Positions 1-44,715 of a stretch of 44,715 bases of DNA are shown here, piece after piece. Under the pieces are notes generated by a model. That model did not search any database and had not been told where the DNA came from. It saw nothing but the letters and a program-made list of their open reading frames with translations. The stretch lies in the NCBI GenBank assembly GCA_035461765.1, contig DATHUY010000112.1, forward strand, positions 1-44,715, read 5' to 3'. Within the stretch, counting starts at the first letter, position 1. Each line of letters opens with the position of its first letter. This stretch comes from Longimicrobiales bacterium (GTDB lineage: Bacteria > Gemmatimonadota > Gemmatimonadetes > Longimicrobiales > RSA9). The translations under genes were made by a program, and so were the position numbers.

Positions 1-2
1 TG

Positions 3-128
3 GATGTGTCTTCCTCACGAAATGCGACGCTGCGCCCGACACTGTGTCGAGCGTCGTCGTCGCCGGTCGCGCGGGATCTTCGCAAGAAGATTGCCAGCGA
101 CGAGTCCGACGACGTGATGGCAGAATAG
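3..128 (+). CDS. possible C-terminal end of a gene cut by the left edge
   Basis: Frame 3 is open from the window edge to a TAG at 126-128 and would encode the last 41 residues of a protein ending in a charged stretch (RDLRKKIASDESDDVMAE). The charged, helix-like tail looks coding, but third-position GC is only moderate and there is no homology I can name. A competing minus-strand reading frame starts with ATG at 178 and stays open to the left edge; it has no ribosome binding site. Either could be real or neither. The rest of 129-264 shows nothing I recognise. Confidence 0.22.
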   Translation, partial: DVSSSRNATLRPTLCRASSSPVARDLRKKIASDESDDVMAE

Positions 129-264
129 CAACGAACGCGTCGTTTTGCCACCGCCAGCCGTGCGGAGAAGTGAAACATCTGGCGCACGGCCGGAACATCA
201 ACGTGGACGCGAATACCGCGCCACTCCTGCCGACCGCGACTGCGGCCGGCCGGGAGGACGCGGG

Positions 265-1536
265 TCAGGCGTGCTTCAGCACGAGCGCGGCGTTGATGCC
301 GCCGAATCCGAAGGAATTCGACAAAGCCGTGCGGGGTGCGGCGTTACGGCCGTGGTTGGGAACGTAGTCGAGGTCGCAATCGTCGTCGCGGCACTCCTGG
401 TTGAGGGTGGGTGGGAGCCATTCGCGGTGCATGGCGAGGCAACAGAGGGCGGCCTCGATGGCGCCGGAGGCGCCGAGCGCGTGGGCGTGAAATGGTTTGC
501 TGCCCGAAATGGGGATCTGGTAGGCGCGGTCGCCGAGGACGGTCTTGATGGCATGGGTCTCGGTGCTGTCGTTGAGCGGTGTAGAGGATCCGTGGGGGCT
601 GACGAAGTCGATCTCGTCGGGCCGGACGTCGGCGGAGCGGAGTGCGATGGCCATGGCGCGTGCGGCCTGGGAGCCGTCAGGCCGCGGGGCGGCCATGTGG
701 AAGGCATCGTTGGTAGTGCCGTAGCCGGCGATCTCTGCGTAGATGCGTGCGCCGCGGGCGACGGCGTGATCCCATCGCTCGAGGACGAGGGCGCATGCGC
801 CTTCCCCCATGATGAATCCATCGCGCGAGCGTTCGAAGGGGCGACATGCGTGCTCGGGATCGGCGTTGCGGGTGGACATGGCGCGAATGAGGGCGAACGC
901 GCCGAAGCAGAGGGGTGCGAGAGGCGCCTCGATACCGCCTGCGATGACGACGTCCGCAGCGCCTTCACGGATGAGGCGGAACCCCTCACCGACGGCGATG
1001 GTGCCGGATGCGCAGGACATGGCGTTCGTGGAGTTGGGTCCGGTGAATCCGAACTCGATGGCGACGGAACAGCTGGCCGCGCCGACGAACGTGGTGAGAG
1101 CGACGCGGGGATCGACGCCTCTTATGTCGCCGCTGTAGAGTGTCCCGGCCTGGACCTCGGCATTGGCGGAGCCGCCGAGTGCGGAGCCCATCTGGACGGC
1201 GACGCGGTCGAGCTCCACGCGGCTGGTGTCGAGCGCTGCGTCGGCAATGGCGAGACGTGTAGCGGCGATGGAGAAGTGGCAGAAACGATCGAGTCGGCGT
1301 GCGAGTTTCGTGTCCATGTAGTCGCCCGGCTCGAAGCCGTCCACCTCGGCCGCGATCTGGGAGCGCCATACGCTCGCATCGAAGCGGGTGATGCGACGGA
1401 CGGGGGAGCGCTCGCGGCGCAGCCCCTCCCAGAAGTCATCGGCACCAGTGCCGACGGCGGTAATCGGACCGATACCGGTGACTGCGACGCGGTGGCGATC
1501 GCGCTGGGAATCGGCGGTGTTCGCGTTCTCATGCAT
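265..1536 (-). CDS. beta-ketoacyl-ACP synthase II-like ketosynthase (FabF/KAS family)
   Basis: This 423-residue protein is a thiolase-fold condensing enzyme that would join an acyl thioester to malonyl-ACP. All the catalytic residues of the KAS I/II family can be placed: the nucleophilic cysteine at 175 (SCASGT), the histidine at 315 (PHGSSTPLND), lysine 347, and histidine 352 (HALGASG). It is therefore an elongating ketosynthase and not a chain-length-factor homologue. The length is normal for FabF. It is the last gene of a leftward operon. Its ATG lies inside the end of the cyclase gene (8-base overlap), which implies coupled translation. It differs from housekeeping FabF around the active site (MSCASGT where FabF usually has a TACATGT-like motif), and it sits with a cyclase and a FAD reductase, with no acyl carrier protein or fabG beside it. 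I infer a role in a specialised lipid or polyketide pathway. A second FabF for membrane lipids is the alternative. Confidence 0.88.
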   Translation of the reverse strand: MHENANTADSQRDRHRVAVTGIGPITAVGTGADDFWEGLRRERSPVRRITRFDASVWRSQIAAEVDGFEPGDYMDTKLARRLDRFCHFSIAATRLAIADAALDTSRVELDRVAVQMGSALGGSANAEVQAGTLYSGDIRGVDPRVALTTFVGAASCSVAIEFGFTGPNSTNAMSCASGTIAVGEGFRLIREGAADVVIAGGIEAPLAPLCFGAFALIRAMSTRNADPEHACRPFERSRDGFIMGEGACALVLERWDHAVARGARIYAEIAGYGTTNDAFHMAAPRPDGSQAARAMAIALRSADVRPDEIDFVSPHGSSTPLNDSTETHAIKTVLGDRAYQIPISGSKPFHAHALGASGAIEAALCCLAMHREWLPPTLNQECRDDDCDLDYVPNHGRNAAPRTALSNSFGFGGINAALVLKHA

Positions 1537-2038
1537 CGTGAGTCTCCGGTGTTGCGTGCGTGTGGCCTGACGTGCTGTACCTGCGTTCCGACTCGCGGGC
1601 GACGCCGGCGAGTGTGCGTGCGGCGATGAAGCTGACGAAGTGGGGTCCGATCACGCGTTTCCATGCGAAGCCGCCGATCATGGGCCAGCGGGGGCCGTCC
1701 CATGCGTGGGTGATGCGGACATGGGTGCCGTCAGCGTGCGGCTGAAAGGACCATTTCACGTCCATGCGGCGAGTGACGCCGTCGACGTGCACGAAATAGA
1801 TGGCGGGCTCGGCGGGAGCGACCCGCATGTCGGACAGCCACCAGGTCGGGTAGCGGAGCGGACCGGCGAAGTCGCGCCAGGCGGACATCTCGACGCGGCC
1901 GTTACCGTCCGCATCGCGCTGGTGATAACGGACGAGTCGATAGTGCGGCAGAATGTCCGGCCAGCGCTCGACGTCGGCCGCGACGCGGTAGCAGAGATCG
2001 GGTGGGGCCGAGATGATGCGTTCGTCCACGATGGTCAT
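1529..2038 (-). CDS. SRPBCC / polyketide cyclase-dehydrase-like protein
   Basis: This 169-residue START-like (SRPBCC) protein belongs to the broad family that includes aromatase/cyclases of polyketide synthesis and the COQ10 quinone-binding proteins. The N-terminal strand (IVDERIISAPPDLCYRVAADVERWPDILPHY, abbreviated) and the central aromatic pocket residues (WWLSDM, WSFQPH, HAWDGPRW) are typical. The start at 2038 forms an ATGA overlap with the stop of the FAD reductase gene. A longer upstream extension of the frame is only a shadow of that gene. Between a flavoprotein reductase and a ketosynthase, a job in folding or cyclising a polyketone or binding a hydrophobic intermediate is plausible, but this fold also serves as a lipid or quinone carrier and I cannot choose between these from sequence. 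Confidence 0.82.
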   Translation of the reverse strand: MTIVDERIISAPPDLCYRVAADVERWPDILPHYRLVRYHQRDADGNGRVEMSAWRDFAGPLRYPTWWLSDMRVAPAEPAIYFVHVDGVTRRMDVKWSFQPHADGTHVRITHAWDGPRWPMIGGFAWKRVIGPHFVSFIAARTLAGVARESERRYSTSGHTHATPETHDA

Positions 2039-3324
2039 ACAGTGTTCTCCGGGATAGCGGTGGGGAGGAGCAGGCCGGACAGGGTTCGGGGCGAGAACAG
2101 GGATCGCACCGGCGCCACATCGCCGGTGACGGAAATGATGGCCCGGGCAAACTCGGGAGCGCGGCGGATGCGTGCGATGGCACGGTTGGCGGTCGCCGGG
2201 CGGCGCAGCACATGGTCGATGCCGCGCTGTACGAAGCGTGCGCCACGCAGCAGCCGGGAGCGCGCCCGGCTGTACCCGGTGAATGAGGCAGCACGCAGAT
2301 CGCCGCTGTCGAGGGCTGAGAGAATGGCAGGGGCGAGTAGCTCGGCGCACGTGAGGGCCTGATAAACGCCCTGACCGGTGAACGGGTCGTAATAGCCCGC
2401 AGCATCGCCGATGAGCACCGCGCCGTCGAATGCGACCCGGCGACCGGGCCGGTCGAACGGTCCGCTCGCCAGCCATGAGGCGTCACGGAGCGCGGAGCGG
2501 CGGACGCGGCCGCGCAGCAGCGGCAGAGACTGGAACGCGTCGTACGCGAGCACGCGTGCATCGGCCGCAGCGGACCTGCCGAAGCGCGGCGCATCGGCAA
2601 CGAGCGTGAGGTTGCATCTGCCGTGACTGTCGACGGGAGCGACACCGGCGCACACGCCCCGGCCGACGTGCATCTCGCCCGCAGCACGCACACCGTCCAC
2701 AGGTACGTGAAACGTGAGCGACAGCTTGCGCAGTGCACCGGGCGCAGCGCGCGCATCGAGTCGCGTTGCGACCACCGACCGCAGTCCATCCGCGCCCACG
2801 GTCAGGCGTGCGCGAATGGAGCCGGTGCGCGTGCGCACACCGCACACCCGTCCCCGCGCATCGTACTGGAGGTCGGTGACGGACTCCTGCTCGAAGCGGG
2901 CGCCAGCAGCGAGCGCGGCCTCGACCAGGAGCGCATCGAAGATGGCACGCTCGACGGACAGGGCGCAGCTCGCGAAGTCGTCAGCGTTGCTGCTCTCGCG
3001 GGACCTCGTGCGTGAGCTGCGCGGATCAATACGAGCAGCACCTGCCGCACCGAAATGCGCATCGAACGCCGCGCCATCGGGCGCAACGATGCGCCAGCCC
3101 CTGAGCCGGGCATGCGGCGATTCGAGCAGCCGGTCGAGGAGACCGGTACGGCGCAGGAGTGCGGTTGCGCCCAGGCTCAGACAGTCACCGCATGCCTTGG
3201 CGCGTGGGAATGCCGCGCGGTCGAGCAGCAGCACGTCCACCCCCGAGCGGGCCAGCAGCAGCGCCGTCAGGGCGCCGGCCGGGCCGGCCCCCACGATGAT
3301 GACGTCGACAGGACGGCGCGTCAC
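2035..3324 (-). CDS. FAD-dependent oxidoreductase, geranylgeranyl-reductase-like
   Basis: This 429-residue flavoprotein has the complete group of FAD motifs: the dinucleotide-binding GAGPAG at residues 12-17, a PRAKACGD segment near 40-47 typical of the geranylgeranyl reductase/COG0644 family, the ADG motif near 178-180, and the second FAD motif GDAAGYYDPFTGQG from about residue 306. Family members reduce isoprenoid double bonds, hydroxylate aromatics, or act on polyketide products. The start is GTG at 3324, with AGGA eight bases upstream; no ATG is available. It is the first gene of the leftward operon with the cyclase and ketosynthase. Its start lies only 38 bases from the divergent HDAC-family gene, so the two may share a control region, though I could not identify a convincing promoter there. 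Its substrate is unknown. Confidence 0.87.
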   Translation of the reverse strand: MTRRPVDVIIVGAGPAGALTALLLARSGVDVLLLDRAAFPRAKACGDCLSLGATALLRRTGLLDRLLESPHARLRGWRIVAPDGAAFDAHFGAAGAARIDPRSSRTRSRESSNADDFASCALSVERAIFDALLVEAALAAGARFEQESVTDLQYDARGRVCGVRTRTGSIRARLTVGADGLRSVVATRLDARAAPGALRKLSLTFHVPVDGVRAAGEMHVGRGVCAGVAPVDSHGRCNLTLVADAPRFGRSAAADARVLAYDAFQSLPLLRGRVRRSALRDASWLASGPFDRPGRRVAFDGAVLIGDAAGYYDPFTGQGVYQALTCAELLAPAILSALDSGDLRAASFTGYSRARSRLLRGARFVQRGIDHVLRRPATANRAIARIRRAPEFARAIISVTGDVAPVRSLFSPRTLSGLLLPTAIPENTV

Positions 3325-3362
3325 GTTGTGTCCTTCTCCCGGATCGTGGAAATTGCCGGGCG

Positions 3363-4259
3363 ATGAAGATCTATTACGCGGACCATTTCGTGTTGCCGCT
3401 GCCCACGGGCCACCGCTTCCCGATGCAGAAGTACGCGCTGCTGCGGGAGCGCGTCGCGGCTCGGCTGCCTGGCGCCGAGCTGCTGGTGCCGGAGGCGGCG
3501 ACCAACGACGAGCTGCTGCGGGTTCATACCGCCGACTATCTGCATCGTGTCGTTACCGGCACGCTGGACCCGCCCGAGGTCCGGCGCATCGGCTTCCCCT
3601 GGTCCGCTGCGATGGTCGAGCGTTCGCGCAGATCGGTCGGGGCGACGATTGCAGCTTCCCGGGCCGCCCTCATCGATGGCGCCGGCGCCAACCTCGCCGG
3701 CGGAACGCACCACGCCTTCAGCGACCACGGCGAGGGGTTCTGTGTGTTCAACGATGTGGCTGTAGCCTTCCGGGCCATGCAAGCGGAAGGCCGCGCCCGT
3801 CGCTGCGCCATTGTCGATTGCGACGTCCATCAGGGAAACGGCACGGCGTCCATCCTGAATGGCGATGACACTGCGTTCACATTCTCGGTCCACGGTGCCA
3901 ACAACTTCCCGTTCCGCAAAGTGAACGGCAGCCTCGACATCGCCCTGCCGGACGGTGCGGCGGACGACGAGTATCTCGCTGCCGTACGACGGGGTGTGAA
4001 CGCTGCCATGGAGGCCGCCCCGGACATCGTCTATTACGTCGCCGGCGCCGATCCGTACGAGGGCGACAGGCTGGGCCGGCTGAGTGTGTCCATGGCGGGG
4101 CTGCGAGGGCGGGACCGGATCGTGACGGCCGCGTGCCGGACGAGCGGCGTTCCGCTCGTGCTGGTCATGGGTGGCGGGTACTGCGGCGTGGTGGAGGAAA
4201 CGGTGGCGATCCACGCCGGATCGGTGATGGAGGTGTCGCGACTGGTTCCACGACCATGA
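3363..4259 (+). CDS. histone deacetylase family (arginase/deacetylase fold) hydrolase
   Basis: This 298-residue protein is a bacterial class of the HDAC/acetoin utilisation/acetylpolyamine amidohydrolase superfamily. The catalytic machinery is intact: the His-His pair at 116-117 (GGTHHA), zinc ligands Asp154 and His156 in DCDVHQGNG, Asp230 in AGADPYEGD, and the tyrosine of GGGY near 273. Enzymes of this fold remove acyl groups from acetyl-lysine, acetylpolyamines or related amides. The usual eukaryotic-like extra domains are absent. It is alone on the plus strand between leftward genes for a FAD reductase and a methyltransferase, and its last 95 bases overlap the methyltransferase tail. Position suggests it may deacylate a product of the neighbouring genes, but a general acetylpolyamine or protein deacetylase is equally possible. 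Confidence 0.9.
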   Translation: MKIYYADHFVLPLPTGHRFPMQKYALLRERVAARLPGAELLVPEAATNDELLRVHTADYLHRVVTGTLDPPEVRRIGFPWSAAMVERSRRSVGATIAASRAALIDGAGANLAGGTHHAFSDHGEGFCVFNDVAVAFRAMQAEGRARRCAIVDCDVHQGNGTASILNGDDTAFTFSVHGANNFPFRKVNGSLDIALPDGAADDEYLAAVRRGVNAAMEAAPDIVYYVAGADPYEGDRLGRLSVSMAGLRGRDRIVTAACRTSGVPLVLVMGGGYCGVVEETVAIHAGSVMEVSRLVPRP

Positions 4260-4935
4260 TCAGCCGATGGAAGAAATGCCTCTGTACCCACCCCACCTTA
4301 AGACCGGCGGCCCCGGCCAAGTCCGCGAGCTCCGTCTTCGTGAACGCCCGCATGACGGACAGCGGTCCATCGTGGCGGGTGAGGCGGTTGCCGCGCCAGC
4401 GGGTGCGGGCGAGGAGCCATGCGCCGGCCAGGTTCGGCAGGCAGCGCTCCAGCTCGTTCACGACGACGGCGCGGCGAGCGCAGCGAGCGGCTTCGCGGAG
4501 CGCGCGGATCTGATCGTCGCGCTCGAAGTGGTGCAGCGTGAGCGAGAGCAGCACGAAGTCGAACGACGCGGTGTCGTATGGCAGCTGGAGTGCGTTCGCG
4601 GCCCCGACGCGAATGGAATCGACCGCACGCGTGCGCTGGGCGGCGATGTCGCGCATCTGCGGGTGGATGTCCGTGGCGATGACTTGAATGGCCAGTGATC
4701 GGCGCCGTGCCCAGCTGTCGATGGCGAGCGGTATGTCTGCGGAGCCGGTGCCGATGTCGAGAATGTCGACGTTCCGGGCAGCAGGCGTGAGCCGCTCCAG
4801 TGTGCGCAGTATGGCGCGCGTGCCGCCCAGGAGGCGGTTGACCTCGGCGACCTGGTCGAGGCTCTGCTCCAGCTCGGCGCGGTCGTGGTGCGGCGCGTCG
4901 AGCAGTTCGGTGGCGTGCTCGAGACGCCGCCGCAT
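4165..4935 (-). CDS. class I SAM-dependent methyltransferase
   Basis: This 256-residue Rossmann methyltransferase has motif I (DILDIGTGSADIP) around residues 57-69, an acidic motif II region, and the post-motif SLTLHHFERDD. The helical N-terminus (AELEQSLDQVAEVNRLLGG) and the RHDGPLSVMRAFTKTEL segment match, from my recall of the family, the methyltransferases often encoded beside type III polyketide synthases and FAD reductases. It is the third gene of the leftward barrel-amidohydrolase operon, its ATG sharing one base with the amidohydrolase stop (TGATG). The last ~30 residues are Pro/Arg-rich and low in complexity, and they lie entirely opposite the end of the HDAC gene. They look like an extension past an ancestral stop and are unlikely to be part of the enzyme core. 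The substrate is unknown. Confidence 0.87.
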   Translation of the reverse strand: MRRRLEHATELLDAPHHDRAELEQSLDQVAEVNRLLGGTRAILRTLERLTPAARNVDILDIGTGSADIPLAIDSWARRRSLAIQVIATDIHPQMRDIAAQRTRAVDSIRVGAANALQLPYDTASFDFVLLSLTLHHFERDDQIRALREAARCARRAVVVNELERCLPNLAGAWLLARTRWRGNRLTRHDGPLSVMRAFTKTELADLAGAAGLKVGWVQRHFFHRLIMVVEPVATPPSPIRRGSPPFPPPRRSTRHP

Positions 4936-6296
4936 CAGTGTGCTTCGAGCGCTTCGGCCATGCGCCGCGCACTCGCGGCGACGCGGTCGCGCAGCCGGTC
5001 GGGATCGAGCGTCAGGAAGCGGCCGTCGCGAAACAGCACCTGGCCGCGGACGGCGGTCAGGATGACATCGCTGCCGCGGGTGCTGAGCAGCAGTGCGGCG
5101 GCAGGGTCGTGGACGGGATGGCTGTGCGGTGCATCGATGCGTACGGCGCAGAGGTCCGCGTCCTTGCCGGTCTCGAGCGAGCCGACGCGCCCCTCGAGGC
5201 CGAGTGCGCGTGCCCCCTCGAGAGTCAGCATGCGCAGGAGCTCCGTCGCGGTGAGTGCGCCGGCGGAGCGGAGACGTGCGCGTTGCATCAGCTGCGCGAC
5301 GCGGGCTTCCTCCAGCAGATCGATACGGTTGTTGCTGGCAACGGAATCGCTGCCGATGCCGATCGTCACGCCGGCCGCTGCCAGCTCGACGACCGGTGCA
5401 ATGCCGTGTCCGAGCCGGGCGTTCGCGACCGGGCAGTGAGCGACGACGGCTCCTGCATCGGCAATGCGACGTATATCGTCGTCGTCCACGCGGACGCAGT
5501 GGATGAGGAGCGGTTGTGTGGCCAGGATGCCGGTCTCCTCGAGCAGCGCGATCGGCGATTCGGCACGCGGCGGTGTGTCGATGCCGCGCGTACGGAGTCC
5601 CGCCGCGAACGGGCCATCGCCGTCGATGACGAGCTGTGATTCGACTTCACTCTCGGCCGCGTGCACGGCCACGGGCAGACGCTCCGCCGTTGCGTAGGAC
5701 GCTACCAGTCGAAAGAGCTGATCGGAGACCGTGTAGGGGGCGTGGGGCGAGACACCGACGTGCACCAGGTCGGTCGCACTGCGCCGCATCGTCTCGACCT
5801 TCTGCAGCAGGTCCTGGAGCGCCGGCTGCGCCTGGCGCGGGGCCGGGCCGAACACCTCCCGATACACGATGCCGCGCAGGCCGGCCTCGCGCATGGCGTC
5901 GAGGGCTGCTCCCGAGTCCTCCGTGCCGGCGAGCGTCGTCACGCCTGCGGATATGGCCTCGACACACGTCCAGCGCGCCGCCGCGCCCAGATCTCCCTCC
6001 TCCGCGCTTGCGCCCTCCTTCGCCCGGCGGAGTCTCGGGATCCACTGATGGAACGGCAGGTCCTCCAGCAGACCGCGCATGCCCGCCAGCTCCGGGTGTG
6101 AATGTACGTTCACCAGCCCCGGCAGCAGGATCGCGGCGCCGAGGTCGATGACGGCGACGTCCTCACCGATGTGAAAGTCCGGTCGCGCCCCCACCGCGGC
6201 GATCTGACCATGCTCATCGACAAGGACCGCTCCGTCCCGGACGGGCTCGGACGTGACCGGCAGCAGCCATTCCGCGGCGTAAAGAGTTGGCCGCAT
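4935..6296 (-). CDS. amidohydrolase, ATZ/TRZ (chlorohydrolase/deaminase) family
   Basis: This 453-residue cytosolic metal-dependent hydrolase carries the ATZ/TRZ signature: the first metal ligands in NVHSHPE, a further histidine in HAAESE, another in LIHCVR, and the catalytic aspartate in GIGSDSVASNNR. Relatives deaminate S-adenosylhomocysteine, 8-oxoguanine, aminodeoxyfutalosine or s-triazines. The NPGL-like entry motif is LPGLVNVHSHPE, and the C-terminal composite beta-sandwich (GSLETGKDADLCAV) is present. The start at 6296 shares one base with the stop of the upstream barrel gene; the frame remains open upstream but only as a shadow of that gene. Being coupled to a methyltransferase, it might recycle S-adenosylhomocysteine, but that is only a guess from context. 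Aminodeoxyfutalosine deaminase of menaquinone synthesis is another option. Confidence 0.85.
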   Translation of the reverse strand: MRPTLYAAEWLLPVTSEPVRDGAVLVDEHGQIAAVGARPDFHIGEDVAVIDLGAAILLPGLVNVHSHPELAGMRGLLEDLPFHQWIPRLRRAKEGASAEEGDLGAAARWTCVEAISAGVTTLAGTEDSGAALDAMREAGLRGIVYREVFGPAPRQAQPALQDLLQKVETMRRSATDLVHVGVSPHAPYTVSDQLFRLVASYATAERLPVAVHAAESEVESQLVIDGDGPFAAGLRTRGIDTPPRAESPIALLEETGILATQPLLIHCVRVDDDDIRRIADAGAVVAHCPVANARLGHGIAPVVELAAAGVTIGIGSDSVASNNRIDLLEEARVAQLMQRARLRSAGALTATELLRMLTLEGARALGLEGRVGSLETGKDADLCAVRIDAPHSHPVHDPAAALLLSTRGSDVILTAVRGQVLFRDGRFLTLDPDRLRDRVAASARRMAEALEAH

Positions 6297-8083
6297 CAGT
6301 TCCGGAATGTGAAGATCTCGCCGCCTACGTTCTGGGTCCGGGATCGCACCAGCTGCCCGTCCGCCAGCCGCGTGTGCAGGCCACGACTCTCGCCGACCGA
6401 GAGCGAGATCCGGAAGTCGGCAAGGCCGGTGCCGCGGTCCAGCGGCCACGCGATGTCGATCCGGTACGTGGAACGGCTGCCTTCGGGAAAGGACGCCCGC
6501 AGACCCAGCCCCGCGGACGCCCGCCATCCGGAATCCGCACCGAACGGCGCGTCACCCGGCCAGATCCGGCCGACATCGGTGAATACCGTACCTCCCAGGT
6601 CCAGCACGTTGGGAAACGGCCAGCCGATGTAGAATCGGTCCTCCAGCGTGGCGACGAGGCGGCGGCCGCCCGGCAGGCGCTCGCGGTCGAAGCCGCGCAG
6701 TCCCGTGAGCCCGCCCAGCGTGAGCTGAAACGGTGTGCGCGTATTCCAGCCGCCCGCCAGCGCGGCGCGTGCGAAGATCGTCTGACGCGGAAGGAAGCCC
6801 GTCTGCAGGTACCCCATGACCTCCTGCTCCAGGTAAATGTCCTCCCACTCCGGCATGTCAGGGGCAGCGCGCAGATCGCGCCGCGCGTCCACGCGGCCGC
6901 GTCCGATCAGCAGGAAATCGCCCAGCTCGAAACCGGCATAGAGCGCCAGAGTCGTGTACAGGTCGTCGTCCGGCTCGAGGGAGCGCAGCGAGCGGCCGAC
7001 CCCGAGGATCGCCTCCGCGCCCAGCCGCACATCCTCCTGGCCGCGCATGCTGTCCAGTCCGCGTCGCCGCTGCCACCAGACATTCCGATGACCCAGCAGT
7101 CCGACCACGCGGATGTTGTCCAGGTCATGGCGCTGGCGCCGCACCGGGTCAGCCAGGGAGTCGTGCGCGGGCTCGCGCAGGTCGTAGTCCCCGCCGGGAG
7201 CCAGCTCGATGGCGCCGGGATAGCTGAGCTTCTGATAGCTCAGCGCTGCACCGACCAGGGCGGTGTTGCCGCGAGTGCCGATGCGTCGGATGACGGACAG
7301 GTCGAAGGCCTGCTCGCGCAGGGGCAGCACGACGTGGGAGGACCGGAGGTCCGGGTCGTCCTCGATGACGTAGTCGAACAGGCGGTCCTCACGGCGAAAG
7401 CTCTGGCGTCCGGCCCAGCGGCTGACCTCGGCGACAAAAGGGTACGCCACCTCCTGGTGTACGAGCGTACCCGCCCGTGTCTTCCCCAGCTCACTCGTCA
7501 GGTCCCAGCGCGTGCCGAGGACCTGCGGTGCGAAGTAGGAGATGCCGTAGTCGCGCGTGACGTCGCGCTCGTAGTAGAACATGCCGAGCGACTGTCCTGA
7601 GCCGAGCACGTTCTCCTCTACGATGCGCACGCCCTCGAAGCCGAGACCATCGTCCGTGCCGACGCGCAGGTCCAGACGGGTGCTCCATTCGTCGCGTGTA
7701 TTCACGATGACGTGATAGGTCCCGTCCGGCTGCCGCACGCCGAAGACATCGACGCTCGAGAGGAAGCTGTAGCCGCGCAGCAGCCGCTCCGTCTGCTCGA
7801 GCCGGTAGGGGTCGTAGCACGAGCCGGTGCCGAACAGCAGCTCGCGTCGGATCACCCAATCGCGCGTCCTGACATGCAATGCGTTTGCTGTGCGGTACGC
7901 CCAGCCGAAGCGGCGGCCGCCGTCGGTGTCACTCGTGTCGAAGATCGAGTTGTTGTCGATGAAGACATAGCTGATGCGGCCGAGCTCGCACGAGTCGACG
8001 GGCACTGACCTGTCCGGCTGTCCGGCAGTCGTCTGCGCCGGCAGCGGCGCTGCGAGCAGCGCGAGGAGAAGCGGGATGATCAT
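6296..8083 (-). CDS. Omp85/BamA-TamA-like outer membrane beta-barrel protein
   Basis: This 595-residue exported protein starts with a signal peptide (MIIPLLLALLAAPLPAQ). It has one recognisable POTRA-like region (about residues 50-120, with YRLEQTERLLRGYSFLSSVDV) followed by a long beta-strand-rich barrel. The barrel contains the GLRGFDRERLPGGRRLV motif resembling the VRGY/F-type loop of Omp85 surface antigens, and later the TVFTDVGRIW strand. It is shorter than BamA (usually five POTRA domains), so it is more like TamA-type or D15-like accessory barrels. The ATG at 8083 was chosen because the signal peptide begins there; the reading frame upstream is an antisense shadow of the pckA leader. 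It leads a leftward operon with the amidohydrolase and methyltransferase. An unusual point is that the C-terminus ends IFTFRN and not in a terminal aromatic residue. Confidence 0.82.
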   Translation of the reverse strand: MIIPLLLALLAAPLPAQTTAGQPDRSVPVDSCELGRISYVFIDNNSIFDTSDTDGGRRFGWAYRTANALHVRTRDWVIRRELLFGTGSCYDPYRLEQTERLLRGYSFLSSVDVFGVRQPDGTYHVIVNTRDEWSTRLDLRVGTDDGLGFEGVRIVEENVLGSGQSLGMFYYERDVTRDYGISYFAPQVLGTRWDLTSELGKTRAGTLVHQEVAYPFVAEVSRWAGRQSFRREDRLFDYVIEDDPDLRSSHVVLPLREQAFDLSVIRRIGTRGNTALVGAALSYQKLSYPGAIELAPGGDYDLREPAHDSLADPVRRQRHDLDNIRVVGLLGHRNVWWQRRRGLDSMRGQEDVRLGAEAILGVGRSLRSLEPDDDLYTTLALYAGFELGDFLLIGRGRVDARRDLRAAPDMPEWEDIYLEQEVMGYLQTGFLPRQTIFARAALAGGWNTRTPFQLTLGGLTGLRGFDRERLPGGRRLVATLEDRFYIGWPFPNVLDLGGTVFTDVGRIWPGDAPFGADSGWRASAGLGLRASFPEGSRSTYRIDIAWPLDRGTGLADFRISLSVGESRGLHTRLADGQLVRSRTQNVGGEIFTFRN

Positions 8084-8169
8084 CCGTGGAGACACCGGCG
8101 GAGAATAGGATGCACTCACGGCAAGGGAAAGGGTGCCCCGGACGGCGGCCGGGCGGGGCGCTCGCGTGC

Positions 8170-8199
8170 TTGACAGGCGGCGCGCGGTTCCCGTAGGCT
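8170..8199 (+). promoter_or_regulatory. sigma-70-type promoter of the PEP carboxykinase gene
   Basis: A perfect TTGACA at 8170-8175 is followed, after 18 bases, by TAGGCT at 8194-8199, which keeps the TA and final T of the -10 consensus. Transcription would begin near 8206, about 30 bases before the proposed GTG start. No competing pair of boxes was seen in the 151-base gap between the divergent barrel and carboxykinase genes. Confidence 0.6.
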
Positions 8200-8234
8200 T
8201 GCCAGTCTGTGAATACCTTCTCATAGAGGCGGAC

Positions 8235-9824
8235 GTGGCAACTGACATGGCGACAGCGGACCTGACGCGGCACGGCATCAACAGTCGCGGAACGGTCCAT
8301 TCGAACCTCTCCGCGCCGGTGCTCCTGGAGCACGCGGTTCGTCGCGGTGAGGGACATTTGACGAACGCAGGATCGTTCGTCGGCATGACAGCACCGCATA
8401 CGGGGCGCTCGCCGGACGACAAGTTCGTGGTGCGTGAGTCGTCGACGGAAGACCGGATCTGGTGGGGCAAGGTCAACGTGCCGATGGAGCAGGACCATTT
8501 CGCTGCTCTGTTGAATGACGTGCGCGAGCATCTGGCGGATCAGGAACTGTTCGTCTCGGACCTGTGGGCGGGTGCGGATCCAGACCACCGCCTGAACGTC
8601 CGCTTCGTGAGTCCGAACGCGTGGCACTCCGTGTTCGTGAACAACATGTTCATCAATCCGCCGGCCGATGCGCTGGACGGGTTCGAGCCGGGCTTCACCG
8701 TGCTGCATGCGCCGGAGATGGAAGCGGACCCGGCCAGGCACGGCACGCGCACGGGTACGTTCATCGCGCTCGACTTCTCGCAGCGCATCGTGCTGATCGG
8801 CGGCACCCGTTACGCGGGCGAGCTGAAGAAGTCGATCTTCACCGTGATGAATTTCCTGATGCCGCAGGAGGACGTGCTGCCGATGCATTGCTCGGCGAAC
8901 GTCGGCCCGACCGGCGATGTCGCGTTGTTCTTCGGGCTGTCCGGTACCGGCAAGACCACGCTGTCGGCGGATCCGGAGCGCGGTCTGATCGGTGATGATG
9001 AGCACGGCTGGTCCGAGAGCGGCGTCTTCAACTTCGAGGGCGGCAATTACGCGAAGGTCATCCGGCTGTCGGCGGAGGGGGAGCCGCTGATCCATGCGGC
9101 CAGCAATCGCTTCGGCGCCATCCTCGAGAACGTCTCGATGGATGAGAACACACGCGACGTCGATTTCGATGATGACTCCGTCACGGAGAACACACGCTCG
9201 TCGTACCCGATCTCGTTCATCCCGACTGCGGTGATGGAGGGGATGGCGGGACATCCCAATCACGTGGTGTTCCTCACGGCCGACGCGTTCGGCGTGATGC
9301 CGCCGATCTCGAAGCTCACGCCCGAGCAGGCGATGTACCATTTTCTGTCCGGCTACACGGCAAAGCTTGCGGGCACCGAGCGCGGCGTATCGGAGCCGAA
9401 GGCGGCGTTCAGCGCATGCTTCGGTGCACCGTTCCTGCCGCTGCCGCCGTCGGTGTATGCCGACATGCTCGGTGCCAAGCTCGCGCAGCACGGCGCGCAG
9501 GTGTGGCTCGTCAACACCGGCTGGACGGGCGGTGCGTTCGGCACGGGTACCCGGATGAAGCTCTCGTACACCCGGGCGATGGTACGGGCGGTGCTCAGCG
9601 GTGAGCTGGACAATGTGCAGACTCATCCCGACGCCGTGTTCGGACTGCACATTCCGCAGAGCGTACCGGGCGTGCCGGATGAGGTGCTGAATCCCCGTTC
9701 CACCTGGTCGGATCCGGCCGCGTACGATACGGCCGCGGCAAAGCTCGCGGGCATGTTCCGCGACAACTTCGACAAGTTCGCCGAAGGGGTCAGCGAAGCC
9801 GTACGCAAGGCGGGTCCCCGATGA
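8235..9824 (+). CDS. pckA: phosphoenolpyruvate carboxykinase (ATP)
   Basis: This protein of about 529 residues catalyses oxaloacetate + ATP to phosphoenolpyruvate + CO2 + ADP, the entry step of gluconeogenesis. It aligns by eye with E. coli PckA over its length: the TGRSPDDKF substrate loop near residue 56, the RYAGELKKS lysine segment near 192-200, MHCSANVG, the P-loop GLSGTGKTT at about 234-242, and the metal-binding LIGDDEHGW at about 251-259, then the late [10 protein letters not shown] segment. The GTG at 8235 was preferred because GAGG lies five bases upstream. The ATG at 8247 (525 residues) is the alternative but has no suitably spaced site. It is transcribed alone or with the HD gene 57 bases downstream, from which it is separated by a strong hairpin. 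Confidence 0.96.
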
Positions 9825-9830
9825 TACGCG

Positions 9831-9863
9831 GGGTGGGGGCGTGGCCATGCCGCACCCTCACCC
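9831..9863 (+). terminator. GC-rich hairpin after pckA, no U-tract
   Basis: The arms 9831-9845 and 9849-9863 pair over about 15 positions (GGGTG/CACCC, GGG/CCC and GTGGC/GCCGC, with wobbles and one mismatch) around a CAT loop, six bases after the pckA stop. No run of T follows, so it is better read as an RNA-stabilising or partial-termination hairpin than as a classic intrinsic terminator. Confidence 0.45.
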
Positions 9864-9881
9864 TGTAACGAAGCCGCAGCC

Positions 9882-11204
9882 ATGAAGGCGATCACGATCC
9901 GCGATCCGCTCTGGGATACGATCCAGGTGGATGCGGTCGCCCGCCGCATCATCGACAGCGCGACGTTCCAGCGGCTGCGCCACATCAAGCAGCTCGGCCA
10001 CGCACACCTCGTATACCCTGGCGCGACGCACACGCGTTTCGATCACGCCGTCGGCGTTCATCATCTCGCGCAGCGCGCGCTCGGGGTCCTCGCTGAGCGC
10101 GGCTCACTCGAGTCGATCGACCCGACGGACTGCAAGGTCGTACCGCTCGCGGCATTGCTGCACGATGTGGGACACTATCCCTTCTCGCATGCCCTCGAAG
10201 AACTGGAGCAGGGCAGCATCCCCGGACATCACGAAGAGCTCGTCGGCCGCTTCCTCTCGCAGCCGGACGTCCGTGAGGTGCTCGAGAGTGTCGCGGGCGA
10301 CGCGCCGTGGCGCGTGGAGGAGCTGATCCGCGGTGCCTCGTCGAACCCACTGCAGGGTCTCGTCAGCGGCAGCCTGGACCTCGACAAGATCGAGTACCTG
10401 AAGCGCGATGCCCACTTCTGCGGTGTGCCGTATGGCGACGTTGACGTGGACCGGCTGCTGCATTCTCTGACAGTGCTGCCGGACCCGGAGACGGGCAGCC
10501 TGGAAACCGGCGTGCACGAGAAGGGTGTCGCCGCACTCGAGTCACTGCTCTTCGCGAAGTACCAGATGTTCAGGAACGTTTACTGGCACCACGCAGTTCG
10601 CGCCGCGACGGTGCTGTACAAGCGGGCGGTGTCGGACGCACTGCGGCACCGCCTGGTGAGTGGCGAGGAGCTGGTCGGCGCGACGGACGAAGGCCTGATG
10701 CATCTGCTCGAGTGGCGCGCGCGTGACGGCGCCGTTTCCGGCGCGGGCGATGTCGCGGCCGGCGTCCGTGCGCTGCGGGAGCGGCAACTGCCGAAGCGCG
10801 CTGCGGAGGTGGCGGCGGCCGAGCTGGAGGAGGCGCGGGTGGGCGACTGGCTCGCGGGAGACACGCCCCTCAAGCGGAGGGTCGAGGACCGGATTGCCGC
10901 GGAGCTCGGCCTGCATGCCGGCGCCGTGTTCATCGATTATCCGGAGAAGTCGATGATGTTCGGTCTGCACCTGCTCGTGCGGCGCCGGTCGGGAGAGGTG
11001 CTGCGGCTCGGGCCGGAGGGCCGTGCGGGACTGATCGGACTGCCGGAAGTCTCGGCGGAGCTGTACCGGAGCGCGCGCGTGCTGCGCGTGTTCACGCTCG
11101 GCGGACGTCGCTCGGTGCCCGAGCGCTCACTGATCGAGCTCGCTCAGCAGGACAGCGAGAGCCTGCGCGCATTGCTGGAGAAGGGCGGGCCGCTCCTGTC
11201 GTAG
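9882..11204 (+). CDS. HD-domain phosphohydrolase (COG1078, dNTPase-like)
   Basis: This 440-residue protein has the HD metal-binding pattern of the SAMHD1/dGTPase-like group: His55 in RFDHAVGV, the His94-Asp95 pair in ALLHDVGHYPFSH, and the later aspartate region SLDLDKIEYLKRDAHFCGVPYGDVD, which is very characteristic of COG1078 proteins. Relatives hydrolyse deoxynucleoside triphosphates or other phosphoesters in the cytosol. The length is usual for this group. The ATG at 9882 lies at the start of the conserved region (IRDPLWDTIQVD); a good ribosome binding site is not visible. Co-transcription with pckA is possible but the two functions are not obviously linked. The gene converges on the cyclophilin gene, with 26 bases between stops. 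Confidence 0.88.
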   Translation: MKAITIRDPLWDTIQVDAVARRIIDSATFQRLRHIKQLGHAHLVYPGATHTRFDHAVGVHHLAQRALGVLAERGSLESIDPTDCKVVPLAALLHDVGHYPFSHALEELEQGSIPGHHEELVGRFLSQPDVREVLESVAGDAPWRVEELIRGASSNPLQGLVSGSLDLDKIEYLKRDAHFCGVPYGDVDVDRLLHSLTVLPDPETGSLETGVHEKGVAALESLLFAKYQMFRNVYWHHAVRAATVLYKRAVSDALRHRLVSGEELVGATDEGLMHLLEWRARDGAVSGAGDVAAGVRALRERQLPKRAAEVAAAELEEARVGDWLAGDTPLKRRVEDRIAAELGLHAGAVFIDYPEKSMMFGLHLLVRRRSGEVLRLGPEGRAGLIGLPEVSAELYRSARVLRVFTLGGRRSVPERSLIELAQQDSESLRALLEKGGPLLS

Positions 11205-11230
11205 CCCGCGCATCTCCAGCGCCCGCGTAT

Positions 11231-11692
11231 CTATTCGACCGCGATGTCCATCGTGATCGGCTCCGCCGGACGGTCGCCCGAGTCCGTGCGGACCTTGCCG
11301 ATCTTCTCCACCACATCCATTCCGCTCACGACCTTGCCGAATACGGCGTGCTTGTTGTCGAGCCACGGCGTCGCGGCGAGCGTGATGAAGAACTGCGACC
11401 CGCCCGTGTTCGGCCCGGCGTTGGCCATCGACAGCACGCCCGGGCCGTCGTGGCGCAGCTCGGGGTGGAACTCATCCTTGATCTTGTAGCCCGGGCCGCC
11501 CGTACCGGTGCCCTGGGGACAGCCGCCCTGGATCATGAAGCCGTCGATCACGCGGTGGAAAGTGAGGCCGTCGTAGTAGCCCTTCTCCACGAGGTCGATG
11601 AAGTTCTTCGTTGTGACCGGCGCACGATCCTCGAACAGCTCGATGCTGAAGTCTCCCTGAGACGTGCTGAACTTCGCGGTACGGTTCGCCAT
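11231..11692 (-). CDS. cyclophilin-type peptidyl-prolyl cis-trans isomerase
   Basis: This 153-residue single-domain cyclophilin accelerates proline isomerisation during folding. The core is complete: FHRVIDGFMIQGG with the catalytic arginine, the TGTGGPGYKIKDEF loop, LSMANAGPNTGGSQFFIT, and TPWLDNKHAVFGKV, which has the tryptophan of the cyclosporin site. There is no signal peptide, so it should be cytosolic (PpiB-like). AGAGG sits five bases before the ATG, inside the 11-base gap after the DUF481 gene, so the two are probably co-transcribed. Confidence 0.95.
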   Translation of the reverse strand: MANRTAKFSTSQGDFSIELFEDRAPVTTKNFIDLVEKGYYDGLTFHRVIDGFMIQGGCPQGTGTGGPGYKIKDEFHPELRHDGPGVLSMANAGPNTGGSQFFITLAATPWLDNKHAVFGKVVSGMDVVEKIGKVRTDSGDRPAEPITMDIAVE

Positions 11693-11703
11693 GGGTCCTC
11701 TCG

Positions 11704-12552
11704 TCAGAAGTCGATGGTCAGGCCCGCCTGGAACCGCTGGTCGGTCCGCTCGACGCCTTCGGCGGGGGTCGAATCATAGCCATACGCATGCGTGAGCGTC
11801 AGGGCCAGGTGCTTCGAGATCTTCGAGCTGATCTTCGAGGCAACTTCCAGGTTGTGGTCCGCGAAATCGTCGAAGACGGGCGTGAACGTCGTGGTGTTCT
11901 CGATCTTCACGTTCTCCCCGAGTCCGCGGTTCCCCTTGAACTCCATGCTCCACGCGCCGTCGGTCCGCGGACTCTGCTCTGCCGCCGGTGTGAAGTTCTC
12001 ACGGCTGTATTGTGCCGCCACCCGCACGGATGCCTCGCCGGGGCTCTCGCGGTAGAACGTGTACTTCACTCCCGACCCGGTACGCGCGCGCAGGTCGAGC
12101 TTCCGGAACGGGTCGCGCTCGGCTGCAGCGAACACGAACGGCGCCACACGCGCTGCGGGGCCGACATCGAAATCCAGCTTGCTCTGCAGATTGCGCGCGA
12201 CGACCGTCCCCTGACTCTCGCCATAGCGGAACGCGAGGCTCCACTCCAGCTTGAACAGCTTCGTCTGGAGATGCTTGAGGCGGATGCCCGTCGTCAGTGA
12301 GGTCAGGTCACTGTTGCCGCTGGAGCTGGCAAAGCCGAGGTCCACCGCGGCCGCCCAGCGGTCCGGTACCTCGGGTGTCTGCGCGGGCTCCGGATCCGTC
12401 GGTACGACAGCAGGCAGAGTCCTCTGGAGCAGAGGCTCCGCCCGGATCGGTACCGGCGGCTGCTGCGCAATGACCGGCGGTCGGGCGAGCGCGGGCGCAC
12501 CGGGATGCATGAGGGCGTATAGCAGGATCAGCAGGTACGTGGCGCCAGGCAT
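11704..12552 (-). CDS. DUF481 family outer membrane protein
   Basis: This 282-residue exported protein of DUF481 has a hydrophobic signal segment (MPGATYLLILLYALMHPGAPALA), then a proline-rich linker of about 40 residues, then a barrel-like region beginning at WAAAVDLGFASSSGNSD and ending in an aromatic strand (FQAGLTIDF). The terminal phenylalanine fits an outer-membrane beta-barrel assembly signal. Family members are salt-induced or general outer-membrane proteins with no defined substrate. The ATG at 12552 is chosen because the signal peptide begins there; 26 further residues upstream are not needed. It is followed at once by the cyclophilin gene. No convincing promoter was seen in the 101 bases separating it from the cyanophycinase-like gene. 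Confidence 0.85.
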   Translation of the reverse strand: MPGATYLLILLYALMHPGAPALARPPVIAQQPPVPIRAEPLLQRTLPAVVPTDPEPAQTPEVPDRWAAAVDLGFASSSGNSDLTSLTTGIRLKHLQTKLFKLEWSLAFRYGESQGTVVARNLQSKLDFDVGPAARVAPFVFAAAERDPFRKLDLRARTGSGVKYTFYRESPGEASVRVAAQYSRENFTPAAEQSPRTDGAWSMEFKGNRGLGENVKIENTTTFTPVFDDFADHNLEVASKISSKISKHLALTLTHAYGYDSTPAEGVERTDQRFQAGLTIDF

Positions 12553-12653
12553 CGAACGCAGTGTGAGATTCGTCGATTGTGAGCCCGCAAGATCACCGGA
12601 TACTGCGTTGATCGCAACCGGTGACTGCACAGCGGCGCCAGCGCTGCTGCGGA

Positions 12654-13943
12654 TCAGCGGCTGCAGCCCTCACGTTGAATGGTGTATGCGAGCCCCGCGA
12701 TGATCCACCGATCGCCCTCCTTGATGAAGTGAAAGGCGTCCGTGCCGCAATGGCTGAAGTCGGATCCTCTCACGAACTCGTAATAGGTCCAGACGCTGGC
12801 CAGCGGGCCATCGACACGGACCTCCGGACGTATCGGTTTCTCGTCCAGCCGCTCCGCCGATGCCGCCACCTGCGCGATGAATGCGTCGAGGGTGTTGGTA
12901 CGTACGGTCACGCGGCCGCTCTCCTCCATCGGGATGAACATGCGGAGCTGGGGATGTGCGAGGGACCGGATGGTTGCGGTGTCACGCGTGCGCATCGCAT
13001 CGAAGAGTCGGTTCATCGCGGCGAGGACCTCCGCTTCGTCACGCACGGTCTGCGGCCTGATCCTGCTGCCCGATGTCACGGTCCGGCGTGCCAGGTCGAA
13101 CGTATCGCCATCGGACAGGAAGTAATACGGCAGGTCCCCGCGGTCAGCAGTATTGTAGAACGCCACGCGCCCGGAGCCGGCGACTTCTGCGGCGTCGCCG
13201 GTCACAATGAGAGCCGTGCCCTCGTCGATCCCGATGCCGAGCAGGTTCGGGTAGCGTGCTACGACGCCGAGCATGTCATCCTGTCTCCCGCGCGCCGTGA
13301 GGTGCTGGTCGATGGCAGCGTTGCGCAGCAGGCCGAATCCCGCCTCGTATCCCGGCGCCATCATGATGGCATTCGACTCGACGGCGCCCCGGACCATGTA
13401 GCTGGCCTGGATGGAGGCACCGGCCGACGTGCCGCCGACGACGCCGCCGCGGTTCAGCAGTGCGCGGATCTCACGCACGGTGCGCGTGTCGAGATACGCA
13501 TCGGCGAGACGCCACTGCCGTCCACCGGACAGCCAGATGCCGGTGGCGCGACGCAGCGGCGCCGTGAACGAGTCGCTGTCGGCGGTCGCGCGCGAACGCG
13601 TGTGCAGGACCGTCACGTCGTCCACGCCGGCCTCGCGGAACATCCTGAGCCCGGCCCACGTCAACGGAAACGAGTCCTCCGTGGCTGCCGTCGGAATGAC
13701 GACCAGGCGCGCGTCCCGTCCTCCTGCCGTGGCTACGAAGCGTGCGATCACCGCGCTGTCGAGCGCACCGCCGCCCGCGATGAAGAGTGTACCACGCTCG
13801 GGGCCGACGGCCGCGGCGGGTGCAGCCGGTGCGGGAGCCTGCGCAACCGCGCATGCGGTGAGGACGGTGCAGCCGACGAGCAGCGCGCTGCGCACCAGCG
13901 GATTCCGTCCCTGTCGCGTACGGACACCAGCAACGCGTCGCAT
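12654..13943 (-). CDS. cyanophycinase-like S51 peptidase lipoprotein with C-terminal NTF2-like domain
   Basis: This 429-residue protein has two domains. Residues about 48-265 are a class of peptidase S51: the nucleophile Ser173 in GGTSAGAS, His214 in IDQHLTARGRQDDML, and Glu241 in GIGIDEGTA match the cyanophycinase triad and its surrounding motifs, so activity on beta-aspartyl peptides is expected from the family. Residues about 302-425 form a SnoaL/DUF4440-like fold (AAMNRLFDAMRTRDTATIRSLAHP ... WIIAGLAYTI, abbreviated), which is not part of known cyanophycinases. The N-terminus carries a lipoprotein signal with lipobox LTAC (Cys31), so it acts in the periplasm or on the outer membrane. Its ATG shares one base with the stop codon of the secreted amidohydrolase upstream, so the two are likely produced together, perhaps to break down isoaspartyl or cyanophycin-derived peptides. 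Substrate choice is inferred. Confidence 0.85.
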   Translation of the reverse strand: MRRVAGVRTRQGRNPLVRSALLVGCTVLTACAVAQAPAPAAPAAAVGPERGTLFIAGGGALDSAVIARFVATAGGRDARLVVIPTAATEDSFPLTWAGLRMFREAGVDDVTVLHTRSRATADSDSFTAPLRRATGIWLSGGRQWRLADAYLDTRTVREIRALLNRGGVVGGTSAGASIQASYMVRGAVESNAIMMAPGYEAGFGLLRNAAIDQHLTARGRQDDMLGVVARYPNLLGIGIDEGTALIVTGDAAEVAGSGRVAFYNTADRGDLPYYFLSDGDTFDLARRTVTSGSRIRPQTVRDEAEVLAAMNRLFDAMRTRDTATIRSLAHPQLRMFIPMEESGRVTVRTNTLDAFIAQVAASAERLDEKPIRPEVRVDGPLASVWTYYEFVRGSDFSHCGTDAFHFIKEGDRWIIAGLAYTIQREGCSR

Positions 13944-15370
13944 CAGCGGATCCCCACCGTGCCGCGCACGGATTCGATGAGCTTCGCCGGATCGTATCCC
14001 ACGCCGTCCTTGAATACGTGGGTTACGTTGCGAATGTCGCCGGGCGCAGCCGCCGGGTTGCCGTTGACCACGACGATGTCCGCTATCTTCCCGGCCTCGA
14101 TCGAGCCCAGCTCATCGTCGACGCCGAGCACCTTCGCGCCGTTCAATGTCATGATCCGAAGCGCCTCGACCGGCGTGAAGCCGGCTTCCACGAGGAGCTC
14201 CAGGTTGCGCTGGTCGCCGAAGCCCGGGAGCGCGCCACCGTTCCCCGTGGGATCCACACCGGCGGCGAGCAGCCCGCCGCGCTTCACGAACTCGCGCTCG
14301 TACTGCATGGCCTTGGCGAGCACTTCGGGCGACGATGCGGCGTCAGGATTGTCGATGTAGCGCTGTCGCGTGGCGAGGTACTCCTCGCGGGTTTCGGGTG
14401 ACATCGCATCGAGCATGCGCTGCTCGAGCGGCGGCCGGTCGGGGATGCTGAGCTCGTAGACCGCCAGTGTCGAAGTCATGGCGACGTTGTGGCGCACCAT
14501 GTCATCCAGTGTGGCGTGTACGGCATCGCTCGCGATGTCCAGTTCGCGCAGCGACTGATACGCCGAGCGCGGACAGCGATCCGGCTCCTTGTTCGGATCG
14601 TATTCACTGTTGGCGAAGAGGCCGTGCTCGAGATTGTCGATACCGAGCGACACCGCCTCGCGGTAGCCCACGGAGCACAGGTGTCCCGTCAGCTTGACGC
14701 CGCGGCTGTGGGCTTCCTCGATCGCGGCCTTCATGGCCTCGCGGCTGATGAGCGTGTAGAACTTGAACCACGTGGCGCCCTCGTCCGCCCAGTAGGCGAC
14801 GACACGGCGGGCGTCCTCCGGCGACGCGACCTGGTGCATCCCTCCGCCCGCACCCTCACCGGAGATGTACGGCCCCGTGACGTGCATGCGCGGACCGGGT
14901 ATCTGCCCCTCGTCGATCGACTTCCGCATGTTCAGCTCGCTGTACGGCGACATGCTGCCGGTCGTGCGGATGGTCGTCACGCCCGAGCCGAGATACAGAC
15001 GCGGCGAACTGTAATTGAGCTGCACGCTGCGGCCGAACGACGTCGTGTAGAACGTGTGATTGTGCATGCCGACGATGCCCGGAAACACCGTGTGGCCGGA
15101 CAGGTCGATCACGCGGGCACCCGCCGGTGTCGCGGTGGCAGCGGTCGGGCCCACCGCGGCGATGCGGCCGTTATCGATAATGACGGTCTGGTTCTCCCGC
15201 GGCGCGGCACCCGTACCGTCGATTACGCGCACGTTCGTGAGAGCCAGCAGCGGCTCGCTGACGGCCACCATCTCGCGCACGCCGGGGGACAGCTGGTCGA
15301 AGCGCTGAGCGGCCGCAGGCGCCGGCAGCGCGAGCGCGCCGGCAAGCAGAAAGATGCTGAAAGGACGCAT
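13943..15370 (-). CDS. secreted metal-dependent amidohydrolase (imidazolonepropionase/prolidase-like)
   Basis: This 475-residue exported member of the amidohydrolase superfamily has a signal peptide (MRPFSIFLLAGALALPAPAAAQ). The binuclear metal site is complete: His103 and His105 in GMHNHTF, a likely carboxylated Lys203 in WFKFYTL, His230 in LTGHLC, His249 in LEHGLF, and the aspartate of AAGVDPTGNGG. Secreted proteins of this architecture are annotated as Xaa-Pro or Xaa-Arg dipeptidases. The usual C-terminal segment (LGSIEAGKIADIVVVNGNP) follows. The ATG at 15370 begins the signal peptide. It is translationally coupled to the cyanophycinase-like gene downstream, so a dipeptidase that finishes what that enzyme starts is a reasonable hypothesis. 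It starts 64 bases after the multicopper oxidase stop and may belong to the same transcript. Confidence 0.86.
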   Translation of the reverse strand: MRPFSIFLLAGALALPAPAAAQRFDQLSPGVREMVAVSEPLLALTNVRVIDGTGAAPRENQTVIIDNGRIAAVGPTAATATPAGARVIDLSGHTVFPGIVGMHNHTFYTTSFGRSVQLNYSSPRLYLGSGVTTIRTTGSMSPYSELNMRKSIDEGQIPGPRMHVTGPYISGEGAGGGMHQVASPEDARRVVAYWADEGATWFKFYTLISREAMKAAIEEAHSRGVKLTGHLCSVGYREAVSLGIDNLEHGLFANSEYDPNKEPDRCPRSAYQSLRELDIASDAVHATLDDMVRHNVAMTSTLAVYELSIPDRPPLEQRMLDAMSPETREEYLATRQRYIDNPDAASSPEVLAKAMQYEREFVKRGGLLAAGVDPTGNGGALPGFGDQRNLELLVEAGFTPVEALRIMTLNGAKVLGVDDELGSIEAGKIADIVVVNGNPAAAPGDIRNVTHVFKDGVGYDPAKLIESVRGTVGIR

Positions 15371-15434
15371 GGTCGGGCTCCTGATGTGGGGGGACAGGGA
15401 AGGGATACGACGGCGGGGCCGCAGGGGCAAGACG

Positions 15435-17645
15435 TCACGGATCCACGTCGAATACCAGCTGCATGCCGGCCTCCAGGTGCTCGGCGATGTGACAGTGAAG
15501 CATCCAGCGCCCCGGGTTGGACAGCTCGAGCAGCAGCTCCACGCTCATGCCCACGGGCACGAGCACGGTATCCTTCCACACGTGGTTGCGTGTGGGCACG
15601 CCGTTGACGGACAGCACGAGGAACCGCTGACCGTGGATGTGGATGGGATGCTGCATCGCATGCAGTGAATGCCGCTCGTTGCGGAGCCTTACCCGGACCA
15701 CGTCACCCACGCGGTATCGTCGGCGGATCTCGCGATTTTCCGCTCCGGTTCCGACATCGCGCAGCACCCAGCGCACCTCGCGGGTCGTCGGCAGCCAGTC
15801 CATCATGGGCATGGTACCGGCCCATTCGACGGGATTGAAGTACAGCGAATCGAGACGCATGAGCTGCGTCAGTGCGAACGGCAGCCCGCGGTCCTCCAGC
15901 ATGAGCCGGAGGTCGAGGTCGGGCGGGTCGTCGAAGCGCGGCCTGTATCGGTCTATTCCGGTGGTGATGTCCTCGTGGTGCCGCAGTTCCGCGAACGCGG
16001 CAGCCAGGTCGGGCAGGGCCGGCTCGTCCGCGACGTAGACCACGCCGAGTGTGTCGACCATCGGCAGGAACGCTCCGACCATGTGATCGATGGCCTGCAC
16101 GCGATTCGTGAGAACGGACGGTCCGGGACGCGCGAACCGCACGTCCACCACGTAGCGTTCGGCCGGTGAGAGCACCACGCTCTCGACCCATTCCTCCCGC
16201 TCGAACCGGCTCAGGTCCGAGGCCAGCACCTTCATCCGCGCATCTTCGAACGAGATGTTGAACGTCCGCGTGTTCGACGCGTTCGTCAGATGGAATCGAA
16301 CGACCTCACCGGCACGTGCCCCTGCTGTCCAGCGTGGTTCGCCGTTCACGAGCAGTACATTGCCGAACCGCCCCATCACCGCGAAGCTGGCGGCCTCCCC
16401 GCCGTACGGCACCAGGCCGCCGTCGCCGAGCAGGATGTCGTCCAGCATCAGCACCTCTTCGCGGTGGCTCGGGCCGTAATAGCCGGGAGCGTCCGGCGCC
16501 ACGAGCAGATTGCCGTACAGCCCGAGGTCCTGCTGGATGTCCTCACGATGATGCGGGTGATACCAGTAGATGCCCGCATCCGGGAAATGGATCGTGTAGC
16601 GGAACGACCCGCCGGGCGGCACCGGATCCTGCGTGACGTGCGGGACGCCATCGAATCGGTTGTCCAGCCGAATGCCGTGCCAGTGGACGGCAGTTTCATG
16701 CGTGGTGGCGTTGTGGAAGTCGACGGTGATGGTCGCGGCCTGCGTGACGTGAATCAGCGGCCCCGGGTACTGCCCGTTGAAACCGTACATCAGGATGTCA
16801 CGGCCCTTGAGCGAGCGGCGGACGAGGCCGGCCGTGAGGTCGATCGTGTCGCCATCGGCGACGCGCAGCAGCTCGCGCGGCCGCGCGAACGGGACCGCGG
16901 CGGTGTCCGTGGTCGATGGCAGGAACGGCGATGCTGTCGGCGTGAGGTGCTCCACGCCCATGGCCGACATCGGCACCCGTGGATCGTGCGGCGGCATGGT
17001 CCAGCCGCTGCGGGCACTGCCGTGATCTTCGTGTCCGGCCGCTGCGGGCCGTGGCGCCGTCGCAATGAAGTGCGGATCGCGCATCCGCGTGCTGGGCGAC
17101 AAACCCCGCAGCACGACCGGGCCTGTCCGTGTCGTGACCGTGTCAGCGGGCTCGGCGGTGATGAGCACATAGAATTTGTTCAGTGCGATCTCGCCGGTTG
17201 CCACACGCCCGTTGCTCACGGGGCCGAGCCGGGTGAGCGGGGCCAGGTTCGGCGGGGCCGCCCAGGCGACGTATGTGGTGAACGCGCCCAGCACGGCAGG
17301 GTCGGGCAGCCCGTTGAGGAACAGCGTGGTCTGAAAGCGGTGATGCCCATCGCGCGTCACGGCCGCGCCGAACGGCGTTTGTGCGGGCGCGAGCTGTACC
17401 ACACCCGTTGCCGTCCCGAACAGATCGGGACGCGGGACGAGCTCGATGCAGTAGAGGTCCGTGCTGGGAGCGCCGCCCGGCGTGAAACTGGACGGATCGG
17501 ACGGGCAGAAATCCAGTTGCGCTGTCTGTGGCGCGCGCTGCGACGTGGCGGCCGGGGGCTCGGGCGATGCGGAGCGCGTCGTTTCCCGCGCGGCGGGCGC
17601 GCAGCCCGCCACACAGGCGAGCAGGCACACCAGCCGTGTCGTCAC
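15435..17645 (-). CDS. multicopper oxidase lipoprotein with long N-terminal extension
   Basis: This protein of about 736 residues oxidises a substrate (metal ion, phenol or similar) with reduction of O2 to water. The copper ligands are visible: HWHG near 321-324, WYHPHH near 361-366, HPIHIHG, and the HCHIAEHLEAGM block that contains the type 1 ligands with axial Met. Before the first cupredoxin domain are about 240 extra residues: a lipobox (VAGC, Cys15), a region around 70-165 resembling the anti-sigma-K-type extracytoplasmic fold (TTLFLNGLPDP..., GEIALNKFYVLITAEP), and a His/Met-containing linker (residues 205-233) that could bind copper. The GTG at 17645 is preferred because GAGG lies about nine bases upstream and it clears the SDR stop by four bases. 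An ATG at 17672 would overlap that gene by 23 bases. Confidence 0.88.
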   Translation of the reverse strand: MTTRLVCLLACVAGCAPAARETTRSASPEPPAATSQRAPQTAQLDFCPSDPSSFTPGGAPSTDLYCIELVPRPDLFGTATGVVQLAPAQTPFGAAVTRDGHHRFQTTLFLNGLPDPAVLGAFTTYVAWAAPPNLAPLTRLGPVSNGRVATGEIALNKFYVLITAEPADTVTTRTGPVVLRGLSPSTRMRDPHFIATAPRPAAAGHEDHGSARSGWTMPPHDPRVPMSAMGVEHLTPTASPFLPSTTDTAAVPFARPRELLRVADGDTIDLTAGLVRRSLKGRDILMYGFNGQYPGPLIHVTQAATITVDFHNATTHETAVHWHGIRLDNRFDGVPHVTQDPVPPGGSFRYTIHFPDAGIYWYHPHHREDIQQDLGLYGNLLVAPDAPGYYGPSHREEVLMLDDILLGDGGLVPYGGEAASFAVMGRFGNVLLVNGEPRWTAGARAGEVVRFHLTNASNTRTFNISFEDARMKVLASDLSRFEREEWVESVVLSPAERYVVDVRFARPGPSVLTNRVQAIDHMVGAFLPMVDTLGVVYVADEPALPDLAAAFAELRHHEDITTGIDRYRPRFDDPPDLDLRLMLEDRGLPFALTQLMRLDSLYFNPVEWAGTMPMMDWLPTTREVRWVLRDVGTGAENREIRRRYRVGDVVRVRLRNERHSLHAMQHPIHIHGQRFLVLSVNGVPTRNHVWKDTVLVPVGMSVELLLELSNPGRWMLHCHIAEHLEAGMQLVFDVDP

Positions 17646-17649
17646 GTGA

Positions 17650-18426
17650 TCACGCCTCGCGGTCCACGACATACACGTTGCGCTGTGCGGTAGGCACGAC
17701 CACGACCTGCAGGATGTTCACATGGTCCGGCAGGCTCGCGACATAGAACACCGTGTCGGCCACGTCGTCGCCGGACAGAGGGCGGAACCCCCTGTACACC
17801 TGGTCCGCACGCTGCTGATCGCCGGCGAAGCGGACGACCGAGAACTCCGTCTCGACGAAGCCTGGATCGACACTGGACACGCGGATCGGCGTCCCCTGAA
17901 CGTCGAGATTCATGCCCTCGGTGAGCGCGCGCACCGCATGCTTGGTGGCGGCGTACACGTTGCCGCGCGGATAGGTCATGTGTCCGGCCGTGCTGCCGAT
18001 GTTGATGATGTGGCCGCGACCGAGCCGGATCATGGACGGGAGCAATGCGCGTGTAACGTTGAGCAGTCCCTTGACGTTCGTGTCGATCATGCGGTCCCAG
18101 TCGTCGTGATCTCCTTCATGAACGAAGTCGAACCCCGCGGCGAGGCCCGCATTGTTGATCAGCACGTGCGGGAGGAGGGAATCGTCCTCGATGAGCTCGG
18201 CAGCGGCGGCGACGACGGCGTCGCGGTCACGCACGTCGACGGCCTGGAGTTGGCAGGTGCGGCCGGTCTCCTTCTCGATCTGACCCGCCAGATCCTGAAG
18301 GCGGTCGAGGCGACGGGCCCACAGAATGACATCCGCGCCCTCGCGCGCGAAGCGCCGTGCGCACGCGGCCCCGATGCCGGAGCTCGCGCCCGTGATCAGT
18401 ACCCGCTTTCCCGCAATCGTCATCAT
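17650..18426 (-). CDS. short-chain dehydrogenase/reductase (YdfG-like)
   Basis: This 258-residue classical SDR has the cofactor loop TGASSGIG at about 14-21, WARRLDR implying NADP preference, NNAG near 92-95, the catalytic serine in NIGSTAG, and YAATK with the tyrosine and lysine. The overall pattern (FRPLSGDDVADTVFYVASLPDHVNI) is that of YdfG-type 3-hydroxy acid/L-allo-threonine dehydrogenases. AGGA is eight bases before the ATG. Four bases separate it from the multicopper oxidase gene, so they form an operon, though a cytosolic reductase and an exported oxidase have no obvious shared pathway. A TATGAT on this strand at 18455-18460 could be a -10 box, but there is no matching -35. Confidence 0.92.
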   Translation of the reverse strand: MMTIAGKRVLITGASSGIGAACARRFAREGADVILWARRLDRLQDLAGQIEKETGRTCQLQAVDVRDRDAVVAAAAELIEDDSLLPHVLINNAGLAAGFDFVHEGDHDDWDRMIDTNVKGLLNVTRALLPSMIRLGRGHIINIGSTAGHMTYPRGNVYAATKHAVRALTEGMNLDVQGTPIRVSSVDPGFVETEFSVVRFAGDQQRADQVYRGFRPLSGDDVADTVFYVASLPDHVNILQVVVVPTAQRNVYVVDREA

Positions 18427-18534
18427 CGTCGTGTCCTGTGACTGGTGTCATGCAATCATAAAGGGCTTGCCCGCTGTTGCGCGAGGGCGTCCGCCTGCGC
18501 ATCGTTCCCGCCTTCCACCAGCCGAGAGAGAACG

Positions 18535-21060
18535 ATGACGCAGATCTGTGCGTTCCGCGTGCGCGTCGCAGCCGCTGCCGCCGCGACACTGCTCGTACCG
18601 GCGTCGACGCATGCGCAGGCCGGCGCTCCCATTGGCCAGGCCGCGTTCGATTCCGCCTATTACGCCTGGCAGGCGGGCACGTATGCGGACGCGCTCACTC
18701 AGCTGGACCGGCTCCTGAGCGGGCCGGACGCGCACCGCTGGCTGGAGCCCGCGGCCATTCTCACCGGTGAGCTGTACAGCACAGTGGAGCTCGCCGCAGA
18801 TGGACGTTCGGTCGCGTGGTCGCCGGACGGTCGCCACGTCAGCTGGGAAACGGGCAGCGGCGTCGATCGCCGTGCCCACGTGGCGCGGATCGAGGACGGT
18901 CGCGTGGCCGGCGGCATTGAGCTCGAAGGGCACTCGCCGGCGTTCGATGGTGCCAGCCGCGTGTATTACATCACCGTGCCCGACTCACCGGAGCTCGCCG
19001 CTGCGCGCGCTGCCGTGACTGCGGCCGTGGAGAGCAGGAACAGCCAGGAGTCGTTCCGTGCGCGCTCGCGCGTGTCGCAACTCGAGGCTGCTGCCGCGCG
19101 GCTCATGGTGCGGGATGCTGCCGGCGGTGCTGCAGCGCAGGTCGATCTCGGTGGTATCATCCCCCAGGCCGTGGTGATGCGGCCGGGCGATGCGGGCCTG
19201 CACGTGCTCGGTGCGCCCGCAGGCGCCGGCGACACGAACCACCTGTACCGTATCGCGGACGGCGCGGCGCAGCAGCTGACCACTGCAGAAGGTCCCAAGC
19301 GCGACGTCGTGTTCCTCACGGGCGAACGCCTGCTATACGGGATCGACCGCCAGAGCTTCGCCATCCAGGATCTCGCCACGTCCACCGTGACGACGCACCA
19401 GGGCACGCAGGTGACGGTCTCGGGCGATGGCAGCACGGTCGCGTTCGTGCGACAGGATGGCGACGACAATGTCATCACCGTGCTGCGCGCCGACGGAACA
19501 GCGCACGAGGCGGTGCGCAGGAGCGAGCCCGTGTCGAGCCCGGCGCTCTCCCGTGACGGCAGCCGCATCGTCTACCAGGCGATGCCGCGCGAGGACTGGG
19601 AGCTGTACGTCACCGGGCCGGACAGCACCGCGGAAGTGCGTCTCACGAGGGAGATCCAGCATGACCTGATGCCGCGTTTCACCGACAATGACCATGTGTT
19701 CGCGGTCATGGGCGAGGCGCGTCACCGGCGCTCGTACCTGTACGATGTGCGCACCGGCGAGCGGACGCGCCTGTTCCACAACAACACGGTACGAACCGTA
19801 GCGCCGGAGTACGAGTGGGTGTTGTCGCCGGACGGAACCATGGTGCTGATCGTTGCGGAGCGTGATGGCGACACGGTCTCTCCGGAGCGCGGCGTGTATC
19901 TGATGAATCTCGGGCAGCGCGTGGGCCTGTCAGAGGTCCAGACGCGTGTGCGCGAGCAGCTGGCGTCGGAGCAGTCACTCCGCGCCACAGGCCACAGGCT
20001 GTTCGCGCTGATCGAGGACGACGTGCGCGCGGCCGTGAACGAAGTATCGACGGACCGCATCTACCAGTACGAGCTCGATCTCTTCCGGTTCGACTCCAAG
20101 CACATCATGCAGCCCGGCAACGCAAGAGCCATCGAGTACCTGGCGGCGAAGCTGCGCGAGTTCGGGTACGAGCCGGAGCTGCAGTGGTTCGAGGCGCGCG
20201 GCGTCCGCACCGCCAACGTCATTGCGCGTCTGCCGGGTACGGTGCAGCCGGATGTCCTGTACACGGTGAGCAGCCACTTCGATTCGGTGGAGCGCGGACC
20301 CGGCTCTGATGACGACACGAGCGGCACCGCGGCGCTGCTCGAGGCGGCGCGCGTGCTGTCCGGGAGGCCGCAGCCGGCGACGATTCACTTCGCGTTCTTC
20401 ACTGGTGAGGAGGCGGGGCTGCTTGGGAGTCGTGAGTACGTGCGCCGCGCCGTCGAGAACGGCGATCAGCTTGTGGGTGCGTTGAACAACGACATGATCG
20501 GCTTCGCCAACGATCAGCGCCTCGACAACACGATCCGCTACTCGAACCCGGGCATCCGGGACATTCAGCACGGCGCGGCGATGCTGTTCACGGATCTGAT
20601 CACGTATGACGCGAAGTACTACAAGAGCACTGACGCACACGCGTACTACGACGCGTATGGCGACATCGTGGGCGGGATAGGTAGCTACCCGATCCTGGGT
20701 AACCCGCACTACCACCAGACGCATGACCAGCTCGAGACGATCAATCACCAGCTGGTCGCGGAGGTGTCGAAGACGACCGTCGCAACACTCATGAAGCTGG
20801 CCAGCTCGCCATCACGCGTGAAGAATCTCACCGTGACGCGCACGTCGCGCGGCGCTCAGGTGGAATGGGATGCGCTGCCGGAGACGGACGTCGCGGCCTA
20901 CGTGGTGGAATGGGGGCAGCCAGGTGCACCGCCGCGCAATGCGGTACGCGTCGTCGATAACTCCGCCACCGTGCCGGATCTCACCGAGGGCGAAGAGGTG
21001 CGGGTGCTGGGCATCAACACGCTCGGCGCAGTCAGCTGGGACTCCGCCCGGGCAAGGTAA
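18535..21060 (+). CDS. secreted M28 family metallopeptidase with PD40 propeller and Fn3-like tail
   Basis: This 841-residue exported zinc aminopeptidase has three parts. A signal peptide (TLLVPASTHAQ) is followed by a beta-propeller over about residues 75-490 with several PD40/WD40-like blades (AWSPDGRHVSW, SGDGSTVAFVRQDG, LSRDGSRIVYQ, LSPDGTMVLIV). Then comes the M28 domain, about 520-765: His in SHFDS, Asp in DDDTSG, Glu-Glu in FFTGEEAGLLGSREY, Asp in NNDMIGF, and His in HYHQTHDQLE, the full set of zinc and catalytic residues. The last 70 residues resemble a fibronectin type III fold (VEWDALPETDVAAYVVEW). GAGAG lies just before the ATG at 18535. It probably digests peptides outside the cell or in the periplasm, supporting a protein-scavenging lifestyle. 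The divergent SDR gene starts 108 bases away. Confidence 0.93.
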   Translation: MTQICAFRVRVAAAAAATLLVPASTHAQAGAPIGQAAFDSAYYAWQAGTYADALTQLDRLLSGPDAHRWLEPAAILTGELYSTVELAADGRSVAWSPDGRHVSWETGSGVDRRAHVARIEDGRVAGGIELEGHSPAFDGASRVYYITVPDSPELAAARAAVTAAVESRNSQESFRARSRVSQLEAAAARLMVRDAAGGAAAQVDLGGIIPQAVVMRPGDAGLHVLGAPAGAGDTNHLYRIADGAAQQLTTAEGPKRDVVFLTGERLLYGIDRQSFAIQDLATSTVTTHQGTQVTVSGDGSTVAFVRQDGDDNVITVLRADGTAHEAVRRSEPVSSPALSRDGSRIVYQAMPREDWELYVTGPDSTAEVRLTREIQHDLMPRFTDNDHVFAVMGEARHRRSYLYDVRTGERTRLFHNNTVRTVAPEYEWVLSPDGTMVLIVAERDGDTVSPERGVYLMNLGQRVGLSEVQTRVREQLASEQSLRATGHRLFALIEDDVRAAVNEVSTDRIYQYELDLFRFDSKHIMQPGNARAIEYLAAKLREFGYEPELQWFEARGVRTANVIARLPGTVQPDVLYTVSSHFDSVERGPGSDDDTSGTAALLEAARVLSGRPQPATIHFAFFTGEEAGLLGSREYVRRAVENGDQLVGALNNDMIGFANDQRLDNTIRYSNPGIRDIQHGAAMLFTDLITYDAKYYKSTDAHAYYDAYGDIVGGIGSYPILGNPHYHQTHDQLETINHQLVAEVSKTTVATLMKLASSPSRVKNLTVTRTSRGAQVEWDALPETDVAAYVVEWGQPGAPPRNAVRVVDNSATVPDLTEGEEVRVLGINTLGAVSWDSARAR

Positions 21061-21155
21061 CATCGGGGGTGCGGCTCACGACGATCGAGCAGCACGGGTG
21101 TGGCGCTCGGCGGATCGCGGTCGCGCACCTTGCGTTGCCGGCCGCGGTTGCTCGG

Positions 21156-22205
21156 TCAGGCACGCGCCATGAGGATCGTCTGGGTGGGATAGGCGAACTC
21201 GATGCCGGCACTCTCGAACGCGCGATGGATGTCGAAGTTGATCGCCTGCTGCACATCCATGTAGGTATTGTATTCGGGCACCAGCACAAAATAGACGACC
21301 TCGAAGTTCAGTGAGAAGTCGCCGTACTCCTTGAAGTGGGCGCGGTCGAAGCGCGTGTTCTGCTGCCGCTCGACGGCTTCCCGGATCATCTGCGGTATCT
21401 GCTCCAGCTTTGAGCGCGGCGTGTCGTACGTGACGCCGAGGCCGAATACGATACGTCGCTCGTACATCCGCTTGAAGTTGCGGACACGGGCGCCGAGCAG
21501 GTCGCTGTTGGCGAACACGAGCTGCTCTCCAGACAGGCTCTTGACCCGTGTGGTCTTGAGACCCACATACTCGACAGTGCCGGCGAGGTCATCGACGATG
21601 ATGAAGTCACCAATGACGAATGGCCGGTCGAGCACGATGGACAGGGAAGCGAACAGATCGCCGAGCACATTCTGGAGTGCGAGGGCCACCGCTATGCCGC
21701 CGATGCCGAGACCGGCGATCAGCGCGGTCACATCGAAGCCGAGGTTGTCCAGACCCATCAGCACGAGAATGCTGTAGAAGACGAGCCGGACAACGAAGCC
21801 CAGGGCATTGATGGTGGTCGCAGTGGCCGCATCCTCCTCCACGCGCCGCGCCATCTGCCTGGTCACGAGCGTGTTGATCACCACCGTGCCCCACACGGCG
21901 GTCTGTGCTACGACGACGATCACGCCGACGAAGCGCAGTGCGGTGCCGAGGCTGTCGGACAGGTACAGCACGCGTGATGCGGCGTACAGCGAGATGAAGA
22001 GGAGGAAATACGTCTTCGTGCGGCGCAGGGTATCGGCGATCAGGTCATCGGCGTAGTTGTCGGTTCGGGTGGACAGCGCTGTGATCTGGCGGATCAGCAG
22101 CCTCCGCAGCACGTCCGTGCCGACATAGACGATGAGGGCGACGGCAGCGGCGATCAGCCACGCACGAACGCTGTTGTCCAGATATACCCAGTCCATGAAT
22201 GGCAC
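21156..22205 (-). CDS. MscS-type mechanosensitive ion channel
   Basis: This 349-residue inner-membrane channel would open under membrane tension to release solutes on hypo-osmotic shock. Four hydrophobic segments lie in the first ~200 residues. The pore helix is recognisable (TALIAGLGIGGIAVALALQ, then NVLGDLFASLSIVLDRPF), followed by the beta domain (GDFIIVDDLAGTVEYVGLKTTRVKSLSGEQLVFANSDLL) that is diagnostic of MscS. The C-terminal alpha/beta cytoplasmic domain is present, and the length is between E. coli MscS and YnaI. Translation could start at 22205 or at the fourth codon, also ATG. The gene lies 76 bases after the ABC permease gene on the same strand and converges on the peptidase gene. 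The 95-base gap on that side holds nothing recognisable. Confidence 0.93.
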   Translation of the reverse strand: MPFMDWVYLDNSVRAWLIAAAVALIVYVGTDVLRRLLIRQITALSTRTDNYADDLIADTLRRTKTYFLLFISLYAASRVLYLSDSLGTALRFVGVIVVVAQTAVWGTVVINTLVTRQMARRVEEDAATATTINALGFVVRLVFYSILVLMGLDNLGFDVTALIAGLGIGGIAVALALQNVLGDLFASLSIVLDRPFVIGDFIIVDDLAGTVEYVGLKTTRVKSLSGEQLVFANSDLLGARVRNFKRMYERRIVFGLGVTYDTPRSKLEQIPQMIREAVERQQNTRFDRAHFKEYGDFSLNFEVVYFVLVPEYNTYMDVQQAINFDIHRAFESAGIEFAYPTQTILMARA

Positions 22206-22281
22206 CGCGCTTCTCCATGTGCGCGTGAACGGATTGACCGGGCCAACCTAGGGGGAGAGTGCGGCTCGTGCAAAGCGCGCG

Positions 22282-23997
22282 TCAGCGAAGCAATCCTGCG
22301 GTTACGGGATCAGTGCGTTCATAGAGGCCACCCAGCCAGACGATCAGCAACACCACTTCCCCGCCCGCGGCGAGCAGTGCTGCTGCAGCGCCGGGCAGCA
22401 GCGCCGTCTCACCCATCAGCATGGCGAGCGGGGCGCCCACGAGTCCGCCCGCGACGAGGGGCGGGACGGCTGCAATGCCCAGGAGCACAATGGTGCCGAA
22501 CATGACGATCATGTTCTGACCGATTACCTCCATGCCGGGCGCGTCCTGCTCTCCGAGGCGGACCCAGGATGGATACAGCAGCGCGAGCGCATTCTGGATG
22601 AGCAATGAGAGTGCGTTGACCACAGGCAGCACGGCGAGGGCGGCGAGCATGAGCAGCGCAGCCGTGCCGGGTGCGGGCGAGCCACTGACGGCCAGAACGC
22701 CAAGGGCTGCGACCAGGAGCAGCAGTTGCGGTGCGGTAAGTGACGCGGTGGCTGCCGCGATCTCCGCCGCGACGAGATCGCGACTTCGAATCGGGTACGT
22801 ACGCAGCAGTTCAATATTCTTCAGGTCCATCCGCAAATCATTGCGGACGCCCAACGGCCCGAAAACGGACAGGGCGGCGGCGATCGCGAGCAGTACGAAC
22901 GCGACGAATCGCATTCCGTCCACAGCGACATCGCCGGTCACCGCCAGCAGGAACACGACGGAAACTGCCATGACAACGAGGCGCGTCGGTCGGGCCGATC
23001 GTTGTGTGTACAGGATGTTCTTCCAGAAGATCGCGTAGGCGTTGCGTCCGCCGGGAGAGAGCGGAAGCCACGGTCGCGCGATCTTCTTCGTGCGATCGCG
23101 CTGAGCAAACTTCAGCCGGGAGAAGCCGCCGGCTCGGACGGCGGTCCGCATTGTATCCCTGCGCCGGCCCTCTTCCGCGGCCGTCTCCTCGAACGCTGCA
23201 TCGGTGCGCAAGACCCACCAGTAGTGGGCCAGCAGGAGCGCACACCCGCCGGCGAAGGGGGCCAGCCATGCACTGGCTGATGGCGCCAGCGCGGGTGAAA
23301 GCAGCAGCCGGAACGGCGCCAGGACGAAACGCGGCCCGGGCTCTTCCAGCATTGCCGCGAGTCGGGCGAAAGCGTCGTTCACGGATCCGCTCGCGCGAAT
23401 GTCGGGGACGACGGAGACCAGCGACGCGATGAGGATGAGGAGCGCAGTTCCGAACAGCATCAGCGGCACGAGATTCCGCCGCAATCCATGCCGGCCGTGC
23501 TCGTCCGCGGCGGCGTGCACGAGGGTTGCGGCGATCTGGTGCAGGTGCAGTGTCGCGAGGAGGAGCCAGACCGAGAGGAGTCGGAGCATCCAGTGCAGCC
23601 CCGTGCCGCGTACAACGAGTGTCGCGATTACGGCGGAAAACAGGATGGCGGGCTGGGCCTGCATGATCTTGAAGCGGATCAGCTGCGCGCGCTTCAGCGG
23701 TGCGGGCAGCAGGAGGTGTATTTCGGCGGGCGTGAGGACGAGGCCGTGGCGGTGGCCGCCCCACAGCCACCACCAGGACGCGAACAAAGCGATCATGAGC
23801 GGTGCGACGGAGCGTCCCATGCGCACCCAGCTGCCGCCCATGTCTTCATCGATCGCCCAGCCGCCGAAGATGAAGAAGAAATAGAGCGTCCCGAGCAGCG
23901 CAGCGATCGCGTAGCGCGGCGAGCGGAGCCGCCGTACCTGGCGCACGACCTTGTTGCGGAGTGTGCAGCCGATGAAATACGCGAAGTCGCCGGTCAC
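22282..23997 (-). CDS. ABC exporter permease subunit
   Basis: This 571-residue protein has about a dozen hydrophobic segments split by a polar loop near residues 270-330 (AAEEGRRRDTMRTAVRAGG and RTKKIARPWLPLSPGGRNAYAIFWKN, abbreviated). It resembles the putative ABC exporter membrane proteins that pair with a CcmA-type ATPase. It begins with GTG at 23997, overlapping the ATPase stop (GTGA), so the subunits are made together. The exported substrate is unknown. As the single membrane subunit of the operon it likely forms a homodimer, since it is too large to need a second permease. Confidence 0.85.
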   Translation of the reverse strand: MTGDFAYFIGCTLRNKVVRQVRRLRSPRYAIAALLGTLYFFFIFGGWAIDEDMGGSWVRMGRSVAPLMIALFASWWWLWGGHRHGLVLTPAEIHLLLPAPLKRAQLIRFKIMQAQPAILFSAVIATLVVRGTGLHWMLRLLSVWLLLATLHLHQIAATLVHAAADEHGRHGLRRNLVPLMLFGTALLILIASLVSVVPDIRASGSVNDAFARLAAMLEEPGPRFVLAPFRLLLSPALAPSASAWLAPFAGGCALLLAHYWWVLRTDAAFEETAAEEGRRRDTMRTAVRAGGFSRLKFAQRDRTKKIARPWLPLSPGGRNAYAIFWKNILYTQRSARPTRLVVMAVSVVFLLAVTGDVAVDGMRFVAFVLLAIAAALSVFGPLGVRNDLRMDLKNIELLRTYPIRSRDLVAAEIAAATASLTAPQLLLLVAALGVLAVSGSPAPGTAALLMLAALAVLPVVNALSLLIQNALALLYPSWVRLGEQDAPGMEVIGQNMIVMFGTIVLLGIAAVPPLVAGGLVGAPLAMLMGETALLPGAAAALLAAGGEVVLLIVWLGGLYERTDPVTAGLLR

Positions 23998-24716
23998 GCC
24001 CGTTCAGTGAGCGCGAGGAAGACGTCCTCGAGGCCGCGCCCGGCAAGGCCCGGGCGCTCCGCGACGATGTCGCTCAGCGTTCCCATGGCCACCATCTCAC
24101 CCGACTGAATGACGAGGACGCGCGAGCACAGCTCTTCGACGAGACTCAGCAGGTGTGAGCTCAGGATCACCGCAGCGCCCTGCTCCGCACGCTCGCGGAT
24201 CGTGCGTTTCATCCGCCGGATCGCTCCCGGATCGAGACCCGTGAGCGGCTCGTCGAGCAGGAGGGCACGCGGGTCGTGCAGCAGGCCGCACGCGATCGCG
24301 AGCTTCTGCTTCATGCCCCGCGACAGCTCGTCGGGCAGCGCATCGGCACGATCGGTGAGCTCAAGCTCCTCGAGCAGCGCGGCGCCCCGCGCTTCGGCAT
24401 CCTCGACGCCGTAAATGCGGCCGGTGAAGCGCAGGTGCTCACGGACGGTCAGGTGCGGGAAGAGGTGCGGCTCGTCGGGCACGAACGCGAGTGCCGCCTT
24501 CGCATTCAGCGGGTCGTCTCCAAGGTCATGACCGGCGACACGTATGGAGCCGGAGGTCGGTCGTATGATGCCGACCAGGCAACGCAGCGTCGTCGTCTTG
24601 CCGGCGCCGTTCGGCCCCACCAGCCCGACCACCTCGCCGGGCGCGACCGAAAACGTCAGGTCGCGCACCGCTGTGAAGTCCCCATAGCTGCGACTGAGTG
24701 AATCGACCTGGATCAT
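23994..24716 (-). CDS. ABC transporter ATP-binding protein (CcmA-type)
   Basis: This 240-residue ATPase has Walker A GPNGAGKTT near 37-45, the Q-loop in the LAFVPDEPHLF segment, signature DELSRGMKQKL (a variant with SRGM in place of SGGQ, common in ABC-2 exporters), Walker B ALLLDEPLTGLD, and the switch SSHLLSLVEELC. It energises the permease encoded next. The ATG at 24716 gives an ATGA overlap with the phosphatase gene upstream. A longer frame further upstream is a shadow of the phosphatase. Confidence 0.95.
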   Translation of the reverse strand: MIQVDSLSRSYGDFTAVRDLTFSVAPGEVVGLVGPNGAGKTTTLRCLVGIIRPTSGSIRVAGHDLGDDPLNAKAALAFVPDEPHLFPHLTVREHLRFTGRIYGVEDAEARGAALLEELELTDRADALPDELSRGMKQKLAIACGLLHDPRALLLDEPLTGLDPGAIRRMKRTIRERAEQGAAVILSSHLLSLVEELCSRVLVIQSGEMVAMGTLSDIVAERPGLAGRGLEDVFLALTERA

Positions 24717-25486
24717 CCCGGCCCGGGCGACAGGAGCACGACGGTGATGTTGTCGATACCGCCGCGGACGTTGGCGGCATCGATCAGATCGCGCGCGCGC
24801 TGCTCGAGCGGCAGCGGGCGGGCAAGCAGCAGGGCGACGTCGTCGTCGTCGAGCATGGTGGTCAGGCCGTCGGAACAGAGCAGGAAGACATCGCTCGGTG
24901 CGGCATCGACCACGAGCGTGTCGGCCGGCCCGACGGCCGCGGTGCCGAGGACGCGGCTGAGCACGCTCGCAAGCGGGTGGTGGCGGGCATCGGCCGGCGT
25001 TAACATACCGGCGTCCACCTGCTGCTGTACCCAGGTGTGGTCGCAGGTGAGCTGGGAAAGCTCGCCGTCGCGCAGACGGTAGGCGCGGGAATCGCCGATA
25101 TGTGCAATGACGCACTGGCGGCCGGTCGCGAGCGGGGCCAGCGCCGTCAACGTGGTCCCCATGCCAGCGCATTCCCGGTGGTCAGCGGCGTGCTGGAGGA
25201 TGGCGCGATTGGCGTCGTTGAACACATCGAGCAGGCGCCGCGCGAGCGTGGCCGGGCGGATGCGCGGCGAGGGGGCGCGCTGGAATGCGCCGTCGAGGAC
25301 TTCGATGGCTACGCGGCTCGCGACGTTACCCGCGGCGTGACCGCCCATGCCGTCGGCGACGGCGAAAATGCGTGAGCGCGGCCGTACCAGGAGCGCGTCT
25401 TCGTTACGGACGCGGCGCCGGCCGCGGTCCGTGATGCCGGCGCTGCTCCAGCTCATGAGTGCAGCTTCGGGCACCGGCACGACCAT
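24713..25486 (-). CDS. PP2C-type serine/threonine protein phosphatase
   Basis: This protein of about 257 residues is a metal-dependent Ser/Thr phosphatase of the bacterial Stp/PrpC type. The ordered motifs are complete: GITDRGRRRVRNEDALL with the phosphate-binding arginine, the metal aspartate in VADGMGGHAAG, GTTLTAL, HIGDSRAYRLRDGELSQLT, LCSDGLTTM, and the last metal aspartate in GGIDNITVVLL. The ATG at 25486 is chosen because GGAG lies five bases upstream; the ATG at 25456 (247 residues) is closer to the usual family start but has no visible site. It leads the leftward operon with an ABC exporter and no kinase is adjacent. Its start is only 21 bases from the divergent lipoprotein gene. Confidence 0.92.
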   Translation of the reverse strand: MVVPVPEAALMSWSSAGITDRGRRRVRNEDALLVRPRSRIFAVADGMGGHAAGNVASRVAIEVLDGAFQRAPSPRIRPATLARRLLDVFNDANRAILQHAADHRECAGMGTTLTALAPLATGRQCVIAHIGDSRAYRLRDGELSQLTCDHTWVQQQVDAGMLTPADARHHPLASVLSRVLGTAAVGPADTLVVDAAPSDVFLLCSDGLTTMLDDDDVALLLARPLPLEQRARDLIDAANVRGGIDNITVVLLSPGPG

Positions 25487-25507
25487 TGCCACTCCAGAGA
25501 TACCATC

Positions 25508-26095
25508 ATGAGATTCACTGCCCTGCCCGTGTTCATACTGCTCGCCGCAGCGTGCGGTCCGACGAGTCCGCCGGACAGCTCTCCGCAGGCGACCATCGAG
25601 GTCATGGCCGAGATCCGGCCGGGCACCCCGCTCGAAGAGCTGCTCGAGCGGCTCGACCGCCACATCGTCAATGCCATGGCCGGTGAGCTCGAGGGCGACG
25701 CGGGCGACGAGTTCCTGCGCGCGGAGGCCATGACCGACCGGCTGCTCGAGGCCCGCATGCCTTTCGAGTGGATCCCGGCAGAAAGCTACAGCCTCGAATC
25801 GAAGCTGCGGCAGATTCAGTCGAGTGCCGACCGCATTCTCGCCCAGCTCCGAACCGCGGCACCGCGCCAGCAGATGCTCCGGGACCTGCGCGCGCTGCGC
25901 ACCGACGTCGCCCGGCTGCGTCAGACGGTCGCGGCCGGCGGCGCGCCCGCACCCGTCCCGGTCGAGCGTCTGCTGAGCGGCGACACCGCGGATATCACGG
26001 CTTCGCCAATCAGACCGAGCGGCGCGCCGGATGCCCAGCGACGCACCGGACCGGCGCCGCTCGGCACGCCGGTCCGCAATGACGGGACGCCCTAG
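25508..26095 (+). CDS. hypothetical lipoprotein with helical core
   Basis: I do not recognise this 195-residue protein. It has a short lipoprotein signal with lipobox LAAAC (cysteine about residue 16). Residues 30-140 are predominantly helical with heptad-like leucines (ELLEELLERLD, LRQIQSSADRILAQLR, LRALRTDVARLRQTV), so a small coiled-coil bundle is likely. The last 50 residues are Pro/Ala-rich and probably disordered. It would be anchored in the outer membrane or periplasmic face. It is divergent from the PP2C gene with 21 bases between starts, so the promoters must lie within one another's coding region. The downstream 342-base gap separates it from the sigma factor gene. Confidence 0.75.
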   Translation: MRFTALPVFILLAAACGPTSPPDSSPQATIEVMAEIRPGTPLEELLERLDRHIVNAMAGELEGDAGDEFLRAEAMTDRLLEARMPFEWIPAESYSLESKLRQIQSSADRILAQLRTAAPRQQMLRDLRALRTDVARLRQTVAAGGAPAPVPVERLLSGDTADITASPIRPSGAPDAQRRTGPAPLGTPVRNDGTP

Positions 26096-26437
26096 CAACC
26101 CATAGGCTGCACTTTCCCGGCGTCCCGCGCCAGTATCAGGTGCGATCCTCCCCGCCGCCGCGTTCCGTTTCGCGGATCCGGCACATCCTCTCCAGGCCAG
26201 CGAGGTCGAGCCGCGGCCGCCGTTTTCGGCGTAGAACGGGGCGCAAGAGGCATTCCCGATGGGTGATCGCGACGGCAGGGGACTTGACCGGAACCAAGTG
26301 CTGCGTTACGGGGTTCTACCGCGCACGCTCCAGAGTCGGTCTGCCGCGAGGGTGCGGGGGCAGAATCCTTGCAGGATGGTCGTCGTCGACGTGACGTCGA
26401 GAGGCTCGGGAGCAGCATTGGGGAAGGCGATCGCTAC
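26096..26437 (+). promoter_or_regulatory. 342-base non-coding leader region upstream of the sigma factor gene
   Basis: No gene is seen here. A TTGACC at 26284-26289 is a fair -35 element, but the matching -10 position (TACGGG after 17 bases) is poor. An imperfect inverted repeat, GGAACC at 26290-26295 and GGTTC at 26312-26316, lies directly after it and could be a binding site, or an alternative sigma promoter of the GGAAC type. A second small inverted repeat (CCGTT/AACGG) lies around 26219-26239. GGGAAGG about ten bases before the ATG is the ribosome binding site. All promoter assignments here are weak. Confidence 0.3.
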
Positions 26438-27343
26438 ATGGCGGAAATAACAGAGGCACGGAAGCGACGGAAGCGTCGCGGTACCGGCCTATCAGAAGGA
26501 TTTGCGGGCTCGGCCGAAGATCGGTCCGCGCTCGACCAGTACTTGCGCGAGGTGAGCCAGCACGAGCTGCTGAACGCACAGCAGGAGGTCGAGCTGGGTC
26601 GGCGTGCGCAGAAGGGTGATGAGGACGCGGTCCAGAAGCTGGTCCGCGCCAATCTGCGCTTCGTGATCAGCGTGGCCAAGAAGTACCAGAACCGTGGCGT
26701 GTCGCTCATCGACCTGATCCAGGAGGGCAACGTCGGTCTGGTTACGGCCGCGCGCAAGTTCGATCCGGAGCAGGGCGTGAAGTTCATTTCGTACGCGGTG
26801 TGGTGGATCCGCCAGGCGATCCTGGCGGCACTGGCCAATCAGGGCCGGGCTGTGCGTGTGCCGCTGAATCGCGCGAGTGATCTTGCCCGGATCTTCCGCG
26901 AGCGGGAGCGACTGAAGCAGGAGCTGCGTCGCGATCCCACGCTGGAGGAAGTGGCCGAAGCGGCATCACTCACGCCGGAAGTCGTCACATCGCTGTCGAC
27001 ACTGAATTCGGCGGAGATCCGACTGGATGCGCCGATCGGCGACAGCGACGACAGCCAGCTGGTGGAGCGCTTCATGTGGGACGAGGCGCACGAGCCGGAG
27101 CAGGCGGTCGAGGAGCGGCTGCTCGCCGAGCACATCGACAAGGCGCTCGAGACACTGACGCCCCGCGATGCGAAGGTCGTCCGGCTCTACTTCGGCCTCG
27201 AGGGCGGCCGCGAGCACACGCTCGAAGAGATCGGCAACATGCTCGGCGTCACGCGCGAGCGTGTCCGTCAGCTGCGCGACCGCGCGCTGCGCCGGCTGCG
27301 GGAGGGCGAGCTGGGCACGGCGCTGGAGAGCTTCGCCGCCTAG
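26438..27343 (+). CDS. RpoD/SigA-family RNA polymerase sigma factor, short form
   Basis: This 301-residue sigma-70 protein starts with a basic tail (EARKRRKRRG) instead of region 1.1. Region 1.2 is at about residues 30-60 (ALDQYLREVSQHELLNAQQE); region 2 follows with the -10-reading helix (DLIQEGNVGLVTAARKFDP, KFISYAVWWIRQAI); region 3 is present; and region 4.2 near the end has the helix-turn-helix HTLEEIGNMLGVTRERVRQ. The near-identity of region 2 to primary sigma factors suggests that it recognises ordinary -35/-10 promoters, in agreement with the promoters found in this window. Absence of region 1.1 and of the long non-conserved insert means that it could be either the main sigma of this lineage or a group 2 paralogue. 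RsgA follows after 22 bases. Confidence 0.93.
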   Translation: MAEITEARKRRKRRGTGLSEGFAGSAEDRSALDQYLREVSQHELLNAQQEVELGRRAQKGDEDAVQKLVRANLRFVISVAKKYQNRGVSLIDLIQEGNVGLVTAARKFDPEQGVKFISYAVWWIRQAILAALANQGRAVRVPLNRASDLARIFRERERLKQELRRDPTLEEVAEAASLTPEVVTSLSTLNSAEIRLDAPIGDSDDSQLVERFMWDEAHEPEQAVEERLLAEHIDKALETLTPRDAKVVRLYFGLEGGREHTLEEIGNMLGVTRERVRQLRDRALRRLREGELGTALESFAA

Positions 27344-27365
27344 CATCGGCGACGACCGCAACGGC

Positions 27366-28283
27366 ATGGCCTCCGCCACCGTCCTTTCCGCCAGCGGCGG
27401 CGTCTACGACGTCGAGCTGGAGGATGGAACGGTGGCGGAGGCTTCTTTGCGCGGGCGCCTGAAGCTTCAGCAGCGCACCGGCGACCGCATCGTGGCTGGT
27501 GACATTGTCCACATCGATGTGCAATCCGACAAATCCCTGACAATCGAATCGGTCGAGCCCCGTACGAGCGAGCTGGCGCGACGCGCCCCCGGTCACGGCC
27601 GCAAGGCCAAGGTGATCGTCGCGAACATCGATCGGGTGGTGGTGGTGTTCGCCGCCCGCGAGCCCGACCCGAACCGCAGGCTGCTCGACCGCTTCCTCGT
27701 GCTGGCGGAGGCGAATCAGCTCGCTTCCCTGATCGTGCTGAACAAGATCGACCAGGCCGATGAATCGGCTGCGGCCGCGTTCCTGGAGCCATATGAGAAG
27801 GCCGGCTACGACACGCTGCGCACCAGTGCGAAAACCGGCACCGGCGTGGCGCACCTGCGCGACCGCCTGTGCGGCGCGCGCAGCGTCATCACCGGGCCGT
27901 CGGGCGTCGGGAAGTCGAGTCTCCTGAACGTAGTGCAGCCCGGACTGGGACTGCGCATCGGTGATGTCAGCGTCGCCGTGAACAAGGGTCAGCACACGAC
28001 GGTGAGTGCGCGACTCATCCCCCTGGAATGCGGCGGCTATGTCGCCGACACTCCCGGTCTGCGCGAGCTGGGGCTCTGGGCCATCGAGCCGGAGGAGATT
28101 CCGGACTGCTTTCCCGAGTTTGCGGACCTCATCGGTACCTGCCGCTTCGCGCGATCATGCAGCCACACGCACGAACCCGGCTGCGCTGTGCGTGAAGCGG
28201 TCGAGCAGGGAGTGGTCGATGCGGGACGGTTCGACAGCTATCGCACCCTGCGCGAGGAAGCCGAGGCCGCGCCTCGATACTGA
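27366..28283 (+). CDS. rsgA: ribosome small subunit-dependent GTPase A
   Basis: This 305-residue GTPase helps late maturation of the 30S ribosomal subunit. It is circularly permuted as expected: an OB-fold at about 1-75, then G4 (NKIDQAD), later G1 (GPSGVGKSS), then G3 (DTPGLREL). The C-terminal zinc site CRFARSCSHTHEPGC is intact. The ATG at 27366 was selected since the OB-fold begins there; the frame upstream runs back into the sigma factor gene. Close spacing suggests co-transcription with the sigma factor. A symmetrical hairpin follows its stop. Confidence 0.96.
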   Translation: MASATVLSASGGVYDVELEDGTVAEASLRGRLKLQQRTGDRIVAGDIVHIDVQSDKSLTIESVEPRTSELARRAPGHGRKAKVIVANIDRVVVVFAAREPDPNRRLLDRFLVLAEANQLASLIVLNKIDQADESAAAAFLEPYEKAGYDTLRTSAKTGTGVAHLRDRLCGARSVITGPSGVGKSSLLNVVQPGLGLRIGDVSVAVNKGQHTTVSARLIPLECGGYVADTPGLRELGLWAIEPEEIPDCFPEFADLIGTCRFARSCSHTHEPGCAVREAVEQGVVDAGRFDSYRTLREEAEAAPRY

Positions 28284-28289
28284 GCGGCG

Positions 28290-28320
28290 CGCCGGACGGA
28301 GTCGACCGTTCCGTCCGGCG
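28290..28320. terminator. symmetrical hairpin between convergent rsgA and btuB
   Basis: Perfect 11-base arms CGCCGGACGGA (28290-28300) and TCCGTCCGGCG (28310-28320) enclose a 9-base loop, seven bases after the rsgA stop and 30 bases beyond the btuB stop. There is no T-run on either side, so it may be a bidirectional terminator of the hairpin-only kind or a 3'-end stabiliser. Confidence 0.55.
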
Positions 28321-28349
28321 TCGCGCACGGCGCTACGATATGCCGGTGT

Positions 28350-30353
28350 CTACAGCCCCGTACCGGCCCGGATCCCCAGGTAGAGAACCCTTCCAGGCGT
28401 CGGGAAACCGCGGATCTCCTGATACTGACGATCGAGCAGGTTCCGGATCCCCGCGCTCAGATCGATGCTCGGCCCGCCGCCGCGCACGATCCCGTAAACG
28501 AAGCCTGCATCGAGCACGGTGAACGCGTTCAGGGACGTACGCACTCCGCTCCATTGCTCCGGGTCACTGAAATCGAGATCATCCCGTTCGCCGACATACC
28601 GCGCATCGATCAGCGCCGTCATTGCGGGCGTTATTCGCATGGAGGCGTTGACGGCGGCCTGATGCTCCGGGCGGCGCAGCATTCGCCGGCCCTCCTGGAA
28701 CGCCATATCGTCGCCGAAGCCGTCGTCTGTCACCCGCGTCGCCGTGAGCGTGTAGCTGGCGTTGATCTTCAGTGCGCCCAGTGCAGCGGCGGCGCTGGCC
28801 TCCAGGCCGCGTGCGCGCGCGGCGCCCACGTTGAAGTAATTAGGGTCGTCTGGTGAAGGCGTGGTGAAGGTGTACTGGATGAGATTGCGGAACCGCTGCT
28901 CGAACCAGGTCGCACCGAGCGTGAGTCGGCCATCGAGCGCGGCGTATTCGACTCCCGCGTCGCGGCTGTTCGCCTGCTCCGGCTCCAGATCGGGATTTCC
29001 GCGACTGTATGCGGTTGCAAAGTTCTCGTAGAACGTCGGCTCCTTGAACGCGGTGCCGACGGAGGCGTGCACGCGCACTGCGCGCGCGAAGCGCCAGCTG
29101 AGCGCCGCCCGGCCGGTGCGGAAGGTGCCGAACTGCTCATTGTCATCAATGCGCGCGCCCAGCGTGAGCGATAGTGCGTCCACGGGGGCGCCGTGGAGCT
29201 GCGCGTACCAGCCAATGTTGGTCCGTGTCTCGTGCGTGTCGTCGGTGGCAGTACCGAAACCGCTCACGCTCTCGAATGCGGTTTCCGCCTCCTGCCACTC
29301 ACGCTCGGCACCGAGTGTGAGCACATTGGTTCCGGGCAGTTCGACGTTGACGCGTGCATCGAGCGCGCGCCGCTGCTGCTCGGTCGTGCTCCAGTAGCGG
29401 TCGGCCTCGGTGCCGTCGGGCGGGTTCTCGGTGCGTGAATCCGTGTCGTGCAGTGTGCCGAGGACGCGCAGTTCGATGGGAGCGAGGAGGCGATATCCAG
29501 CGTCCGCGCTGAACGAGCGCGAGCCGCCGGTCGAGAACTGGTTGCGGTCGACGACGGCGCCGCTGCCGCTGGTCGGGTAGTGGTACTCGTTGTCCGCGAC
29601 GCGCGAAGTGAGGGCGATGTCGCCGCGCGTCCCGCCGAGCTTCACACGCCCGGCGACATGGGTCCGATCGTAGTCGCTGTTGAACGCGAACAGCCCCGTC
29701 GATGCAGTGTGCGCAGCCGAGATGCCGTACTGGACGATGGCACCACCGGCCGCGCGCACGGGTGCACCGCCGGTAAGTGAGGCATCGAAGCCGCGCGTAT
29801 CGAACGAGCCTGCGTCAGCGGCGTCCTTGTCGCCGCGCGATGCTGTAACGCCAGCCTCGATCCGGTGCGTACCACCGGCGCGAGTGAAGATCTGGATGAC
29901 GCCGGAGACTGCGTCGGATCCGTACAGGACACTGGCCGGTCCGCGCACGATCTCGACCCGCTCGATGCCCTCGGTGCTCATGTGTGCCCAGTCGAACGAG
30001 CCGCCGGGCTCGTTGACCTGCACGCCGTCGACCAGCACCTGTACATAGTCGCTTTCGCCGCCGCGTATGAACAGCGATGTGAGCGCGCCCGGCCCGGCAC
30101 TCTGCGCGATGGAGATCCCCGGCACCGCGCGCAGCGCGTCGGCGAGCGTGCGGCTGCCGTTGCTTCTGAGTGCACTGCCGCGGAGAACCGTGATGCTGCC
30201 CGGCGCATCCGCGATGCGTTCCTGGAGCCGGGTCGCCGTCACCACGAGCTCGCTCAGCTGCACGGTATCGGGCTGCTGCGGGACGGTCTGCGACGCAGCC
30301 GCCGACGGTATCAGTGCGAGCGCCACAGCGCTCATGAGCAGGCACGTCTTCAC
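28350..30353 (-). CDS. btuB: TonB-dependent outer membrane receptor, vitamin B12 (BtuB-like)
   Basis: This 667-residue receptor would carry cobalamin across the outer membrane using TonB energy. Residues 1-21 are a signal peptide (AVALALIPSAAASQ). Then comes a TonB-box-like DTVQLSELVVTATR, the plug domain (GSITVLRGSALRSNGSRTLADALRAVPG..., LTSLFIRGGESDYVQVLVDGVQVNEPGG, abbreviated), and a 22-strand-type barrel. RGGESDYVQVLVDGVQVN is typical of BtuB-class plugs. The start is GTG at 30353, with GGAGG five bases upstream; the extension further upstream is not coding. It is the last gene of the riboswitch-controlled operon, 28 bases after the ATPase. Assignment as the cobalamin receptor rests on the riboswitch and on BtuFCD beside it. 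Confidence 0.9.
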   Translation of the reverse strand: MKTCLLMSAVALALIPSAAASQTVPQQPDTVQLSELVVTATRLQERIADAPGSITVLRGSALRSNGSRTLADALRAVPGISIAQSAGPGALTSLFIRGGESDYVQVLVDGVQVNEPGGSFDWAHMSTEGIERVEIVRGPASVLYGSDAVSGVIQIFTRAGGTHRIEAGVTASRGDKDAADAGSFDTRGFDASLTGGAPVRAAGGAIVQYGISAAHTASTGLFAFNSDYDRTHVAGRVKLGGTRGDIALTSRVADNEYHYPTSGSGAVVDRNQFSTGGSRSFSADAGYRLLAPIELRVLGTLHDTDSRTENPPDGTEADRYWSTTEQQRRALDARVNVELPGTNVLTLGAEREWQEAETAFESVSGFGTATDDTHETRTNIGWYAQLHGAPVDALSLTLGARIDDNEQFGTFRTGRAALSWRFARAVRVHASVGTAFKEPTFYENFATAYSRGNPDLEPEQANSRDAGVEYAALDGRLTLGATWFEQRFRNLIQYTFTTPSPDDPNYFNVGAARARGLEASAAAALGALKINASYTLTATRVTDDGFGDDMAFQEGRRMLRRPEHQAAVNASMRITPAMTALIDARYVGERDDLDFSDPEQWSGVRTSLNAFTVLDAGFVYGIVRGGGPSIDLSAGIRNLLDRQYQEIRGFPTPGRVLYLGIRAGTGL

Positions 30354-30381
30354 TTCACCCTCCAGGTAGTGATGTCGGACG

Positions 30382-31263
30382 TCACGGCAGTTCGGGCCGC
30401 GCCGTCTCCTGTCCATGTAATGCGGCCCTGGCAACAGCGCGCTGCGGTACCACCTGCGGCGCGTTGTCCTCGTGACGGATGGCAACCGGCCAGTGGTAGA
30501 CACGCTCGACGATGTCGCGTGTCAGCACGTCCGCAGGAACGCCGGCAGCGGCGACCCGTCCCTGATCCAGAAGCACGAGCCGGTCGGCGTAGCGTGCGGC
30601 AATGTTGAGGTTGTGAGTCACGATGACGACGGTGACGCCATCCGTGCGCAGCTCAGCGAGCAGGTCGAACAGCGACATCTCGTGCGCGATGTCCAGCGAT
30701 GCGGTCGGCTCGTCCAGCAGCAGCGTGCGCGGCTCCTGTGCGAGGGCGCGCGCCACTCGTGCGCGCTGGCGCTCACCGCCGGACAACTCCTGCACCGGTC
30801 GCGCGGCCAGGCTGGTGAGGCCGCAGCGATCGAGCGCGCGCGCAACCGCCGCCCGGTCCACCGCGCCTTCAGTGCGCCAGGCGCCGAGGTGCGGGTAGCG
30901 GCCCATCGAGACCAGCTCGCGCACCGTGAGCGGAAAGGCCATTTCCTCCGACTGGGTGACCACACCGACAGCACGTGCAATGTCCCTGCGCGGCCAGTCG
31001 GCGAGCGGCCTGCCCATCAGCTCGATGGCCCCGGCATCGGGTCGCAGGGAGCCGAGCAGCAGCCGCAGGAGCGTGGACTTGCCGGAGCCGTTCGGGCCGA
31101 GCAGTGCGACGAGCTCGCCCTGCGCGACGTCGAGGTCGACACCGGCGACGGCGTCGACCTCGCCGCGCGGATACCGGAACGTCAAGCCCTGCGCGCGCAC
31201 CACAATGATCGCGTTCGCTGCGCCAGACGCGTGGGCCGTACTGCCCAGGTCTCTCGCGTTCAC
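30382..31263 (-). CDS. btuD: cobalamin ABC transporter ATP-binding protein
   Basis: This 293-residue ATPase of the FepC/BtuD (iron-chelate/B12) class has Walker A GPNGSGKST, Q-loop VVTQSEEMAFPLTVRELVSMGRYPHLG, signature LSGGERQRARVARAL, Walker B LLLDEPTASLD and the switch histidine in VTHNLN. The MGRYPH element after the Q-loop is characteristic of the class. Translation begins at GTG 31263, overlapping the btuC stop (GTGA). The N-terminal 20 residues and the last ~30 residues (after YHWPVAI) exceed the family core and are probably unstructured. It powers BtuC. Confidence 0.92.
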   Translation of the reverse strand: MNARDLGSTAHASGAANAIIVVRAQGLTFRYPRGEVDAVAGVDLDVAQGELVALLGPNGSGKSTLLRLLLGSLRPDAGAIELMGRPLADWPRRDIARAVGVVTQSEEMAFPLTVRELVSMGRYPHLGAWRTEGAVDRAAVARALDRCGLTSLAARPVQELSGGERQRARVARALAQEPRTLLLDEPTASLDIAHEMSLFDLLAELRTDGVTVVIVTHNLNIAARYADRLVLLDQGRVAAAGVPADVLTRDIVERVYHWPVAIRHEDNAPQVVPQRAVARAALHGQETARPELP

Positions 31264-32333
31264 AGCGCGGGGCTCCGGCGCAGCAGCAGGACGAAGATCG
31301 GCACACCCACGAGTGCGGTGACGACACCTACCGGCAGCTCCGCGGGGGCGGCAATGCTGCGCGCAGCGGTGTCCGCGAGCAGCAGGAACGTGCCGCCGCC
31401 CAGTGCCGAAGCAGGCAGGAGCAGGCGGTGGTCGCTGCCCCAGGCGAGCCGCACGGCGTGCGGCACGATCAGGCCGATGAATCCGATGACACCGCAGGCC
31501 GACACCGCTGCCGCGACCAGCAGCGATGCCGTGAAGTACGCCACCAGCTTTACGCGCTGCACGCGTGTGCCGAGGAACAGGGCCGTCTCCTCGCCGATGG
31601 CCAGCAGGTTCAACGGGCGGGCGAGCGCGAGCAGCACGACGATGGCCGGAATGACGTAGAGCGTCAGCAGCAGCGCGGTGCGCCAGCTCGCACCGGACAG
31701 GCTGCCCATCATCCAGAAGACCGCGGACCGGAAACTCTCCACGTCGGCGAGCATCAGCAGCAGCAGGATGACCGCGTTGAAGAACGCACCGACAACCACG
31801 CCGGCGAGCAGCAGCACGCGAGTATCGAGCGCGCGGCCGACGCGGAGCGCAATGCGCAGCACGAGCAGCATGGCGCCGATGGCACCGGCGAGTGCGGCGA
31901 GCTGGACCAGGCCCGGGATCACGGCCAGCCCGAAGACCACGGCACCCACGGCGCCGACCGCCGCGCCGCCTGCGACGCCGAGCACGTATGGCTCCGCCAG
32001 CGCGTTGCGGAGGACTGCCTGAAATACCGCTCCTGCGAGGGCGAGTCCGGCGCCGGCCACAAGAGCGAGCGCGACGCGCGGCAGTCGCAGCTCGAGGACG
32101 ATCGTGCGCGTCAGCGCGTCGCCCGACCCGGTGAGCGCAGCAACTACATCACCGATCGGCAGCCCCGCAGCGCCGACCGACAGTGCGAAGACGCACGCGA
32201 TGACGGCCAGGAACAGAAGCAGCAGAAGTCGCAGGGCCGTGCTCGAGCGGCTCGGCGTTTCCAATGCTGGCGGAACATGGTTCTCGTCCTGCCGCGCAGC
32301 CGCTGGCGTGACGTCCGTGCGCGAAGCGGTCAT
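31260..32333 (-). CDS. btuC: cobalamin ABC transporter permease (FecCD/BtuC family)
   Basis: This 357-residue integral membrane protein has about ten helices and the FecCD landmarks: RLPRVALALVAGAGLALAGAVFQAVLRNALAEPYVLGV near residues 78-118 (abbreviated as RLPR...NALAEPYVLG), the ATPase-docking loop around LARPLNLLAIGEETALFLG, and the late GVIGFIGLIVPHAVRL. The first ~35 residues are a polar cytoplasmic tail, longer than in E. coli BtuC. ATGA overlap with btuF and GTGA overlap with btuD imply equal production of the three proteins. Confidence 0.94.
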   Translation of the reverse strand: MTASRTDVTPAAARQDENHVPPALETPSRSSTALRLLLLLFLAVIACVFALSVGAAGLPIGDVVAALTGSGDALTRTIVLELRLPRVALALVAGAGLALAGAVFQAVLRNALAEPYVLGVAGGAAVGAVGAVVFGLAVIPGLVQLAALAGAIGAMLLVLRIALRVGRALDTRVLLLAGVVVGAFFNAVILLLLMLADVESFRSAVFWMMGSLSGASWRTALLLTLYVIPAIVVLLALARPLNLLAIGEETALFLGTRVQRVKLVAYFTASLLVAAAVSACGVIGFIGLIVPHAVRLAWGSDHRLLLPASALGGGTFLLLADTAARSIAAPAELPVGVVTALVGVPIFVLLLRRSPAL

Positions 32334-33289
32334 TGCCCGGCCGCAGCGTGAATGCGTTCAGCGAGACCACGCGCCGCCGCGCCGACCGTCGCGCCTGCCC
32401 GGTTGTAGAGGTCCGGATCGACCGCGTACACGCGTGCATTCCGCACCGCAGCCACCTCGCGCCAGCCGGGTGCACCGGCGAGGCCGGCGAGCGGGTCGTC
32501 GAGCGCGCGGTCGCTCGGACGGATGATCACGTCCGGCTGCCGGCGCACGATCTCCTCGAGCGACACCTGCGGCCACAGCTGCTGCATGTCGGCGAACACG
32601 TTCTCGCCGCCGGCGATCGTTACGAGGTCATCCACGAATGTGCCGGGCCCCGCGATCATGGGCGGGTCGGCGGAGAGGAGGTAAAGCACGCGGGGCGCCG
32701 TCCGACCGGCGACAGCCGCACGCACCGCGGCGAGAGAGTCATCGATCGCATCGATGAGGGAATCGGCGCGGGCGTCGGCACCGAGCAGCACTCCCAGCCG
32801 CTCGATCATCGAATGGATCTGCGCGACCGATTCCACACGCGACGCATAGACCGGGATGCCGATGTCACCCAGACGCTGCACCACGTCACGCGACTGCGCG
32901 TCCGGCCATGCGATCACGAGATCCGGTTGCCGGGCCGCCAGCCACTCGACACTCGGCGTGAGCGCGTTACCGATCGATGGGAGATGCGCGAGGCGCGGAT
33001 CCATGTCCCAGCGCGTACGGGCCACCAGTACTGAGGGGCCGGCGAGGATCGCGACGATCTCGGTCTGGGCGGGGATCATGGAGATGACGCGGCGCGCGGC
33101 GCTGTCGAGCGCCACCGTCCTGCCCGCATCGTCGACGACGACGATATCGGACGCAGGGCGCCGTGAACTGGTGCCCTCGCTGCCGCATCCCATCGAGAAC
33201 ACGGCACAGAGAGCGATCAGCGCCAGGCATCGAGCCGTCGCGCACGACCGGCGCGCGGCCCCTCGCCGCGCGTTCGGAGTCCCGTCCAT
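32330..33289 (-). CDS. btuF: cobalamin-binding substrate-binding lipoprotein
   Basis: This protein of about 319 residues is a periplasmic binding protein of the BtuF/FecB type. After an Arg-rich N-terminus and hydrophobic segment comes a probable lipid-attachment cysteine (SMGCGSEG). The mature part begins IVVVDDAGRTVALDSAARRVISMIPAQTEI (abbreviated: the VISMIPAQTEI segment is typical) and contains PDLVIAW and QPDVIIRPSD. It is the first gene after the riboswitch. The ATG at 33289 gives the usual length, but an in-frame GTG at 33295 places the purine-rich terminator arm (AGGCGGG) at a better distance, so the true start is uncertain by two codons. It delivers B12 to BtuCD. Confidence 0.9.
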   Translation of the reverse strand: MDGTPNARRGAARRSCATARCLALIALCAVFSMGCGSEGTSSRRPASDIVVVDDAGRTVALDSAARRVISMIPAQTEIVAILAGPSVLVARTRWDMDPRLAHLPSIGNALTPSVEWLAARQPDLVIAWPDAQSRDVVQRLGDIGIPVYASRVESVAQIHSMIERLGVLLGADARADSLIDAIDDSLAAVRAAVAGRTAPRVLYLLSADPPMIAGPGTFVDDLVTIAGGENVFADMQQLWPQVSLEEIVRRQPDVIIRPSDRALDDPLAGLAGAPGWREVAAVRNARVYAVDPDLYNRAGATVGAAARGLAERIHAAAGQ

Positions 33290-33296
33290 AACCACG

Positions 33297-33330
33297 AAAA
33301 AACCCGCCTCTTCCGGCAGGAAGGACGGGT
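33297..33330 (-). terminator. intrinsic terminator of the cobalamin riboswitch expression platform
   Basis: On the minus strand a 12-base stem (ACCCGTCCTTCC with GGAAGAGGCGGGT, one bulged A) closes a TGCC loop at 33302-33330 and is followed by six U (33297-33302). It lies between the aptamer and btuF, ending only about 8 bases before the ATG. Its 3' arm also contains the only purine-rich stretch that could serve as ribosome binding site, so forming the hairpin would block translation as well as stop transcription. Confidence 0.85.
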
Positions 33331-33402
33331 GCGCACGACCACGGCAGATGCCGGCATCGCAGTCCCGGACCCCTCCCTGCGAAGGGTCACGTAAATCGGG
33401 AC

Positions 33403-33570
33403 ACGAACGGAGCCGGTCTCCTGGCTCGAGGCGGAGCCACCCACCTTCCCAGGCCATCAGGCCCAGTGGTTCGTCGGGTGGTCCACACCGATCACATGAC
33501 CGTGATCGGGCCTCTTACAGTGGCGGGGCCGCGCCGGTTTTGCACCGGTCTTCCGTTAGGCCCCGTTCGT
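33403..33570 (-). promoter_or_regulatory. cobalamin (adenosylcobalamin-class) riboswitch aptamer
   Basis: Read on the minus strand, the closing P1 helix pairs ACGAACGG (33563-33570) with CCGTTCGT (33403-33410), eight perfect base pairs. Inside are the conserved core GGTGCAAAACCGG...GCGGCCCCGCCACTGTAA, and the B12 box AGCCAGGAGACCGGC at about 33411-33427 just before the 3' arm of P1. Cobalamin binding would favour the terminator downstream and switch off the btuFCDB operon. The aptamer begins about 13 bases after the predicted transcription start. Confidence 0.95.
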
Positions 33571-33589
33571 GGTCTGAATTGTCGCGGTA

Positions 33590-33618
33590 AGGTTAACCGG
33601 GGCGGGTCGTTCCGACAA
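33590..33618 (-). promoter_or_regulatory. promoter of the riboswitch-btuFCDB operon
   Basis: TTGTCG (33613-33618) and TAACCT (33590-33595) are separated by 17 bases on the minus strand, which puts the transcript start near 33583, just before the aptamer. The promoter sits in the 15-43 bases after the stop codon of the lipoprotein gene upstream. Confidence 0.55.
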
Positions 33619-33632
33619 GCGACGCGCGGACG

Positions 33633-34682
33633 TCAGCCGGTGGCGGTGTCCGCCGCGGCTGCGGAATCCGCTGCGGCCGGGGTCGGCACGCTGCGCGATC
33701 CTTCCTCGCAGCGATCCCGGAAGATGCGGCGCCAGCTGCCGTCCTGCCCCAGGCCGACAGCTTCGAACCACGAATCGGATGTGCCGTACACCTGCAGCAG
33801 AAGCTCGGGCGTGCCGTCACGGCTCCAGTCCAGGTAGTCGACCACGCGCGGCGCCGCCTTCCCTGTTTCCGGATAGCTGCGGAACCCGACGTAAGTCGTG
33901 TCGTAGCCCGTCTGCGACGCGGTCGGCGCGAAAATGAAAAAGAGCGAATATCCGGTATTATCGAGACCCGGCCCCAGTGTGTCGCCGACGAGCAGTGTGG
34001 CGGCATACGCGTTGGTACCGGTTGCGCCGGTGGGGAACGCGGTCACCTGCTCGAGCGCCGCGGCCCAGTTGCCGGGCAGCTCAGCGCCGCGCGCGCGCAC
34101 GGCGCGCTCCGCGAGGATGGGGGCGATGCGCGCACGAACACCGGGCGGCACCTCGGGGCGGTCGGCGCGTGGCGGAACCGTCGGCGCGTCCGCACGGGCG
34201 AGCGCGAGGAACTCGACCGCGGTTACATTGCTCGACAGCTCGAGTGCGCCGGTGGCGGTCGGGAGCAGCGGGCAGGTCGGGGTCTCCGGCACACCAGCGT
34301 TGTGAACGACGAACGTACCGGCGCGGCGGCCGCCGCTGAACAGCGTGAACTCACCGCCCTGGCGCATGAACTCGGCGACGAACCTGCCGGCGTACGTGGC
34401 GGCATCGCCCGTCGCCCGGATCGGAGCGATCGAGTCACCGCTGATCTGTCCGACCGGCGTCATGAAGCCGCCTTCTGCCGTCCGCGCGACGTAGTACAGC
34501 ACCGGCTCGGTCGGCAGCGGCTCGACCCCCGCCTCTTCCGTGCCCTCCGGCGCCTCCACCGCCTTCGGCGGCGGGTGCACCACGGCGATGTCGGTTCCGC
34601 CCCAGCTCACGTTGTCGCAGCCTGCGAGAAGAATTACAATCAGGCCGGCTGCGGCGTGAGCGATCCGGATCACTGGCTTCAT
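33633..34682 (-). CDS. hypothetical lipoprotein
   Basis: I do not recognise this 349-residue protein. It begins with a lipoprotein signal (GLIVILLAGC, cysteine about residue 22), then an acidic, proline-rich linker (KAVEAPEGTEEAGVEPLPTEP), then a region rich in small residues and beta-strand patterns (YYVARTAEGGFMTPVGQISGDS). Towards the end is a segment reading VDYLDWSRDGTPELLLQVYGT, which resembles the strand-turn of FG-GAP/VCBS-like repeats reporting a calculated quantity. The C-terminus is Ala/Asp-rich and likely disordered. The ATG at 34682 follows AAGGTGGAG. It is transcribed towards, but not necessarily into, the B12 operon, which has its own promoter. Confidence 0.75.
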   Translation of the reverse strand: MKPVIRIAHAAAGLIVILLAGCDNVSWGGTDIAVVHPPPKAVEAPEGTEEAGVEPLPTEPVLYYVARTAEGGFMTPVGQISGDSIAPIRATGDAATYAGRFVAEFMRQGGEFTLFSGGRRAGTFVVHNAGVPETPTCPLLPTATGALELSSNVTAVEFLALARADAPTVPPRADRPEVPPGVRARIAPILAERAVRARGAELPGNWAAALEQVTAFPTGATGTNAYAATLLVGDTLGPGLDNTGYSLFFIFAPTASQTGYDTTYVGFRSYPETGKAAPRVVDYLDWSRDGTPELLLQVYGTSDSWFEAVGLGQDGSWRRIFRDRCEEGSRSVPTPAAADSAAAADTATG

Positions 34683-34716
34683 GGCTCCACCTTGTTCCCC
34701 CTCGAATGACCCCGAC

Positions 34717-34746
34717 AAAGTACGGGCGCGCGTTCTTCGCTGGCAA
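34717..34746 (-). promoter_or_regulatory. probable promoter of the hypothetical lipoprotein gene
   Basis: TTGCCA (34741-34746, five of six consensus bases) and TACTTT (34717-34722) are 18 bases apart on the minus strand, giving a leader of about 28 bases. The -10 is only a partial match. Confidence 0.4.
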
Positions 34747-34876
34747 TCGCCGGACCAGCCGCCGACGGGCTGCGGTCGGAAAGTCAGGCTCACATCGTCA
34801 TGCCGGTTGCCGCCCGGCGTATGCGAAGGGCTTCGGATGTCGGACTTGCGATGTGTCGAGCGGCCAAAGTGAAGAA

Positions 34877-35356
34877 GTGAAACCTGGTCCGACAGAGTTC
34901 CGGTATGTCCTCGGCCACTGGAGCACGGGAGTGGCGATCGTCACCACGCTGACCCGCTCCGGCGGCCCATGCGGGCTGACCGCGAACGCCATTGCCGCCG
35001 TGTCCCTGACACCCCCTCTCGTGCTGGCCTGCGTGGAGCGTGGCGCTGATACGCACGAGGCGCTGCGTCATGCGGGCGTGTTCTCGATCAACATTCTGGC
35101 GGCCGGCAGTGAGGCGATGGCCCGCCGGTTCGCCGGGGACGATGCCGGCGGGAAGTTCGCTGGTGTGTCGTTCCATACGGAGGCGAGCGGTGCGCCCGTG
35201 CTCGATGAGGCGCTCGCCTGGGTCGACTGCCGGGTTCATGCGGACTATGACGGCGGCGATCATACGATCTTCGTGGGCGAAGTGCTCGGCGCCGGCACGC
35301 GCGACGGTGAGCCGCTGCTCTACCATCGCGGCCGCTATAGCCGGCTGGCGGAATGA
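34877..35356 (+). CDS. flavin reductase-like (HpaC/RutF-type) domain protein
   Basis: This protein of about 159 residues belongs to the FMN-binding split-barrel flavin reductases, which supply reduced flavin to partner monooxygenases. FRYVLGHWSTGVAIVTT, GLTANAIAAVSLTPPLVLACVE, FSINILA and the closing ILVGEV-like IFVGEVLGAG and LLYHRGRYSRL are the standard family blocks. No ATG is well placed: the GTG at 34877 was selected because it lies just before the conserved region; a GTG at 34853 is possible. It has an ATGA overlap with the membrane-SDR gene that follows, so both are made together. No oxygenase partner is present. Confidence 0.87.
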   Translation: MKPGPTEFRYVLGHWSTGVAIVTTLTRSGGPCGLTANAIAAVSLTPPLVLACVERGADTHEALRHAGVFSINILAAGSEAMARRFAGDDAGGKFAGVSFHTEASGAPVLDEALAWVDCRVHADYDGGDHTIFVGEVLGAGTRDGEPLLYHRGRYSRLAE

Positions 35357-36648
35357 CGGCAGCGCGAGGACGCGGCCGCACGCTTGCGGCGCTGGCTGTC
35401 GGAGTCACTCTCGGAGCCGCGGCGAGCGCGGGGACTGCGCTGCTGCTCTACACCGGTCAGGGCTTCCTGCGGGCGGCCGGACTGCTGGTATCCTCCACGA
35501 TGATGGCCATCGCCGCGGGCCTGTGGGCGGGAACGCCTGAGGCCGGGCGCGCGAGGGCCGTCAGGACGCGCCTGCGATGGGTGGGGTTCATCGTCGCACT
35601 CATCGCGGGTGGCATGCTGACCGCCCTGTGGGGCGCGCGCCCGCCGCTGCGGGAGCTGGCGTGGGGCGGCGCGCTGTCGGTGCTCCTCGCACTCGCGCTG
35701 CCGGGTTATGCGGGCGGTGCGTTGCTGGCGGGTCTGCACGCACGCGACCGAAGCGTCGGCGCGGGCGCAGTCGCGGCCGCCGCGGTGGCAGGCAGCGCGT
35801 TCGGTATCCTGCTCGCCGCGACCGTTCTCATCCCCAACCTGGAACCTTACGGCGTCTATTACGGTGGCGCCGTCCTGCTCGCGCTCGTGTCGATCGTCGA
35901 TCGCGGAGGGGCGTCGTTGTCGAGCGGAACCGGAGATGTGCACATGATCAACCGCGTAGCCATCGTGACGGGCGCCGCCGATCGCGGCCAGCTGGGATAC
36001 GTCATCGCCCGCAGGTTCCTCGACGCCGGTGCGCGCGTCGTCATCAGCGCACGGTCGGACGCGCTCGATGAGACCGCGCAGACTCTGACGCCCCACGGTG
36101 ACGTGCTGGCGGTACGCGCCGATCTCACGAGCGATGAGGATGTCGCGCACCTGATCGAGGCTACGCAGGAGCGGTTCGGCCGGCTCGACGCGGTGATCAA
36201 CGTTGCTGGCGGTCTGTCCGTGAACGCGACGGTGGAGGACACGACGCCGGAGGAGTGGCAGCGTGAAATCGAGCGGAACGCTGGCACCGCGCTGCGGCTG
36301 TCGCGCGCTGCACTGCCGCTTCTGCGCGAGAGCCGCGGCTCGATCGTCAACTTCGCGGCGCCCGCCGCAACGCGCGCAGTGGCGAAGCTCGCCGCATACA
36401 GTGCCGCGAAAGCGGCAGTCGTCGCGCTCACCCGCTCCCTTGCCATCGAGGAGAAGGCGAACGGCGTACGCGTGAACGCCATCGCGCCCGGCCTGATGGA
36501 TACGGATCAGAATCGCGCGGACATGGGAGAGGATGTGACGTATGTCGGTCGCGATGATGTGGCGACCGTCGCGCTGTTCCTCGCCGGGCCCGGCTCCCGC
36601 GGTATCACCGGCGAGACCGTTCAGGTGCTGGGCGAGACGATCCGCTGA
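35353..36648 (+). CDS. membrane-domain / short-chain dehydrogenase fusion
   Basis: One uninterrupted frame of 431 residues joins two unlike parts. Residues 1-190 contain about six hydrophobic segments with short charged loops and no family I can name. Residues 198-431 are a complete SDR: VTGAADRGQLGYVIARRF as cofactor loop, NVAGG, FAAPAAT in place of the usual catalytic-serine segment, YSAAKAAVVALTRSLA with Tyr and Lys, and VNAIAPGLMDT. A ribosome-binding-like GGAG lies eight bases before an internal ATG at 35944 that begins the SDR exactly, so a free 234-residue SDR may be made as well as, or instead of, the fusion. The gene overlaps the flavin reductase by four bases and converges on the EamA gene with a 28-base tail overlap. 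Confidence 0.8.
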   Translation: MTAARGRGRTLAALAVGVTLGAAASAGTALLLYTGQGFLRAAGLLVSSTMMAIAAGLWAGTPEAGRARAVRTRLRWVGFIVALIAGGMLTALWGARPPLRELAWGGALSVLLALALPGYAGGALLAGLHARDRSVGAGAVAAAAVAGSAFGILLAATVLIPNLEPYGVYYGGAVLLALVSIVDRGGASLSSGTGDVHMINRVAIVTGAADRGQLGYVIARRFLDAGARVVISARSDALDETAQTLTPHGDVLAVRADLTSDEDVAHLIEATQERFGRLDAVINVAGGLSVNATVEDTTPEEWQREIERNAGTALRLSRAALPLLRESRGSIVNFAAPAATRAVAKLAAYSAAKAAVVALTRSLAIEEKANGVRVNAIAPGLMDTDQNRADMGEDVTYVGRDDVATVALFLAGPGSRGITGETVQVLGETIR

Positions 36649-37568
36649 TCTGTTGTGCTCGCCTGCCGGGCCAGCAGCACCGCGGCACACACGACCAGCC
36701 CCATGCCGATCATCTGGAGTGCCTCCAGCCTCTCTCCGAGCAGCACTGCGGCGAGCAGCGCTGCTATGCCCGGCTCGATCGATGCCAGCATTGCAGCCGT
36801 GCTGGCGCGAAGATGCTTCAGCGCGGTGATATAGAGGGCGTACGGCAGCAGGGTCGGCACAATGCCGAGTCCGATGAGCAGCACCGCCTGGTCGGGCGCG
36901 CGCAGGAACGGCGTCACGGGTGAGGCGAGTATTCCGAGCGAAGCCGCCGCGAACGCGAAGGACCAGAACACCGAGGCGACGGGGCCGTAACGCTCACTGG
37001 CGACCTTGCTGAAAAGCGTGTAGAGCGCGTAGCCCAGTCCGGATCCCAGACCGAACAGAAGTGCCGGGAAGGGCAGGGCGGCTGTGCCGCGCAGAACGGC
37101 CTGCGCGGCCCCCGTCACGAGCATCACGCCGGTGAGGGCGAGGCCGAGCGAGATCATGCGGAGCCGTCCGAAGCGCTCGCGCCACAGCACGACGGACATC
37201 AGCACGACGAAAGCCGGCGCGGTGTAGAGAAGCGCGACCGCGATCGATACGGTGGTGCGCTGGAGCGCGGCGAGGAAGAGCAGCCCGAAGAGGGCGAAGC
37301 CGGCAATGCCGTACGCGGCGAAAAAGGGCATCGAGCGCAGCGGCACGCGCACGCCGCGCAGCCGGCGTGCCAGAGCGATCAGCAGGACTGCGGCAAAGGC
37401 GACGCCGGCACGTGCGCTGGCAACCTCGAGAGGCTCGAGTCCCGCCTGGTAGAGGTACTTCGCGAAGATGCCGAACGTGGCCCAGAGGGACGCGGCGCTC
37501 AGTACGAGCGCCGCGCCGACTACTGGCCGACTTCGGAGAAGTAGCGCTTGTTGGCCAGCTCGATCCAC
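36621..37568 (-). CDS. EamA/DMT-family transporter
   Basis: This protein of 315 residues or slightly fewer has ten hydrophobic helices arranged as two EamA repeats. The first starts ALVLSAASLWATFGIFAKYL and the second LLFGLGSGLGYALYTLFSKV; SAFLLE-like APDQAVLLIG and SIEPGIAALLAAVLLGERLEALQMIG are typical end segments. Members export amino acids or other metabolites. The start is GTG at 37568, giving a 49-base overlap with the end of the DUF2723 gene. No other start codon lies before the first helix. Confidence 0.9.
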   Translation of the reverse strand: MDRAGQQALLLRSRPVVGAALVLSAASLWATFGIFAKYLYQAGLEPLEVASARAGVAFAAVLLIALARRLRGVRVPLRSMPFFAAYGIAGFALFGLLFLAALQRTTVSIAVALLYTAPAFVVLMSVVLWRERFGRLRMISLGLALTGVMLVTGAAQAVLRGTAALPFPALLFGLGSGLGYALYTLFSKVASERYGPVASVFWSFAFAAASLGILASPVTPFLRAPDQAVLLIGLGIVPTLLPYALYITALKHLRASTAAMLASIEPGIAALLAAVLLGERLEALQMIGMGLVVCAAVLLARQASTTDQRIVSPST

Positions 37569-39952
37569 TTGTCGCTCAGCAGCAGATGTCGCTGCGCAGC
37601 CGTCGATTGGCCCTGCGCATCATAGACCAGCGCCATACCCCGGTGCGTGTAGCCGTAGTATGCGGGGATCCCCTCGGTCGCGATGTCGACCCAGTGGCCC
37701 CACTCGTCGGGGATGCCGCCGCGGTGCATGAACACTTCGCTGAGCAGCGTCTCCGTACGCGGCATGTCGATGTATGGACCGATGACACCGGTGAGACCGC
37801 TCGGCGGCACCGCGTAGATGCCGCGCGCCGAGTCCGGCTGGACCGGCCCGTCATTGAGCTTGAGTGCGACACCCTGACGGACCAGGTACGGTCGCAGGTT
37901 CAGCTCCTCGTACGCCTGCGTAGTCATCGCGAAGTAGATCGGCCGGTCGCCCATGGCGGTCTGGATGATCTGCGCCATGAAGAAGTCCGCGGGCACCATC
38001 ACCGTACCTTCCGGCAGCAGCGTCTGGATGCCGGCCGCGTTGAAGGAACGGGCAGCCTGCAGCCGGAACGGCGGCGTGTTCGTCACTTCCTGTATATCAG
38101 CATCGCTCAGCGGCAGAATGGAAGTGGTCGGCGCGCCGCCCTCGCGTTCGGCCACGCTCACACCTGGCTGATCGCCCTGCGTAACGAACGGTCGATAGAA
38201 CGCCGGACCTTTATCGGGCTCATAGGGTCGCTGGCAGATGATACGCGTGTGGTCCTGGCTGGCTGACTCGCCGGGCGCGCACGGCTGCGTGAGGTCACGC
38301 AGCTGGCGCGCATACCACGGTGTGTTGAGGTAGCTCATGACGATGACCGTCACGTCACGGCGGATGCCTTCCGTCTCCTGCAGGTACCACAGCGGGAACG
38401 TGTCGTTGTCGCCGTTCGTGAACAGCACGCCGTACGGTTCCACGCTCATGAGGAGATTGTACGCCCAGTCGCGCGCCGCATAATCATTGCTGCGATCGGC
38501 CCAGCTCCAGTTCGCGAACAGCGGGATCAGCGCGAGCACCAGCACGGGTGCGGCCTTCCACGAATGTCGCAGGGACGAGGCGGCACGATCGAATACGGCA
38601 CCGCGCACAGCCCCGTCGGCGGCATCCACGCGGTCGGAGAGCCAGAGCCACAGCGCGGCGATGCCGATGCCCGCCCAGAGGCCCCAGAGCGAGAAGCTGA
38701 CGATGAAGAAGTAGTCGCGCTCGCGCACCTCGGTCACTTCGCGCGTCACGCCCGGGTACGAGTATCCGTACTTGAAGTTGAGATAGAACGTGAGGCCGAA
38801 CGCGAGCGTCACGAACAGCAGTGCGAAGTAGTACCAGCTGGTGCGGTCGCGTCTGAAATGGGACCATGCGCCGAATATGCCCAGGCCTACGAACAGGAGA
38901 GTAAAGATCGTGCGCAGCGGCGCGAAGTAGGACATCAGACCGTTGACGGAACGCGCCCACTGCCAGTCGAAGTACTGCGCATAGTTTGCGTACTGCGCCG
39001 CCAGCAGTCCGGCGCCGCGCGGAACATCATAACCCTGTGAATATGCGATCGGGTTCTTGAACATCGAGGGCTTGTCGTACTGCCGGCGCTGAAGCGCATC
39101 GGAAAGCTCCGCGCAGCCGGCGCGGCCCATGGTCGCGACGCTGACGATCGCCGAGCCGACCGTCTCGCAGGTCGGGTCCGCCTCGTTGATGACCGGATCG
39201 AGGCCTGCGCGGATCGGCAGATAGAGATGGACGGACAGGCCGAGCAGAACGACGACGAGTCCGGTCGCGTACAGCTTCCAGTTCAGCAGCGTGCGCGGCT
39301 CGACGACCAGGATGTAGACGACGAGCGCCGGCGCGGCGAGGAACGCCATGAGGTGATTGCCGACCGAGAGCGCCAGGATGAACAGCATCAGCAGGATCAG
39401 GTTGTCATCCTTGCCCTCGCCGAGATTGTCCCGCCACCGGAACGCCAGCCACGACAGCAGCGCGATCGTGAACAGCGATACCGTGTAGACCTTCTCGTTG
39501 ACGTTCGACTGATTCCACACCGTGAACGCCGTGGCACTCACCAGGACGGCTGCGGTCGCGCCGATGAGGCGGAACACGCGGTCGGTCGAATAGAACGAGA
39601 GGATCCGGTCGGCGAGCAGGAACCAGCAGCCGTGCGCGAGTGCGCTCATCATGGCGCTGAACAGATTGATCCGCACTGCGGTGGGCAGCCCGAATGGCGA
39701 CAGCAGCAGGTCCCACGCACGCGCCAGCACCACGAAGAGAGGGTTCCCCGGCGGGTGGGGGATGCCCATGATCGTGGCAGTCGCGATGTACTCGCTCGTA
39801 TCCCAGAACGCCGTGGTCGGCGCGAGCGATATCACGTAAAGGAGGAATACTCCCGCGGACGCGAGCGCCGCAGCCAGGTATGGCGGACGGTACGGTTCCG
39901 CCGCGGCCTGTACCCGCGTGGTCGGGCGGCGCGCGTCTGTCATCATGCTCAT
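37520..39952 (-). CDS. DUF2723 / GT117-like membrane glycosyltransferase candidate
   Basis: This protein of about 810 residues has around ten N-terminal helices and a large soluble C-terminal part. Near residue 50 it carries FWDTSEYIATATIMGIPHPPGNPLF (in the form DTSEYI...GIPHPPGNPLF), the hallmark of DUF2723, whose acidic residues correspond to the catalytic loop of GT-C fold mannosyltransferases. The exterior part has the conserved TNGDNDTFPLWYLQ and IVMSYLNTPWYARQL. The family is known mainly from Bacteroidota and Gemmatimonadota-like genomes and is thought to transfer sugars to proteins or lipids outside the membrane. Starts at 39952, 39946 or 39982 are all possible; 39952 is used. It probably shares a transcript with EamA. 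Its promoter region is shared with divergent trpE (179 bases), where I see no convincing pair of boxes. Confidence 0.87.
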   Translation of the reverse strand: MSMMTDARRPTTRVQAAAEPYRPPYLAAALASAGVFLLYVISLAPTTAFWDTSEYIATATIMGIPHPPGNPLFVVLARAWDLLLSPFGLPTAVRINLFSAMMSALAHGCWFLLADRILSFYSTDRVFRLIGATAAVLVSATAFTVWNQSNVNEKVYTVSLFTIALLSWLAFRWRDNLGEGKDDNLILLMLFILALSVGNHLMAFLAAPALVVYILVVEPRTLLNWKLYATGLVVVLLGLSVHLYLPIRAGLDPVINEADPTCETVGSAIVSVATMGRAGCAELSDALQRRQYDKPSMFKNPIAYSQGYDVPRGAGLLAAQYANYAQYFDWQWARSVNGLMSYFAPLRTIFTLLFVGLGIFGAWSHFRRDRTSWYYFALLFVTLAFGLTFYLNFKYGYSYPGVTREVTEVRERDYFFIVSFSLWGLWAGIGIAALWLWLSDRVDAADGAVRGAVFDRAASSLRHSWKAAPVLVLALIPLFANWSWADRSNDYAARDWAYNLLMSVEPYGVLFTNGDNDTFPLWYLQETEGIRRDVTVIVMSYLNTPWYARQLRDLTQPCAPGESASQDHTRIICQRPYEPDKGPAFYRPFVTQGDQPGVSVAEREGGAPTTSILPLSDADIQEVTNTPPFRLQAARSFNAAGIQTLLPEGTVMVPADFFMAQIIQTAMGDRPIYFAMTTQAYEELNLRPYLVRQGVALKLNDGPVQPDSARGIYAVPPSGLTGVIGPYIDMPRTETLLSEVFMHRGGIPDEWGHWVDIATEGIPAYYGYTHRGMALVYDAQGQSTAAQRHLLLSDKWIELANKRYFSEVGQ

Positions 39953-40131
39953 ATGGTCACTGGTCGTCGTCCGTGGCCGCAAAGCGCGAAAGATAGGGGC
40001 ACCGGCGGTGGGGCGGAAGGCACGGGGGCCGCTCGCGCGGCCGGGTGCAGCGCCCGCGCGCGCGGCTGCCTGCCGGCGCCTCGCCCGCAGCCCTCCTTCC
40101 CGTGACGCCGGAAATTCCTACTTTCCTCCGC

Positions 40132-41622
40132 ATGATCAACCTCAGTTTCGACGAGTTCCTGGAGGTGGTGCGTGCGGGCACGGCGACGGCCGTCCCGGTC
40201 ATGCACTCCTTTCTGTTTGACGCCGACACTGCCGTGACGGCTTATCACAAGCTGCGCCAGCCGCCGTTCGGGTTCCTGCTGGAGTCACTGGTCGGCGGCG
40301 AGAAGTGGGCCCGTTACACGTTCGTCGGCACGGCGCCGAAGAGTGCGTGGCGCCTGGCCGCGGACGGCCGCGTGAGTGAGTGGGCGCCGGACGGCGGGTG
40401 GAGTGCACCACGCGAGGTACCCGACCCGCTCGCCGAGCTGGACGCACGCCTGCGCGCCGTGCGCGTTGCCGATGTGCCCGGTGTGCCGCGCTTCACCGGC
40501 GGCGCGCTCGGGTTCCTCGGCTACGATGTGGTGCGCCGCATCGAGGCACTGCCGGATTCGCGGCCGGCGGATCCCGATGTCCCCGATGCGCTGCTGCTGT
40601 TCACGGACACGATCCTCGCGATCGACAACATCTACGGCCGGGCGCACGCTGTCACACTCGTGGACGTCGAGGATGTCGGCGATCGCGAGGATCTGCGTGC
40701 GAGGTACGACGAAGCAGTCCTGAAGCTGGCCGGACTGGTTGCAACGCTGGCGGATCGATCCGGTCCCGCCCAGATGCAGCTGCCCACTGCAACCACCGAC
40801 GTGGCATTCGAGAGCAGTTACGAACGAGCCGCATTCGAAAACGACGTCGAGCGGATCCGCGAATACATCACCGCGGGCGACGCATTCCAGGTGGTACTGA
40901 GCCAGCGCCTCACCGTGCCGGCGCCGCGCGACCCCTTCGATCTGTATCGCGCGCTGCGCGCTCTCAATCCGTCGCCCTACCTGTACTTCGTGGAGCTCGA
41001 CGGCATTGCCCTCGTGGGGTCCTCACCCGAAGTGCTGGTGCGCGTCGAGGACCGGACCGTCACCGTGAGACCGATTGCGGGGACGCGGCCGCGCGGCCGA
41101 ACCGACGCGGAGGATGAGGCCCTCATCGCTGATCTGCTCGCGGACAGGAAGGAGCGGTCGGAGCATCTGATGCTCGTCGACCTCGGCCGCAACGATGTCG
41201 GGCGCGTCGCCCGCTTCGGCTCCGTGCGGGTCCCGGCCTTCATGAGCGTCGAAAAATACAGTCACGTCCTCCATATCGTCAGCCAGGTGGAAGGCGAGCT
41301 GCGCGAAGGCATGTCCGCAATGGACGTATTCCGCGCATGCTTCCCCGCCGGCACGGTTTCCGGTGCGCCGAAGATCCGCGCGATGCAGATCATCGACGAG
41401 CTGGAGCCGGTGCGGCGCGGCATCTACGCGGGCGCCGTCGGGTACTTCGCGTACGGCGGCGCGACGATGGATACCGCCATCGCGATCCGGACCATCGTCG
41501 TGAGAGAAGGTGTCGCGTACGTGCAGGCAGGGGCGGGCATCGTCGCGGATTCCGATCCGGGGCGGGAGTACGAGGAGACGCTCGCCAAGGCGCGGGCGCT
41601 GCTTCGTGTGCTCGCCGGGTGA
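40132..41622 (+). CDS. trpE: anthranilate synthase component I
   Basis: This 496-residue enzyme converts chorismate to anthranilate with ammonia or glutamine from TrpG, the first step of tryptophan synthesis. The chorismate-binding block is clear: GDAFQVVLSQRL, NPSPYLYFVELDG, LVGSSPEVLVRV, PIAGTRPRGRT (which separates TrpE from PabB), LVDLGRNDVGR, CFPAGTVSGAPKIRAMQIIDELEPVRRG (abbreviated) and VQAGAGIVADSDPGREYEET. The N-terminal LLES at residues 49-52 is the tryptophan feedback-binding element, so the enzyme should be inhibited by Trp. It stands alone: no trpG or other trp gene is beside it. No leader peptide or T-box is visible. A TACTTT lies only eight bases before the ATG, so a leaderless transcript is conceivable. 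Confidence 0.95.
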   Translation: MINLSFDEFLEVVRAGTATAVPVMHSFLFDADTAVTAYHKLRQPPFGFLLESLVGGEKWARYTFVGTAPKSAWRLAADGRVSEWAPDGGWSAPREVPDPLAELDARLRAVRVADVPGVPRFTGGALGFLGYDVVRRIEALPDSRPADPDVPDALLLFTDTILAIDNIYGRAHAVTLVDVEDVGDREDLRARYDEAVLKLAGLVATLADRSGPAQMQLPTATTDVAFESSYERAAFENDVERIREYITAGDAFQVVLSQRLTVPAPRDPFDLYRALRALNPSPYLYFVELDGIALVGSSPEVLVRVEDRTVTVRPIAGTRPRGRTDAEDEALIADLLADRKERSEHLMLVDLGRNDVGRVARFGSVRVPAFMSVEKYSHVLHIVSQVEGELREGMSAMDVFRACFPAGTVSGAPKIRAMQIIDELEPVRRGIYAGAVGYFAYGGATMDTAIAIRTIVVREGVAYVQAGAGIVADSDPGREYEETLAKARALLRVLAG

Positions 41623-41660
41623 GGTGCGGTGCTGCGGCAGCCCCTTCCTTCTCTAACGGC

Positions 41661-41917
41661 GGTGTCAGGTTGTCATGGGCAATGGGCAGAGGCAGGGGCA
41701 TGTGGAAGGCGCACGCACACGTTTAGGGGCACGGGCAGAGGCAGCCAGCCTTCCTTCGCGTGAGTCACCTTCCCCGACTATTTCCGGGGCAGGTTCGCTG
41801 CGCGGAGGAACGAGGTAGGGACGGCCCTGGTGGCATGCTGCCCGTGCCTCTGCCCGTAAACTGCGTGCGCCTTCCACATGCCCGTGCACGTGCCCACGCC
41901 CATGACAACCTGACACC
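41661..41917. repeat. 257-bp element with ~80-bp imperfect inverted arms
   Basis: The left arm (about 41661-41744) and right arm (about 41838-41917) are imperfect inverse complements. Both begin with GGTGTCAGGTTGTCATGGGC, continue with a shared GGGCATGTGGAAGGCGCACG block, and end in GGGCAGAGGCA/CGGGCAGAGGCA repeats. The middle of about 95 bases is unrelated and contains no gene. The element fills the space between the convergent ends of trpE and the GWxTD gene (38 and 13 bases away). It may be a non-autonomous mobile repeat (MITE/REP-like) that also works as a bidirectional terminator. No clear target-site duplication is seen. Confidence 0.85.
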
Positions 41918-41930
41918 AATCCGCCGGACG

Positions 41931-44213
41931 CTAGCGCTCGACCGTGAACTCCGATGATGTCGACGCGGTCAGCCCGTCGGCAGTCGTGACGGTGACGACC
42001 ATGCGGTAGCTCCCCTGCGCCAGATCACTGGCCAGCTCGCGCGTCTGCGGCATGACCCCGTCGGCGTCCGGCGCAGCGACATCGTCGAACCGGACGTCTA
42101 CGGCGCGGCGTCCGCCTCCGAATAGCCCGCGCAGTGCGCCGAGCACCCCGCCGCGTTCCACCGGCTCCACCGTGATACGTGTGGAGAACGTCCGATCGGG
42201 CGTGAGATTGTAGACCTCGTAGTAGATCGTGAAGGGGCGGTCACGTGCGAACTCACGCGGGAGCGCGAGCGCGAACGTCTCGCCACCGCGCCGCCAGTCG
42301 CCTACGGAATCCGGGTGCGCCAGCACGATGTCGCTCACCATGACACCGGTGTCCGTGTAGTCGCGCACCGTGCTCGTGCCGGTCACCAGCTGGCCGCGCC
42401 CGCTGCCGGAGTCGGCGGCGACCAGGCGGTAGACGGCATCATCGGATGGTTGCGCGGCCATGCTGAGATTCGTGCGCACGAGCGTCTCCGGAGCGGGCGC
42501 CCGTGCGAAGCGGAAATGAATGACACTGTCGCGCCGGGTCACGACGTCGAACAGCGTATCGGTCACGATCACCGAGAACTGAACTGCGTACTCCACGCCG
42601 CCATCGACCGTGCGAGGCTCCAGCAGGCCGGCGGGAATGGCGAATGCCGCAGTGAGGTCGGTGCGCGCCTCCGGCGTTCGGAACGTGAACACATCGTGAT
42701 GGAACGGCAGCGCGTCGGTGTAGCTGCGCTCGTATGAATCTGTGCGGATGGCGGCACGCGCACCGCTGCGGTATTCCGCATCCGCCACCTCGAGCAGGTT
42801 GCGCATCTCGGTGCCCTCGAGGTTGATGCCGGGCGCCTGGGCGAGCAGCCGGTTCAGCCGACCGAATACCGCGCGGTAGCGCGGCTCGTAGGGAGCGCGG
42901 TCGCCCACGAGCGAGAGGATAGCGCCGGCGCGGGGATCCGTGTCGAGGCCCGGTGTCGGATCCATCGCCTCGAGCAGGTCGCGCACGAGCGAGAAGTTCT
43001 GGGTCCCGCGCGAGGCGACGAAGTGGAACAGCTGGCCGCCGTGATCGGGCAGTTCGTAATACCAGCTCTCGTTGGGCAGCACGCCGCGATGCGTCGTGCG
43101 GATGACGCTGAGCGGCTCGCCGTGGCGGATGAGGACGACACCGCGGTCATCGAATGGAAATCGCTGCGGCGCCTCGCCGGCCAGCAGAACGCCCTGGCTG
43201 TCCGTGCCCCGGACGGAGTTGCGCACGTAGCGGGAGCGCGCGGCCGTGAGTCTGCGGTAGTGTTCGGCGATGCGCTCCGTGGCGGTCACGCCGCCCGTCG
43301 CGGCGCGCGTTGCCCACAACCGGTCGAACCACATCCGGCGACCCTCCAGGTCCGCCGCGCGCCAGTCCGCTTCCTCCGCGGGCGTGAGCAGCACTTCCAC
43401 GTCGCGGTAGTACTGGCGGGCCGTCTCTTCGGTGAGGAGCTCGATACCCTGCCAGTACGCGGCGGCGCCCTCCCTCTCCGATCCCGGCTGGAGCATGAGC
43501 GCGATCGCGCGCGTGCGCAGGACGCCGGCGTCTTCCGCATCGTCGGAGAGCTCTCCTGCCGCGGCATAGTTACCGAGCGCGATCTCCATATCGGCCAGCG
43601 CGCGTGTGCTCCGCGGCGTCATGCCGCCGGCGGCATCCACCGCCCGCAGCGCGTTGCGTGCTTCCTCGATCAGCTCGCGGCTCCTGCCGCCATCCGCCAC
43701 CGCCAGCTCCGACAGCAGGACGGCTGCATCGCCGAACGACGGGTCGAGCTCCAGCGCCCGGCGGAGCGAGCGCCGCGCCTTCGACTTCGGGTCGCGGCCG
43801 AAGATCTCCGCGAAGGACTGCCCCACGGTTACGCTGTTCAGCACCCCCCCGGGCACGGACAGCCGGACCTCGGGCCCGTGCGCGAGCGCGAGCGCGAGTC
43901 CGTAATGACCCCAGATCTCCGCCGGAAACCGTTCGGCGGCCGTCCGGAAGACGTCCCGCGAGCGGTCGGCATCGGCCCGGTCGCCCGTCAGCTCCCAGAT
44001 CCGGAGCGCGATCAGGCCGCGGCGCACCACGGGCTCGAGCTGGCGCGCGGCGCCGGGCGGCTCCACCGCGCGCTCCATCCGGAACAGGAGCGGGACGTCG
44101 GAGATGGCGGCCAGTGAGTCCTGGAAAGGGCCGAAGTCCGCATGCTGGGCGGAGATAGCACCGGGCGCAGCACTCAGCGCCAGACCGGCGAGAAGAACGT
44201 GAAGCGGTCTCAT
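41931..44213 (-). CDS. exported GWxTD-domain-like protein
   Basis: This 760-residue protein has a signal peptide (LLAGLALSAAPGAISAQ), then a helical, TPR-like half to about residue 330 (LRIWELTGDRADADRSRDVFRTAAERFP and similar, abbreviated; YGLALALAHG, RRALELDPSFGDAAVLLSELA), then the region around FPFDDRGVVLIRHGEP that corresponds to the GWxTDRG...YGxP core of GWxTD proteins but with the Gly-Trp replaced. The rest is beta-rich, with an Ig-like end. GWxTD proteins occur mainly in Bacteroidota, Acidobacteriota and Gemmatimonadota and have no proven activity. GGAG six bases before the ATG supports the start. It appears to be a single-gene unit with its own promoter. Confidence 0.82.
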   Translation of the reverse strand: MRPLHVLLAGLALSAAPGAISAQHADFGPFQDSLAAISDVPLLFRMERAVEPPGAARQLEPVVRRGLIALRIWELTGDRADADRSRDVFRTAAERFPAEIWGHYGLALALAHGPEVRLSVPGGVLNSVTVGQSFAEIFGRDPKSKARRSLRRALELDPSFGDAAVLLSELAVADGGRSRELIEEARNALRAVDAAGGMTPRSTRALADMEIALGNYAAAGELSDDAEDAGVLRTRAIALMLQPGSEREGAAAYWQGIELLTEETARQYYRDVEVLLTPAEEADWRAADLEGRRMWFDRLWATRAATGGVTATERIAEHYRRLTAARSRYVRNSVRGTDSQGVLLAGEAPQRFPFDDRGVVLIRHGEPLSVIRTTHRGVLPNESWYYELPDHGGQLFHFVASRGTQNFSLVRDLLEAMDPTPGLDTDPRAGAILSLVGDRAPYEPRYRAVFGRLNRLLAQAPGINLEGTEMRNLLEVADAEYRSGARAAIRTDSYERSYTDALPFHHDVFTFRTPEARTDLTAAFAIPAGLLEPRTVDGGVEYAVQFSVIVTDTLFDVVTRRDSVIHFRFARAPAPETLVRTNLSMAAQPSDDAVYRLVAADSGSGRGQLVTGTSTVRDYTDTGVMVSDIVLAHPDSVGDWRRGGETFALALPREFARDRPFTIYYEVYNLTPDRTFSTRITVEPVERGGVLGALRGLFGGGRRAVDVRFDDVAAPDADGVMPQTRELASDLAQGSYRMVVTVTTADGLTASTSSEFTVER

Positions 44214-44272
44214 GAACAGCTCCGAAGCGGGACGCCGGACCGGGGACCGGCGGCGGGAATCTCCAGTGGAAT

Positions 44273-44300
44273 AAGGTATCTACACCACCTCTACTGTCAT
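44273..44300 (-). promoter_or_regulatory. probable promoter of the GWxTD gene
   Basis: ATGACA (44295-44300) and TACCTT (44273-44278) are 16 bases apart on the minus strand, giving a leader of about 50 bases. Both boxes keep most of the key consensus positions. Confidence 0.45.
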
Positions 44301-44399
44301 GGTTCGGGGGGGCCGCGCGTTGTTATGCCGAAACGATGGTACTCCGACTCCCGGACGACCGCAGTCACCGGGCGCGCCTTCGCGTCCGTACCAGTGAGC

Positions 44400-44428
44400 T
44401 TGACCTGCAACTTGAACAACACTAAACT
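44400..44428 (+). promoter_or_regulatory. sigma-70-type promoter of the right-edge gene
   Basis: TTGACC (44400-44405) is followed after exactly 17 bases by TAAACT (44423-44428). Transcription would start near 44435, leaving a 5' leader of about 175 bases before the ATG at 44611. No recognised leader RNA is seen in that stretch. Together with the divergent promoter at 44273-44300 this explains part of the 397-base gap; the rest is described under the findings. Confidence 0.55.
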
Positions 44429-44610
44429 GCCCGCGCTCAGCTCAGTAATCGGAGTCACCACCAATTCGCCGGGGCCCGAACGCCCCAGTGCAGCGAGTGC
44501 TGCCCTTGGTCTCGAGTCAGACGACACTCGTGCGCGGAGCCATTCGACCGGTGGCCCGCGTCCAGTCAGCACCAACAGTTCCCTTTCCGCACCACCCAGG
44601 AGGATCCCCC

Positions 44611-44715
44611 ATGCTTGGTAAGGCGGTCGCACGCATCGCCTCCACGCTGGCCGCAACGCTTCTATTTGTCACGCTGTCTGTGACAAGCGGCCACGCGCAG
44701 GCGACAACCGGCAAG
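44611..44715 (+). CDS. exported protein, 5' end only (cut by the right edge)
   Basis: Only 35 codons are present. They encode a classic signal peptide: a basic start (MLGKAVAR), a hydrophobic core (TLAATLLFVTLSV) and a cleavage site after GHAQ. AGGAGG lies eight bases before the ATG. The mature part begins ATTGK, which is a common opening for TonB-dependent receptors with a carboxypeptidase-regulatory-like domain in this group of bacteria, but with so few residues that is only a guess. Confidence 0.8.
   Translation, partial: MLGKAVARIASTLAATLLFVTLSVTSGHAQATTGK

Follow-up and report, generated by a model that had tools for sequence, protein, structure and literature searches.

Introduction

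Intervening sequences (IVSs) of 23S rRNA genes, known from Coxiella burnetii (PMC4990558) and from Leptospira, have terminal inverted repeats that form a stem, with an ORF for a four-helix-bundle protein (S23 or IVP) lying between them. In PMC4990558 the PF05635 family is described as that of the ORF in rRNA intervening sequences, the termini of which are inverted repeats, and XCC0516 as a homopentamer of four-helix bundles. IVSs are sporadically distributed and regarded as selfish. The paper terms the nature of the IVS and the role of its conserved protein unclear, and cites the idea that the IVS ORF served mobility. Two other kinds of DNA bear comparison with the element reported here: bacterial MITEs, which like it are short and ORF-less, with terminal inverted repeats, dispersed intergenic copies and no transposase ORF, and REP/BIME repeats with RAYT, which are likewise extragenic and palindromic and occur alongside Y1 genes in the genome. 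The Avd protein of diversity-generating retroelements is a pentamer of four-helix bundles and is related to IVP.

The element lies in a window of 44,715 nt, the whole stretch of DNA that was analysed, which is contig C112 of a 4.68 Mb Gemmatimonadota MAG. It differs from the 23S rRNA IVSs in that it and its relatives are intergenic and outside rRNA, their arms are word repeats, and ORF-less dispersed copies exist; an ORF between complementary termini is absent from the window copy but present in a copy of a congener (G001:C77).

Anatomy and folding of the window element

The features of the element and its neighbours are as follows.

40045..41622, + strand: left neighbour ORF, 525 aa, presumably anthranilate synthase component I (trpE-like) from the way its product reads; similar DNA in 20 of the 21 genomes searched, own included
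41655..41660, + strand: AACGGC, left outer end motif, common to most copies and adjoining GGTGTCAGG
41661..41680, + strand: left perfect terminal inverted repeat, 20 nt
41661..41745, + strand: left arm, made up of the terminal repeat, hexamer words GGGCAN/AGGCAN and the conserved core
41698..41725, + strand: core, 28 nt, GCATGTGGAAGGCGCACGCACACGTTTA, nearly all copies having it almost unchanged in both arms (arm alignment, 19 copies)
41746..41835, strand unassigned: variable centre separating the arms, itself foldable, without an ORF
41836..41917, - strand: right arm
41857..41881, - strand: right-arm core, with a 3-nt deletion relative to other copies
41898..41917, - strand: right perfect terminal inverted repeat, 20 nt
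41931..44213, - strand: right neighbour ORF, convergent, 760 aa, its product taken by us to be a GWxTD-domain protein

The element at 41661-41917 is 257 bp long and intergenic, starting 39 nt after the end of the left gene and stopping 14 nt short of the right one, and the gene calls bear out the convergent neighbours given in the initial annotation. Also borne out were the identical 20-base inverted ends, which are perfect, and the imperfect inverted arms with shared blocks, as a second arm block (41683-41717 / 41862-41896) matches at 89% and GGGCAGAGGCA blocks are present. The 20-mer end, with as many as 3 mismatches allowed, matches the window at its two places only, and shuffles average 0.02 matches. 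The limits first drawn need slight widening: the 20-nt ends are real, but judged from other copies both conserved ends reach a few bases further, to include AACGGC at the left end and, beyond 41917 at the right one, a degenerate GCCGTT/ATCCGTT-like sequence.

Both arms contain GGGCAN words, with a lag-6 self-match of 0.50 in the left arm and 0.49 in the right. Read by eye, the second GGGCAN word ends in G in one arm and in C in the other in most copies, so there are two distinct arm types and hence a defined left and right of the element. ORF calling across the window copy found no ORF, and weak ORFs overlapping three other copies (C140a, C54a and C1) were taken as spurious; the IVP gene in the G001:C77 copy, described below, was called as well.

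Folded as RNA, the + strand alone reached -201.2 kcal/mol, whereas shuffled sequences averaged -126.3 (z -13.4). The hairpin proposed earlier stands as a strong predicted fold of this strand, but its claimed loop of ~95 bases is largely paired in the predicted structure. Covariation between arms was absent, with an unpaired fraction of 0.171 within elements and 0.149 between elements (18 elements; C167 was excluded as a second assembly of C54a), and selection on RNA pairing thus gains no support from it. That the arms within one element differ more than those of different elements is most simply explained if the arm types diverged before the family spread. Rfam gave no match around the window element, even at an E of 1.

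Copies in the genome and in a congener

BLAST of the element against its own genome gave 38 matches, which resolve into at least 13 distinct dispersed places. Seven are of ~257 bp (C112, C140 twice, C150 twice, C71 and C146), four are of ~335 bp (C54 twice, C168 and C51), and two are one-sided (C1 and C4). Near-identical copies occur between unrelated flanks, C140b and C71 being 98% identical and C51 and C54a 99%. Copies C54a and C167 were counted once because they have common flanks and were taken as two assemblies of one place. The element versions at the start of C54 (L151) and the end of C167 (L155) are 94% identical to each other, the C54 version being the one at 99% to C51; copy exchange, a strain mixture or assembly error are possible reasons for the discrepancy. 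A 13-mer end motif matched the own genome, a fragmented assembly, 22 times at up to one mismatch (0 for the reversed control), and every match was an element copy except a lone one at C71:8020.

The element is present in two of 61 genomes, the own genome included; the other is G001, a congener, so that its occurrence is within one genus. A 16-mer scan of other genome contigs returned 73 stretches and found the element only in those of SH-MAG3 (6 loci), which was taken as the same assembly as G001 and not as a third carrier genome. One stretch (L039) has a 20-nt match only, and the remainder look like chance. A scan of viral contigs gave four stretches, none with an element match.

In G001 the junction corresponding to that of the window is 78 nt long as opposed to 313, with no inverted repeat, and the element is absent. 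This site without the element, together with the dispersed copies, indicates that the element is dispersed and mobile-looking. The non-autonomous element of mobile appearance suggested by the initial annotation has many copies with conserved arms, contrary to the single copy with unconserved arms by which the annotation would have been refuted, and is ORF-less in the window. The element is also absent from the counterpart of the C71 site (G001:C25), where divergence of the intergenic DNA prevents the insertion point from being located. C51 was considered as an empty site in G001 and rejected, since the same position is occupied there. Given that C51 and its G001 counterpart are at the same site, yet C51 is closest to C54a, copy exchange may mimic movement, and exchange among C51, C54a and C167 could explain part of the similarity between places. 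Target-site duplication was not found in 15 copies, the mean longest direct match being 4.27 compared with 4.21 in shuffled sequence.

Two further arrangements were seen. On C150 (L148) of the own genome, a gene of 533 aa at 7099-8697 lies between two element copies ~2 kb apart, possibly as a composite unit. At the element's end on G001:C22 (L160), a short palindrome, GTAGTGGGTCA / TGACCCACTAC, has a copy of AACGGCGG on each side, the arrangement to be expected had another small palindromic insert entered there.

ORF-bearing relatives

On G001:C77, close to a contig end, two arms ~500 nt apart surround an intact gene. They are 91% and 88% identical to the window arms, and this is the single case of an ORF-bearing form with window-type arms. 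The product of the gene matches PF05635 '23S_rRNA_IVP' (E 8.6e-19), TIGR02436 'four helix bundle protein' (E 1.3e-16) and the solved structure of XCC0516 from Xanthomonas (PDB 2gsc, E 9.3e-7). The sole PF05635 gene of the own genome (L197, C39:61502-61813) is enclosed by arms of CACGCG-like words, the left one opening with AACGGC, and these arms have no sequence kinship with those of the window element.

A comparable pairing was found in another genus. At the locus orthologous to that of the C51 copy, genome G005 has a distinct ORF-less element with inverted arms. This element aligns with the arm on each side of the gene in the PF05635 cassette of the same genome (E 2.4e-16 to 1.2e-13). It has further matches on 13 contigs, the total of 25 matches counting both strands of the same places. 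The pairing of ORF-less dispersed copies with one IVP cassette having the same arms is therefore seen twice, with unrelated arm sequences. The ORF-less family of G005 (L298, L300) ends in GAACGGCGGG, close to the AACGGCGGTG of the window family, and the two may represent a shared recognition end.

Inverted arms around PF05635 genes

A PF05635 search of the 61 relatives gave 64 matches in 23 of them, and 51 were examined (30 automatically and 21 by place). Flanks cut by contig ends reduced the usable Gemmatimonadota loci to 49 with 350-nt flanks and 47 with 300-nt flanks. At 37 of the 47 loci with 300-nt flanks the gene was enclosed by an inverted repeat scoring 35 bits or higher, the other 10 falling below this cut, as compared with 1 of 82 same-locus pseudo-gene controls. 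Among predicted-gene controls one gene in 192 had such a repeat, and this gene has a copy of the present element on either side. With 350-nt flanks the figures were 38/49 for PF05635 loci and 0/380 for random windows. Mismatched flanks reached 35 bits in 5 of 294 cases, one of them at 359 bits, and these matches presumably stem from related loci.

The same arrangement was looked for outside the phylum in hand-picked genomes: 34 of the 73 loci of the 16-mer scan were chosen by hand, giving 33 genomes, 78 matches and 30 loci, 29 of them usable. Here 7 of the 29 loci reached 35 bits (22 fell below) and 16 reached 28 bits, and the controls gave 0/56 at both cuts. The enclosure signal is weaker in these other phyla than in Gemmatimonadota. 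In plasmids there were 6 weak PF05635 matches.

The arms are arrays of degenerate words, GGGGAAT, GTGCCCA and AAATGAC being examples at PF05635 cassettes. A period of 6, 7 or 8 nt was the best in 45 of the 54 arms on which periodicity was read (those of at least 28 bits and at least 22 nt). None of 20 own-family IVP loci matched a known RNA family in Rfam, and these cassettes are therefore not in rRNA. The outer motif AACGGC was found at 5/26 left and 3/26 right ends of other IVP cassettes, as against 0/52 when reversed and 52 of 1894 background windows, which is suggestive only of a motif common to other cassettes of the family. Genome G010 has a further IVP cassette, one arm of which is found at other places too. 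Two PF05635 cassettes, L192 in G009 and L208 in G005, apparently occupy the same site, upstream of what we take to be a metH-like gene, with quite different arm words; arms may therefore turn over yet remain inverted.

Explanations for the element and its spread

Judged from anatomy and kinship, the window element is probably MITE-like, an ORF-less copy of an element with long inverted arms that in its ORF-bearing form carries an IVP/S23 gene outside rRNA. The observations to which this reading answers are the copy number, the shared arms, the intact IVP gene in one copy, the one site without the element and the phylum-wide enclosure. Were the element instead an ordinary MITE, mobilised by a DDE-type transposase that recognises the AACGGCGGTGTCAGG ends and escaped detection, with the IVP gene at G001:C77 as a passenger caught between two arms, the same terminal inverted repeats, near-identical dispersed copies and intergenic sites would be expected, and IS present in many copies frequently drop out of MAG assemblies. 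Neither target duplication nor a parental transposase with these ends was found, the latter by end motif in a fragmented assembly where C71:8020 is the sole match outside element copies. The arms around PF05635 genes throughout the phylum and the repeat of the ORF-less/ORF-bearing pairing in G005 with unrelated arms are not explained by a chance passenger. We therefore regard the ordinary MITE as unlikely, and IVP rather than a transposase as the likely partner gene of the window element.

The likeness to REP/BIME repeats drawn in the initial annotation would imply spread by a REP-associated Y1 (tyrosine) transposase, and two Y1 genes (PF01797) are present in the own genome near opposite ends of C107, at 2385-2699 (L109) and 99619-99936 (L108). 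Neither the element nor its end motif, whichever the orientation, occurs within the 2.9 and 3.3 kb around them; the ends of the element differ from those of REPs, and at 257-340 bp the repeat is too long, REPs being 20-40 nt. This origin is scarcely credible. The C-terminal stretch of the Y1 genes reads like a helix-turn-helix. The element might also be a static structure that serves the trpE-like/GWxTD-like gene pair as a bidirectional terminator or a regulatory hairpin. This would fit a strong hairpin between convergent genes, but the same junction in the congener is without the element, and convergent neighbours are the minority: of the 19 copies for which both were assessed, 5 have them, 11 being co-directional and 3 divergent (a GC-frame rule of our own, and no gene finder, was used to call the neighbours). 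The dispersed copies refute such an origin, and we consider it very improbable; the hairpin may still have a secondary role as a terminator.

For the IVP-linked element that we favour, spread might proceed as follows. An element strand, DNA or RNA, would fold into a hairpin, and the IVP protein from an ORF-bearing copy, pentameric in the solved relative, would bind the repeated-word arms in trans and so act on ORF-less copies. Copies would spread to intergenic sites with the aid of the host or of a putative recombinase, without detectable target duplication. That IVP itself drives the movement is conceivable, although we doubt it; no enzyme with known strand-transfer chemistry was found. A retroelement moved in trans by a reverse transcriptase was considered and rejected, as the RVT_1 domain (PF00078) was absent from all four genomes searched (controls were positive in 3 of 14), which leaves reverse transcription in trans without a candidate and sets the element apart from the Avd systems.

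Significance

The IVP protein and the MITE-like repeat are both known kinds; their combination outside rRNA appears to be the new part, as no description of such cassettes was found among open-licence PMC papers. The link to the IVP gene family lay outside the view of the initial annotation, which was made from sequence alone. The pairing with G001:C77 suggests that the rRNA inserts are part of a broader class of mobile DNA. As a tentative extension, IVP/S23 genes across bacteria may be the protein part of an unrecorded class of small mobile elements, in which inverted arms of 6-8-nt words surround a gene for a four-helix bundle and ORF-less satellites are moved in trans; the 23S rRNA IVSs would be no more than the insertions that landed in rRNA. 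The mobility idea becomes concrete and testable with IVP genes routinely enclosed by word-repeat arms away from rRNA and with dispersed ORF-less satellites known from two genera or more, and a large family that carries no annotation beyond 'four helix bundle protein' gains a function that can be sought.
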